A stretch of DNA of 43,553 nucleotides from positions 1 to 43,553 of the forward strand of contig JAUXYI010000077.1 in NCBI GenBank assembly GCA_030694425.1. The letters are read 5' to 3'. Both the position numbers and the translations under genes were made by a program. Origin of the DNA: Thermodesulfovibrionia bacterium. GTDB taxonomy: Bacteria > Nitrospirota > Thermodesulfovibrionia > UBA6902 > BMS3Bbin08. Under the pieces are notes generated by a model. That model saw nothing but the letters and a program-made list of their open reading frames with translations, ran no database searches and had not been told where the DNA came from. Below are positions 1 to 43,553 of this stretch, one piece after another; position 1 is the first letter of the stretch; every line of letters starts with the position of its first letter.

Positions 1-657
1 TCCTCCTCTTGCGATAGTAAAAAGGAAGTCAATAGCCCGCTGACCAGTTATAAGCGGCTGGGAAGGTGAAAATTTTTTCTTATAAGGTCTTGGAACCCTT
101 ACAGGCCAGTCATGAAACCCGCATATCTCACTTCCATCCTCGAATGCTCCGATTGGTTTATCAAGACTGAAATCGCCGTCAGCAATCCATAAAAGTCTTG
201 CCCGGGAATCATTACGGGAGATAATAAAATGTCTGAAATGACCTTCTTCAACATATCCAATTATTTCACCTGGAGAGATTTCATCGCCTTTTTTCTTCAT
301 GCCGTGGAATCTCCATCTCCTGACAGTGTCAAGTGCATGTACCTCCTTACCATGACTTATAAAAGGACCTGATTCATCCCTGAGTTTTTGAAGGGGTCTC
401 TGAAGACCATCAAATATCCCTGAAAGAAGCCCTGGCCCTAATTTTATCGTAAGGGGCATCCCTGTATTTTTTATCGGTTCACCGACTGCAAGACCTCGTG
501 TATCTTCATATACCTGAACAACTGCTCTGTCTGTTTCTATTCTCACCACCTCGCCTGTGAGCATGGCATCACCAACAAAAACCCTTTCATAGAGTTTTAG
601 CCCCTTCACATCAACGCTTACTGTTGGCCCTGAAATCCCTATGATTCGCCCTTTCAT
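1..657 (-). CDS. ntpA: V/A-type ATP synthase catalytic subunit A, partial
   Basis: Catalytic A subunit of the membrane rotary ATPase, where ATP is made or hydrolysed. The reading frame opens at ATG 657 with MKGRIIGISGPTVSV, the usual beta-barrel start, and continues through the bulge domain typical of A subunits. It leaves the window at base 1 just after ITGQRAIDFLFTIARGG, immediately before the expected P-loop. About 219 of roughly 580 residues are visible. Its ATG overlaps the stop of the preceding subunit in an ATGA, so the two are translationally coupled. The B and D subunits would be expected beyond the left edge. The assignment rests on the family-specific N-terminal pattern and on operon order. 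Confidence 0.95.
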   Translation of the reverse strand, partial: MKGRIIGISGPTVSVDVKGLKLYERVFVGDAMLTGEVVRIETDRAVVQVYEDTRGLAVGEPIKNTGMPLTIKLGPGLLSGIFDGLQRPLQKLRDESGPFISHGKEVHALDTVRRWRFHGMKKKGDEISPGEIIGYVEEGHFRHFIISRNDSRARLLWIADGDFSLDKPIGAFEDGSEICGFHDWPVRVPRPYKKKFSPSQPLITGQRAIDFLFTIARGG

Positions 658-974
658 ACTCTTAACCTTACATGGTATCCTATTGCCCGTCTGATAAGAC
701 TAACTGCATAGTCTTCAATCTCAACCTCAGGACGTTCAGGTGAAGGCAGAACAAGTAAAATTCCTTGCCAGGCATGTTCAATCTCTCTCAGTCTCTCTCC
801 GGCACTTCCTGTTACGAGCCGCTCATCAATAATAACAAGCCCTGTATCTGGCTCTCGTATTATTTTTTCAAACATACTTATGATGGTTTCCTTTTTGGCA
901 ATATACTGGTTTACACCAGTAAGCTTAAATCCATATTCAGCGTCTTCAGGAGTTATGAATGCTATTTTCTTCAC
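654..974 (-). CDS. ntpG: V/A-type ATPase central-stalk subunit F (NtpG)
   Basis: Small 106-residue subunit of the central rotor stalk. The N-terminus MKKIAFITPEDAEYGFKLTGV and the segment GLVIIDERL are typical of the F subunit, a Rossmann-like fold that binds the D subunit near the catalytic head. It lies between subunits C and A, the standard place in ntp-type operons. It overlaps the C gene by 4 bases and the A gene by an ATGA, which fits tight co-translation. The length is normal for the family. Confidence 0.92.
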   Translation of the reverse strand: MKKIAFITPEDAEYGFKLTGVNQYIAKKETIISMFEKIIREPDTGLVIIDERLVTGSAGERLREIEHAWQGILLVLPSPERPEVEIEDYAVSLIRRAIGYHVRLRV

Positions 975-1966
975 CAGTATACCAACTCCTCTTTAAGTAC
1001 ATCTCTCTCAACTTCTCTGCCGTAAAGAATAATGCTGAGATTCTGTGCTTCAAGAGAACATCTCCAGAGATAATCCAAAATAGGTCCAATGTCAGGGGAC
1101 ACTCTCCCCATAATTTTTATCTGTCTCGTTAAGCCTCTTAGTAGTATATTTTCAACATTGAGCTTGCCTGGTTCTTCAACTCTTTGTCCTGTCAGTCGAA
1201 ATATGAGATGAGCAACCTCTGAGATTTTACGAGTTTGTATTATTTTCTTGAGGCTTGATTTTCTGATACTGCCTCCATGGATAAATAGAGGTTCAGCTTT
1301 TATATTCCATCTCAGGTATTTATAAATGGTGATGGTATTTTTAAAATCTATGATAGAGATAAAAAAACTCTTTAAAACAGGATGAAGCCCTGTACTTATT
1401 GTGTGCTCAAGAAATTCACCTGTCAGCGTTTGTTCTACCCCTTTTAATCCGTTTTTTAAAAAGATTTCTTTCAGTCTGAGAAGTCTGTCTGCATGAAATG
1501 AAAATTTTTCTTCAAACTCTTCAAGCACAGAAGGCAAATCCACATCTTTTTTGAGCGCCTCTTTGATTTTTCCTGATAGGAGACTGAAAGGTAAGATTTT
1601 CTCCACTTCTGCTGTATTTCCTCTTCGTATTTTATATCTGAAACATATGATAAGAGTTTTTATTTCAGAGCATATGAAAAATGGCATAAAAATATCTCTC
1701 AGCCCTTTGTTCATCTGGTAGTAAACCCATTGAAATTCTATTTGCTGGCGTTTCCAGACACCTTCTTGTGAGTACTTGGCTATCAACTCTCCGCAGCGAG
1801 TTGTCCGGAGGCACTCAAAAGGGTTTTGACTGAAGACGATGTTATCCCAGTCTCTCAGAAGATATGCATGCCTGCCCCTGATTCTTGCCAGTAAATACTC
1901 TGTTGGATACCCTCTATCTTCAGGAATCTGAAGGAGTTCCATAGCCTGAAACCTCTTTATATACAT
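971..1966 (-). CDS. ntpC: V/A-type ATPase subunit C
   Basis: Subunit C links the central stalk to the membrane rotor ring. The 331-residue product has the charged, mostly helical, weakly conserved sequence expected of this family, with ARIRGRHAYLL near the start and PDIGPILDYLWRCSLEAQNL near the end. The C-terminal segment resembles the family signature in which each domain ends with an ExxNLR-like helix. The first ATG at 1966 overlaps the E gene by 47 bases. The second ATG at 1942 (MELLQIPEDRGYPTEYLL) overlaps less and may be the true start. Position between E and F supports the call. Confidence 0.87.
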   Translation of the reverse strand: MYIKRFQAMELLQIPEDRGYPTEYLLARIRGRHAYLLRDWDNIVFSQNPFECLRTTRCGELIAKYSQEGVWKRQQIEFQWVYYQMNKGLRDIFMPFFICSEIKTLIICFRYKIRRGNTAEVEKILPFSLLSGKIKEALKKDVDLPSVLEEFEEKFSFHADRLLRLKEIFLKNGLKGVEQTLTGEFLEHTISTGLHPVLKSFFISIIDFKNTITIYKYLRWNIKAEPLFIHGGSIRKSSLKKIIQTRKISEVAHLIFRLTGQRVEEPGKLNVENILLRGLTRQIKIMGRVSPDIGPILDYLWRCSLEAQNLSIILYGREVERDVLKEELVYW

Positions 1967-2510
1967 CTCTGATTAATAAGGGAGATAAGTCTTCCCATGC
2001 CCTCTCCAATCTCTTTTCAAAGGTATTTACACCACGTATTTTCCCGTCCTCTGTTAAAACTGTTAAGCCTCCTGTTATATTTTTGTCGGGTATAATCTGT
2101 GCTTCGGGAAGGTATTTTTGAGCAGTCTTTACATCAGCGGGATTTACCCTCACTTCTTTCCATGGAAAAGGTGGGAGTTCTTTAACAAGAGATGCGAATA
2201 CGTCTGTATAGCTTTCATTTCTCAATTCATGAAGGTGCGACAGAGATAGAGGAAACAGCCTGTCTGATAGGGACTTCTCTGCTGATAGCCTCAGGGTTCG
2301 TGACCTTTTTTCTGTCTCTAAGAGAATATCGTCTTCCTGTTCCTTTACTGCCCTTTTCTGCCTTTCCCTATATTTTTCCCTTATCTGCTCAATCCTTTTT
2401 GCTATATCTGCTCTGGTGTTATCTGCCTCAGCCTCAATCTGCTTCCGCATAAGCTGAACCTTATTTTCTCCCTCTTTATGGAGATGCGCAACTAACTCCT
2501 GGTAACCCAT
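1920..2510 (-). CDS. ntpE: V/A-type ATPase peripheral-stalk subunit E
   Basis: Subunit E of the peripheral stalk, 196 residues. The N-terminal half (about residues 12-85) is a long charged coiled coil rich in E, K, R and Q. The C-terminal half holds the globular part with GGLTVLTEDGKIRGVNTFEKR, the family hallmark (GG hairpin followed by N-T-F/Y-x-x-R). It pairs with the G/H-type subunit encoded first in the operon. The start at 2510 is five bases after the stop of the K gene, so it is co-transcribed. Length is normal. Confidence 0.92.
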   Translation of the reverse strand: MGYQELVAHLHKEGENKVQLMRKQIEAEADNTRADIAKRIEQIREKYRERQKRAVKEQEDDILLETEKRSRTLRLSAEKSLSDRLFPLSLSHLHELRNESYTDVFASLVKELPPFPWKEVRVNPADVKTAQKYLPEAQIIPDKNITGGLTVLTEDGKIRGVNTFEKRLERAWEDLSPLLIRDVYKEVSGYGTPSDS

Positions 2511-2515
2511 TCTGT

Positions 2516-2731
2516 TTAGACCCCGAAGAGAATCATTGCTGCAACAACAAAGCCGAGTATTACCATTGTCTCAGGAATTGCAACTAAGATGATGATAGTG
2601 GCTGCCAATTCAGGTTTTTCAGCAAGTGTACCTGCACCAGCAGCGCCTATCCTTGACTGTGCCCATGCAGTGGCAATGGCAGAAAGTCCGACCGCCAGTG
2701 CCGCAGCAAATGCAATAAGTGCCTTTTCCAT
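2516..2731 (-). CDS. ntpK: V/A-type ATPase rotor-ring subunit K (proteolipid)
   Basis: Ring-forming proteolipid that carries the coupling ion. At 71 residues it is a single hairpin of two membrane helices (about 3-31 and 43-69), unlike the four-helix K of Enterococcus. Helix 1 ends with WAQSRIGAAGAG and helix 2 contains IPETMVILGF, with Glu54 as the ion carboxylate and Gln25 in helix 1. This layout matches the short Thermus-type K subunits (GVAQARIGAAG and LPETLVIFG, from memory). There is no N-terminal signal peptide. Whether H+ or Na+ is carried cannot be decided here. The ATG sits between subunits I and E. Confidence 0.93.
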   Translation of the reverse strand: MEKALIAFAAALAVGLSAIATAWAQSRIGAAGAGTLAEKPELAATIIILVAIPETMVILGFVVAAMILFGV

Positions 2732-2756
2732 AGATCCCCTCCTTGTATCTGTAGTT

Positions 2757-4646
2757 TCATACTTTTCCCTCTTTTTTTAATGGTTCAAATTTTCTCCCGC
2801 CAGGCTCTATAAATTTGCTGAAAAATTCAACATAATGAAGCCTTAGAGAGTGAATGGCGGGCGAGAATACTCCGATAATAATATTTAAGAGGTGGAGCAG
2901 CCCTGCCACCACAACTCCTATAACAATATCTCCTGTCTTTCCTGCAAGATTGTTTGCCACAAATGCCAGCAACACTGATGTAAGGCCAATTGCCATTATC
3001 CTTGCATAGGAGATAATATTCCCGATGCTTTTTATCAACTCAAGGGGCGCCAGCAAACCGCCTGTGAAGAGCAGAAAAGGAGTAAGGAATAGTATTGCTA
3101 AAATAATAGGTTTTGTAAGGAGCATTGGAAATAGTCCAAATAACGAACCCACAAGGGAAAGGATACTGAGCATAAAGAGTATCTGGAAGAATTTAGAGAG
3201 TATCGCTTTTTTTGTCTTTTTCTTGAGTGCAATTATAAACCCCAGGAGGCTCCCTATCCCCAGATGGACCACTCCAACGGTAAGCGCGAAGTAAAGCATT
3301 GGAATAACCGCAGTGCGTCTCTCAAGGAATATCGGCTCAAGGCCAAAAAGCATATAACCAAGTTCGCCAAAGAACTCTCCATACAGTATTCCAAAAAAGA
3401 TGGAGTACATTGCTCCTACAGACAATATCTTAGCCCCATCCTGAATATCTCTCTTTGTCCTGCAGTATGCTATCATAACAAGGGAGATAATCAGGAGTAT
3501 CAGTCCGTATCCTGCGTCGCCGAGAATCATTCCAAAAAAGAGGGGAAAGAATATGCCTATGAATAGTGTCGGGTCGTAAGAGGTGTATCTCGGCAGTGGA
3601 AGTATTCTCGTGAGGAGTTCAAAGGGTTTGAAATAGGTTAGATTTTTCAATACAACAGGTATCCTGTCAAGGTCTTGTTCTCGAATCTCCATCTCTTCAA
3701 GGACAACCTTTCCTTCAAAATCCTGATTCAACCTTATCCTGAGCCTGTCTACATCTTCAGATGCCATCCAGCCATAGATAAAGAAACACATGCCTGTCTC
3801 AAATGCAGAGGCAGTTGCCTTTAAAACAGAAAGACGTTCATTTATCCATTCTTTCACTCTCCTGTAAATTGCCCCCCATTTCACGGAAAAACTTTCCAAT
3901 CGCATATTAATCTCTTCTATTTCAGCCGAGATTTCAGAAATCCGCTTTCTTAAAAAGGTCATTTTTTCAACAAAGGCAAGGTTACCAAAGGAAGAGGGGA
4001 ACTTAAGTTCTGGAATATCTTTATCACTGAGGGCTTTTTTTATTCTTTCTGACATCTCCTTCTTAATAGCTATGAGTCCCACTGTTGTACCGTCTGAAGC
4101 AATTGATGTCAGGAGTTCAAACTTCCCCTCTGTATGTCTCATCAGAACTTTTCTCAAGGTGTCTATAGCCTCAGAGTCGCGCAAGGTGAGCCCGATAAAA
4201 TCGAAGTCAGGGATCTGTTTTATGCTCTTAAGGAGCGGTTCAATTGCGTCGAGGAAAAAACTGTAGCGGCTGAGTTCATCAAGTTCCTTCTGCAAGCCCT
4301 CTTTCTTATGAGATATCTCTCTGCAGGTAAGGAGATGTCTCTGGAGATTTTCTTTAATGGTGTCAATGATTACCATGGGCTCAATATAGCTATTTCTTAC
4401 TGGAATGTCCGGCAGATATAAAAAAAGTTCTTCAAGTTTTGCCTTGAGATCTTCAAGAAACAAGCGCTCTGACAGAGTTTCTTTATCAGGCAGAAATGAG
4501 TCTATATACGCCTCATCTTTCTTTTCAATAAAACCAATGGTGCTTGGTTCAATCTGAAGCATACCCATCTCTTGTAAGAGAGAGATTACCTTTTCGAGCA
4601 GTCCTCTTGGCCCTGCTATCTCAACCTTTGACATCCTGACTATCAT
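2757..4646 (-). CDS. ntpI: V/A-type ATPase membrane stator subunit I
   Basis: The a-like stator subunit that forms the ion half-channels, 629 residues. The N-terminal 330 or so residues are cytoplasmic and include charged coiled-coil segments. The C-terminal half has about seven to eight hydrophobic spans, including FGMILGDAGYGLILL and the late ISYARIMAIGLTSVLLAF, where the conserved Arg facing the rotor Glu is expected. The first ATG at 4646 overlaps the preceding gene by 26 bases; MSKVEIAGPRG at 4634 is an equally plausible start. It is second in the operon, as in ntpFIKECGABD. Confidence 0.93.
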   Translation of the reverse strand: MIVRMSKVEIAGPRGLLEKVISLLQEMGMLQIEPSTIGFIEKKDEAYIDSFLPDKETLSERLFLEDLKAKLEELFLYLPDIPVRNSYIEPMVIIDTIKENLQRHLLTCREISHKKEGLQKELDELSRYSFFLDAIEPLLKSIKQIPDFDFIGLTLRDSEAIDTLRKVLMRHTEGKFELLTSIASDGTTVGLIAIKKEMSERIKKALSDKDIPELKFPSSFGNLAFVEKMTFLRKRISEISAEIEEINMRLESFSVKWGAIYRRVKEWINERLSVLKATASAFETGMCFFIYGWMASEDVDRLRIRLNQDFEGKVVLEEMEIREQDLDRIPVVLKNLTYFKPFELLTRILPLPRYTSYDPTLFIGIFFPLFFGMILGDAGYGLILLIISLVMIAYCRTKRDIQDGAKILSVGAMYSIFFGILYGEFFGELGYMLFGLEPIFLERRTAVIPMLYFALTVGVVHLGIGSLLGFIIALKKKTKKAILSKFFQILFMLSILSLVGSLFGLFPMLLTKPIILAILFLTPFLLFTGGLLAPLELIKSIGNIISYARIMAIGLTSVLLAFVANNLAGKTGDIVIGVVVAGLLHLLNIIIGVFSPAIHSLRLHYVEFFSKFIEPGGRKFEPLKKEGKV

Positions 4647-4965
4647 ATTGTTTCCCTGGCAGTATCCTGATAATATGTTTCAATATAACCGTCTTTAATA
4701 TTTCATCGCTGAGCTTTTCAAGCCTTTCGGCTTTTGTCTGTGCATCAAGTAAAATCTCAGAAGCCTTTTTCTCGGCATGCTGTTTTGCATCCCGCAATGC
4801 CTGATTTAAGGACTCATTCAACTCTTTTTCTACCGTCATAAGCTCCTTCTCTGCATCTTTCTTGACTTTTTCAAGCCACTCATGTGCTTTATTTTTCTCA
4901 ATCTCGAGCCTTTCCTGAATCTCCTTTTCAACCTCTACTATTTTACTAAGGATATCATCTTCCAT
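4621..4965 (-). CDS. ntpF: V/A-type ATPase peripheral-stalk subunit G/H (NtpF/AhaH type)
   Basis: First gene of the rotary ATPase operon, 114 residues. It is almost entirely an alpha-helical coiled coil (heptads rich in E, K and A from about residue 8 to 90), as expected for the stalk subunit that pairs with subunit E. There are two adjacent ATGs, at 4968 and 4965. I prefer 4965 because it lies 6 bases after a TGCTAAAAT box, the same spacing seen before uvrA and the PilZ gene in this window. It overlaps the I subunit by 26 bases. The assignment rests on composition and operon position more than on sequence signature. Confidence 0.8.
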   Translation of the reverse strand: MEDDILSKIVEVEKEIQERLEIEKNKAHEWLEKVKKDAEKELMTVEKELNESLNQALRDAKQHAEKKASEILLDAQTKAERLEKLSDEILKTVILKHIIRILPGKQYDSQDVKG

Positions 4966-5164
4966 CATTAAATTTTAGCAGGAAAAAGACTAAATACAAG
5001 GTATTTATGCTAATAAGTTTATTAATAATTTTTCAATGATTTTAGTTAACCTTAAAGGAGACCAAAGGTTTATAAAAATAAGTTAAAAGGTTCAATGAGT
5101 TATCTTGATTTTAAATTATTAGGAATGTTTGTTGCTAAGGGTGTACTGGATTGAGACCGATGCT
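4966..5164 (-). promoter_or_regulatory. V/A-ATPase operon promoter region
   Basis: This 199-base AT-rich gap separates the ATPase operon from the DUF362 gene. A TGCTAAAAT sequence (minus strand; the -10-like TAAAAT lies at 4972-4977) sits 3 or 6 bases before the two possible ATGs and has no room for a Shine-Dalgarno sequence. It looks like an extended -10 box of a leaderless transcript. No clear -35 box or terminator is seen in the rest of the gap. Confidence 0.4.
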
Positions 5165-6043
5165 TTAGTGCCGGTTAAAAGCTCGGAAGGCAAGACAGGC
5201 TGCGGCTTCTTTAAAATAGCGGATTCGGGTTGAAAACAGGCAGCCCTGTCTATAATCGACCTTTACTTCCTCAATCTCTTTCCCTGATACTCTAATTTTG
5301 GGTTTACCCCACAACTCTAATGCCATTTGGTATGTCTCATTCTTGCACAAATCTATTCCCATAACAGCGCCAGCAGCAATATCCACAGCTAAAATATTTT
5401 CGCCTGCCAGAACAACCCCGGTACATTTAGGCGTGCTCTGCACCTCGTCAAACTCATTCCCCCATACGCCATCCACCATGCAGAAATGACTCGGCACAAC
5501 CTGATTCATATCAAGGATTGCTTTACGGATAAACGGGTGATACATTAATTTTTGTTTGCGAGTGGGAACAAATCCGAATATATTCTTCAGGCATAACGTA
5601 ACACCAGCCAGTGAGTGAGTCTTCATCTTTGCGATATTAATTACATAATCGTGCTTAAAGACAGTTGCATTAAACGGCATCTCCTTTGTGTGATAAGGTT
5701 TGGGTATGGGTTTCCATACAATTTCAGATGTGCGTATATCTTCAAGCTGGACATTGGGAAATTCCTTAACTAACTCACGGTACCCGAGTTCATCAAATGC
5801 CTTGATAGTATTGCTGCAAGACTCTCCAATGGTTACTCGCGGACAATCACTAAGCCGTTCCAGAACCGCTCTCACTATACCAATATCCACTGTCATGCCC
5901 TTATCAGAAGGCTCACCGCCTGTGAGGTTGGGTTTAATGTAAACCTTTTTCCCCCTAACGCTGAATTTCAGGGCATCAAGCGCTTCACATGCTCCCTGAT
6001 ATGCGTCATTTGTTTTAGCAATATATACATCATCGCTTTTCAT
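5165..6043 (-). CDS. DUF362 domain-containing protein
   Basis: Protein of 292 residues from the DUF362 family, which has no settled biochemical role. Family hallmarks are KKVYIKPNLTGGEPSDKG near the N-terminus, the block VINIAKMKTHSLAGVTLCLKN in the middle, and HFCMVDGVWGNE. Many DUF362 proteins carry a C-terminal 4Fe-4S ferredoxin domain; this one has none (only scattered Cys), so it is the short form. An AAGGG Shine-Dalgarno sequence precedes ATG 6043. It appears to be transcribed alone or with the downstream-facing genes on the same strand. Function is not inferred. Confidence 0.85.
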   Translation of the reverse strand: MKSDDVYIAKTNDAYQGACEALDALKFSVRGKKVYIKPNLTGGEPSDKGMTVDIGIVRAVLERLSDCPRVTIGESCSNTIKAFDELGYRELVKEFPNVQLEDIRTSEIVWKPIPKPYHTKEMPFNATVFKHDYVINIAKMKTHSLAGVTLCLKNIFGFVPTRKQKLMYHPFIRKAILDMNQVVPSHFCMVDGVWGNEFDEVQSTPKCTGVVLAGENILAVDIAAGAVMGIDLCKNETYQMALELWGKPKIRVSGKEIEEVKVDYRQGCLFSTRIRYFKEAAACLAFRAFNRH

Positions 6044-6126
6044 TGTTTTACCCTTATAATTATTTTATAGCTTTTTGTGTATAACTAACAATTAAAAAAT
6101 ACACTAAACTAAAAACAGGTACGATA

Positions 6127-6284
6127 TCACTACTGTCCCAACGTTGAATTTGTGAAACGGTATAACACATTGAAAACACTATTAATTAAGGCAAAAATGA
6201 TTTTTATCGATTTGAAATTAAACTTGTTATTCCCTGTAGCTTGCTACAGGGTTCTTTATTTATATAACGTTGGGACAGTAGTGA
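6127..6284. repeat. 158-bp element bounded by a 19-bp perfect inverted repeat
   Basis: The arms 6127-6145 and 6266-6284 are perfect reverse complements (TCACTACTGTCCCAACGTT). The right arm lies inside the last codons of the deoxyhypusine-synthase-like gene and encodes its terminal IHYCPNV. Between the arms lies AT-rich sequence plus a tight hairpin CCCTGTAGC-TT-GCTACAGGG at 6232-6251. It looks like a small non-autonomous mobile element. The rest of the gap 6044-6259 shows no gene. Confidence 0.65.
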
Positions 6285-7324
6285 ATTTGCTTTAATTTGG
6301 AACCGTTCCAGACAAATTTTCTCTCCTTACGGTTCTTCAGTAAATCCTTTTCTTCCATGACTGCTGCAACAAGTAATGGCAACCCTATTGTGGCATCTAT
6401 ATGCACTGTTGCGGTTTGGGTATAATCCTCTACTTTTCCCCATGATTTTGCCTCTTCAAAGGTACATCCTGACAGGCCTCCCCATTTTGCATCGTCTGTT
6501 GTTATTTGTATTGCGTATTGATGTCCTTTTGATTTATGGCCGTGTACCTCCAGCATAGGCTCGAGCTGCTGAATATAGTTTTTTGGAACACCGCCGCCTA
6601 CATAGAATACACCTGTTTTGCGGGCCAATTTGTCAATCTGCAGCATCTCAATATTATCTTTCAGCAAATCCAATCCAAATTTATTGTCCGATTTATTGTT
6701 AGCGCAATAGACCGACAATCCTATCCCGATCCCGCTGTCATGAATTGTTGGGCAGAAGATAGGCAGCCCTGATTTATATGCTGCCCTTGTTATTGAATTT
6801 GGGTCTTTGATTCTTTTGCCAAGCTCTTCAAGAAATTCACGGGTGGAATAGTATCTTTTTTCAAGTTCATTCGGGAGGTTAATAAAGAAATCATCGGTTT
6901 TCAGGAATAATATATCATCTGCAAAGGTATCATAAATCCTGTCAATACGCAGCTCCCGGAGTTTACTGTCGTCTATCGAATTTGTGCCAACATAATGATG
7001 ATGTCCCTCACTTTCAAAAAAATCATGATATAAATTAGCGCCTGTTGATACCAGTACATCTATCATATTAAGTTCAATCATATCTACTATAACCTTTCGC
7101 ATACCCCCTGGCACCAATGCTCCGGATAATCCAAAGAAAATTACGGCGTCTTTATCTGCAAGCATGGATTTAAAGACCGAGAAACACCTGGCAAGGTTTC
7201 TGCTCTGAAAAGATGTATTGTGAAAGGAATTTAAAATCTGGTTTACACTCTTGTTTTTTTTCAGATCAATATGTTTGATTTTTTTTGAAAGTAAACACTT
7301 CCTCATCTTCAAATTCTTATCCAC
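6260..7324 (-). CDS. Deoxyhypusine synthase family protein
   Basis: Protein of 354 residues homologous to deoxyhypusine synthase, an NAD-dependent enzyme moving the aminobutyl group of spermidine. Visible family motifs are FFGLSGALVPGGMRKVI, VSTGANLYHDFFE, the GGGVPKNYI segment, and CTFEEAKSWGKV, in which Lys297 matches the catalytic lysine region (SWGK) of the eukaryotic enzyme. Bacteria have EF-P instead of eIF5A, so bacterial members are thought to act in polyamine metabolism, for example homospermidine-type synthesis; the actual substrate is unknown here. Translation starts at GTG 7324 behind a clear AAGGAGG. Its last codons lie in an inverted-repeat arm, so the C-terminus may have been replaced by an insertion. 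Confidence 0.88.
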   Translation of the reverse strand: MDKNLKMRKCLLSKKIKHIDLKKNKSVNQILNSFHNTSFQSRNLARCFSVFKSMLADKDAVIFFGLSGALVPGGMRKVIVDMIELNMIDVLVSTGANLYHDFFESEGHHHYVGTNSIDDSKLRELRIDRIYDTFADDILFLKTDDFFINLPNELEKRYYSTREFLEELGKRIKDPNSITRAAYKSGLPIFCPTIHDSGIGIGLSVYCANNKSDNKFGLDLLKDNIEMLQIDKLARKTGVFYVGGGVPKNYIQQLEPMLEVHGHKSKGHQYAIQITTDDAKWGGLSGCTFEEAKSWGKVEDYTQTATVHIDATIGLPLLVAAVMEEKDLLKNRKERKFVWNGSKLKQIHYCPNVI

Positions 7325-7376
7325 AATTAGCTCCTCCTTACATAACTATGAACCGATTTCTCGCTGCAAGCGGAGT

Positions 7377-7570
7377 TTTACTAATGAGTTCATTAGTAAA
7401 GCCTCATAAGCAGTCATTCCTGCCCCGTATGAAGCACGGGATAAACTCCAGCAGGAATCCCAGGAAAACCAAAAAAAATACTGGATTCCCGCTTATCCCG
7501 AAGTATCGGGACGGGAATGACGGAAAAAGCAATGTGCTCTTATTTATGGTCTTCTTAGTAAGGCGTTTAT
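7377..7570. repeat. MITE-like dispersed repeat, copy 1
   Basis: The left end holds a perfect dyad TTTACTAATGA-GT-TCATTAGTAAA (7377-7400) followed by GCCTCAT. The right end, read on the minus strand, begins TTACTAAGAAGACCATAAAT. The two ends are related inverted repeats, and a second copy with matching ends lies at 21845-22067. The interior holds GTCATTCC-type palindromic sequence (about 7424-7524), common in dispersed repeats of such genomes. The flanks of this 552-base gap (7325-7376 and 7571-7876) are AT-rich and show no gene. Confidence 0.6.
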
Positions 7571-7876
7571 ATTTTACACTATCGGAAAATATTTTATAAT
7601 TATTGCAGCGGTTTTTAAGATTTTTACACTATAATTATGGAGTGACAGTTAAAAAATTTAAATAATAACAGAACAATAAGAATATATTTTAACCCGGAAA
7701 ATGCAGTTAAAAAAATACAAAAAGCAGTAGAACACAGATTTTAAAAGATTTATCATGATTAACACAGATAATTCTATGAATATTTTTATTCAAGGATGAA
7801 GGGATATTTCTTTTTTTTAAATCATGCAGTTTCTGTGTTTATCCGCGTCCAATTGCACTTTTTGGGTTAATAGAAA

Positions 7877-8263
7877 CTACTGTACTTCTATCCTCTCAGT
7901 TGCTGAGGTGATGACAAAAATCCGTTGGTTGTTGCTTTTCAGATCAGCCGGCACCAGAAAGAAGCCGTGACGGCCTGGAGAGTAACCAAGAGAAAATCCG
8001 ATTATTACTTCACCGTCTGAAAATTTTACTTTTATTTTCTTTCCTCCGCCAGCCATTATATCTTTATAAGCTTCCTTAAACGCTTTATTCCCCTGGAAGT
8101 CTTTCACAAAGAAAACAGCCTTTAGTCGTTCCACATCAATAGGCACAACTTCGTTGCTCTGCAGATGGATGTGGAAGTGTTTTTTATTAGGGAAAAAATC
8201 GTTTGTTGTGCCTTTCATGATTTTACCGTCTTTGAATTTTATTACTATCTTATTTATTTCCAT
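7877..8263 (-). CDS. Small conserved-looking protein with internal duplication
   Basis: Product of 128 residues whose function I cannot name. It has two similar segments: IVIKFKDGKIMKG (residues 6-18) and IKVKFSDGEVIIG (about residues 77-89). Each is followed by an aromatic/Pro/Lys stretch and a hydrophobic strand, which suggests a tandem pair of small beta domains, perhaps PilZ-like or SH3-like barrels. There are no Cys clusters, membrane spans or signal peptide, so it is probably cytoplasmic. It lies 25 bases downstream of selB on the same strand and could be co-transcribed with selAB. Confidence 0.7.
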   Translation of the reverse strand: MEINKIVIKFKDGKIMKGTTNDFFPNKKHFHIHLQSNEVVPIDVERLKAVFFVKDFQGNKAFKEAYKDIMAGGGKKIKVKFSDGEVIIGFSLGYSPGRHGFFLVPADLKSNNQRIFVITSATERIEVQ

Positions 8264-8288
8264 TATATATTCTTATCAAATTTCCCAT

Positions 8289-10181
8289 CTAAATATCAAG
8301 AAAAATCCGAACGTCTCTTACGCGCAAGGTAATCTTATGGCTGTCAAGATATTCGAGGAAAGGAAGGGCATATTTTCTTGTAGTATTTAAAATATTCCGG
8401 AACTCTCCAACCGTCATTTCCTTTTTTGTTTTAAAAAAAGACCTAAGCCCGTCCATCATTTTTGTATAATTGTTCAATGACAGATAGAGAGAATCATTTA
8501 TTCTGACGAGAGCGCCTTCAGATGCCATGATTTTTAGAAGTGCATCAAGCTCTTTTATATTAATTATCCCGAATAGTCGGGATGAGAGCTCCTCTTTCGT
8601 CGGCGGCTGGAAGCTTGAACTATCAAATGTTTTCAGTATTTTTTCTTTTAAAAGTTTTTTATCATCGCTTAAAAAGATTTTAAAGGTTTTTAGTCTGAGG
8701 ATTTCTTTCTCAATTTCAATATCTTTAATTGCTGCAAGGAGGCTTTCAAAAAGCCGCTGGTCAAGCTGTTTAAAAACAGCCCTGAGGTCTTCTTTTAGCA
8801 TCCCGGGTTTTAACGGATTATTTTTATGGAAGTCTTTAATTATTGATAGAGACTTTTGTGAAAAGATATCAAAAGCCTCTTTATGTATCAGTCTGTTATC
8901 AAGTTGAATTAGTTTGTTCTTTGTAATCAAAGACTTTATTGCATTGTTGATATCAGACAGTTCTGCCTTGATCCATCCTTCAAGAAGTGTAATATCTACG
9001 CCGTTAACGCCATAGTGAAGAATTTTCATTGATAGTTTTTCTTCCAGGCTGCCAAGTTCGAAAACCTTTAGATCCTCAAACCCCTCTTTTCTTTTCCTGC
9101 GCCGCGGCAGGGTGTCAAGAATCTCACCGCCGCCTATTGTCAATAACGGTGAAAATCTCCTGATAATATATCTGTCTCCTGTCATAAGTGGAACAGGATT
9201 CTGAAACCTGAACTGGCAATACAAACTTTCACCGGGCTTAAGTTCTTCTTTATCATAAAGAATGATTCGCCCCACGAGTTCCGACGTGCCGGTATAAAAA
9301 TGTATAAGGCTTCTGTTTTGAAGTTTTGGGAGTGAAATATCCTCTAATAGTTCAATCCTGGCATCAATCATAGAAGTTGGCTTTATCTTATCAGGTGTTG
9401 CCATGACATCCCCTCTCTGGATTTCTTCTTTTCCTACTCCCTGCAGGTTTATCGCTACCCTCTGCCCTGCGCAGGCTGTTTTCAAAGACTCTCCATGACT
9501 GTGAAGCCCCCTGACTTTTGTCTTTATGCCCTTTGAAAGTATTTCAACAGGTGCGTCAACAGAAATGCTTCCTGAAATAGCAGTGCCTGTAACAACAGTG
9601 CCAAAGCCTTTGAGGGTAAACACCCTGTCCACAGGAAGCCTGAATATGCCCTTTACCGGCTTTGGTTCAACACTTAAAGCAATTTCTTTTATTTTTTCTT
9701 TAAGCAGTTCTAAATTGTATCCGGTTTTTGAAGACACAGGTATGATCTCCGCACCTTCAAGGAAAGTCCCTTTTACAAAATTTCTAATATCATCTGTAAT
9801 GAGGCTGAGCCAGTCTTTTTCAACAAGGTCTGATTTCGTTAAAGCAATTAAGCCTTTTTTTATCTTGAGGAGATTACATATGGCAAGGTGTTCTTTGCTC
9901 TGGGGCATTATCCCTTCATCCGCTGCTATAACCAGAAGCACAATATCTATGCCTCCGGCGCCGGCAAGCATGTTTTTTATCAGCTTCTCATGCCCTGGTA
10001 CATCAATAATGCCAACCCTGAGGCCGTCAGGATAGTTTAAATAAGCAAAACCCAGATCAATCGTGATGCCGCGCTCTTTTTCTTCCTTAAGCCTGTCAGG
10101 GTCAATGCCTGTCAGGGCATGTACCAGTGTACTTTTTCCATGGTCAATATGACCTGCTGTGCCAAGAATTACATAGCGCAT
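8289..10181 (-). CDS. selB: Selenocysteine-specific elongation factor SelB
   Basis: Specialised translation factor that brings Sec-tRNA(Sec) to UGA codons next to a SECIS hairpin. The 630-residue product (E. coli SelB is about 614) starts with the GTPase motifs GHIDHGKST (10-18), DVPGHE (60-65) and TKSD (115-118). It has the effector segment [15 protein letters not shown], then EF-Tu-like beta-barrel domains, and a C-terminal third rich in winged-helix character that would bind the SECIS RNA. It begins 6 bases after selA, so the two form an operon. No selC (tRNA-Sec) or selD was recognised in the window. Confidence 0.96.
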
Positions 10182-10187
10182 AAATGT

Positions 10188-11597
10188 TTAAGAGAGAGTC
10201 GAGATAATGCAGCTTACAACGGTTTTAATTTCTTTATCCTGCACTGTTCTTGCATCAATAAGCAGAGAGTCTTCTTTAATCCTTGCAATAACTGGCGGAT
10301 TACCAAGTCTCAATTTTTTTTCTAATTCGTTTACAGATATATTGGATGGTTTAATTGATACTGCAAAAGTCGGGAAGTCTATTTCCGGGAGAGAACCTCC
10401 GCCAGCCTGTGACTGGTCTGCAATGACTTCTAATTTTGCCTGATTGGAAATTTCTTTTTTCAAAGATGTAAAAATCTTTTTTGCCCTCTTTTTTATTGAA
10501 TCCAATGATTCTGTCAGCATCCTGAGGGTCGGGATTTCTTTAACTGCTTTTTCCTCATCAAGATACTGCATAAAGGTTGCTTCAAGTGAGGCAAGAGTCA
10601 TCTTGTCTATTCGCATTGCCCTGAGAAGAGGGTTTTTCTGTATTTTCTGAATTAATTTTTCCTTACCGATTATTATTCCTGCCTGTGGACCTCCGAGGAG
10701 TTTATCTCCGCTAAAGGTTACAATATCTACCCCTGTTTTGATAATATCCTGAACTGTGGGTTCACCATATATGCCGTATTTTTCTAAGTCAATCATGCAG
10801 CCGCTTCCAAGGTCAGCCATAACCGGAACCCTGAATTCCCTGCCGAGTTTCACAAGCTCTTTTATTGAGATTTCCTCAGTAAAGCCGATTATCCTGTAAT
10901 TACTCTGATGAATTTTAAGAATAAGCGCTGTGCTTCCGCTCAGGGCATTTTTATAATCAGAAAAATGTGTCTTGTTTGTTGTGCCGACCTCTCTTAATAT
11001 AGCGCCGCTTGATTTCATCACCTCCGGGATTCTAAAAGAGCCGCCTATTTCAACAAGTTCGCCCCTTGAGACAATTACTTCCCTGTCTTTTGCAAATGTA
11101 TTAAGGCAGAGCAGCACGGCAGCAGCATTATTGTTAACGATAACTGCATCCTCTGCGCCGCTTAATTCTCTGAGGATGTCTTTTATATGGGAATATCTTT
11201 TGCCTCTTTTGCCTTGGTAAATCTCATACTCAAGATTAGAGTAACTGCCTGCCACAAGATTTATATTTTCAATCGCTTTATCAGAGAGGATAGCCCTTCC
11301 AAGATTGGTATGGATTACTATGCCGGTTGCATTTATCAGTGGTTTTAATTTATAGGCAGATAATTCTTTGATTGTTTTTTCAATATCAGCAGCGATTATA
11401 TCAGTAGATAGGTTATCAGAATACCCATTTAGCATTCTTTTCCGCTTTGCATCAAGCACTTCCCTTATAGCCTTGAGAACTATTCTCCTCGGATAGGAGT
11501 CAAGCCACTCTATTCCATAAGGGCTTTTTAATATTTCGTCAACCGAGGGTATTTTTGAAAGGTCTTTCTGTTTTTCTTGCATTGCTTTTTCTAACAT
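10188..11597 (-). CDS. selA: L-seryl-tRNA(Sec) selenium transferase SelA
   Basis: PLP enzyme that converts Ser-tRNA(Sec) to Sec-tRNA(Sec) using selenophosphate. Motifs are KIPSVDEIL near the start, INATGIVIHTNLGRA, VNNNAAAVLLCLN, GEL-IGGSFRIPEVM, and TFSGDKLLGGPQAG with the PLP lysine. The frame is open up to 11675, but I choose ATG 11597 because AAGG lies about 8 bases upstream. That start gives 469 residues, close to the usual length, and leaves MLEKAMQEKQKDLSKIPSVDE as the N-terminus. The extra upstream residues have no family counterpart. It is first gene of selAB and faces away from the 11891 gene. Confidence 0.95.
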   Translation of the reverse strand: MLEKAMQEKQKDLSKIPSVDEILKSPYGIEWLDSYPRRIVLKAIREVLDAKRKRMLNGYSDNLSTDIIAADIEKTIKELSAYKLKPLINATGIVIHTNLGRAILSDKAIENINLVAGSYSNLEYEIYQGKRGKRYSHIKDILRELSGAEDAVIVNNNAAAVLLCLNTFAKDREVIVSRGELVEIGGSFRIPEVMKSSGAILREVGTTNKTHFSDYKNALSGSTALILKIHQSNYRIIGFTEEISIKELVKLGREFRVPVMADLGSGCMIDLEKYGIYGEPTVQDIIKTGVDIVTFSGDKLLGGPQAGIIIGKEKLIQKIQKNPLLRAMRIDKMTLASLEATFMQYLDEEKAVKEIPTLRMLTESLDSIKKRAKKIFTSLKKEISNQAKLEVIADQSQAGGGSLPEIDFPTFAVSIKPSNISVNELEKKLRLGNPPVIARIKEDSLLIDARTVQDKEIKTVVSCIISTLS

Positions 11598-11641
11598 ATG
11601 AGACCTTATATGGTCAAGGTTAGAGCAAAAACTGGTTTCAT

Positions 11642-11799
11642 CAGGCATAGATGCCACAAAATCTTTAGAAAGCAACGAAGATTATTAGATGCCATGTTGC
11701 AACATGTTAAGGTTTATTTGCATAAATCTATACAGTTATAATTGCAACATGACATGTTCAAAGGTGTTGCCCTAAAGCTTTTTAAGGCATCTATGCCTG
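11642..11799. promoter_or_regulatory. Dyad-rich selA upstream region
   Basis: Region between selA and the divergent zinc-ribbon gene. A 14-bp inverted repeat (CAGGCATAGATGCC) has arms at 11642-11655 and 11786-11799. Inside lie a perfect 14-bp palindrome CATGTTGCAACATG (11693-11706) and a second dyad AACATG-A-CATGTT (11746-11758). Two related palindromes about 50 bases apart look like a pair of operators for a dimeric regulator, or the arms of a small inserted element. The regulator cannot be identified from this window. Confidence 0.4.
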
Positions 11800-11890
11800 C
11801 TTACAGACGGATTGATGGTTATAAATATTTATGATTCAAATCATACACTAAAAATTATCTTGTGTCATAATAATAAGCAAGAGGTAAAAG

Positions 11891-12136
11891 ATGTTGAAAG
11901 AAAGTTGCCCTGGCAGCAGGGAAATAAAAGAACCCAAACCAGAAGAAATAAAGTGTCGTCACTGCGGTGAAAGCATTGAGATATGGAGTGATGAGACTGA
12001 AACAAAATGCAAACACTGCGGCAAGATGAACATGAGGCTTCTGGGCCCTACCTGCATAGAGTGGTGCGCTTTTGCAAAGGAATGCGTGGGTGAGAAAAAA
12101 TACAAAAGGCTGGTGAAAGCAAAGATACAAAAATAA
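11891..12136 (+). CDS. Small zinc-ribbon protein
   Basis: Product of 81 residues with two CxxC knuckles (CRHCG at about 22-26 and CKHCG at about 40-44). They are followed by a Cys-rich tail GPTCIEWCAFAKECVG, giving eight cysteines plus the one near the N-terminus. The pattern suggests a zinc ribbon plus a second metal or Fe-S site. From memory, similar tails occur in small proteins or fused to HD-type phosphohydrolases in anaerobic bacteria; function is unknown. The start is supported by AGAGG seven bases before ATG. It converges on the CcdA-like gene, with 15 bases between the two stops. Confidence 0.75.
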   Translation: MLKESCPGSREIKEPKPEEIKCRHCGESIEIWSDETETKCKHCGKMNMRLLGPTCIEWCAFAKECVGEKKYKRLVKAKIQK

Positions 12137-12151
12137 TCTCAAAAGTCCATC

Positions 12152-12901
12152 TTATTTGCAAAGTGATTTATCAGGATGGATTTCAAGGCCCTCAGGCACT
12201 AACCCTACCAAAGAAGTAAGAGAACCTGTTAAAAATAATATCCCGAAAGCAATAAGAAATAATCCGCTAAAAAATATTATAGGTCTCATATATTTATTCA
12301 CAAGACCGAAGTGGCTGAGAAAGGTGTTTATGGCAAGCGATGTTATAAAAAATGGGATGGCAAGACCTAAGGAATATACAAAAAGCAGTTTAAAACCATA
12401 AAAGGCTGAACCGGAGGTGCTCGCAACAAGAAGGATTGTGCCGAGTATGGGACCAATACAAGGAGTCCATCCAGCTGCAAAACTTAAACCAACTACAAAA
12501 GAGCCAATATATCCACGCGGTTTGGATTTAAGATGAACCCTTTTATCCATTGATAGAAAACCAATTTTGAAAATTCCCATTACATATAAACCAAAGACAA
12601 TAATAATAATCCCGCCAACTATCCTTATCACATCATAATGAGTTGCAAGGAAGCGACCTATGAACGATGAGAATACGCCCAGCAGGATAAATACAGTAGA
12701 AAATCCTGTAATAAATGCCAGTGAACTTATTATTGTAAGTTTTCTTATAAGTGCTTTATTCCCTGTTTTGAAATCTTCAAAAGAAATTCCCGTAATAAAA
12801 GATACATATGATGGCACGATCGGAAGGACACAGGGAGAGAGGAAAGAAAGTATCCCGCCTAAAAAAGCCCCGAGATAACAGATTTCATCCAATTCGTGCA
12901 C
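12152..12901 (-). CDS. ccdA: CcdA-like cytochrome c biogenesis / thiol-disulfide transporter
   Basis: Integral membrane protein of 249 residues with about six hydrophobic segments. It belongs to the CcdA/DsbD transmembrane family that passes electrons from cytoplasmic thioredoxin to periplasmic thiol proteins, for example for cytochrome c maturation. The two signature Cys are present: LSPCVLPIVPSYVSFITG near the N-terminus and AGWTPCIGPILG at about residue 145. The start overlaps the mogA stop by 17 bases, so it probably belongs to the same transcript. The C-terminus is a short polar tail. Its exact partner (ResA or a Dsb protein) is not in the window. Confidence 0.92.
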   Translation of the reverse strand: MHELDEICYLGAFLGGILSFLSPCVLPIVPSYVSFITGISFEDFKTGNKALIRKLTIISSLAFITGFSTVFILLGVFSSFIGRFLATHYDVIRIVGGIIIIVFGLYVMGIFKIGFLSMDKRVHLKSKPRGYIGSFVVGLSFAAGWTPCIGPILGTILLVASTSGSAFYGFKLLFVYSLGLAIPFFITSLAINTFLSHFGLVNKYMRPIIFFSGLFLIAFGILFLTGSLTSLVGLVPEGLEIHPDKSLCK

Positions 12902-13373
12902 ACTCCTTTTTACTGCCTTTTATCTTCTCTATGGCATGGGGAAGAACAGGAAGTATGACCTCCAAATTTTCTTTCACCGCAGATGGACTGCCCGGGAGAT
13001 TGATTATGAGTGTTTTTCCCTTTACTCCTGCCACTGCCCTTGAAATCATTGCATGAGGAGTTTTTCTCAGTCCTTTGTATCTCATGGCTTCTGGTATGCC
13101 CGGTATTTCACGGGTTATAATTTCGAGTGTTGCCTCTGGTGTTACATCGCGCGGCGAGGGCCCTGTGCCTCCTGTTGTCAGGATAAGGTCAACTTTATTG
13201 CATAAAGAAAGCAGCTTTCTCTTAATCAATGCCTTTTCATCAGGAAGAATATCATAACTTATAATTTTACCGCCTATCTTTTTAATAATCTTTCCAATTA
13301 AAGGTCCGCTCTCATCTTTGCGCTTGCCTTTAGCCCCTTTATCGCTTAGTGTTAATACTGCAACCGTGAACAT
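12885..13373 (-). CDS. mogA: Molybdopterin adenylyltransferase (MogA/MoaB family)
   Basis: Enzyme of 162 residues that adenylylates molybdopterin before molybdenum insertion. The signature TTGGTGPSPRDVTPEAT is intact, as are VLTLSDKGAKGKRKDESGP at the start and NLPGSPSAVKENLEVILP near the C-terminus. I prefer ATG 13373 (MFTVAVLTLSD) over 13385, since the family begins with this beta strand. It lies near a MOSC protein gene, and moaA is elsewhere in the window, so the host makes molybdenum or tungsten cofactor. Confidence 0.93.
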   Translation of the reverse strand: MFTVAVLTLSDKGAKGKRKDESGPLIGKIIKKIGGKIISYDILPDEKALIKRKLLSLCNKVDLILTTGGTGPSPRDVTPEATLEIITREIPGIPEAMRYKGLRKTPHAMISRAVAGVKGKTLIINLPGSPSAVKENLEVILPVLPHAIEKIKGSKKECARIG

Positions 13374-13447
13374 AAAAAATTTCAAAATTTAAAATGAAAA
13401 ATGCAAAATTAAGGAATTCATTTTTTGAATTTGGTTTTACTCCAAAC

Positions 13448-13897
13448 TCATAACCCTGAACTCTTAATTTTTATTTCGTCTCCTTTCTTTACGACCCCGC
13501 CTTTTAGTACTTTTGCGAATATGCCTTCTTTCGGCATTACACAATCGCCTGCCTGAGTATAAATAGCGCAGCGCGTGTGGCATACCTTGCCAATCTGGCT
13601 TACCTCAACTTCCACCTCATCACCAATTGTAATTTTTGTGCCTATCGGCAGGCTGGGAAGGTCAATGCCCTGAGTGGTTATATTTTCTGCAAAATCTCCG
13701 GGACCAACATTCAGCCCCTTTGAACGCATTTTTTCTATGCTCTCCACAGCGAGCAGACTTATCTGTCTGTGCCATTTTTCTGAGGCATGAGCATCTTCTT
13801 TAATTCCATAGTTTTCCCTTAGTACCGCCATATCAACGGGTTTTTTCTTTACACCCTTTTTATCACTTATGTTTAAGGAAACTATTTTAGCAGTCAT
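13448..13897 (-). CDS. MOSC domain-containing protein
   Basis: Stand-alone MOSC domain of 149 residues, the sulfur-carrier fold found at the C-terminus of molybdenum cofactor sulfurases. Visible features are the N-terminal VSLNISDKKGVKKKPV, HASEKWHRQISLLAVESIEKM, GDFAENITTQGIDL, and GKVCHTRCAIYTQAGDC, which includes the conserved family Cys. Its closeness to mogA suggests a role in Mo- or W-cofactor handling. A short 74-base gap separates it from mogA. Biochemical function of stand-alone members is not established. Confidence 0.9.
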   Translation of the reverse strand: MTAKIVSLNISDKKGVKKKPVDMAVLRENYGIKEDAHASEKWHRQISLLAVESIEKMRSKGLNVGPGDFAENITTQGIDLPSLPIGTKITIGDEVEVEVSQIGKVCHTRCAIYTQAGDCVMPKEGIFAKVLKGGVVKKGDEIKIKSSGL

Positions 13898-13940
13898 AGA
13901 AGTTATTATAAAAGATTCGAAGCCTGTTAATCCATTACCC

Positions 13941-16040
13941 TTACGCCATGGCCAGCATTATTTCTCTTTCCTCTATATCAACACGTTCAATTCTTACATT
14001 TATCTCGTTTCCTATTGTAAAGATTTTTTTTCTGTGTCTTCCAACAAGGCAGTAACGTTCCTCATCAAACCTATAATAATCATCAGGCATATAAGAAACA
14101 TGCAGAAAACCCTCAACAAAAAAATCCTTTAGCTGTATCTTTAGCCCATATGGTGTAATATCGGTTATAAAGCCCTCATATTCTTCTCCAACCTTATCAT
14201 TCATGAACCAGACCCTCATGGCTTTTATAACCTCGCGTTCTGCCTCGTCAGCAATCCTTTCTGTTCTTGAGGAATGAAAGGCAATCTCCGGCAAAATTTT
14301 CTCAAGATATTTTTGTTTTTTATCAGAGAGCCCCTTTTCCCCGATTGCATCTTTCAGTATCCTGTGAACTACAAGGTCAGGATATCTTCTTATCGGAGAG
14401 GTGAAATGGGTATAAGACCTTGATGCAAGGCCAAAATGGCCGATATTATCAATGGAGTATTTAGCCTGTTTAAGTGAGCGCAGAAGCAGCATGTTCATAA
14501 GAGACTCTGCAGATTTTCCTTTTGCCTGACTTAGAATTTCGTGAAAAGACCTGGGCCCGGTTCTTTTTAGTTTCAGTCCAAGGGCGCTAAAGATTTTCTT
14601 AAGGCTCTCAAGTTTTTCTTCATCGGGTTTTTCATGCACTCTGTAGATTGAAGGCATGCCTGATTCCTCCAGGTGCGAGGCAACTGCTTCATTGGCTGTT
14701 ATCATGAAATCCTCAATAATCATATGACTGAGGCTCCGCTCAGCTTTGATTATTGCCTCGGGTTTTCCCTGCATATCAAGAAGTACCTCTGGCTCAGGCA
14801 AATCAAAATCAAGACTGCCTTGGCTTATCCGTTGCTGCCTGAGGAGGCTGCTGAACTCTGACATTATTTCAAAGCCCTCAAGAAGATAGCTGTACTTTTC
14901 TCTTTCAAAGTGGTCATTATCTACAAGGATTTTTCTTACAGAGGTATAGGTCATTCTCTCATTGCTGTTTATGATGCTTGGATAGAAATCTTTTTTTATC
15001 ACCTGCCCTTTTTTATCAAACTGCATCTCAACAGTAAATGTTAACCTGTCAGATTTTGGTACAAGGCTGCAGAGATTATTTGAAAGCTCTTTCGGAAGCA
15101 TGGGAATTACCCTGTCAGGGAAATACGCGCTTGTCCCTCTTTGTCTTGCCTCAAGGTCAAGAGCAGAATCCCACGACACGTAATGGCTTACATCAGCAAT
15201 ATGCACCCAGAGAATAAAACCATCGTGGATTTTTTTTATTGATACGGCATCGTCAAAATCTTTTGCCATTTCTCCGTCTATAGTGACGGTCAGAAGATGA
15301 CGGCAGTCAACCCTTCCGCGTGCGCTCAGTTTTTCTGTAAAACTTCGGGCGCTTTCAAGCGCCGCTGTAGGGAATTTATGAGGAAGGGAATAATCTTCAA
15401 TAATTGTGTCAATTTCAAGTTTTGGGCTATCTACTGCTGGCATGACTTTCAAAACCCTGCCTTCAGGCGGTCTTGCCACGGTTGGATATGCTGTTAATTC
15501 TGCAATAACCATATCTCCTGTCTTTGCACTTGCTTTTGCCTTTGGACTTATATAAATGTCAAAAGGAATTTTTTTGCTTTTGGGCTTTACATAATAGAAA
15601 TTTTTTCCGTAACAGAGCTTTCCGACTATTCTTTTCAGTCCCCGTTCAAGGATTTTTATTACCCTGCCTTCCCTTTTTCTCAGGCTTTCAACACGGACAA
15701 CAACGCGGTCGCTGGACATTGCGCCGGATGTTTTTCTCGGGGGGATAAAGATGTCCTGCTCCCCGATCTTATCAGGGAGAACGAATCCGTAACCGTCTCT
15801 GTGCGCTTCAAAAAATCCTGTGATAAGATTCATCTTTTCGGCAGCGCCGTAAAAACCAGAACGGGTTCTAAAAATATCGCCTGAATTGATTAATGATTTC
15901 AGAATGCGTTTGAGTGTTCGGGATTCAGTCTTTGGAATTCTAAACTCTTTAGCAATCTCCCCGAGGCTTACAGGTCTGTCAGCTTTGGTCTTCAGGAAGT
16001 TAAGGATGTTTTCTTTGTTTTCCAGTAGTTCGATAGGCAT
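13941..16040 (-). CDS. rnr: Ribonuclease R
   Basis: 3'-5' exoribonuclease of the RNB family, 699 residues. Order of domains: an N-terminal winged helix (SLGEIAKEFRIPKTESRTLK), two cold-shock-like domains (GFFEAHRDGYGFVLPD), the RNB catalytic core with TIDGEMAKDFDDAVSI (metal-binding aspartates) and FPDRVIPMLPKELSNNLCSL, and a C-terminal S1 domain (YEGFITDITPYGLKIQLKDFFVEGFLHV). It degrades structured RNA and takes part in RNA quality control. ATG 16040 lies 12 bases downstream of a TGCTATAAT box. A terminator just upstream insulates it from the cassette array. Confidence 0.95.
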   Translation of the reverse strand: MPIELLENKENILNFLKTKADRPVSLGEIAKEFRIPKTESRTLKRILKSLINSGDIFRTRSGFYGAAEKMNLITGFFEAHRDGYGFVLPDKIGEQDIFIPPRKTSGAMSSDRVVVRVESLRKREGRVIKILERGLKRIVGKLCYGKNFYYVKPKSKKIPFDIYISPKAKASAKTGDMVIAELTAYPTVARPPEGRVLKVMPAVDSPKLEIDTIIEDYSLPHKFPTAALESARSFTEKLSARGRVDCRHLLTVTIDGEMAKDFDDAVSIKKIHDGFILWVHIADVSHYVSWDSALDLEARQRGTSAYFPDRVIPMLPKELSNNLCSLVPKSDRLTFTVEMQFDKKGQVIKKDFYPSIINSNERMTYTSVRKILVDNDHFEREKYSYLLEGFEIMSEFSSLLRQQRISQGSLDFDLPEPEVLLDMQGKPEAIIKAERSLSHMIIEDFMITANEAVASHLEESGMPSIYRVHEKPDEEKLESLKKIFSALGLKLKRTGPRSFHEILSQAKGKSAESLMNMLLLRSLKQAKYSIDNIGHFGLASRSYTHFTSPIRRYPDLVVHRILKDAIGEKGLSDKKQKYLEKILPEIAFHSSRTERIADEAEREVIKAMRVWFMNDKVGEEYEGFITDITPYGLKIQLKDFFVEGFLHVSYMPDDYYRFDEERYCLVGRHRKKIFTIGNEINVRIERVDIEEREIMLAMA

Positions 16041-16052
16041 ATTTTATAAGGA

Positions 16053-16061
16053 ATTATAGCA
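16053..16061 (-). promoter_or_regulatory. Extended -10 box of rnr
   Basis: The minus strand reads TGCTATAAT, a consensus extended -10, ending 12 bases before the rnr ATG. There is no good -35 at the right distance, as is common for extended -10 promoters. The implied leader is only about 5 bases. Confidence 0.5.
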
Positions 16062-16120
16062 TAATGGTGAACTATCGGCTTTTTTATTGATAGGAGGGTT
16101 TATAAATTCTTGGTCAAAAA

Positions 16121-16152
16121 AAGAAAAAAAGGGACTTGGAAGAACCAAGCCC
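16121..16152 (-). terminator. Rho-independent terminator after the cassette array
   Basis: On the minus strand the stem GGGCTTGG (16145-16152) pairs with CCAAGTCCC (16131-16139, one bulged base) across a 5-base loop. It is followed directly by a T-rich run (16123-16130). It would stop transcripts coming from the VapBC cassette before rnr. Confidence 0.7.
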
Positions 16153-16176
16153 TTGAATCTCTCTGATAGCGTCGAA

Positions 16177-16310
16177 TCATAATAGATGCACTCAGTGATG
16201 CAGACCACTGTATGATATAAAAGAGCATAAAACCAATCTGCAAATCATAAGCCACTACGAGTCTGCAAAAGTGTCCTGTGGTCTGCATTCACTGCAGTAG
16301 CTAGTTATCT
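16177..16310 (-). other. attC-like site of the VapBC cassette
   Basis: A 134-base imperfect palindrome begins just after the vapC stop. Outer core R'' reads AGATAAC (16304-16310, minus strand) and the far core reads ATTATGA (16177-16183). Inner arms GAATGCAGACCAC and GTGGTCTGCATC are near-perfect complements. R'' is the exact complement of the core GTTATCT (16932-16938) that opens the cassette, which is the diagnostic cassette relation. The site is the same length as, and clearly similar to, 19868-20001. Confidence 0.7.
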
Positions 16311-16316
16311 TCTTTT

Positions 16317-16682
16317 TTATTGCTCTCTATGAAGAATGTTCAGTTTAGAACTAACTATGCTTAACTGTTTATCAGCCGTCCACAATAATGAATTAGTCAA
16401 CAATGAAGACGCCAATAAATGCACATCAATAAGCCCAATCCCTAAGCCCATTAATTTTCTGTTCTCAATAAAATGCAGAATCTCATCGTTCTCAACAGTC
16501 CGTGCTTTCGGAAGAGACTTTAGCAATGAAATAATCTCTTCTCTGTTTTTGAGATGCCCGCATGCCAACTCACCGATTATAAATGGATGACAAACAACCA
16601 GCTCATCCAATAATAATTTTTTAAGATGTGAATTTCCTTCCCGGAAGTGAGATATCCAGATTGAGGTATCAACAAGAATCAT
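16317..16682 (-). CDS. vapC: VapC-like PIN-domain toxin
   Basis: Predicted PIN-domain ribonuclease of 121 residues, the toxin of a VapBC pair. The conserved acidic residues are visible: Asp5 in MILVDTSIWI, Glu in IIGELACGHL, and Asp in IDVHLLAS and WTADKQL. Such toxins typically cleave initiator tRNA or rRNA. It starts 2 bases after the vapB stop, so the two are translated together. The pair occupies one integron-type cassette, a frequent home for toxin-antitoxin modules, where it helps prevent loss of neighbouring cassettes. Confidence 0.92.
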   Translation of the reverse strand: MILVDTSIWISHFREGNSHLKKLLLDELVVCHPFIIGELACGHLKNREEIISLLKSLPKARTVENDEILHFIENRKLMGLGIGLIDVHLLASSLLTNSLLWTADKQLSIVSSKLNILHREQ

Positions 16683-16684
16683 TG

Positions 16685-16882
16685 CTAATTGCTTGTAATA
16701 CGTCTTCTGGGAATCTGTCGAAGTCCCTTTTCAGTTCCGCCGAGTTCAGCAAGTCTCCTTGCACTCTCACGAGTAATCAATGCTTCCAATCCCAATCTCA
16801 CCAAAGATGTCTTCTCAGAAATTCCGGTAAGTTTTGATGCCTTCTTTAATATTTTGTCATCTATGTTTAATGTCGTTTTCAT
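16685..16882 (-). CDS. vapB: VapB-like antitoxin
   Basis: Antitoxin of 65 residues with a ribbon-helix-helix N-terminus (MKTTLNIDDKILKKASKLTGISEKTSLVRLGLEAL, residues 1-35) and a disordered basic C-terminus (GLRQIPRRRITSN) expected to bind the toxin. It resembles VapB antitoxins in which ITxKTxLVxxGLxALI is conserved. Its ATG overlaps tandem repeats that look like its own operator, and no Shine-Dalgarno sequence is evident. It lies directly upstream of vapC. Confidence 0.9.
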   Translation of the reverse strand: MKTTLNIDDKILKKASKLTGISEKTSLVRLGLEALITRESARRLAELGGTEKGLRQIPRRRITSN

Positions 16883-16900
16883 ATGTACTAATATGTACTA
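16881..16900 (-). promoter_or_regulatory. Tandem operator repeats before vapB
   Basis: Two exact 10-base direct repeats on the plus strand (ATATGTACTA twice, 16881-16890 and 16891-16900) overlap the vapB start codon. Tandem short repeats are typical binding sites of ribbon-helix-helix antitoxins, so autoregulation is likely. Confidence 0.5.
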
Positions 16901-16931
16901 AAGATATGTGCATGTCAAGCTATTTCTTTGA

Positions 16932-17023
16932 AGATAACGATAGAATTAAGCCGCCGGTGAACTGCCCAAAAAATGAAAATCAAATCAGGCTTATCACCAG
17001 TCAGCTTGAATGACTGGTTGTGC
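16932..17023 (-). other. attC-like site of the restriction-modification cassette
   Basis: A 92-base site on the minus strand. R'' is GCACAAC (17017-17023) followed by CAGTCATTCAAGCTGAC; the far arm is GGCGGCTTAATTCTATC with R' GTTATCT (16932-16938). The arms pair imperfectly in the way expected for attC, and GGCTTAATTC resembles well-known attC 3' arms. It encodes the last residues (QPVIQADW) of the adjacent vsr remnant. Confidence 0.8.
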
Positions 17024-17296
17024 AGGCTTTTTTATTCGTTTCAGTTTCTGATTGAGTTTTCCTGTCTTAATTTCATGTTCCCAAATTCTGATTACCTGCC
17101 AGCCTTTCATTTTCAGAGCCTTTGTTATTTTCTTGTCTCTAATTTTATTCTTTTCAATTTTGTTGTTCCAGTAATTTACATTTGATGAAGGCATACGGCA
17201 ATGGCGGGGGCAGCCGTGCCAGAAGCAACCGTCAATAAACACTGCTATCTTTAGGCGTGAGAAAACAAAATCGGGCTTGCCGAATATTTCGCCAAC
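16994..17296 (-). pseudogene. Very-short-patch repair endonuclease (Vsr) remnant
   Basis: The open frame from about 17296 gives GEIFGKPDFVFSRLKIAVF, then IDGCFWHGC and WEHEIK. These are the core and catalytic motifs of Vsr, which nicks next to T:G mismatches made by 5-methylcytosine deamination. The N-terminal third (about 50 residues, including the usual MSRIRSKNTKPE-type motif) is missing and a TAG lies just upstream, so the gene is 5'-truncated. The last residues KPAQPVIQADW are encoded by attC sequence. It accompanies a truncated cytosine methyltransferase, the usual partner of Vsr. Confidence 0.8.
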
Positions 17297-17369
17297 CTAT
17301 TATTTTTCTATAATATCGGAGGGGTCTTTATTTTGGTTACCTTGTTGCAACTGCTTTTTACTTGTCGCA

Positions 17370-17600
17370 TTATTTGACTGTGGTTCTTCTTACATTTTCG
17401 ACCAATTTATTATTCACAAATTTCAAATCATCATATTCTGAATGATAAGTTAATCGAAACCTGTCTGGATGATTTGCACAATGGAATACATTATTAGCAC
17501 AGTTTAAACATAGTGGATGATAGTTGCCAAGAAATCCTGACGCTGGATTGTCAAAAATATCTTCTTCCCCACATAAATAACATTCCCAATGTTTATTCAT
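17370..17600 (-). CDS. Small Cys-rich protein next to a nuclease
   Basis: Product of 76 residues with MNKHWECYLCGEED and HPLCLNCANNVFHCANHP, forming two CxxC pairs plus extra Cys and His. This suggests a zinc finger related to HNH or zinc-ribbon folds. The ATG overlaps the stop of the preceding DUF3883-type nuclease gene by 4 bases, so the two are probably translated together. It may be a DNA-binding or accessory subunit of the restriction system. No family is recognised with certainty. Confidence 0.65.
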   Translation of the reverse strand: MNKHWECYLCGEEDIFDNPASGFLGNYHPLCLNCANNVFHCANHPDRFRLTYHSEYDDLKFVNNKLVENVRRTTVK

Positions 17601-18343
17601 ATCGTAGTAGAGTAATTTATTTGAGTTACTTTTCTTTCAACTTTTTTAAAAGTCAACTTGCTGTTCAATGGGTCAAAGAAAAATTGATGATTAGGTTTCT
17701 CAATAAAATTCATTACAACAAAAAGACAATATTTTTTCTTCAATTCATTGGCAACATAAAATTCTTTCTCTGTCAATGCGATTCCACCTGAATTTGCATT
17801 TAACCCTTTTACTTCAACGCAATAAAAATCTTTTTCCAACGACAACTTGTAATCAAATCCACAAGCAAGATTTGTCGTGTCTTTCAACTCATAGCTCATA
17901 AAATAGGAAATAAGTTTGTAATTTATTTTGAAATATTCTTCCGCTGCTTTCCCTGTTACAAGTCGCTTGGCAACAGTTTCAGACATATCTTTCTTCTCAA
18001 GTTTTTCCACAATTTTTTCAATATCATAATTATCAAAAACAAAACTCTTAATCAACTCTGTGAAAGAGCCAAACTTTAATTTAGAAAAATCATCATAAAA
18101 CTTTTTACAATAATCTCTGATTGGTCTTTTATGCCAGCCCTTTCTCTGGTTAGGAAATAAAGGGTCAAATTCATCACGGTAATTTTTTATTGAAGCGGGT
18201 TTTGAACCGATTGAATAGCCAAGCGTATTGAATGCTTCATTAAATCCTCTAAATCCAAGTGCACTTAATGCTTCTTCATCAAACTTTGATAAATAAAGTC
18301 CAACTAAAATTGATTTATCTCTTGTTGAAAAAGCATTTTTCAT
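17597..18343 (-). CDS. Putative restriction endonuclease with DUF3883-like nuclease domain
   Basis: Product of 248 residues. The C-terminal part reads GFDYKLSLEKDFYCVEVKGL, then GGIALTEKEFYVANELKKKYCLFVV. This is the PD-(D/E)xK arrangement (Asp, then E-V-K) of the DUF3883 or NO-VEIN C-terminal family, which occurs in restriction enzymes. The N-terminal half (ALSALGFRGFNEAFNTLGYSIG and RDEFDPLFPN) is a helical region seen with such nucleases and may give DNA specificity. I choose ATG 18343 (MKNAFSTRDKS). It follows a truncated cytosine methyltransferase gene, so it is most likely its former partner. Specificity is unknown. Confidence 0.7.
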   Translation of the reverse strand: MKNAFSTRDKSILVGLYLSKFDEEALSALGFRGFNEAFNTLGYSIGSKPASIKNYRDEFDPLFPNQRKGWHKRPIRDYCKKFYDDFSKLKFGSFTELIKSFVFDNYDIEKIVEKLEKKDMSETVAKRLVTGKAAEEYFKINYKLISYFMSYELKDTTNLACGFDYKLSLEKDFYCVEVKGLNANSGGIALTEKEFYVANELKKKYCLFVVMNFIEKPNHQFFFDPLNSKLTFKKVERKVTQINYSTTI

Positions 18344-18354
18344 TTGCGAATAAC

Positions 18355-18843
18355 TCAAGCAGCAATATTAAAGATTCTAAAGTCAGCATGATAGCCTAAG
18401 TCTCTTAAAGCTGCCATGATGCGCTTAAGCGTTTTGCCGTTATTATGGCCTGCAAATAATTTGACGTTTTCCAGCACAAATGCTTTTGGTTTTTTTGCTT
18501 CAAGTATGCGGGCGATCTCAAAAAAAAGAGTGCCGCGAGTGTCATCAAAACCTTTTCTGTGACCAATTATACTGAATGGCTGGCAAGGGAAACCGGCAAG
18601 AAGGATATCGTGGTCGGGTATATCCTCAGCTTTGACAGCCGTGAGGTCTCCCGCTGGCTTTTCGCCGAAGTTTTCCTCATATGCCTTTTGACAGTCCTCA
18701 TCAATATCGCTCGAAAAAACGCACTTGACCGGCACGCCTAAGTCACCGGCTAATTGTTCAGCGGCGATGCGGAAGCCACCAATGCCACAGAATAAATCAA
18801 TGAATCTAATTGCCTTGCCATTTTTACCGTTACGATTTGCCAT
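18355..18843 (-). pseudogene. Truncated DNA cytosine-5 methyltransferase
   Basis: This 162-residue fragment carries the N-terminal motifs of C5-cytosine methyltransferases: motif I FIDLFCGIGGF, motif IV GFPCQPFSIIG with the catalytic Cys, and motif VI VLENVKLF. It stops abruptly after HADFRIFNIAA, where the family continues with a QRRERVYIVG-like motif, the target-recognition domain and motifs IX-X. About half the enzyme is absent, so it should be inactive. The frame also opens earlier, at 18861. The truncation joins directly to the nuclease gene, which suggests a deletion inside the former R-M operon. Confidence 0.85.
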
Positions 18844-18910
18844 GTTGCTATAGCTTACCATTATCGGCGGAGGGTCTTCAATTGCCTTTAATTTTGCCGT
18901 TATTATTCAT

Positions 18911-18979
18911 GCACAATGCCGAGTTGAGCGAAAGCTCAGCTGGCGGCTATCAGCCGTCCGCACGAGTGATTCGTTAGGT
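18911..18979 (-). other. attC-like site of the HNH cassette
   Basis: A 69-base site directly after the HNH-gene stop. R'' ACCTAAC (18973-18979) is followed by GAATCACTCGTGCGGACGG. The central hairpins are GGCTGATAGCC and TGAGCTTTCGCTCA. The far arm CAACTCGGC ends in R' ATTGTGC (18911-18917). R'' is the exact complement of the GTTAGGT core at 19706-19712 that opens this cassette. The R' has A where G is expected. Confidence 0.8.
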
Positions 18980-18981
18980 CC

Positions 18982-19695
18982 CTAATCTTCAAAAGATTGT
19001 TTTCGAGCTTCTCTGTATCTTTTAACTTCGTGCAAATATTGTTGCTGCTCTCTGGTTTTCACGTCAACGTCAATATCATCATTCAATAAATCATAGAGTG
19101 ACCATTCATAATGTGGATTCAGACCATTGTGGCAGGTATCACACAAAGTAATTAGATTCTCTTCGTGGGTAAAACCACCTTTGCTGAACGGCCGAATGTG
19201 ATGAACGTTAAGCTCTATATCAACATAATTGTCAGGTCTCCTGCCACAGACCTTACATCTGAACTTATCTCTTTTTAAAATATCCATTCTCTTATTAGGT
19301 GAAGGCGCTTTCTTGAATATGGCTTTAGGCACAATATTGATTCCACTGAATCCTCTATTGCCCAACTGAACACAAGAGGATGGTTCAAGGCTGAAAGGTA
19401 GAAGGCGAGCAGCTATGTCTTTCTCTACAAGGGCGTGCCCTCCAGAGACAAACCACTTGGCAAAATCATCCACATTATTTACTACACAAAAAGGCAATCC
19501 GAATTCTATTGAAAAATCGGCCATTCGATCGGGCTTGACAAGAGAGAATTGGCGACGCTCTACCTTGCGCTCCATATCTGCATAATCCACCCACATAGTT
19601 TGGCCGCTTAGCTGGATTTTCCCATCTTCCGATGCTGAAAAGGTCATCGAATAGTATTCTTTATCGGGTTGAATTTTGTCTTTTGGATAATTCAT
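18982..19695 (-). CDS. HNH endonuclease domain protein
   Basis: Protein of 237 residues. The HNH motif lies at about residues 139-190: DKFRCKVCGRRPDNYVDIELNVHHI, then GGFTHEENLITLCDTCHNGL. It has two CxxC zinc pairs and the catalytic His in VHH. The N-terminal 130 residues resemble no family I recognise. The open frame starts 10 bases after a cassette core GTTAGGT and has no evident Shine-Dalgarno sequence. Its stop is followed at once by attC. It could be a solitary homing-type or defence nuclease carried as a gene cassette. Confidence 0.85.
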   Translation of the reverse strand: MNYPKDKIQPDKEYYSMTFSASEDGKIQLSGQTMWVDYADMERKVERRQFSLVKPDRMADFSIEFGLPFCVVNNVDDFAKWFVSGGHALVEKDIAARLLPFSLEPSSCVQLGNRGFSGINIVPKAIFKKAPSPNKRMDILKRDKFRCKVCGRRPDNYVDIELNVHHIRPFSKGGFTHEENLITLCDTCHNGLNPHYEWSLYDLLNDDIDVDVKTREQQQYLHEVKRYREARKQSFED

Positions 19696-19705
19696 TAATT
19701 TATTA

Positions 19706-19867
19706 ACCTAACGAGTCTGTAGAAAAAGTCTCCAGTGGGTCAAACAACATTGTTTTTGGGGGTCTCTTAACCCTTGCCTCACCCGAGATCGTTCAATACA
19801 ACTCAATTTACGCATCCGTTTTTTTGCTCAGTCACTCACAATTTTTCAGTGAGGGCTTTTTCTACAG
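19706..19867 (-). repeat. Long hairpin bounded by an attC-type core
   Basis: A 12-base perfect inverted repeat, CTGTAGAAAAAG (19717-19728) and CTTTTTCTACAG (19856-19867), encloses 127 bases without a gene. On the minus strand the outer end reads ACTCGTTAGGT, a canonical R' core (GTTAGGT at 19706-19712) 10 bases before the HNH start. It can be read as a gene-less cassette with its attC, or as a MITE inserted in an attC. Confidence 0.5.
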
Positions 19868-20001
19868 CTTCAACGTAGAGTTGACTGATGCAGACCACCG
19901 AATAACTTAAAAGAGCAAGAAGCCGATTCGATAATCATAAACCACAATCAGTCAGAAAAAGTGTCCTGTGGTCTGCATTCATGTCCAACGACTTGTTATG
20001 T
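19868..20001 (-). other. attC-like site of the 20006 gene cassette
   Basis: A 134-base site after the stop of the 20006 gene. R'' ACATAAC (19995-20001) is followed by AAGTCGTTGGACATG. Inner arms are GAATGCAGACCAC and GTGGTCTGCATC. The far arm AGTCAACTCTAC is followed by R' GTTGAAG (19868-19874). It is similar throughout to 16177-16310, and the two have the same length. This suggests a host-typical attC family, as the VCRs are in Vibrio. Confidence 0.7.
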
Positions 20002-20005
20002 CTCT

Positions 20006-20599
20006 TCATAGTTTTATCTGTCTATATCCATACAGCCATGTAACGGAATACTTTGACCCTCCGTCGTTCCAAGTTTTTATATGTCTATTGCCGTAACACA
20101 TTTTCTTCTTAGGAAATTCTAAATTATCCCAAGCGGTGCCTTTACAGTCCTCACCGTTCCACCAATTATAAACCGATTCAACCCATGTTTCGTCTATAAT
20201 CAAAGCAAAAATATTCTTAGGCGGTTTATTAATATGTAATTCTTTAATCACATAATTAAGATCGCCCGGATTCATTTTTCTTAAATCATTACAGACCCCT
20301 TTTGCTTGTGGTAAATTGTTGAGTCTTTTAGTTTCCAAGAAGATGCCGACTCCACTATCAAAAAGGTACGCATCGATACGAAGGTCATGCCTCTTATTAT
20401 TTTCGTTCCACGAAGGAACTTCCATTATTGCATAAGAGTTTGGTCGTTTCAGAAAGGCATGTGAGAATTGAAGAGAAATATTTCTTTCATTGAAAGCATT
20501 ATCACCGTATGCAGGATATATCTTGTCTAAAGTTTTTGAAAAGTTATTTGCGGCATCTTCAATCACACGTTCGATTATATTATTCCTATATTTTCCCAT
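20006..20599 (-). CDS. Putative PD-(D/E)xK-type nuclease of unknown family
   Basis: Product of 197 residues, starting at ATG 20599 behind CAGGAG. I do not recognise the family. The middle contains DLRIDAYLFDSGVGIFLETKRL, an Asp followed about 15 residues later by ExK on a predicted strand, which is the core of restriction-endonuclease-like folds. Upstream is SYAIMEVPSWNENNKRHDLRID. The C-terminus is rich in Trp, Tyr and Lys (WDNLEFPKKKMCYGNRHIKTW). It is the sole gene of its cassette, with R' at 20657-20663 and attC directly after the stop. A defence role is possible but unproven. Confidence 0.6.
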   Translation of the reverse strand: MGKYRNNIIERVIEDAANNFSKTLDKIYPAYGDNAFNERNISLQFSHAFLKRPNSYAIMEVPSWNENNKRHDLRIDAYLFDSGVGIFLETKRLNNLPQAKGVCNDLRKMNPGDLNYVIKELHINKPPKNIFALIIDETWVESVYNWWNGEDCKGTAWDNLEFPKKKMCYGNRHIKTWNDGGSKYSVTWLYGYRQIKL

Positions 20600-21161
20600 A
20601 TTCACTCCTGTAGAGACATTAAACTTCAAAAGATGGTTCTTGCTTCATTATCTGAGACCTAACATTTAATAGACGAATTGCGTATTTTCTGGAAGTTTAA
20701 TATCTTTAGAGTTAATAAGAAATTTTAACCTCATTGAAAATTCTACATTTAAAATCATTTTAATATCGTCTTTTATCTGCATTAACAAGATAGACGAAAT
20801 TCGCTTTTTATAGTTTTTTAGAATAAAGTCATAAAAATTAACATACATCTCCGCGGGCCATCAACTTTTAAAAATGTTTAAAAATGGTGACAATGAAAAT
20901 TGTCTTATAAGACACATTTTAGCAGAAATTTGGGAAATATCAAGGAGTTTTTAAATGTTATTTATAAGACCTATAAGAATTATAAATTTGCATGCTTGCG
21001 CAACTATGCAAAACACTGACCTGCATTTGATTTCAGAATATTTCAGAATTTCATTTTCAATATGTTATATTTAACAACTAACATGAAGCTGTTTCAGGAT
21101 GGCAATTACGGATAACTAACTCCTTTGCCAAGGAGTAGTTTGTCTGCAGAAAAGGACAAAA
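20600..21161. other. Gap with a cassette-opening core
   Basis: AT-rich stretch without a convincing gene. On the minus strand GTTAGGT (20657-20663) is a cassette-opening R' core, 57 bases before the start at 20599. A 60-codon frame (20666-20848, minus) has no recognisable features. Near the right end, CTCCTT-TGCC-AAGGAG (21120-21135) can form a hairpin in the leader of the nucleotidyltransferase gene. Confidence 0.45.
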
Positions 21162-21656
21162 ATGCTTGATTATCTCGCTATATTCAAAAAATTAAATGAA
21201 AAAAAGATTAGATATGTAGTGGCTGGTGGAGTTGCAGTTAATCTTTACGGAATACCAAGAATGACTTATGATGTAGACCTGATACTTGACCTTGAAGATA
21301 AGAATATAGAGAAATTCCTGCGGTTGCTGGAACAATGGGGATTTAAGCCCAGGGTTCCAGTAAATATTATGGATTTCGCAGATAAAGACAAAAGGGAAAG
21401 CTGGATAAAAAGCAAAAATATGAAAGCGTTTAATCTTGTCAACCCTAAATGGGCGATTTCAGAGATAGATATTGTAATTGATTCACCTGTTGACTATAAA
21501 AAGGGTCATAAGAGAGCCAACTATATTACGCTTCACGGTGTTTCTATCCCTGTAATATCAATTGACAACCTTATAAAAATGAAGCAGGCGGCAGATAGAC
21601 AACAGGATAAATCGGATGTAAAATACCTGAAGAAATTAAAAAATGAAGAAAAATAA
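21162..21656 (+). CDS. Nucleotidyltransferase-fold protein (MNT/AbiEii-like)
   Basis: Protein of 164 residues with the minimal nucleotidyltransferase pattern GGVAVNLYGIPRMTYDVDLIL (about residues 22-42). This corresponds to GG..., R-x-T-x-D-[IVL]-D, with a third acidic residue probably in SEIDIVID. Members act as toxin or antitoxin components that transfer nucleotides to proteins or tRNA. AAAGGAC precedes ATG 21162. It is on the plus strand, opposite to the cassette array. Its stop overlaps the start of a 59-residue partner gene, so the two form a gene pair. Confidence 0.85.
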   Translation: MLDYLAIFKKLNEKKIRYVVAGGVAVNLYGIPRMTYDVDLILDLEDKNIEKFLRLLEQWGFKPRVPVNIMDFADKDKRESWIKSKNMKAFNLVNPKWAISEIDIVIDSPVDYKKGHKRANYITLHGVSIPVISIDNLIKMKQAADRQQDKSDVKYLKKLKNEEK

Positions 21657-21822
21657 GACTCAAGGTTTTGATTACTATCTAAGTAAAGAGGCAATAAGGG
21701 GATATAAAGAAAAGCCGCCTGAATTAAGGCTTCAGTGGTTGTATATGGGGAATCTTTTGCGAAAGGGATACAGTAAGAGGGTCATCAAACTTCAGGACAA
21801 ATTTCGAGAGGGGAAGATATAA
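21643..21822 (+). CDS. Small partner protein of the nucleotidyltransferase
   Basis: A 59-residue ORF overlapping the end of the nucleotidyltransferase gene by 14 bases. The product begins MKKNKTQGFDYYLSKEAIRG, continues with a YKEKPPELRLQWLYMGNLLRK helix, and ends in KLQDKFREGKI. It is basic and helical, with no Cys and no membrane segment. The tight coupling and size suggest a toxin-antitoxin-like pair. I recall similar short ORFs beside such nucleotidyltransferases, but no family name is certain. Confidence 0.7.
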   Translation: MKKNKTQGFDYYLSKEAIRGYKEKPPELRLQWLYMGNLLRKGYSKRVIKLQDKFREGKI

Positions 21823-21844
21823 TCTACCCTCGACGAATACATAT

Positions 21845-22067
21845 ACTAAAAAAAGTTACCAGGGAGTTCATGAATAGAGCCACACAATTTGTTATCATTC
21901 CCGCTTGTCGGGCATGTCATTCTGGCTTGTCCATCCCGACATTTCGGGACGAACAAGTCAGAATGACATGCAAAGGATTGCGGCGATCCCCAACAAGCAG
22001 GGACTGGCTCTGCCGCAATGACAGAAATGAAAACCAATGTGGTCTTACTTATGACCCTCTTAGTAAA
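21845..22067. repeat. MITE-like dispersed repeat, copy 2
   Basis: Its ends match copy 1 at 7377-7570. The left end contains GAGTTCATGAATAGAGCCACA (compare GAGTTCATTAGTAAAGCCTCA). The right end, read on the minus strand, is TTTACTAAGAGGGTCATAAG followed by TAAGACCACATTG. The interior has CATTCTGGCTTGTCC and its near-complement flanking CCCGACATTTCGGG. It fills the gap between the 59-residue gene and uvrA. Confidence 0.6.
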
Positions 22068-22079
22068 TAGCTGCCCACA

Positions 22080-24830
22080 TTAATTAAGATATTCCTTTAA
22101 ATATACGCCGGTATAAGAATTTTTTTGCTTTGCTATGTCCTCTGGTGTTCCTTCCACAATGATGTTACCACCTTCCTCACCGCCTTCTGGTCCCAAATCT
22201 ATAATCCAATCAACACATTTTATGACGTCAAGGTTATGCTCAACTAAAAGGACGGTATTGCCTGCATCAACAAGGGCATTCAACACATTAAGCAGTTTTT
22301 TAATGTCATCCGGGTGAAGACCGACAGTAGGCTCATCAAGTATATAAAAGTAGTCTCTTCTGTCTGCAATCCCGAGCTCAGAGCAGATCTTAAGTCTCTG
22401 GGCTTCGCCGCCTGAAAGTGTTGTGGCTGGTTGACCAAGCTTTAAATAATCAAGACCTACTGATGCCATTAATTTTAATTTCTTGGTGATAGAAGGCATA
22501 TCAGAAAAAAACTTAAGCGCCTCATCTACTGTAAGTTCAAGTATCCCATAAATGTTTTTGCCTTTGTATGTAATATCTAAAATTTCCTGTTTGTACCTTT
22601 TGCCCCCGCATTCTTCACATTTAATATAGAGGTCTTCAAAGAAATACATCTCATATTTCTGGAAACCTTCTCCTTTGCATGCCTCACAGCGGCCACCTTC
22701 AGTATTAAACGAAAAATGTCCTGCTCCATAACCGAGATTTTTCGCCTGAACCTGAGACGCAAAGAGTTTTCTTATCGGGTCAAATACCTTAATATATGTA
22801 ACCGGGTTAGACCTCGGGCTTTTGCCAATAGGATGCTGGTCTATAATTCTAACTCCCTTTAGGTATTCAATCCCTTCAATAGATTTGAAAGGCAGGATAT
22901 CCTCAAACTCTATTTTAAAAGCCCTTGCAAGGGCATTATAGAGGGTGTGCTTCACTATACTGCTTTTGCCCGAGCCTGAAACCCCTGTTATGCATGTTAA
23001 AGTTTGAAGGGGAATATTTACGTCTATATGTTTCAGATTATGTCCGCTGGCGCTTTTTATCAGGAGAACTTTACCGTTGCCTTTGCGTCTATATTTAGGG
23101 GTTGGTATTGATTCCACGTTATTTAAATAGTTTGCCGTGAGGGTGCCGGATTTCAGGAAATCGTTTTTCCAGCCGGAAAAAAGCAAATTCCCTCCGTTTC
23201 TGCCTCCGCCCGGGCCAAGCTCTACAACCCAGTCAGAAGAGTTAATAACGGCTTTATCATGCTCAACAACAACAATAGTGTTTCCGAGTTCTGATAGTTC
23301 ACCTATTATCTCTGTGATTTTACTTACATCTCTTGGATGGAGTCCTACTGTCGGCTCATCCAGCACATAAAGGGTTCCAGTGAGTCTTGATGCAAGCTGG
23401 TTGGCAAGATTTATCCTTTGCGACTCGCCGCCTGAAAGGGTTTTAGAAAGTCTGTTCAATGTGAGATATCCTAAGCCGACTCTAATAAGAAAACGGAGCT
23501 TCATATCAATTTGTCTGCGTATTTCTGATGATATTTCCTGCTCATACTCTGTAAGATGAAGCCCGGCGAAATAGTTGCTTAATTGCGATATTGACATTCC
23601 TGATAACTGTGCGATATTTAAACCTCCAAAAGTAAATGCAAGCGCCTCGGGATTAAGCCTGCTTCCATTGCACCGGTTACATGTTACGGCCTTTCGGTAT
23701 TTGCTTAAAAATACCCTCACATGGAGCCTGTATCGTTTGCTTTCCAAATATTCAAAAAATTCATTCAATCCATAAAAATCGGGATTCCCTTTGAATATTA
23801 ACTCCTTTGCTTCTTTGGAAAGATTTTTATAAGGGATATTAAGCTTAATCCCTGCCTTTTTTGCTGCCTTTGTAAACTGCCTGTACCACCACTTAAAAGA
23901 CGGCTTGCTCCAGGGACCTATAGCGCCTTTTTCTAAAGGAAGTTCCTTGTCAGGGATAATAATGTCCTCTGCGTATTCAAGCTTGTTCCCAAAGCCTTTG
24001 CATTCAGGGCATGCGCCAAGCGGGTGGTTAAAAGAAAAGAGAAGCGGCTGAGGTTTTGTTATTTCTATGTTGCAGTTAAGACATTTCATCTCGCGAGAAA
24101 AAATCCAGATTTTATTCTCTTCCGCTGTATCACTCACAAATTCAACTTTCACATATCTGCTTGTATGTGCCCATGCAGTCTCAATGGAATCCGAAAGACG
24201 CGGGTCATCTTTTACAATAAGCCTGTCCAGGACTACATTGAGTGACGAGTGACGAGCCTGCCTGCTCGGTAGGCAGGTGACGAGTGACGAGATATCCACG
24301 ATTTTTCCGTTAATTAATATTCTGTGGAAACCTCGCCTTTGAAGCTCTTCCGGCGGATCATCAGTATCAAAAATTATCAGTGCTTTTTCGCCGGGATAAT
24401 TTTCAATCAGTTCCGTAACTATAGAAGAAGGTGTCCACGCCTTTAACGTCTGCCCGCATTTCGGACAATGCGGCTGTGCTACCTTTGAATAAAGGAGTCT
24501 CAGGTAATCATAGATTTCCGTAGCTGTTCCCACTGTGGAGCGGGATGTTTTTACAGGATTTCTCTGTTCAAGGGCAATTGCAGGCCTTATATTGCTGATT
24601 TTTTCAACATCCGGACGGTCGAGTTTCTCAAGGAAAAGCCTTGCATAAGTAGAAAGGGACTCTATAAATCGCCACTGCCCCTCAGCAAAGATTGTGTCAA
24701 AAGCCAGGGAAGACTTGCCAGATCCCGATACTCCTGTGACAGCTATAACTTTATTGTGAGGCAGTCTGAGGTTTATATTTTTAAGGTTATTCTGTTTTGC
24801 CCCTTCTATGATAAGTTCATTTATGTACAT
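22080..24830 (-). CDS. uvrA: Excinuclease ABC subunit A
   Basis: DNA-damage recognition ATPase of nucleotide excision repair, 916 residues. Two ABC ATPase halves are visible: Walker A TGVSGSGKSSLAFDT (32-46) and TGVSGSGKSSIVKHT, with signatures LSGGESQRINLANQLAS and LSGGEAQRLKICSELG. Zinc modules are CPKCG, CLNC...CPECKGFG, and CEACKGEGF...CEECGGKRY. The start MYINELIIEGAKQNNLKNI is standard. A palindromic repeat inserts about 15 residues at 181-197 (LVTCLPSRQARHSS) between GKIVDIS and LNVVLDRLIVKDD, without breaking the frame. It may be SOS-regulated. Confidence 0.96.
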   Translation of the reverse strand: MYINELIIEGAKQNNLKNINLRLPHNKVIAVTGVSGSGKSSLAFDTIFAEGQWRFIESLSTYARLFLEKLDRPDVEKISNIRPAIALEQRNPVKTSRSTVGTATEIYDYLRLLYSKVAQPHCPKCGQTLKAWTPSSIVTELIENYPGEKALIIFDTDDPPEELQRRGFHRILINGKIVDISSLVTCLPSRQARHSSLNVVLDRLIVKDDPRLSDSIETAWAHTSRYVKVEFVSDTAEENKIWIFSREMKCLNCNIEITKPQPLLFSFNHPLGACPECKGFGNKLEYAEDIIIPDKELPLEKGAIGPWSKPSFKWWYRQFTKAAKKAGIKLNIPYKNLSKEAKELIFKGNPDFYGLNEFFEYLESKRYRLHVRVFLSKYRKAVTCNRCNGSRLNPEALAFTFGGLNIAQLSGMSISQLSNYFAGLHLTEYEQEISSEIRRQIDMKLRFLIRVGLGYLTLNRLSKTLSGGESQRINLANQLASRLTGTLYVLDEPTVGLHPRDVSKITEIIGELSELGNTIVVVEHDKAVINSSDWVVELGPGGGRNGGNLLFSGWKNDFLKSGTLTANYLNNVESIPTPKYRRKGNGKVLLIKSASGHNLKHIDVNIPLQTLTCITGVSGSGKSSIVKHTLYNALARAFKIEFEDILPFKSIEGIEYLKGVRIIDQHPIGKSPRSNPVTYIKVFDPIRKLFASQVQAKNLGYGAGHFSFNTEGGRCEACKGEGFQKYEMYFFEDLYIKCEECGGKRYKQEILDITYKGKNIYGILELTVDEALKFFSDMPSITKKLKLMASVGLDYLKLGQPATTLSGGEAQRLKICSELGIADRRDYFYILDEPTVGLHPDDIKKLLNVLNALVDAGNTVLLVEHNLDVIKCVDWIIDLGPEGGEEGGNIIVEGTPEDIAKQKNSYTGVYLKEYLN
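24240..24291. repeat. Palindromic repeat inserted in frame in uvrA
   Basis: CCTGCCT and AGGCAGG face each other across a 7-base loop. They are flanked on both sides by GAGTGACGAGTGACGAG-like direct copies. The element lies inside uvrA and is translated, adding a short polar segment at a variable loop. Confidence 0.7.
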
Positions 24831-24846
24831 CTGAATATTTTAACAG
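24831..24846 (-). promoter_or_regulatory. uvrA -10 box and possible SOS box
   Basis: The minus strand reads CTGTTAAAATATTCAG directly before the ATG. TGTTAAAAT resembles an extended -10, ending 6 bases from the start codon. The whole 16-mer also has the CTG-N10-CAG form of proteobacterial LexA boxes. There is no room for a Shine-Dalgarno sequence. Confidence 0.4.
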
Positions 24847-25031
24847 TTTCATTTATGAGTTTGGAATTGTGCGGGGATTTGCCTTAAAATAGATGCGGAT
24901 AGAAAAGTCTGTCTCAGTCTACGACTCGTAGAGTAGGGTAGAGAATTTCTATAATCGACAGATTATTTTTAATTTTGTTTAATCAAAAGAATTCCTCGAA
25001 TTTATTATAATCCTGAATAAAGGAAGGGAGA

Positions 25032-25373
25032 GTGGTTTTGAAAAAGAAAGCTAAAAAACCTTTTATACCCGTTGAGAGGCATGAAACCATCCGTCAGAAA
25101 ATAGCCGCTGTGCTTGAAGGGCAGACTCTTTCTGCAAAGGGAATATCAGCTAATGTCGGAGCTTCTGAGAAAGAAGTATATGGGCATCTTGAGCATATAC
25201 AGAAAACAATTAATAAAAAACCCCTTACTCTGCTTATTACGCCTGCTGAATGTAGGAAGTGTGGTTTTGTATTCAAAAAAAGAGACAGGTTAAATAAACC
25301 AGGCAAATGCCCGGTGTGTAATAGTGAATTAATACAGGAGACTCTTTTTTCTATCAAGGGATGGGGAGCTTAA
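25032..25373 (+). CDS. Predicted regulator: HTH plus zinc ribbon
   Basis: Product of 113 residues. Residues 17-60 (HETIRQKIAAVLEGQTLSAK, then SANVGASEKEVYGHLEHI) form a winged-helix-like DNA-binding segment. Residues 74-100 hold a zinc ribbon, CRKCGFVF...CPVCNSE. The arrangement matches small archaeal and bacterial predicted transcriptional regulators of the COG3357 type (from memory). GTG 25032 is the start, with AGGAAGG just upstream; TTG 25038 is an alternative. It is a single-gene unit on the plus strand with a TATAAT-like box upstream. Confidence 0.75.
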   Translation: MVLKKKAKKPFIPVERHETIRQKIAAVLEGQTLSAKGISANVGASEKEVYGHLEHIQKTINKKPLTLLITPAECRKCGFVFKKRDRLNKPGKCPVCNSELIQETLFSIKGWGA

Positions 25374-25436
25374 TAAATTTCCCCAGAAAAAAGCCCTACT
25401 TTTTTTGTATAGTGAGACACATTGGAAATATTTTTT

Positions 25437-26684
25437 CTAACGGGGTTTACCTTCTTTTGAATTCCAGGATGCAAATTTCAGGAGGAGCAGCATCCCCGGA
25501 ATAGCAATCAGAGTACAAGCGATAAAAAAACCTACCCAGCCCATGTTTTTAGCAAGGAAGCCAGTTGGCGCTGATGCCAGTACCCTCGGAATTCCCATGA
25601 GGCTGCTAAGAAGCGCATATTGTGTGGCTGTAAATTTTTTGTTCGTAATGCTTGCCATAAATGCAATATAAGCAGCAGTCCCCATGCCGCTGCTGAGATT
25701 TTCAAAGGCGATTACTGCGGACAAAGCCGGGATGCTATGACCTATTCGTGCAAGAACAGCAAAGCCAGCGGTTGATATAACCTGAAGAAAGCCAAAAATC
25801 CAGAGGGAACGGTTAATCCCCAGGCGCAGCATGAGTACTCCGCCTATCAGGCTGCCTGCAACAGTAGCCCAGAAACCAAACAGTTTAACCACTGCCCCGA
25901 TTTCTGTTTTTGAGAAGCCTATGTCAAGATAAAAGGGTATAGTCATGGCGCTTGCCATGGTATCGCCGATTTTGTAGAGGAGTATAAAGGCTAATATCCA
26001 TATTGCGCCCTGACGGCTGAAGTATTCTACCAAAGGATTAAAAACAGCCTCCTTCAAACTCCGGGGAGGATCAACAGTAATCTCAGGTTCCCGTGCCAGC
26101 AGCGTGGTTAGAACACCAATCAGCATACATCCTGCCATTATCATATAAACCGCAGAAAACGGCATACGGTCTGCCATAATCAAACCGCCGCCGGAAGCCA
26201 GAAGCATTCCCACGCGATATCCATTGACATACAAAGAGGTGCCAAATCCGAGTTCTTCATCAGAAAGGTCCTCTCTTCTATAAGCATCTACCACAATATC
26301 CTGAGAGGCGCTAAAAAAAGTCACAAGTAGCGCTGCAAATGCCAACATCCAGGGATGGTTCACAGAATTGGTGAAACCAAGGGATGCGATGGAAAAAATC
26401 AAGGCTATCTGAGCTATTATCAGCCAGCCTCTTCTGCGGCCCAAAAAAGGCAGGGTGAAACGGTCCAGAAAAGGAGCCCAGATAAACTTCACTGTGTAGG
26501 GAATGCCAACAAGAGCCATCAACCCTATTAGACTCAAGTCCACCCCTTCTTCTTTCATCCAGGCCTGTAATAGAGTTGTTGTCAGGAGAAGGGGCAAGCC
26601 GCAGGCAAACCCCATAAGAAATGTTGCCAGCATACGACCACTAAAAATTGATTTTAGTATGGATTTATTCTTTCCAGACTGCAA
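25437..26684 (-). CDS. ampG: AmpG-like muropeptide permease
   Basis: Major-facilitator transporter of 415 residues with about 12 membrane segments. The sequence (FACGLPLLLTTTLLQAWMKEEGVDL, SASQDIVVDAYRREDL, FGTSLYVNGYRVGML) is characteristic of AmpG. AmpG imports anhydro-muropeptides released from peptidoglycan into the cytoplasm for recycling. Upstream on the same strand, 25 bases away, lies a DUF1460 cysteine-peptidase-fold gene, which fits a cell-wall recycling unit. Confidence 0.92.
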   Translation of the reverse strand: MQSGKNKSILKSIFSGRMLATFLMGFACGLPLLLTTTLLQAWMKEEGVDLSLIGLMALVGIPYTVKFIWAPFLDRFTLPFLGRRRGWLIIAQIALIFSIASLGFTNSVNHPWMLAFAALLVTFFSASQDIVVDAYRREDLSDEELGFGTSLYVNGYRVGMLLASGGGLIMADRMPFSAVYMIMAGCMLIGVLTTLLAREPEITVDPPRSLKEAVFNPLVEYFSRQGAIWILAFILLYKIGDTMASAMTIPFYLDIGFSKTEIGAVVKLFGFWATVAGSLIGGVLMLRLGINRSLWIFGFLQVISTAGFAVLARIGHSIPALSAVIAFENLSSGMGTAAYIAFMASITNKKFTATQYALLSSLMGIPRVLASAPTGFLAKNMGWVGFFIACTLIAIPGMLLLLKFASWNSKEGKPR

Positions 26685-26709
26685 TTAACCCTACCGTGCT
26701 TTTGTTGTT

Positions 26710-27435
26710 TTATTTTGGCCTTAATACAATTAATCCAGGCTTCTCAGATATATAATTTCTAAAATCCTGATCAATTACTTTTCTATATTTCTTATCTGAG
26801 GAGGCATGTCTTAAATAGATAAAATCTCCGTCTTTGATAATAATCCCTGCATGCGAGACATCCAGCCCCTGTATTTCTGAATATATCCCTGCATAATCAC
26901 CCGTTTTTATCTTATCTACAACAGAATCATCAATGGCACCTGACGGTATATATTGAATTTTTCTTTGTCGGGGCTGAACACCCTGCAGAAAATGTGTGCT
27001 GTCTTCTTTCCTGTTCAGGATTTTTGTAATATTTTTTGTCTTCTGACTGCCAATATTGCTTGTAACATCATCAACGAATTCAGAATTAAATTCCCGCCAG
27101 TCTGTGAAGAAATGATTTCTATTCTCAAAGGTTATATTTTCTTCCCGGTATCTCACTTTTTTTAGATTTTCCCTGAATTCAGGAAAAGAGCTGGACAGCC
27201 GCATTGCCTCAATGTAATCAATAAATGTAAAGCAATCAACCCCCTGCAGATTTATTATAAAAACTTCCGGGGTGTTTATATTTCCAGTCAATGTTGATTC
27301 TTTATAGTCCACATCGAGGAAAAGCCTGGAGAGAAAATTTATCCGTGCTCCGATATCCTTAATCTCACTGGATTCATGCAGTATATGTTCTAATTCGCTC
27401 TGAGTCCATTTGTCTAAGACGATATACTCTTTCAT
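26710..27435 (-). CDS. DUF1460 N-acetylmuramoyl-L-alanine amidase-like protein
   Basis: Protein of 241 residues from the DUF1460 family, which has an NlpC/P60-like cysteine-peptidase fold. Visible motifs are GVDCFTFIDYIEAMRLS with the nucleophile Cys, NRNHFFTDW, and LDVSHAGIIIKDGDFIYLRHAS with the catalytic His. Structurally studied relatives cleave the amide between MurNAc and the stem peptide. No signal peptide is visible, so it would act in the cytoplasm on material imported by the adjacent AmpG. Divergent from mqnB, with 46 bases between the starts. Confidence 0.87.
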   Translation of the reverse strand: MKEYIVLDKWTQSELEHILHESSEIKDIGARINFLSRLFLDVDYKESTLTGNINTPEVFIINLQGVDCFTFIDYIEAMRLSSSFPEFRENLKKVRYREENITFENRNHFFTDWREFNSEFVDDVTSNIGSQKTKNITKILNRKEDSTHFLQGVQPRQRKIQYIPSGAIDDSVVDKIKTGDYAGIYSEIQGLDVSHAGIIIKDGDFIYLRHASSDKKYRKVIDQDFRNYISEKPGLIVLRPK

Positions 27436-27463
27436 CTATCTGGGATTATATATATTTTTATAC

Positions 27464-27481
27464 TATAATACATTACAATTT
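27464..27481 (+). promoter_or_regulatory. mqnB -10 box, near-leaderless
   Basis: TATAAT at 27464-27469 lies 12 bases before ATG 27482, and no Shine-Dalgarno sequence is present. Transcription would begin within a few bases of the start codon. Confidence 0.45.
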
Positions 27482-28276
27482 ATGGAATTTCTTGCTATTT
27501 TAGCATCAATGCCTTTTGAGTCAGAAAAAATTCTGGCCTGCCTGAAAAATGTCCATAAAACAAAAATTGCAGAAAAAATTATTTACAAGGGGAAACTCTC
27601 AAATGTTAATGTCCTTCTTATGAATACAGGCATCGGAGATGTGAATGCTGCACATTCAGCAACAGGCATTATTGAACATTTCCCGATAAAATGTATTATT
27701 AATTCAGGAATTGGCGGCGCATATCCACACTCGCAGCTTAAGATAGGAGACATCGCAATAGCATCAAAAGAAATATATGCTGACAAAGGAGTGATATCTA
27801 CAAGAGGACAGAAAGATTTTAAAAAAATCGGCATCCCGCTTGTGCAGGTCGGAAAGAAAAAATACTTCAATGAATTCCCTCTTGATAAAAGTCTTGTACA
27901 AAAAGTTTTAAATTCATTCCAATGCACAAAGGATAATCTGAAAAATCCCCCCTCACCCCCCTTTAGCAAAGGGGGGATGGGGGGATTTTTAGGTAATATA
28001 AAAGCTGGCAATTTTGTCACTGTCTCTTCAGCAACAGGCACGCACAAAAGGGCAGCAGAACTTGAGAAGAGATTTAATGCTATTTGCGAAAACATGGAGG
28101 GCGCAGCCATTGCACAGGTTTGCACAATGTACAAAATTCCCATGATTGAAATCAGGGGCATAAGCAATATCGTCGGAGAGAGAAATAAAAGAAAATGGGA
28201 CTTAAAGCTTGCCTCAGAAAATTGTCAGAGAGTGGTTTTAAGAGTAATCAGCTCCCTTCTACCCGCCAATTTTTGA
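27482..28276 (+). CDS. mqnB: Futalosine hydrolase
   Basis: Nucleosidase of 264 residues that removes hypoxanthine from futalosine in the alternative menaquinone pathway. It resembles MTA/SAH nucleosidases: MNTGIGDVNAAHSA, INSGIGGAYPHSQLKIGD, and AICENMEGAAIAQVC with the substrate-binding Glu of the MEGAA motif. I choose ATG 27482 (MEFLAILASMPFESE) over the longer upstream frame. Residues at about 154-170 (NPPSPPFSKGGMGGF) come from a palindromic repeat inserted in frame, so the loop is longer than usual. The tail overlaps moaA on the opposite strand by 18 bases. Confidence 0.9.
   Translation: MEFLAILASMPFESEKILACLKNVHKTKIAEKIIYKGKLSNVNVLLMNTGIGDVNAAHSATGIIEHFPIKCIINSGIGGAYPHSQLKIGDIAIASKEIYADKGVISTRGQKDFKKIGIPLVQVGKKKYFNEFPLDKSLVQKVLNSFQCTKDNLKNPPSPPFSKGGMGGFLGNIKAGNFVTVSSATGTHKRAAELEKRFNAICENMEGAAIAQVCTMYKIPMIEIRGISNIVGERNKRKWDLKLASENCQRVVLRVISSLLPANF
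27940..27992. repeat. G/C-run palindromic repeat inserted in frame in mqnB
   Basis: The arms GAAAAATCCCCCCTCACCCC and its near-complement ending GGGGGGATTTTTA meet at a CTTTAGCAAAG tip. The element is dispersed-repeat-like and adds about 17 residues to futalosine hydrolase without a stop. Similar C/G-run inverted sequence recurs at 43256-43354. Confidence 0.75.
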
Positions 28277-29236
28277 CATTGGTCTGAGTGCGTTGAATTC
28301 TTTCGTGCAGTTCAGGTTATGCCCTTCAGGTTTTACTTCTATGGCGAGTTTAATGAGCCTTTCAATCTCGGAGTCAGGTGCCCCGCTTCTAAGCGGATTT
28401 TTTAAATCTATCTCTGTCTCTGAAAAAAGGCAGGGCCTGAGTTTTCCGTCAGCGGTAAGGCGGAGGCGGTTACATTCAGTGCAGAACTGGTGAGAGATTG
28501 CATTAATAAAACCTACGACCCCTGAAGCGCCCTCAAACCTGAAATACCTTGCAGGCCCTGACTTCCTCAGCCTTACAGGTGTAAGAGGGCCTATCTTCTC
28601 CGCAATGGATTTTATCTCGTTAATTGGAATATATTTTTCAGGACTCCACAAATCCCTTGCGCCAAGCGGCATAAATTCTATAAACCGCACCTGATAAGAT
28701 TTCTCTAAGGTCATTTTTGCGAAGTCTTCTATCTCGTCATCATTAAAGCCCCTGATTGCCACCATGTTTATCTTTACAGGTATCAGTCCGGCCCTCTCAG
28801 CCTTATCAATTCCGCGCAAAACGTTATCAATATCACCGCCCCTCGTTATCTTTGCATATTTATCCGCTCTTAAAGAATCGAGACTAACATTCACACGCCT
28901 GAGTCCTGCTTGGGCAATTTCATCAGCATATTTTTCAAGAAGCACCCCATTGGTTGTCAGGCTTATGTCTTCAAGGCCTTTAATGTTATTGAGCGATGAT
29001 ATTAAGTAGGTAATATTTTTTCTTGCGAGGGGTTCGCCGCCCGTTATCCTTATTTTTTTTACACCGAGTGAAACTGCAATCGCTGCAATCCTTATAATTT
29101 CTTCATAGCTCAAGATCTCTCTGTGCTTAATTGGTTTTACCCCTTCGGGAGACATGCAGTAGATGCATCTGAGGTTGCAGCGATCGGTAACAGAAATGCG
29201 GAGATAGTCTATCTTTCTGCCATAATGGTCTTTCAC
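28259..29236 (-). CDS. moaA: GTP 3',8-cyclase MoaA
   Basis: Radical SAM enzyme that begins molybdenum cofactor synthesis from GTP, 325 residues. The SAM cluster motif is RCNLRCIYC; the second cluster uses FCTECNRLRLTADGKLRPC. The C-terminal GG (MSKIGG), needed for activity in studied enzymes, is present. TGGEPLARKNI is the SAM-binding GGE region. ATG 29236 overlaps the stop of the cpoB-like gene by 4 bases, so it is the last gene of the tol-pal transcript. It pairs functionally with mogA and the MOSC gene at 12.9-13.9 kb. Confidence 0.96.
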   Translation of the reverse strand: MKDHYGRKIDYLRISVTDRCNLRCIYCMSPEGVKPIKHREILSYEEIIRIAAIAVSLGVKKIRITGGEPLARKNITYLISSLNNIKGLEDISLTTNGVLLEKYADEIAQAGLRRVNVSLDSLRADKYAKITRGGDIDNVLRGIDKAERAGLIPVKINMVAIRGFNDDEIEDFAKMTLEKSYQVRFIEFMPLGARDLWSPEKYIPINEIKSIAEKIGPLTPVRLRKSGPARYFRFEGASGVVGFINAISHQFCTECNRLRLTADGKLRPCLFSETEIDLKNPLRSGAPDSEIERLIKLAIEVKPEGHNLNCTKEFNALRPMSKIGG

Positions 29237-30195
29237 TGTTTTTTCTTTGCAGGTGCGGGTTTTTTCTGTGCAGGGGGGGCAGGAGGGATGAGTTTTTGCT
29301 TTGCAACTTGCGCCTCTTCAGAATCAGGAAACTTTTCAATAAGTTTTTCCAGAACTATTTTGCCTGTTTTTTTATCATTCAATTCATAGAATGCTAAACC
29401 CTGTTTCAGCATTGCACCTGGAATCTTGTCACTCCCGGAGTTCTTTTTTAAAAGTTCTTCATAGGCAAGGATTGCTTCCTCGTAATTTTTTTCTTTGAAA
29501 TAACTCTCGGCTATCCAGAACCTGGAATTATCTGAATATTCATCCTCAGGATAATCCTTCAATATGGTCTGAAATTTTTCTCGTGCACCCTCAAGTTCGG
29601 TTGCTTTATATGCCTTGTATGCTTCCATATAGAGGTCTTTTACATCTTTTGTAACCTGAGGGGGCTTTTTCTCTCCTTCGGATTTTTCCGCTTTTACTTC
29701 TTCGGCTGGTTTTTGTTTTTCAGCAGGCACTTTTGTTGTCTCTAAATCAGCCAGCTTTTTATTTAAGTTATTTACTGTGACTTCAAGTTCTTTTACCTTT
29801 GCAATGAGGGTGTCTTTACTTTCCCCGAGTTCCTTAGAACTTTTTTCTGAAAAATAACGAGATTCCTCAAAACGGCCCGTAAGAACCTTAAGCTCTGTGG
29901 TAAGGGACTGTACTTTTATCAGCAGGTCCGAGACAGCATTGCTTGTAGCCTTTTGCTCATTTTCCAATCCACTAAGACGTTTATTTAATTGTTCATCCTG
30001 TCCTGGTTTCTGGCGTTCTAATGCCTGAGACCTTTGCTTTATATCTTTGACGTCAGCCTTTAATTCATTCATTTCCCACTGCACTTTTCCGATGTCCTCT
30101 GGTGTAGCACAAGCAGCGAAAATAAACATAGAACACAGAGCACAGAGTATAGAGCGCAGAATATAAGGAATGACTCCCTTTAATCTTTTAGTCAT
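29233..30195 (-). CDS. cpoB: Tol-Pal system protein CpoB/YbgF-like lipoprotein
   Basis: Periplasmic protein of 320 residues that links Tol-Pal action to septal peptidoglycan synthesis. It has a lipoprotein signal peptide with lipobox FAAC (Cys29), a coiled-coil region (about 33-150) and C-terminal TPR repeats (KDLYMEAYKAYKATELEGAREKF, NSRFWIAESYFKEKNYEEAI). The end is a Pro/Ala/Lys-rich tail. E. coli CpoB is not a lipoprotein, so this is the lipid-anchored type. The hydrophobic part of its signal peptide is encoded by a 7-base repeat that also appears in tolB. It follows pal in the operon. Confidence 0.88.
   Translation of the reverse strand: MTKRLKGVIPYILRSILCALCSMFIFAACATPEDIGKVQWEMNELKADVKDIKQRSQALERQKPGQDEQLNKRLSGLENEQKATSNAVSDLLIKVQSLTTELKVLTGRFEESRYFSEKSSKELGESKDTLIAKVKELEVTVNNLNKKLADLETTKVPAEKQKPAEEVKAEKSEGEKKPPQVTKDVKDLYMEAYKAYKATELEGAREKFQTILKDYPEDEYSDNSRFWIAESYFKEKNYEEAILAYEELLKKNSGSDKIPGAMLKQGLAFYELNDKKTGKIVLEKLIEKFPDSEEAQVAKQKLIPPAPPAQKKPAPAKKKQ
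30126..30160 (-). repeat. Five heptamers coding for the CpoB-like signal peptide
   Basis: On the minus strand five consecutive 7-base units follow the pattern TCTRYRY: TCTGCGC, TCTATAC, TCTGTGC, TCTGTGT, TCTATGT. Translated, they give SILCALCSMF, the hydrophobic core before the lipobox. The same unit makes the repeat in tolB. Confidence 0.7.
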
Positions 30196-30234
30196 AATTT
30201 TTTGTTAAGAATAAAATAATCTTAAACTCGAAAT

Positions 30235-30396
30235 CCCCTGCTTCTTCAGGGTTGTCTTATTTCTGTCATTCTGGCTTGTCCATCCCGAAATGTCGGGACG
30301 AACAAGTCGGAATGACGGCTTAAAAAAGATTCCCAACAAGCGGGAATGACAATAAAAACAAAGATTCAACTTTCAAATACCCTGCTTGCTGCAGGG
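30235..30396. repeat. Repeat block between pal and cpoB
   Basis: The block is bounded by two CAGGG hairpins: CCCCTG/CAGGG (30235-30251) and CCCTGC/GCAGGG (30380-30396). Each is followed by TTCTT- or TTGTC-like sequence, as at 6232-6251. Between them a palindrome reads GTCATTCTGGCTTGTCC...CGGAATGAC around CCCGAAATGTCGGG. It occupies the 211-base gap inside the tol-pal operon. Confidence 0.6.
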
Positions 30397-30406
30397 TTCT
30401 TCATTT

Positions 30407-30934
30407 TTACTTTGTAACTACAAAATGCGCCCTTCTGTTTTTCTGATAGCAGGCTTCATTTTGCTCTGTACAAATTGGTTTTTCTTCGCCATAACTGATG
30501 GTGTTTATTTTTGTGGAAGCAACTCCACGGGCTATAAGATAATCTCTTGCTGCTGTTGCACGCTTTTCTCCCAGAGCGAGATTATATTCATTAGTTCCTC
30601 TTTCATCGCAATGACCCTCAATAAGAATATTTATATTCTTGTTTTTGTTGAGCCATGCTGCGACAGAATCCAGCGCTACCCTGGCATCCGGCCTTATATC
30701 ATACTTATCATAATCAAACAGGGCGTCTTTAAGTTCAAACGCAGGCTCCTGAGCCTGGAGAACAGGGGTCGGAGCAACCTCTCTCGGGATAATCTTTTCC
30801 TCAACCTTGACTTCTTTCGGAGCCTCCACAGCAGCTTCCGGTTTTGCCCTAACAGGCTCTTCAGTCTCCTTTACATATTTCTTTGCACAGCCAACAGCAA
30901 AAATGATTAGAACTAAAATCAATACCTTTTTCAT
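30407..30934 (-). CDS. pal: Peptidoglycan-associated lipoprotein Pal
   Basis: Outer-membrane lipoprotein of 175 residues that anchors the membrane to peptidoglycan. It has a signal peptide with lipobox AVGC (Cys16) and a Pro/Glu/Lys-rich linker (about 20-65). The OmpA-like domain contains FDYDKYDIRPDA, IEGHCDERGTNEYNLALGEKRA, and a SYGEEKP loop. The D and R residues that bind diaminopimelate are present. It sits after tolB, the normal order. AGGAGG lies just before ATG 30934. Confidence 0.96.
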   Translation of the reverse strand: MKKVLILVLIIFAVGCAKKYVKETEEPVRAKPEAAVEAPKEVKVEEKIIPREVAPTPVLQAQEPAFELKDALFDYDKYDIRPDARVALDSVAAWLNKNKNINILIEGHCDERGTNEYNLALGEKRATAARDYLIARGVASTKINTISYGEEKPICTEQNEACYQKNRRAHFVVTK

Positions 30935-31016
30935 CTTAGCATTCCTCCTTTCAAAGTTTTAATAATATGATTTTAATTGTTTTAACTCTTAACTCCAAAC
31001 TCATAACTCTAAACTC

Positions 31017-32294
31017 TTACTTAATATACGGTGACCATTTTGGATTCATAGCCTTTATATCCTTCGGTGTAATCCTCTTCTGCCTCTCACCGTTAATGCT
31101 CATTAAGTAAATGCCTTTGCTGCCGTCCCTGTCAGAGTCAAAGGCTATAAACATGCCGTCAGGAGAAAATGTCGGGTTCTCATTATTTCTATTCTCTGTA
31201 AGTTGTCTCAAATCCGTACTGTCAGATTTTATCATAAAAATCTGATTATTGCCATTTTTCCTGCCTACAAAAGCTATCCATTTTCCGTCAGGAGACCACG
31301 CAGGCGAAGTATTATACACGCCCTCAAAAGTAAGCCTTCTTATTCTTGTTCCATCTGAATCCATTATGTATATCTGCGGTGTACCTCCTCTGTCTGACAC
31401 AAAGACAATTTGAGAGCCGTCAGGAGAAAATACCGGCGATACATCAATCCCGAGGGATTTGGTAAGTTTTTTAGAGCCGCTTCCATTAAGATTCATAACA
31501 TATATCTCTGGGCTGCCGTCTTTTGAGGATGAAAATGCTATTTGGTTGTTATGGGAAATACCGCCGACAAGATTAATCCCTTTAGATGAAAATAGGGTCA
31601 TCTCCCTGTAATTTCTGAGGTTCAATGAATAAATCTCCCACATCTTGTTCCTCTCCGAAGAATAAACAAGATACTGACTGTCAGGAGACCAGATGTGGCT
31701 TAAGGTTAATCCGATTGAAATCACCCTTGTCTGGCTATATCCATCCCAATCCATCATGTGTAATGAGTTTTTACCGTATGAACTTACTATATAAGCAATT
31801 TTTGTCCTGAAAATCCCTTCTCTTCCTGTTATCTCCTTAAAGATGTCATCTGAGATACTATGGGCAAGTGTACGCAAGATATTTCTTGAAGCTGTATATT
31901 TTTTTCTGAAGACTTCCTTATTGTTTATTAAATCAAAGAGTGTAACGTCTGCCTTTATTTCTTCGGCGGTCTCCACGCTTATCTTAGCTGTTATTTCTGC
32001 TCCTGAAATGTCAGGGTCTATGAGATAGAAAATTCCGGCAAAATCTAAATCATTTTTTACAATCTCAGGGATTTCTTTTGCCCCTTCCGGACCTGTATAG
32101 CTTATTGATATGGGGAGTTTCCTCAGGGCAGGGGATGTTATATCAATATAGACTTTAGCATGAGCAGAGGACAGACAAAAGAACACAGAGCACAGAACAC
32201 AGACTAAAGAAAACAGAACATAGGATATAGACAACAAATTATTTTTGTCTGTGCTCTGTGCTCTGTGCTCTGTGCTCTTTTGTTTATAGTTCAT
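31017..32294 (-). CDS. tolB: Tol-Pal beta-propeller protein TolB
   Basis: Periplasmic beta-propeller that shuttles between Pal and the Tol complex, 425 residues. After a signal peptide (cleavage likely after SSAHA, residue 46) comes the N-terminal domain with ALRKLPISIS. The propeller repeats have SPDG-type blades: FSPDGSQIVFVSDRGG, WSPDGKWIAFVGRKNG, FSPDGMFIAFDSDRDG. The start at 32294 is supported by an ATGA overlap with the tolA-like gene. Nearly the whole signal peptide (residues 5-43) is encoded by a palindromic heptamer repeat. Confidence 0.96.
   Translation of the reverse strand: MNYKQKSTEHRAQSTDKNNLLSISYVLFSLVCVLCSVFFCLSSAHAKVYIDITSPALRKLPISISYTGPEGAKEIPEIVKNDLDFAGIFYLIDPDISGAEITAKISVETAEEIKADVTLFDLINNKEVFRKKYTASRNILRTLAHSISDDIFKEITGREGIFRTKIAYIVSSYGKNSLHMMDWDGYSQTRVISIGLTLSHIWSPDSQYLVYSSERNKMWEIYSLNLRNYREMTLFSSKGINLVGGISHNNQIAFSSSKDGSPEIYVMNLNGSGSKKLTKSLGIDVSPVFSPDGSQIVFVSDRGGTPQIYIMDSDGTRIRRLTFEGVYNTSPAWSPDGKWIAFVGRKNGNNQIFMIKSDSTDLRQLTENRNNENPTFSPDGMFIAFDSDRDGSKGIYLMSINGERQKRITPKDIKAMNPKWSPYIK
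32176..32282. repeat. Palindromic heptamer repeat forming the tolB signal peptide
   Basis: Arms are 32176-32204 and 32247-32282. On the minus strand the upstream arm has GAGCACAGAGCACAG units and the downstream arm GTCTGTGTTCTGTGCTCTGT-type units; they are complementary apart from one extra heptamer. The downstream arm encodes VCVLCSVFF of the signal peptide and the upstream arm the polar STEHRAQSTD. Confidence 0.75.
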
Positions 32295-32974
32295 GGGTAG
32301 AACCTCACCCCTATTTCTATTTCTTCGGACGGTGGAGGAAGAGGGCTGGCTTTTGAAATAGCCTTTATTGCAGAGCGGTCAAAAAGCAAGTTACCGGAAG
32401 ATTTTTCAACTTTCTGCGAAACCACTTCCCCTTTTTCATCTATTTTTATTGATATAATCACCTCAAGCCCTGCTGTCTGAGCGTTTGGGTATGTCCACTG
32501 CTGCCATATCTTCCGTGATATTATGCTGTAATAAAAATCTGTGTCCTTGCCTGTCCCTCTGCCCTGAATATCCGGCTCTTGCGATATTTTATTAGAACCT
32601 TTTCCCTTGCCGATTTGAATCTCCTGAATTCTTTTATTAACAGCTTCCTGTTTTTTTGCTGATTCTTTCAGATCTTTTATTGCATGAAGTCTCTCAATCT
32701 CTTTTTTAACCTGTTCAAATGATTCCAGACTCATATCTGTCTTAGGGAGTGCTTTAGCAGGTTCTTGTGCAGGAGCTGTGTGTACTTTTGTATCTCTTGA
32801 GTCTTGCGGCGTTTGAATCGGCCCAACCAGTGAAACACGGTAGCTTCTGAATTCTTCCTGTCTTGTTTTAATCGGAATAACTACTAAGAAAATAAACAGA
32901 AAATGCAGTATAGCAGAGAATAGTATAATCCTGGAAAAATGCGGTTCCTTCCCAATGCTTCGGGATTGTCTCAT
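32291..32974 (-). CDS. tolA: TolA / TonB C-terminal domain protein
   Basis: Energy-coupling protein of 227 residues: a short N-terminal cytoplasmic part, one membrane helix (ILFSAILHFLFIFLVVIPI, about 18-36), a charged helical middle (about 75-120), and a TonB/TolA C-terminal domain. The last contains WQQWTYPNAQTAGLEVIISIKIDEKGEV and SSGNLLFDRSAIKAI. Its place between tolR and tolB makes it TolA in function, though the C-domain is of the TonB type. It is shorter than E. coli TolA (about 420). ATGA overlaps join it to both neighbours. Confidence 0.9.
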   Translation of the reverse strand: MRQSRSIGKEPHFSRIILFSAILHFLFIFLVVIPIKTRQEEFRSYRVSLVGPIQTPQDSRDTKVHTAPAQEPAKALPKTDMSLESFEQVKKEIERLHAIKDLKESAKKQEAVNKRIQEIQIGKGKGSNKISQEPDIQGRGTGKDTDFYYSIISRKIWQQWTYPNAQTAGLEVIISIKIDEKGEVVSQKVEKSSGNLLFDRSAIKAISKASPLPPPSEEIEIGVRFYP

Positions 32975-33360
32975 TGAAATTGTGCTTTTGATTCAGTTAT
33001 CATCCCCAACTTTTCTATGCCAATCTCCCTCAGCTCTCCCATAACTTCTATGACAATACCATAAGGAACATCTTTATCCGCCTTAAGAAAAACATCTCTA
33101 TCAGACATTGATGCGAGCTTGGATTTAAGCTCATTTATACTTGTGCCGGTCTTATTTAGATATATCTTGCCGTCTTTTTTTATGGTTATGACAACCCTTT
33201 CAGTCGGGGTCAGTTCCTTGCCTTTTGCCTGCGGCAGATTGACGTCTATACCCTGTTGAAGCAAGGGCGCAGTAACCATAAAGATTATAAGAAGGACGAG
33301 CATGACGTCCACGAAAGGGGTAACGTTAATCTCTGAGAGCGCCTGTCTTCTTTTCTCCAT
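32971..33360 (-). CDS. tolR: Biopolymer transporter TolR/ExbD
   Basis: Inner-membrane proton-channel partner of TolQ, 129 residues. The N-terminal SEINVTPFVDVMLVLLIIFMVTAPLL holds the single membrane helix and the conserved Asp of FVDVMLVLL, which takes part in proton flow. The periplasmic domain follows (VNLPQAKGKELTPTERVVITIKKDGKIYLN). It overlaps tolQ by 35 bases and tolA by 4 bases, so the three are translated as a unit. Length is normal. Confidence 0.95.
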   Translation of the reverse strand: MEKRRQALSEINVTPFVDVMLVLLIIFMVTAPLLQQGIDVNLPQAKGKELTPTERVVITIKKDGKIYLNKTGTSINELKSKLASMSDRDVFLKADKDVPYGIVIEVMGELREIGIEKLGMITESKAQFQ

Positions 33361-34003
33361 ACTTCCTCATAAAATGGTCTATTAGTTCCTGAGAGAAATC
33401 TTCCATTGCAATGATGTTCCCGCGGACCCTGCTTAAATAATAATTATACGCAATGACAGCAGGGATAGCGGCAGCAAGTCCCGCGGCTGTTGCTATGAGG
33501 GCCTCTGCAATCCCGGGGGCGACAACTGCAAGCGAGGCTGAGCCGATTCTGCCTATGCCCCTGAAAGAATTCATTATCCCCCAGACTGTTCCGAAGAGAC
33601 CAATAAAAGGCGTTGTTGAACCTGTTGTTGCCAGAAAAGTGAGATATTTTTCAAGACGCGCCGCCTCAACCGCCTCAACCCTTCTTAGTGTTCTTTTCAC
33701 CTCTTCACTGTTAACCTCTTTCAGAGATTCGGCAGAAGAGCCGGGAGAGTAAATTGACCTGAAAAGATTTGGCAGGGGACTCAATGCAAGTTTTTTTGTG
33801 GACTGGTACAGTGAATCCCAGTCTTTATTCATTCTAAAGGCACGCTGAAATTCATCAGACTCTTTCTCAACTTTTGAGAGGAATTTAAATTTATAAAAAA
33901 TAATAGCCCACGAAAAGACCGAAAACAACAGCAGGATTAAAAGGACGAACTTTACAATCGGTCCTGCCTGTAATATAAGGTTCAGTATTGAGTCTCCTTG
34001 CAT
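33326..34003 (-). CDS. tolQ: Proton channel subunit TolQ/ExbB
   Basis: Inner-membrane protein of 225 residues with three membrane helices: near 13-35 (IVKFVLLILLLFSVFSWAIIFY), about 129-150 and about 164-190. The conserved TTGSTTPFIGLFGTVWGIMNSFRGIG and the APGIAEALIATAAGLAAAIPAVIAYN block are diagnostic. Together with TolR it uses the proton gradient to drive TolA. It is the first gene of tolQRAB-pal-cpoB-moaA and starts 9 bases after a promoter-like -10 box. Confidence 0.96.
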   Translation of the reverse strand: MQGDSILNLILQAGPIVKFVLLILLLFSVFSWAIIFYKFKFLSKVEKESDEFQRAFRMNKDWDSLYQSTKKLALSPLPNLFRSIYSPGSSAESLKEVNSEEVKRTLRRVEAVEAARLEKYLTFLATTGSTTPFIGLFGTVWGIMNSFRGIGRIGSASLAVVAPGIAEALIATAAGLAAAIPAVIAYNYYLSRVRGNIIAMEDFSQELIDHFMRKYGEKKTGALRD

Positions 34004-34041
34004 AGCTATAGAAGTTTAAAAGAAAGCGAACAAAAAGTCAA
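34004..34041 (-). promoter_or_regulatory. tol-pal operon promoter
   Basis: The minus strand has TTGACT (34036-34041), a 17-base spacer and TAAACT (34013-34018), then 9 bases to the tolQ ATG. No Shine-Dalgarno sequence fits between, so a short or absent leader is likely. Confidence 0.5.
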
Positions 34042-34049
34042 AAGCTATT

Positions 34050-34190
34050 GTTATGTCCCCATAAATAAGTTTGCATGTTTTGTCATTCCTGCGGAAGCAG
34101 GAATCCAGAAAAATAAAGACTGGATACCGCATCAAGTGCGGTATGACGGCTAAAAATAATGTAAAGAACTGTTAGGGACAGTACACTATG
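34050..34190. repeat. Dispersed palindromic repeat upstream of tolQ
   Basis: Two small dyads are seen: CATTCCTGC-GGAA-GCAGGAAT at about 34083-34103 and TACCGCA-TCAA-GTGCGGTA nearby. The left end carries CCATAAATAAG, shared with the right end of copy 1 of the 7.4-kb MITE. The right end GTTAGGGACAGTA (complement TACTGTCCCTAAC) resembles the arm of the 6127-6284 element. Confidence 0.45.
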
Positions 34191-34236
34191 TGATTAAGTG
34201 CTTTTAAAAATATAATAATAATGGTAAAATTTCTTC

Positions 34237-34557
34237 ATGGAAAAAAGGCGTTCTAATCGAATAATTGTCAGTTTAAAAGCCGAGCTTATATCAGATGGTG
34301 TAAATTATGCAGGGTTTATAGAGAATCTCTCCGAAAATGGTTTGTTTGTTACAACCACCCCTACCAAAACCGCTATTGTTTTTACTCCTGAAGCCCCCTG
34401 CGAGATAAAATTTCAACTCCCTTCCGGAGAAACATTAAACCTGCCCTGTAAGATAATCTGGGCATACAGGACCCCGCCTCACGGCATAACAAACAGTATT
34501 GGTTTGGAGATTATAGACCAGCATCAAAAATATATAGAATTTTTAAAAACCTTCTAA
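34237..34557 (+). CDS. PilZ domain protein
   Basis: Protein of 106 residues made of a single PilZ domain, a cyclic-di-GMP receptor. The binding motifs are present: an arginine cluster EKRRSNR at residues 2-8 (RxxxR) and ENLSENGLFV (D/N-x-S-x-x-G) at about 29-38. The end is HQKYIEFLKTF. It probably relays c-di-GMP signals to motility, polysaccharide or gene control; the partner is unknown. A TGGTAAAAT box ends 6 bases before ATG, so the transcript is likely leaderless. It is a single gene, divergent from tolQ. Confidence 0.88.
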   Translation: MEKRRSNRIIVSLKAELISDGVNYAGFIENLSENGLFVTTTPTKTAIVFTPEAPCEIKFQLPSGETLNLPCKIIWAYRTPPHGITNSIGLEIIDQHQKYIEFLKTF

Positions 34558-34634
34558 TTTAGGGTTTAGGCTCTGGAGTTTTGAGTTATCCCGATTCTTC
34601 CGGACTAATTTTTTCTTTGTATTCCGGATCAAAC

Positions 34635-34719
34635 TGGTGGGCGAGAGAGGACTTGAACCTCCACGGGTTACCCCACCAGATCCTAAGTCTGGCGCGTCTG
34701 CCAGTTCCGCCACTCGCCC
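34635..34719 (-). tRNA. tRNA-Leu (UAG)
   Basis: On the minus strand the acceptor GGGCGAG pairs with CTCGCCC. The D-arm GTGGCGGAACTGGCAGAC is leucine-like. The anticodon stem-loop is CCAGA-CTTAGGA-TCTGG with anticodon UAG. A long variable arm (TGGGGTAACCCGT) and TPsiC arm GGTTCAAGTCC follow, with the discriminator A and CCA encoded. The length of 85 bases is right for a class II tRNA. Confidence 0.96.
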
Positions 34720-34886
34720 ATGTTTTAATATAAAATATTCGGGACACGTCTGCTCTATGAGTCGTAGATATGTAGTTAATATTAAAGGTTTTGCAACTAT
34801 TTTGTCTAACCATAAGGAATTCAAATATATTTTTATGAATTTATCAAAGGCAGGATAGAGCAACCTGGTTATTTCAATATACTTTT

Positions 34887-35079
34887 AGCTTATTTTCGAT
34901 TTGATACTCCAATATTTCCAATAAGGGATTGCCTCAACTATAAGCTTCTCTTTCTGGAATTTTGTTTCAGTATCGAGAGTGATGAGCAATGCCCTTTTGA
35001 GCTGGTTCTTTTCAAGGAACTTAAACAAGGTCTTGACATCACCCCTATATTGAAATTGATAAATAATAGCAAGAGTGGT
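34887..35079 (-). pseudogene. Remnant of an AAA/DUF4143-type ATPase C-terminus
   Basis: An open frame of 64 codons without a start ends ...FLEKNQLKRALLITLD, followed by EKLIVEAIPYWKYWS. This matches the C-terminal nuclease-like end of AAA_14/DUF4143 proteins, typically EExVNGxxIxVIPxWKWL. The rest of the protein (about 350 residues) is gone and the frame is closed by TAA upstream. It lies between tRNA-Leu and a 56-base direct repeat, so it may be debris from an earlier insertion. Confidence 0.55.
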
Positions 35080-35122
35080 TTAAGAAGTATTAATTACGGA
35101 GAAGATTATGTGTATTGCTAAA

Positions 35123-35178
35123 AGGCTTGACCTTCCCCCAAGTTTTTCTCAGGTTAATTTAACTATTGCAAGAAACAA
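35123..35178. repeat. Direct repeat, left copy (56 bp)
   Basis: AGGCTTGACCTTCC followed by CAAGTTTTTCTCAGGTTAAT continues to GCAAGAAACAA. It is nearly identical to 36027-36084, 904 bases away, in the same orientation. The two copies bracket HigBA and its attC sites. Confidence 0.8.
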
Positions 35179-35198
35179 GACCCTACTATCGTACTATC

Positions 35199-35242
35199 GG
35201 CAGCGATGCGTGCAACGCATTCGCTTGATTGACTGGTTATGC
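35199..35242 (-). other. Partial attC-like site after HigA
   Basis: R'' GCATAAC (35236-35242) contains the higA stop codon and is followed by CAGTCAATCAAGCG. The hairpin GCGAATGCG-TTGCA-CGCATCGC forms the tip. The far arm that should end in GTTATGC is absent or decayed. R'' differs by 1 base from the complement of the GTTATAC core that opens this cassette. Confidence 0.65.
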
Positions 35243-35551
35243 AAATTTATGAACAAGTTCGTATACACTAACTTCATTAGCGATACGTGATGCAAGTCTA
35301 TCTTTTTCAACATCTAGGTCATAATCCATCTGCAAACCAAGCCAAAACTGGGGAGACATTTTAAAGTAGTGTGCCAAGCGGAGAGCCGTATCCGCTGTGA
35401 TTCTGCGTTGCCCGTGAATAATTTCGTTGATTCGACGGGGCGGGACTCCAATATCATTAGCCAATTGATTTTGACTTAGACCCATTGGTTTAAGAAATTC
35501 TTCCAGAAGGACTTCCCCTGGATGTATTGACTCAATTTTTTTTGCTTTCAT
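35237..35551 (-). CDS. higA: HigA antitoxin (XRE-type)
   Basis: Antitoxin of 104 residues with a helix-turn-helix of the HigA/VapI type. Visible features are IHPGEVLLEEFLKPMGLSQNQLANDIGVPPRRINEIIHGQRRITADTA (about 9-56), followed by ALRLAHYFKMSPQFWLGLQ. It neutralises HigB and represses its own operon. It starts 11 bases after the higB stop (toxin first, as in classic higBA). The last codons and the TAA stop lie in the attC core, a sign that the gene is a cassette. Confidence 0.94.
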   Translation of the reverse strand: MKAKKIESIHPGEVLLEEFLKPMGLSQNQLANDIGVPPRRINEIIHGQRRITADTALRLAHYFKMSPQFWLGLQMDYDLDVEKDRLASRIANEVSVYELVHKFA

Positions 35552-35562
35552 ATTCTACCCTC

Positions 35563-35844
35563 CTAATGATAGTCAACTATTTCAACGTCGTTGACTTCTC
35601 CACTGTTCCATTTAAAACAAATTCTCCATTGATCATTTATTCTGATACTATATTGTCCTTTTCTGTCACCGTGCAATAATTCAAGGCGGTTTGCAGGCGG
35701 TACTTTCAAATCGTTCAAAATTTTGGCTCGATTCAACATTCTTAATTTCCTCAATGCAACTCTCTGAATGTCATTAGGGAACTTTTTTGAAAAAATCCGA
35801 TTAAAAATTTTTTCCGTTTCTTTGCATTTAAAAGATTTAATCAC
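35563..35844 (-). CDS. higB: HigB toxin (RelE superfamily)
   Basis: Toxin of 93 residues, a ribosome-dependent mRNA interferase of the HigB/RelE family. It starts at GTG 35844 with [14 protein letters not shown], the usual HigB beginning (MIKSFKxKxL), and includes [47 protein letters not shown] and VDYH at the end, where the family has a catalytic His. The open frame extends to 35937, but that part is attC sequence. The GTG lies 29 bases after the core GTTATAC. Confidence 0.93.
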
Positions 35845-35873
35845 ACTAATAATAATAGTATAAAAACTATAAC

Positions 35874-35950
35874 GTATAACGTCAAGCGATAAAAAATAAT
35901 GCGAAAAAAGCTGATGCTTTTTCCGCATTTGCTCCAACCAATGGTTATGC
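35874..35950 (-). other. attC-like site upstream of HigBA
   Basis: A 77-base site. R'' GCATAAC (35944-35950) is followed by CATTGGTTGGAGC. The tip is a strong hairpin AATGCGGAAAAAGC...GCTTTTTTCGCATT. The far arm TATCGCTTGAC ends in R' GTTATAC (35874-35880). Its own cassette gene is missing, so this is the trace of a lost upstream cassette. Confidence 0.75.
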
Positions 35951-36026
35951 CTTCCTTCTGCTTTTTAAGTAATTTCTTCCTACTAAAAGTGTTCCGCCAG
36001 TTACAAAGAATGCTTAAATTAACCGT

Positions 36027-36084
36027 AGGCTTGACCTGCCCCCCCAAGTTTTTCTCAGGTTAATTTAACTATTGCAAGAAACAA
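36027..36084. repeat. Direct repeat, right copy (58 bp)
   Basis: AGGCTTGACCTGCCC followed by CAAGTTTTTCTCAGGTTAAT to GCAAGAAACAA, matching 35123-35178 with small changes in the C run. It abuts the palindromic element 36083-36228. Confidence 0.8.
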
Positions 36085-36228
36085 CAGCCTGTTGAAAAAG
36101 TATTTTTGCCGTCTTTGCGAGCGAAGCGAAGCAATCTCGCAGTTAAAGAAATCAATGACTTAGAGATTGCTTCGTCGCAGAAAACGCTCCTCGCAATGAC
36201 ATTTCAGGGGTTTTTCAACAGCCTGTTG
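36083..36228. repeat. MITE-like element with AACAGCCTGTTGAAAAA ends
   Basis: The left end AACAGCCTGTTGAAAAA and right end TTTTTCAACAGCCTGTT are inverted repeats with one mismatch. Inside, GAAGCAATCTC and GAGATTGCTTC form a second inverted pair, and TCGCAATGAC lies near the right end. There is no coding capacity. The remaining 36229-36395 is AT-rich and shows no gene. Confidence 0.65.
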
Positions 36229-36395
36229 CCTATTGATATTTTTATTACAATTTCGAGACGAAATAAATACAATTAACGTAACAGATTTGTAACAAAAAAT
36301 ATCTGAATGCGCAGAAATTAGGCAATTATACAGAAATTACAGAATGATTAATTATCTTTGAAACTCAATAGTCCAGTCTTAGACCAGTTCTATGT

Positions 36396-37907
36396 TCAGG
36401 GATTATTTTTATCCCTTCCATAAATCCTTGTCATTTCTGAGAGCTTTTTTATTAGCGCAGGTGATAATTGTTTTTGCGTGAGTCTCCATTCCCAGTTTCC
36501 TTTGACGGTAGACGGCAGGTTCATCCTTGCCTTTTCACCAAGACCAAGAACATCCTGCATTGGTATAATAATCGTATCTGCAACTGACATCATGGCAAGC
36601 CTTATAATCTCCCGGTGAATTGCATTTTCTGAAACCTCTCTGCCTATATATTCAAACAGCCTTTTTCTATCTTTAGCGCCCGTTTCTTTCCTGAACCATC
36701 CTATAATCGTATTGTTATCATGCGTTCCTGTATATACCACGCAGTGTTTTATGTGATTATGCGGGGCATATGGGTTAGTTGAAAGACCTTCTCCAAATGC
36801 AAAAAGGAGCACCTTCATCCCGGGAAATCCAAATTGCCTCATAATCTCTCTCACGTCAGGCGTAATAACTCCGAGGTCCTCAGCAATAATGGGAAGCTGC
36901 TTGAAATGTTTCAGGAGGGTGTTGAAAAAATCTTTTACAGGCGCCTCTATCCATCTTCCGTTTACTGCTGTCTTTTCATCTGCGCTGACTTCCCAGTAAG
37001 CGACAAATCCCCTGAAATGGTCAAGCCTGAATACATGGAAAAGTTTTAAATTATGCTCTATGCGTTTTATCCACCATGAGTACCGGGCTTTGCTGAGGAC
37101 ATCCCAGTTATAAACCGGATGTCCCCACAACTGCCCTGTGGAACTGAAATAATCAGGCGGCACCCCTGAAACAAATGCTGGTTTTTTCCCTTCACTTAGC
37201 TTGAAAATCTCAGGATTTGCCCATACATCAGCGCTGTCAAAATTTACATAAATAGGGATGTCCCCGATAATCTCTATGTTTTTACTCGTACAGTAATTTT
37301 TAAGGGAATACCACTGATTAAAAAATATATACTGGAGGAATTTTTCTTTTTTTATAGCTTCTTCATGTCTTTTTACCCATTCTTTTAATGCATCCTTTTT
37401 TCTATCCCTTAAGTCAGCCAGGCATTTGCTCCAGACAACGTCATTAAAATGTTTTTTTATGGTGATGAACAGGGTATAGTTATCAAGCCAAGAAGAATTT
37501 TCACTGCAAAAACGTTCAAACTTCTGGTCATTTAATATATTCTCCTTGATTTTTTCATAAGCCGCAGCAAGGATTTTATTTTTATATTGGGTAACAGCCT
37601 TATAATTAACTCTGTTGCTTTGAAATGGAGGATGGCATTTGATATCAGATTTTAAAAGAATTCCATCTTCAACCAACAGCTCAGGACTTATTAAGAGCGG
37701 ATTTCCTGCAAAGGCTGAAAAGCTGCTGTAAGGGGAGTTCCCATAGACAGTACATGTGGGGTTTAAAGGGAGTATCTGCCAGAAACTCTGACCTGTTTCC
37801 GCGAGAAAATCAACAAACCTGTAAGCGCCTAAGCCAAGGTCTCCTATGCCAAAGGGTGAGGGGAGAGATGTAATATGAAGAAGTATTCCGCTTCCCCTTC
37901 TCTCCAC
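36396..37907 (-). CDS. malQ: 4-alpha-glucanotransferase (amylomaltase, GH77)
   Basis: Disproportionating enzyme that transfers alpha-1,4-glucan segments, 503 residues. GH77 motifs are SGILLHITSLPSPFGIGDLG, QILPLNPT, VFRLDHFRGFVAYWEV with the nucleophile Asp, IIAEDLGVITPDV with the acid/base Glu, and YTGTHDNNTIIGWF. I choose GTG 37907, because AAGGAGG lies just upstream and the family begins right there; an ATG at 37928 is in frame. It follows the GH57 gene on the same strand, forming a glycogen or maltodextrin unit. Confidence 0.95.
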   Translation of the reverse strand: MERRGSGILLHITSLPSPFGIGDLGLGAYRFVDFLAETGQSFWQILPLNPTCTVYGNSPYSSFSAFAGNPLLISPELLVEDGILLKSDIKCHPPFQSNRVNYKAVTQYKNKILAAAYEKIKENILNDQKFERFCSENSSWLDNYTLFITIKKHFNDVVWSKCLADLRDRKKDALKEWVKRHEEAIKKEKFLQYIFFNQWYSLKNYCTSKNIEIIGDIPIYVNFDSADVWANPEIFKLSEGKKPAFVSGVPPDYFSSTGQLWGHPVYNWDVLSKARYSWWIKRIEHNLKLFHVFRLDHFRGFVAYWEVSADEKTAVNGRWIEAPVKDFFNTLLKHFKQLPIIAEDLGVITPDVREIMRQFGFPGMKVLLFAFGEGLSTNPYAPHNHIKHCVVYTGTHDNNTIIGWFRKETGAKDRKRLFEYIGREVSENAIHREIIRLAMMSVADTIIIPMQDVLGLGEKARMNLPSTVKGNWEWRLTQKQLSPALIKKLSEMTRIYGRDKNNP

Positions 37908-37967
37908 ATTTCCTCCTTGATCGATCATAGATATGAAGTTTATTTCAGATAGGATTATATCAAAAAT

Positions 37968-40397
37968 TTACCACGTAATCTTTACGTGCAGGTAATAGCC
38001 CAGTTTACGAAATGCTTCAAGCCATTTTTTGGCAGATGCATCACCGCCTGCTGCCTTTTCTTGCATATTGCTATAAAAAGTCTTGCCCATTGAGAAGTAA
38101 AGATTCTGTGCATTCCAGAGGTCTAATGACAGAGACAGGGGCTTTAGTATTTTCAGAACCTTTTCTATCTTTTCAAAAATCTGTATATCCTCTATTTGCT
38201 GGTGAGCTTTTTCCATTAGAGAGTTTACCCATGAACTTGCAACAAAACCAATTGTGGTTGCATCAATTTTAACAGTCCATCTTTCAGTCTCATCTATCAA
38301 TTTTTGAAGTTTTTCTAAGTCTAAATGCCATTCATCGCCAAAAATCCTTTTCAGGTCAGTAGTAATAACATATTCAGCCGCTACATAAAGAGGCTTAGGG
38401 AGCTGTATGTGCAGGCTGTGGAAAAAATTCATTATCACATAGTGGTTCTCATATATCTGGCGGTAAGAGGTTTCAATCCCTTCATACGTTAACTGGAGTA
38501 TCTGGTTCAGAATCTTTCTCTGCTCATCCCTGAAGAGGTGCCACAGGGAATAAATGTTCCCATTAAAATGTTTATCCGTAAGCCTTATTACCTCAGGGAC
38601 ATCGCCTTTTTCAAAAGCCTCTTTTATTTCATTCTGCATATTTGAGAAGTCGTCTTCACCTGTAAAGTCTTTAACGCCTGCATTTATATTATGGTCTCCA
38701 AGGTGTAATACCGTGAAGCAAATAGCCTTCTCTTCCCATGTTATGTCAGAACTGATGTCTGCTTTTCCTGTTGCAAGCCTCAGCCTCCCAGCTTCCATCC
38801 TGTTATATACCTCGCTTTTTTCAGTATAACAGCATATCTTTACCTGTTCCGGATATTCCTCAAAAAATGAGGATATGCAGTAATGTGCGCCTACTCGCAG
38901 AAGATCGCACTTTATAGGCTTTACAAACATCTCATAGGGCTTAACGGCATTTTTATACACATTGCTCGGCGCCTCTTCCAGAATTTTTAAAAATTCCTGT
39001 TCAAAAGACAAGCCGTATAATTCTTCTGCATACTGAATGGCTTTTGAGGCATATTGCATAATTTGGATAGTTTCAATACCTGAAATCTCATCAAAAAACC
39101 AGCCGCAGCTTGTGTACATCAGCATTGCATTTCTCTGCATCTCAAGGAGTTTCAATGACCTTACTTTTTCCTCTTTTGAGAGTTCTTTTATGGAATGTTC
39201 CTTGAAAAAGTTCTCTATGTTTTCAAGCGACCTGTCAAGTATGACATTGATATATTCATTTCTTGCATTCCATGGGTCCTTGAAATATCTTGAAGCCTCT
39301 TCTCCATAAACGGGAATGAGTTTGTCCCTCAGCATATCCAGAGCATTCCTTAGAGGTTTCCTCCATGCCTGAGTCCATCCCGGGTGCATGCCTGAATTAC
39401 ATCCACAATTGTCTCTCCATCTTTCAACGCCGTGAACGCAGCTCCATGAAGAGTTTTCAAAGACCTCAACTACATGAGTTGGCGGGCGCTTTTCAAGATG
39501 TTCAGCATAGTTAGTTATCCTTGCAAGTTTCTTGGCTTCAATGAGATGCAGGCCATAGGCAAGCGCCATATCGCCAAAACGGTGATGATGACCAAAAGTT
39601 TCTCCATCAGTTGCGATACTGACAAGCTGATGCCCATCTTTATGCCCATCAAACACAGAAAGCAGTCTCTTAACAAAATTATCTCCACTGCTCAACAGGC
39701 CTCCAAAAGAAACAGACCGCGATGTATGCCCATCGTAGAAAAAAAGATTTATAGTCCTTCCAGACGGCAGTATGCAAAGGTAAGGCATCGTTGGATTAAT
39801 TTTTTCTCCGCTTACATCATGCCAGTTTCCTTCTTCGCCTATTTTCCTTATCCTCTTTGCCTGTCTGGGAGAAAGGATCGTAAACTTTATCCCAAGATTT
39901 ACCAGCACCTCAAATGTCTCTATATCAGCTGCAGTCTCCGGCAGCCACATGCCTTCAGGGAATCTTTTAAACCTCTTCTGAAAATCTTTTATGCCCCATA
40001 TTACCTGAGTGTATTTATCCCTTCTGTTTGCAAGGGGCATTACCATATGGTTGTATGCCTGCGCAGTGGCTGAACCGTGTCCGGAAAATCTTTCCATGCT
40101 TAATTTGTCTGCATAAATAATAGCCTCGTAGACATGTGGTTTATGTTTCTCAAGCCATGAGAGAAGAGTGGGCCCGAAGTCAAAGCTGATTCTCGAATAC
40201 GTATTTATTATGTCAATAATTCGGCCGTCTGTATCAAGAATGCGGGAGGCTGTGTTTGGGGCGTAACATTCTGCGGTTATTTTTTCATTCCAGTCATGGT
40301 ATGGATAGGCTGAATCCTGAAGCTCAACTTCTTCAAGACAGGGGTTTTCCCTTGGCGGCTGATAAAAATGCCCATGAATACATATATATCTCTCCAT
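37968..40397 (-). CDS. GH57 / DUF3536 glycoside hydrolase
   Basis: Large cytoplasmic protein of 809 residues. The N-terminal GH57 fold has HGHFYQPPRENPCLE, FRGHGSA-like FSGHGSATAQAYNH, the catalytic-region MWLPETAADIETFEVL, and TDGETFGHHHRFGDMA with the likely acid/base Asp. The C-terminal half is DUF3536. GH57 members include amylopullulanases, branching enzymes and glucanotransferases; this DUF3536 branch is uncharacterised in detail. There is no signal peptide. It precedes malQ by about 60 bases, so glycogen metabolism is the best guess. 40398-40642 shows no gene. Confidence 0.88.
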   Translation of the reverse strand: MERYICIHGHFYQPPRENPCLEEVELQDSAYPYHDWNEKITAECYAPNTASRILDTDGRIIDIINTYSRISFDFGPTLLSWLEKHKPHVYEAIIYADKLSMERFSGHGSATAQAYNHMVMPLANRRDKYTQVIWGIKDFQKRFKRFPEGMWLPETAADIETFEVLVNLGIKFTILSPRQAKRIRKIGEEGNWHDVSGEKINPTMPYLCILPSGRTINLFFYDGHTSRSVSFGGLLSSGDNFVKRLLSVFDGHKDGHQLVSIATDGETFGHHHRFGDMALAYGLHLIEAKKLARITNYAEHLEKRPPTHVVEVFENSSWSCVHGVERWRDNCGCNSGMHPGWTQAWRKPLRNALDMLRDKLIPVYGEEASRYFKDPWNARNEYINVILDRSLENIENFFKEHSIKELSKEEKVRSLKLLEMQRNAMLMYTSCGWFFDEISGIETIQIMQYASKAIQYAEELYGLSFEQEFLKILEEAPSNVYKNAVKPYEMFVKPIKCDLLRVGAHYCISSFFEEYPEQVKICCYTEKSEVYNRMEAGRLRLATGKADISSDITWEEKAICFTVLHLGDHNINAGVKDFTGEDDFSNMQNEIKEAFEKGDVPEVIRLTDKHFNGNIYSLWHLFRDEQRKILNQILQLTYEGIETSYRQIYENHYVIMNFFHSLHIQLPKPLYVAAEYVITTDLKRIFGDEWHLDLEKLQKLIDETERWTVKIDATTIGFVASSWVNSLMEKAHQQIEDIQIFEKIEKVLKILKPLSLSLDLWNAQNLYFSMGKTFYSNMQEKAAGGDASAKKWLEAFRKLGYYLHVKITW

Positions 40398-40642
40398 TTA
40401 TAGAATCTTAACCTATAATTCCCTTATAAATTTATTCAGTTTAAATTATAACCGTAGATAATTATATATAAACACGGTCATAACTGCAAAAAAAAATTTA
40501 TGACACGAATCCAGCGCTTGAACCATGAAGGAAAATACTTACAGAATTTAATGATAATTTGTTTTAATTACGCGGCTTGTGATGCGCTTTCAAGTACAGC
40601 GCTATGGTATTTTTTTAGTATCTAACATTATCTGTAAAGAAT

Positions 40643-40701
40643 AAATAACGTATAAGTTCAGTGGCTGCGTTTACGCAGTCCGCGAGAACGAGTTGTTAGG
40701 C
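40643..40701 (-). other. attC-like site of the DUF4160/DUF2442 cassette
   Basis: A 59-base site. R'' GCCTAAC (40695-40701), the canonical core, is followed by AACTCGTTCTCGCGGACTGC. The tip is GACTGCG-TAAA-CGCAGCC. The far arm CACTGAACTTATAC ends in GTTATTT (40643-40649). The DUF2442 frame runs into it. Confidence 0.85.
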
Positions 40702-40999
40702 GAGATTGACGTTGGTTTAACCATTTCTTGAAAGATGCCTGACTCTCCCCTGACGGTTTGCCAGCCAACAACCCCTCAACGCTTATGTCTTCGTCGATAC
40801 CTTCCCAATGAATACCATGACCCCTGCCAATCAATCTCCAGTTACTTCGTTCCTCTGGAGTAGCATATACCAAACGAGGAAACCATCCCAGAGGAACTGA
40901 AATTGTTCTTCCATCACTTAGGTCTACATTTAGGGTATCTTTTGTTACTTTTACGTTTTCTGCTTTTGGTACTTCTATTTCAACTGCCGAAGTATTCAT
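40658..40999 (-). CDS. DUF2442 domain-containing protein
   Basis: Protein of 113 residues with the DUF2442 pattern: AENVKVTKDTLNVDLSDGRTISVPLGWFPRL, followed by ATPEERSNWRLIGRGHGIHWEGIDEDISVEGLL. The family is usually paired with DUF4160, as here, and is suspected to be a toxin-antitoxin-like or regulatory module; function is not proven. I prefer ATG 40999 (MNTSAVEIEVP) over 41032, which lies deeper inside the neighbour. The last 17 or so residues (RLTTRSRGLRKRSH) are encoded by attC. Confidence 0.88.
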   Translation of the reverse strand: MNTSAVEIEVPKAENVKVTKDTLNVDLSDGRTISVPLGWFPRLVYATPEERSNWRLIGRGHGIHWEGIDEDISVEGLLAGKPSGESQASFKKWLNQRQSRLTTRSRGLRKRSH

Positions 41000-41219
41000 T
41001 CCATGCCTCCAATAATTTTGAATGATTCTCATTAATAAGTTTGTGGATTCTACTAATTTCTATTCTACTAAATCCTCCACTACTTTGCAGCCTGACAGGG
41101 TCAAGCCAGAATTTGGCAATTTTGTCATCACGCTCAACATGGATATGCTGAGGTTCGTCCCTATCACCTGCATAAAAGAAAAACCGATAGGGTCCAGAAA
41201 TATCTTTGACTGACGGCAT
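40980..41219 (-). CDS. DUF4160 domain-containing protein
   Basis: Protein of 79 residues of the DUF4160 family: MPSVKDISGPYRFFFYAGDRDEPQHIHVERDD, then KFWLDPVRLQSSGGFS, and a C-terminal helix RIHKLINENHSKLLEAWNEYF. The two His in HIHVER are typical. It overlaps the DUF2442 gene by 20 bases; such pairs are very common in integron cassettes and toxin-antitoxin-like loci. Its role is unknown. Confidence 0.9.
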   Translation of the reverse strand: MPSVKDISGPYRFFFYAGDRDEPQHIHVERDDKIAKFWLDPVRLQSSGGFSRIEISRIHKLINENHSKLLEAWNEYFGS

Positions 41220-41272
41220 GTCAATAATATATCAAATTTTTCAGAATACTTCATGACAATTCGTTGACTGCT

Positions 41273-41363
41273 GCTTAACGGCTTAAATCGGCGGCGCGGG
41301 GAATGACCGATGCTAAGAATCAAACCACGCTTGCCCTGTGTCCGCTGGATTTGCTTGTTCGCC
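41273..41363 (-). other. attC-like site of the helicase cassette
   Basis: A 91-base site. R'' GGCGAAC (41357-41363) is followed by AAGCAAATCCAGCGGAC. The far arm CGCCGCCGATTTAAGCC ends in R' GTTAAGC (41273-41279), which fits GTTRRRY. The arms are imperfect complements (GATTT shared). R'' differs by 1 base from the complement of GTTCGGC at 42809-42815. Confidence 0.8.
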
Positions 41364-42785
41364 ATATGTTGCCTTTTTCATTTCGTTCATAGTGAGATAG
41401 AATCGTTTAATCAAAGGATCGCATTTCACGTCTATATTCCGAATTGGACGCGCAAGACTTATTCCATCTATGGAGCGACAACGACTGAGCGCCACATAGA
41501 CTTGACCAGATGCAAATGCGCCGATGCCCAAATCGATAAGAACGTTCTCCAAAGTCTAGCCTTGGCTCTAGAGTATAGTAACGGCCCATGCCAGCATAAG
41601 GGGATACTGCGTATATGAGCCTACCTTTTCTGCCACTATCTGATCTTTCTCAATGCTGTAGGCATACTTGTATGTTTCCCAAGAAACTCGTTGAACATCA
41701 CATATTTGCCCTTTGTGATCAGTCACAAGTTCAATGCCGATTGATTTTTGGTCTATATGTCGTATGCTGCCGAGAGTACCATTGACCCACCTTCGATTGT
41801 CGTCGTTCTTTGTGAACATAACGCGAGCACCAACTTTCAATCTCAGGTCAATCGGTGAAGGCAGCTTATCTTCTTCAAGAGAGAATCGGCCTTTAATTTC
41901 GCCCTTGAAAACATATTCTCTTTCAGATATATGGAGCAACTCCTTCATGTTGATTTGATCTGCGCGACTGTTCGTGCAAGTCAAAGTGATGTCTGCTGAT
42001 GCACCTTTTTTTTGATAGCACCTTGAGTTGACCTCATTTGTAACCGACGCGATGTTTTCCCCTATTCTTATTCTATTCAGCAGAGATATAAAAAAATTGT
42101 CGTCCTGTCTATAGACTGATGTAAGTTCGACAGGTACCAGCGAACTTTTCTGAAGGCTAAAGGAACTAAAAAAGTAAGGGCTTGCGTATCCCTTTGCCTG
42201 CAGCACACTCATTTCCTGCCTTGGGACAACGGGCGGCAACTGGAAAAGGTCTCCGATTAGCAACAATTGAACACCAGCGAAAGGAATGCTGCTCGATCTA
42301 TTCTTTCTGAGAAATTTGTCAATGCTATCAATAAGATCACAACGAACCATTGAGACTTCATCGATAATAATCAAGTCAAGCTTCTGGTAAAGTTTCCTAT
42401 CATATACGAGTTTTATATCCTCGTCTTCATGGATTTTTGGAGGAAGTTTGAAAAATGAGTGAATTGTGACGCCTCCGACATTCAGGGCTGCGACACCAGT
42501 TGGAGCCAAAACTACCAATCTCTTCTTAATGGCCGTCCGCAGATATTGGATCAATGTTGACTTACCAGTGCCTGCATTACCGGTAACGAAAACCGCTGGG
42601 CAACCAGCGTCAAGCAGAGACTCGACCGTTCTATACTCATCGGAGATGTTAATTCCTTCTAAAGGATTTTTTATTACTTGTCCGGGTACTTGGCGTAAGA
42701 GTGCCCGAGTCGCTCGTCTATTGAGTTCACCGATATCAACAGGCTTAACACCGAGTAGCTTCTTGACTGTATCCAGTATGCTCAT
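41313..42785 (-). pseudogene. PIF1-like helicase interrupted by two in-frame TAG codons
   Basis: Superfamily 1B helicase frame of 490 codons. It has P-loop GNAGTGKST (69-77), IIDEVSMVRCDLIDSID (Walker B), LIGDLFQLPPV, and the late VALSRCRSIDGI motif. Codons 406 and 410 are TAG. They fall in a motif that in relatives reads TIHKSQGKT; here it is T-I-L-stop-S-Q-G-stop-T. Frame and sequence resume perfectly after both. All three changes are A-to-T on the coding strand. The C-terminus NPADTGQAWFDS reads into attC. Either recent decay or suppressed stops; sequencing error is possible. Confidence 0.85.
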
Positions 42786-42808
42786 TATTGTTTATTCAAT
42801 ATCTATCG

Positions 42809-42815
42809 GCCGAAC
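42809..42815 (-). other. Cassette-opening core before the helicase gene
   Basis: GTTCGGC on the minus strand, 23 bases before the helicase ATG, matches at 6 of 7 bases the complement of that cassette's R'' (GGCGAAC at 41357-41363). The preceding arm reads TATCTAATAACTG. The full attC of the upstream cassette cannot be traced with confidence. Confidence 0.5.
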
Positions 42816-43255
42816 CAGTTATTAGATAGACGGGAACCGCCCCGATAATATCGGAATTTGTATATTAGTCAGCCAATGCTCGACATTCCCCATAGTTGAT
42901 TACCGATAATAACTTACACTATTTTGTAGCTTTTGAAAAGCACGGATTACAGGAAGAACTAAGCAAGCTTATCTGGAAGTTTACCGTGTCAATTACAAGG
43001 GGTTAATTGCATGCCACAATAGTCATCCCAATTCGCTCTTTTTATAGGGCAGCCCTCAGAAGCGGAAATGGATTACCCCGAAAAATGCGTTTACAGAAAA
43101 AGCTGCGAGAATGTGTGGGAAAAAATCTTTATCTCTTCTCCTCGGCGAATCCGCCTGAGTGCGGACGCCACGTAAGACAGCTGTGACTCAAATGACGAGA
43201 TATTTTCATGACTGGCGTTTTGAAATCATCAGCCCCTTCTTTATACTCAGGACAA
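42816..43255. other. Gene-free stretch
   Basis: About 440 bases with no ORF I can support on either strand. Short open frames occur but show no start signals or family motifs. CCGATAATATCGG (42842-42854) is a small palindrome. This may be decayed coding or repeat sequence between the helicase cassette and the right-edge gene. Confidence 0.5.
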
Positions 43256-43354
43256 ACCACCCCTAACCCCTCCTTAACCAAGGAGGGGAGTTGTTGATAC
43301 CACAAAAAAGCTCCCAAGCTCCCCGCCTAATTTAGGAGGGGATTAAGGGGTGGT
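43256..43354. repeat. Inverted repeat with ACCACCCCT ends
   Basis: The left arm starts ACCACCCCTAACCCCTCCTT and the right arm ends AGGAGGGGATTAAGGGGTGGT, an inverted pair with small differences. CTCCTTAACCAAGGAG forms an inner hairpin. Its composition resembles the palindrome inserted in mqnB, and it may belong to the same broad family. Confidence 0.65.
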
Positions 43355-43362
43355 AAGCGGGA

Positions 43363-43553
43363 TTAAACACCTTTGAAAGGACGTTCCTGATCAAAATCAG
43401 GCAGGTAATGGTCCTGGCTTTTGAGTTCCTGTATAAAGGCATTCTCCAGGCCAAGGCCAAGCGCATAGTCCGTGATCTCATCATATTCTTTTTCTGTCAG
43501 GGTCCGGCTTATCCCGGGATAAGCGCCTGCTTTATATTGAGGAGAATACTGTG
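43363..43553 (-). CDS. Radical SAM protein C-terminus, partial
   Basis: A frame open to the right edge ends QYSPQYKAG...YPGISRTLTEKEYDEI, then YALGLGLENAFIQEL, then stop at 43363. This end (QYxPxYKAxxYPxI-x-R-x-L-T-x-E-E-Y, then LGLxxxFIQ) is typical of the PflA-like radical SAM proteins related to pyruvate formate-lyase activating enzymes. Only 62 residues are visible; the catalytic CxxxCxxC lies beyond the window. A dispersed repeat begins 8 bases after its stop. Confidence 0.7.
   Translation of the reverse strand, partial: QYSPQYKAGAYPGISRTLTEKEYDEITDYALGLGLENAFIQELKSQDHYLPDFDQERPFKGV

Follow-up and report, generated by a model that had tools for sequence, protein, structure and literature searches.

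The locus considered here raises the question of what has entered between two genes that are neighbours in related genomes, and by what route. An uvrA-like gene adjoins rnr in five relatives (G002 and G003, both of the same family, G013, G006 and G016), with a short spacer in the stretches read. In the present MAG, the uvrA-like gene (22080-24830) and rnr (13941-16040) are separated by approximately 6 kb of DNA, occupied by a nucleotidyltransferase gene (21162-21656) and, between that gene and rnr, by four gene units lying in one orientation on the minus strand (16177-20663). A sequence-only reading of the window (the whole stretch of DNA analysed, 43,553 nucleotides, comprising the contig) had interpreted these units as a CALIN-like array of integron gene cassettes. 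CALINs are clusters of attC sites without an integrase, the rule for calling them being the presence of at least two attCs (PMC9024848).

Cassette organisation of the array

In order of transcription, the four cassettes carry a 207-aa protein, an HNH nuclease, a restriction-modification (R-M) set, and a VapB antitoxin with a PIN toxin. Each unit opens with a GTTRRRY-like core and closes with an attC, the R'' box of which complements the opening of the same cassette. Openings in the direction of the genes are GTTAGGT (20657-20663), GTTAGGT (19706-19712), ATTGTGC (18911-18917) and GTTATCT (16932-16938), and the corresponding R'' boxes are ACATAAC (19995-20001), ACCTAAC (18973-18979), GCACAAC (17017-17023) and AGATAAC (16304-16310). 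Complementarity within cassettes amounts to 6/7, 7/7, 6/7 and 7/7 positions, respectively (3, 4, 4 and 4 of the four variable core positions), exactly as the sequence-only reading had given it in letters and coordinates. Its further claim that such reciprocity goes beyond chance was borne out across six arrays, in which the mean match at variable positions was 3.16 for a cassette's own R'/R'' pair versus 1.85 for mismatched pairs, and by the covariance model scores reported below.

The gene part of cassette 1 (19995-20663) contains a single ORF (20006-20629) encoding the 207-aa protein, which has a D..ExK-like motif and no family match. A homologue with 49% identity in G018 adjoins an IntI-like ORF and carries a 58-bit attC; a search for related loci with the cassette 1 protein found none, and an AlphaFold model built from two sequences was discarded (pLDDT 36). 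Cassette 2 (18911-19712, attC at 18911-18979) encodes an HNH nuclease of 237 aa (18982-19695; Pfam HNH, 2.2e-10), and no separate copy of this cassette was found elsewhere.

Cassette 3 (16932-18917, attC at 16932-17023) holds the R-M set on the minus strand: the N-terminal half of a C5-methylase (18355-18861), a NOV_C protein (17597-18358), a small ORF (17370-17600) and the C-terminal part of a Vsr protein (16994-17242). The methylase aligns to its counterpart in G257 over the first 177 of 381 residues only, and Vsr lacks approximately 35 N-terminal residues relative to G017; judging by these truncations, the R-M set is probably inactive. Plasmid and phage collections were matched by the methylase DNA alone.

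In cassette 4 (gene part 16304-16938), VapB (16685-16882) precedes the PIN toxin (16317-16682), both again on the minus strand. A promoter-like sequence, TTGACA-17-CATATT, lies ahead of them at 16918-16890; sequences of this promoter-like class occur here no more often than in shuffled sequence. Provided with its own promoter-like sequence, VapBC may stabilise the array by addiction.

Detection of attC sites with covariance models

Candidate attCs of relatives were gathered by a descriptor scan for a strict R''/R' consensus and arm pairing, an approach that misses degenerate cores. Long and short attCs could not be usefully aligned together with MAFFT, and two separate covariance models were therefore built: R1 for an attC family of ~130 bp (alignment A2) and R2 for one of ~60 bp (alignment A3). 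Both were trained solely on attCs from other genomes of the phylum, including sites near some relatives' integrases, and certain R1 training sites adjoin integrases directly. The R1 training alignment showed compensatory change in 10 of 21 pairs, had 98.1% of its cells paired versus 25-43% when slid, and, as is usual for attCs, included unpaired bases in the L'' arm.

Within the 43.5-kb window, R1 produced exactly two matches, one at the end of cassette 1 (19868-20001, 123.7 bits, E = 4.7e-36) and the other at the end of cassette 4, the last in the array (16177-16310, 103.9 bits, E = 6.4e-30); the two sites, both on the minus strand, are 80% identical over 96 nt. R2 matched the sites of cassettes 2 (18922-18979, 27.5 bits) and 3 (16932-17023, 19.5 bits) in the array region, and gave one weak extra match in the window at 35210-35242. 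The models, trained on relatives, thus found the attCs in the right places, on the right strand and in the right order.

The view that an attC-like palindrome ends each unit held in so far as all four sites were matched by a model, and needed amending at two of them. In the HNH attC, the R''-L'' half is intact and common to attCs of many relatives, but the normal L' half has been lost or replaced, and paired L''/L' arms were not found. The last R' of the array is degenerate (ATTATGA, 16177-16183), lacking the G of GTT. Hairpin arms taken alone exceeded the background of random window sites with the same spacing in the VapBC site only and are therefore insufficient for three of the four sites, so that the firm evidence for attCs comes from the models and from relatives. 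The R-M attC, at 19.5 bits, scores low, which together with the abnormal L' arm of the HNH site weighs against the cassette reading.

Recurrence of cassettes in related genomes

The DNA of the array was searched against 120 related genomes; Nitrospirae and Thermodesulfovibrionia MAGs are among the named relatives. Matches to the array were separate from one another, and their ends coincided with the predicted cassette ends. The VapBC cassette was found in G008, G040 and G012 with 89-93% DNA identity, opening at G|TTATCTTCAAAG and with a different preceding sequence each time. The VapBC cassette also occurs in a MAG labelled Planctomycetota (VGXV01000015.1), with a VapC of 94% amino acid identity, the same opening CGTTATCTTCAAAG and the same R'', followed by a short attC and with a different site upstream of the opening. 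The R-M cassette is present in G017 at 89% identity (18916-17017), where it opens with GTTGTAC and closes with GTACAAC, and its attC recurs in G257 (90%). A search for relatives with the same genes and no palindromes at the boundaries thus yielded the opposite: VapBC and R-M are separate cassettes there, bounded at the predicted G^TT points and flanked by other neighbours than here.

A rival view, that these are normal operons or defence genes with palindromes present by chance, would be allowed by the arms of three sites (R-M, HNH and cassette 1) taken by themselves, which are no better than those of random sites with the same spacing. Its probability is negligible given model scores of up to 124 bits and the recurrence of VapBC and R-M elsewhere with identical G^TT openings and different neighbours. 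R1 provides two sites and R2 two more, with under 4 kb between any site and the next, so that the array has the two or more nearby attCs of a CALIN. We are therefore highly confident that the array at 16177-20663 is a CALIN, in which four integron cassettes follow one another with no integrase linked to them, as the sequence-only reading had proposed.

Integron integrase and further attC sites of the MAG

No integron integrase was seen in the window by the sequence-only reading, which agrees with negative results for both TIGR02249 and a tblastn search for IntI remnants using the integrases of six relatives. At the level of the whole MAG (96% complete), there was likewise no TIGR02249 match above cut-off. 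Xer-like recombinases on contig C32, with fragments on C9, C61 and C44, were considered as candidates and rejected, all of them scoring below cut-off with the middle of the profile unmatched; the C32 recombinase is closer to XerA-type models. Across the phylum, an integron integrase was detected in 91 of 396 genomes, including G003 of the same family. A comparison of the right flank of the array with the intI/attI regions of relatives showed no similarity, but attI is poorly conserved.

Approximately 24 attCs are present on ten contigs of the MAG, including an internal group on C51. Several lie near contig ends (C14, C19, C23, C60, C64 and C77), and since the MAG is 96% complete, intI may sit in an assembly gap. 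One of the groups is a second small CALIN on the minus strand of the window (40643-41363), with attCs at 40643-40701 (R2, 34.9 bits) and 41273-41363 (R2, 32.1 bits) and a pair of genes identified by Pfam as DUF4160 (40980-41219) and DUF2442 (40658-41032). Neither this mini-array nor the further attCs of the MAG had been picked up from the sequence alone.

The attCs at contig ends and the frequency of integrases in the order could be taken to mean that the array belongs to a complete integron of this genome, with an integrase hidden by gaps in the assembly. Against this, the array is internal to its 43.5-kb contig and flanked by uvrA and rnr, so that no intI adjoins it, and the window contains no integrase remnant detectable with the relatives' proteins. 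With the intI gene beside the array absent, the complete-integron reading is already refuted for this locus, and we consider it very improbable.

An ORF-less element within the first attC

The attC of cassette 1 is interrupted by an ORF-less element of 159 bp (19713-19871, minus strand), which separates it from the HNH cassette. Its termini are inverted repeats (GAAGCTGTAGAAAAAG / CTTTTTCTACAGACTC), and a GTT flanks it at either end (19872-19874 and 19710-19712). Copies with a complete 5' end were found in 19 contexts and always start at GTT (ATT in two). In thirteen of these contexts the copy directly adjoins, in register, an attC found by the models (a weak match in one case), two follow a shared attI-like sequence, and four were left unplaced. 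Between copies, the interior sequence varies and the inverted repeats are kept. A longer element with the same inverted-repeat ends is present in two copies in G361, after attC-like sites, and its ORFs match NF033551/PF13751 (IS1182-type transposase), although they are broken and score below the NCBIfam cut-off.

IS1272 belongs to the IS1182 family. It has been reported to target stem-loops (PMC5678879). Taken together with the ends shared with an IS1182-type element located at attCs, this targeting leads us to a reading based on sequence comparison: the 159-bp element is best read as an IS1182-type MITE directed at the foot (GTT) of attC hairpins. If so, only the GTT of the sequence GTTGAAG, with which the R' of the cassette 1 attC was read, is original.

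A 163-bp unit had initially been taken for an ORF-less cassette, a reading dropped once its ends were found on the IS1182-like element. That the element is a gene-less cassette moved by IntI, and not a MITE derived from a transposon, nevertheless retains some appeal, in that it always begins and ends at G^TT cassette points and that Vibrio is known to carry cassettes devoid of genes (PMC11014356). We judge it unlikely, given that no R''/L'' arms complementary to the element's opening were recognised, that the inverted-repeat ends are common to a longer attC-sited element with broken pieces of an IS1182-type transposase, and that the interior varies as the inverted repeats stay.

Origin and present state of the array

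The cassettes would have been captured by an IntI that is now absent or is supplied from elsewhere. An IntI could have inserted them between uvrA and rnr at a secondary site of the GNT type; alternatively, they could be what is left of an integron from which intI and attI have disappeared. Divergence of the intergenic region prevented the reconstruction of an empty insertion site from the uvrA-rnr spacer. The probability that an integron once stood here falls just short of even. Four cassettes in one orientation are consistent with it, as are the proposal that CALINs are degraded integrons (PMC9024848) and the homologue of the cassette 1 protein beside an IntI-like ORF in G018. It is opposed by the failure to find an integrase remnant in the window or an attI, by relatives that have no integron whatsoever between uvrA and rnr, and by the distribution of the MAG's attCs across ten contigs.

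An IntI provided in trans could still excise those cassettes that have good sites. Nevertheless, we infer that the array is now nearly frozen, because of the lack of a known integrase, the broken HNH attC, the degenerate last R' and the MITE between the first attC and the next cassette. The MITE-like element, the broken attC and the decay of the R-M genes had all escaped the sequence-only reading.

Comparison with known systems

The array resembles the CALINs of Cury et al. (IntegronFinder; PMC9024848) in having at least two tandem attCs in one orientation with no nearby integrase, and in its toxin-antitoxin and defence cargo; it differs in that the first attC is interrupted by the MITE-like element, another attC is damaged, and many more attCs are scattered through the MAG. 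Relatives within Nitrospirota/Thermodesulfovibrionia have sedentary chromosomal integrons whose attCs belong to the two families seen here and which hold orthologous cassettes. Those relatives have IntI, whereas neither IntI nor attI was recognised at this locus.

With respect to the 159-bp element, insertion sequences of the IS1111-attC group (ISKpn4, ISPst6) are also mobile elements that target one end of integron attCs (PMC11187229). These encode DEDD transposases, whereas the full element related to ours contains pieces of an IS1182-type DDE transposase (a DDE_Tnp_1_6/IS1182 match and no DEDD transposase) and is bounded by terminal inverted repeats with a GTT at either end. IS1272 is closer, sharing the broad transposase family and the targeting of stem-loops; however, it transposes by replacing its target stem-loop, without duplication (PMC5678879), whereas in the present case the attC hairpin survives, with GTT at both ends. 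A literature search of partial coverage found no such attC-targeting MITE described. A family of IS1182-type MITEs at the GTT of attCs would make a second lineage of transposons that target attCs, unrelated to the first.

Possible exchange of attC bodies and implications

Orthologous VapBC cassettes are 0.84-0.97 identical, gaps included, over the 160 bp ending at R'', and 0.30-0.82 identical in the attC body beyond it. R-M cassettes display a like tendency with more scatter, and some orthologue pairs, such as those of the window and G008, retain one type of attC body. It is conceivable, though on balance doubtful, that attC hairpins are exchangeable modules, the gene sides of orthologous VapBC and R-M cassettes being alike through the R'' box, in VapBC even between phyla, and the hairpin body free to differ. 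If recombination took place at the R'' core, for instance with IntI working on the GTT of the opposite strand, existing genes could gain new attCs; the differences between bodies may also mean homologous recombination, or that attCs have become attached to genes repeatedly.

The array itself is of an already known kind. CALINs being common, it adds one case, from a little-studied clade of Nitrospirota, albeit a well-documented one and with apparent movement of one cassette across phyla. Its by-products, namely the attC-targeting IS1182-type MITE and the orthologous cassettes with different attC bodies, are of more interest. Exchange of attCs, if true, bears on the question of how cassettes arise, and orthologous genes whose attC bodies differ provide material for testing how genes come to have recombination hairpins.

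Further attC groups and recombinases in the MAG

A second small CALIN was present in the window on the minus strand (40643-41363), where two attC sites, scoring 34.9 and 32.1 bits with covariance model R2 (trained on short attCs of relatives), flank a DUF4160 and DUF2442 gene pair. Elsewhere in the same MAG, an internal attC group comprising five plus-strand sites and one minus-strand site was found on contig C51 (G000:C51:35001-52000), and no integrase exceeding the TIGR02249 cut-off was detected for this group. A XerA-like tyrosine recombinase, distinct from IntI, is also represented in the MAG by multiple copies or fragments (G000:C32, C9, C61).

Sequences beside and within the array

A nucleotidyltransferase gene (AbiEii/MNT-like; 21162-21656, plus strand) is likewise inserted between uvrA and rnr, separated from the four-cassette array by an AT-rich stretch. 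The MITE-like element at 19713-19871 shares its ends with an IS1182-type element, and in many related genomes this MITE-like element sits at attC GTT sites.

Cassettes in other genomes

In some orthologous cassettes, the same R'' box is followed by different attC bodies. In the related genome G018 (contig C92), a homologue of the 20006 protein forms a cassette immediately adjoining an IntI-like ORF (TIGR02249 score of 107.7 bits, below cut-off). The VapBC cassette was also found in VGXV01000015.1, from a MAG labelled Planctomycetota, with 94% amino-acid identity in the PIN toxin, reflecting either a binning error or cross-phylum transfer.

Follow-up and report, generated by a model that had tools for sequence, protein, structure and literature searches.

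The window analysed here, a stretch of 43,553 nucleotides from an uncultured Thermodesulfovibrionia bacterium (Nitrospirota), carries on its minus strand a Tol–Pal cluster in the order TolQ, TolR, a TolA-like protein, TolB, Pal and CpoB. The last gene, cpoB (29233–30195, minus strand), encodes a 320-residue protein (MTKRLKGVIPYILRSILCALCSMFIFAAC) whose identity as a CpoB-like lipoprotein, proposed in an earlier note on this DNA, is borne out by a score of 99.2 bits against TIGR02795 (tol_pal_ybgF; NCBIfam cut-off 90.1), by TPR_6 and YfiO Pfam matches, and by its location beside tolB and pal, as expected for the YbgF/CpoB lipoprotein of the Tol–Pal system. Within this reading frame the minus strand from 30160 to 30126 consists of five uninterrupted TCTRYRY heptamers (TCTGCGC, TCTATAC, TCTGTGC, TCTGTGT and TCTATGT). 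They are translated in frame as most of the h-region of a predicted lipoprotein signal peptide (MTKRLKGVIPYILRSILCALCSMFIFAA; 30112–30195, minus strand), and after one further residue the array gives way to a FAAC lipobox (30109–30120, minus strand), the arrangement that the note had described. The phenylalanine at position −3 of this lipobox is non-canonical, and the lipid-modified Cys29 at which the mature protein would start is a rule-based prediction. The array has no inverted partner, and folding revealed no hairpin in it and structure no better than chance (z = +0.7). A chance origin of the array is discounted by genome-wide counts: a run of three TCTRYRY units matches the genome of the window (G000; 2.42 Mb in 101 contigs) at 63 overlapping sites (about 34 arrays), the reversed pattern matches nowhere in the same 2.42 Mb, and three tandem units are present in 34 of the 61 genomes searched.

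The further claim that the heptamer recurs in a second signal peptide of the operon proved correct for tolB (31017–32294, minus strand; 425 residues; TIGR02800 above cut-off and PDB TolB matches), whose signal peptide is largely built of heptamer arrays on both strands. An AGAGCAC array (32241–32287, minus strand) forms the first arm of a hairpin and encodes the hydrophilic n-region (QKSTEHRAQSTDK), and a TCTGTGY array (32173–32211, minus strand) forms the second arm and encodes the hydrophobic h-region (SLVCVLCSVFFC). One heptamer read from its two strands thus yields both KSTEHRAQST and VCVLCSV, and the arms pair in an almost perfect stem of about 29 bp that spans the signal peptide (−53.6 kcal/mol, z = −8.2). 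The pal gene between them (30407–30934, minus strand; TIGR02802 above cut-off, OmpA Pfam) has an ordinary lipoprotein signal peptide without heptamers and is the control within the operon for an array-free leader. An array of another heptamer, TTAACTC, lies between pal and tolB (30982–31019), and the gap between pal and cpoB (30240–30360) holds an inverted repeat around CCCGAAATGTCGGGACGAACAAGTCGGAATGACGG, apparently one more dispersed palindrome.

Arrays of this kind form a large population. Counting as an array any run in which 16 of 21 positions match at a set lag, we scanned 1.28 Mb of stretches, of which 0.88 Mb had not been chosen for arrays, and found 281 arrays of period 7 and at most 29 of any other period listed. 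The excess holds in each stratum (143 and 138 period-7 arrays against no more than 12 and 17 at other periods), the signal at period 14 is a harmonic of that at period 7, and shuffling the first 715 kb left a single array where the real sequence has 198, establishing the period-7 population. The units are diverse, degenerate 7-bp sequences of many families, and most arrays are 28–80 bp long. An inverted partner lies within 150 nt of 101 of 280 arrays, compared with 12 that have a direct partner and 8 in a random control, making facing pairs a common arrangement that involves about a third of arrays. Intergenic arrays in the genome of the window fall mostly between genes of the same direction (119 of 142), and gaps of this type account for about 69% of its intergenic bases. 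Arrays and hairpins are unusually dense, many of them in frame, at about 60–90 kb of its contig 48 (L046–L047), a region that contains the cobalamin genes CbiG–CbiH and CbiM and a CobS-like ORF.

The arithmetic of the repeat provides a framework for its coding behavior. As 7 leaves a remainder of 1 on division by 3, every frame of a tandem stop-free heptamer yields one and the same cyclic heptapeptide. For TCTGTGC this is SVLCALC (hydropathy 2.5) on the pyrimidine-rich strand and AQSTEHR (−2.1) on the opposite one. Classing a reading as h-region-competent when the consensus unit, read one way or the other, encodes a heptapeptide that is hydrophobic, uncharged and free of stops, we found this reading in sense and antisense at 19:1 in export leaders and 8:41 in gene bodies (p = 8e-10), and balanced at 26:22 in intergenic DNA. 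Strand sets whether the reading is greasy or charged, and frame is irrelevant.

Gene bodies bear out the hydrophilic side of this rule. Among the 33 TCTRYRY arrays located by gene calls, 19 lie in gene bodies with the antisense, hydrophilic EHRTQNT reading, and the lone body array read in sense (L043) seemingly falls within a pilin-type leader. The idea that the heptamer is a signal-peptide element as such does not survive this result, TCTGTGC being found mostly in non-exported genes. In-frame insertions are established by comparison with solved homologues, relative to which KdsB carries about 40 extra residues (QVQNTEHRTQSTENPPSPPFSKGGMEG...; L053), AroA 9 (L034) and HolB about 25, the last derived from a hairpin (SNELQVTSKNKDSSLVTRHSSL; L066) that two copies in the CbiG–CbiH fusion (L047) resemble. 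In the window itself, GAGTGAC-type heptamers at 24240–24291 lie within a UvrA-like gene (22080–24830, minus strand) with the in-frame reading SSLVTCLPSRQARHSSLN, and look like a further in-frame repeat insertion, here in a DNA-repair gene. A nucleosidase-like gene (27410–28276, plus strand) contains a second dispersed repeat, NPPSPPFSKGGMGGF, across which its PDB match is interrupted and relatives of which stand beside heptamers in four other stretches (L039, L046, L048 and L053).

Export leaders are where arrays concentrate within genes. They were called with a simple gene caller and our own rules, which covered Sec, lipoprotein and pilin types, and the first 90 nt of other genes served as controls. 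The caller was revised to include an upstream start search and the pilin rule, since its first version had put the cpoB start inside the array and missed pilin leaders; that version found arrays in 7 of 102 leaders and 7 of 669 other starts in unbiased stretches. With the revised caller, arrays occur in 12 of 142 genes with leaders and in 2 of 630 control starts in stretches of the window's genome not chosen for arrays (p = 7e-8), in 6 of 45 leaders against 1 of 184 other starts in G006 (p = 3e-4), and in 1 of 69 against 2 of 216 in G029, which has few arrays and where the difference is not significant; pooled over the three genomes, the enrichment has p = 4e-10, and in the control genome G058 none of 28 leaders has an array. 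Synonymous shuffling of leaders brings the count of arrays down from the 11 observed to 0.67, although matching at lag 5 is slightly raised as well. These counts establish a leader hot spot in two genomes, G000 and G006, and agree with what the earlier note had expected of a genome-wide scan against codon-shuffled controls, except that the enrichment is not specific to TCTGTGC: leader heptamers include TTCACTG, ACTTCTT, TTACTGC, TGTCACT and GTCTATT among others. Per kilobase, arrays number 0.99 and 1.53 in the leaders of G000 and G006, 0.56 and 0.81 in intergenic DNA, and 0.05 and 0.11 in gene bodies. The density in leaders is 17 times that in gene bodies and a little above that in intergenic DNA (22 arrays against 13 expected, p = 0.016). 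Because hydrophobicity is among the leader criteria, a hydrophobic array could itself favor a leader call, a bias that is reduced, and not abolished, by Pfam: most array-bearing leaders belong to families known as exported or membrane proteins (LolA, LptD, OEP/TolC, Peripla_BP_2, CbiM, HlyD, DUF3108, T2SS-G, YbgF and TolB). The signal peptides of both TolB and OEP are array-built, and the OEP leader also forms a hairpin (z = −7.3). In type IV pilin and T2SS pseudopilin leaders (L115, L043 and L158), heptamer arrays stand immediately before the GFTLxE-type cleavage site.

Arrays also recur among orthologues. Across 27 CpoB orthologues with a recognisable lipobox, including that of the window, the signal peptides score 0.393 for lag-7 matching, compared with 0.311 (sd 0.009) in synonymous shuffles; at a slightly looser threshold of 15/21 matches, arrays occupy 11 of the 27 signal peptides, against 0.88 in shuffles, and none is found in the first 26 mature codons of these orthologues. 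Recurrence in CpoB is therefore established, with at least four different heptamers in the same slot: TCTGTGC (G000, G025, G036), ACTTCTT (G009, G007), TTCACTG (G006, G011) and TTCTGTC (G029). Array unit and number vary across the orthologues, which include no closely related strains, and the slot is occupied time and again by whichever heptamers a lineage carries. The other 16 orthologues have ordinary lipoprotein signal peptides without arrays, from which it follows that arrays entered or replaced pre-existing ones, and the CpoB export signal is probably older than its array. The notion that the heptamer is a ready-made source of export signals is accordingly upheld in part, in that leaders are enriched for arrays, and set aside in part, in that CpoB orthologues free of arrays already have export signals. 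A TCTRYRY array also lies at or beside the signal peptide of DUF3108 proteins in seven genomes (G000, G003, G006, G007, G009, G011 and G013) and of TolB in two (G000 and G006), as judged by comparing coordinates. The DUF3108 arrays span three families (f1, f4 and f5) at nearly the same residues, and such persistence across 60–68% protein identity suggests renewal or selection; retention over such divergence argues against neutrality, since a neutral array would need renewal.

We consider it probable that period-7 arrays, found genome-wide, land repeatedly in signal peptides because these are permissive sites, with selection sorting insertions by how they are read. Short arrays, often as inverted hairpin pairs, arise or insert across the chromosome, and selection, to judge from their position and orientation, would sort them by hydropathy. 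In folded proteins mostly the hydrophilic reading would persist, at termini or in loops. A 7-bp array specifies one hydrophobic heptapeptide whatever the frame, which may be why signal peptides and pilin leaders are permissive; since all that matters in them is that the start be charged and the core greasy, they could tolerate the hydrophobic reading, and arrays would pile up there at roughly the density of noncoding DNA. In cpoB one array would have become the h-region of a lipoprotein signal peptide already present, and in tolB an entire hairpin would supply n-region and h-region together. On this view, which we infer, leaders act chiefly as tolerant sites.

Tolerance alone would not lead one to expect more arrays in leaders than in intergenic DNA, and the excess observed counts against it. 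On the boldest reading, which we regard as unlikely, the repeats would be a self-renewing source of leaders: a pyrimidine-rich array at a gene start would give a working core in any frame, a hairpin would add the n-region, slippage would tune length, and the leaders of this order would be repeatedly rebuilt from repeats. We are also doubtful, and a touch more so, that arrays serve adaptively as a stock of export signals, kept or renewed in leaders as a frame-proof, length-adjustable core in which three units (21 nt) make one heptapeptide. That density excess would fit such a supply, as would the way in which different heptamers have repeatedly filled the CpoB slot, the retention of DUF3108 arrays in three families, and the array-built signal peptides of TolB and OEP; yet the excess is small and exposed to leader-calling bias, array-free orthologues have normal signal peptides, and the same repeats occur in many non-exported genes. 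It is distinctly improbable that arrays are regulatory sites or RNA hairpins acting on translation or transcription near gene starts, carried by leaders through their 5' position. The very stable TolB and OEP hairpins would suit such a role, which MacGregor (PMC4679880) proposed for TAACTGA repeats that directly precede start codons, but the cpoB array is unstructured beyond chance, orientation tracks the hydropathy of the reading, many arrays are mid-gene, and leaderless gene starts are nearly free of arrays, and for this last reason we did not adopt a regulatory site tied purely to the 5' end as the main explanation. That codon bias and a composition rich in Leu, Cys, Ser and Val create the periodicity by chance has next to no probability, for although signal peptides are of low complexity and lag-5 matching is slightly up, the reading is refuted by the synonymous shuffles of leaders and of CpoB, and the control genome has no arrays.

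Signal peptides are fast-evolving and have little sequence in common, and the origin of their sequences is an open question. Under the preferred reading, as a permissive landing site, they are repeatedly entered by one visible DNA source, and the frame and strand rule is testable in any heptamer-rich genome. Arrays also account for odd runs such as SVLCALC, EHRTQNT and LLLTSYF in predicted proteins.

Heptameric repeats are known from other bacteria, and our survey of the literature on tandem repeats in bacterial signal peptides, which covered few subscription papers and is weak evidence of novelty, found nothing relevant. Within that partial coverage, the accessible portions of PMC4692102, PMC2700814, PMC4679880 and PMC10969869 do not report a signal-peptide hot spot. 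As cited in PMC4692102, a 2007 report found heptameric simple sequence repeats over-represented in bacteria (GGGAATC in Xanthomonas, GGGGATT in Nostoc), and polymerase slippage was offered as their cause. Those repeats share with ours the excess of period 7, degenerate units and some inverted pairs, but they are described as mainly intergenic and discussed as G-quadruplexes, with no mention, in the accessible portion, of a signal-peptide hot spot or of a hydropathy strand rule. The heptanucleotide families of Geobacter metallireducens (PMC2700814) are likewise tandem heptamers scattered both within genes and between them, and in one class runs of five units face each other in pairs on opposite strands; their units (GGACCGG, MTYCTGA) differ, regulator sites or RNA elements are proposed, and signal peptides go unmentioned in the accessible text. 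The TAACTGA direct repeats of Beggiatoaceae, Cyanobacteria and Bacteroidetes (PMC4679880) also form heptamer arrays whose in-gene copies mostly take a stop-free orientation and lie at protein ends, but they sit mostly just upstream of start codons with a proposed translational role, and mainly one heptamer, with a single inverted pair, is described for that genome. Rickettsia palindromic elements (described in PMC10969869) are dispersed hairpin DNA tolerated in frame in unrelated metabolic genes, and KdsB, AroA and HolB display the same in-frame insertion into unrelated protein genes. Those elements are described there as about 150 bp long with conserved family sequences; the arrays lack a conserved family sequence of about 100–150 bp, and their hairpin arms consist of tandem 7-bp units that are degenerate and belong to many families. 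Repeat hairpins in frame in core enzymes are seen outside Rickettsia, here with export leaders as a hot spot.
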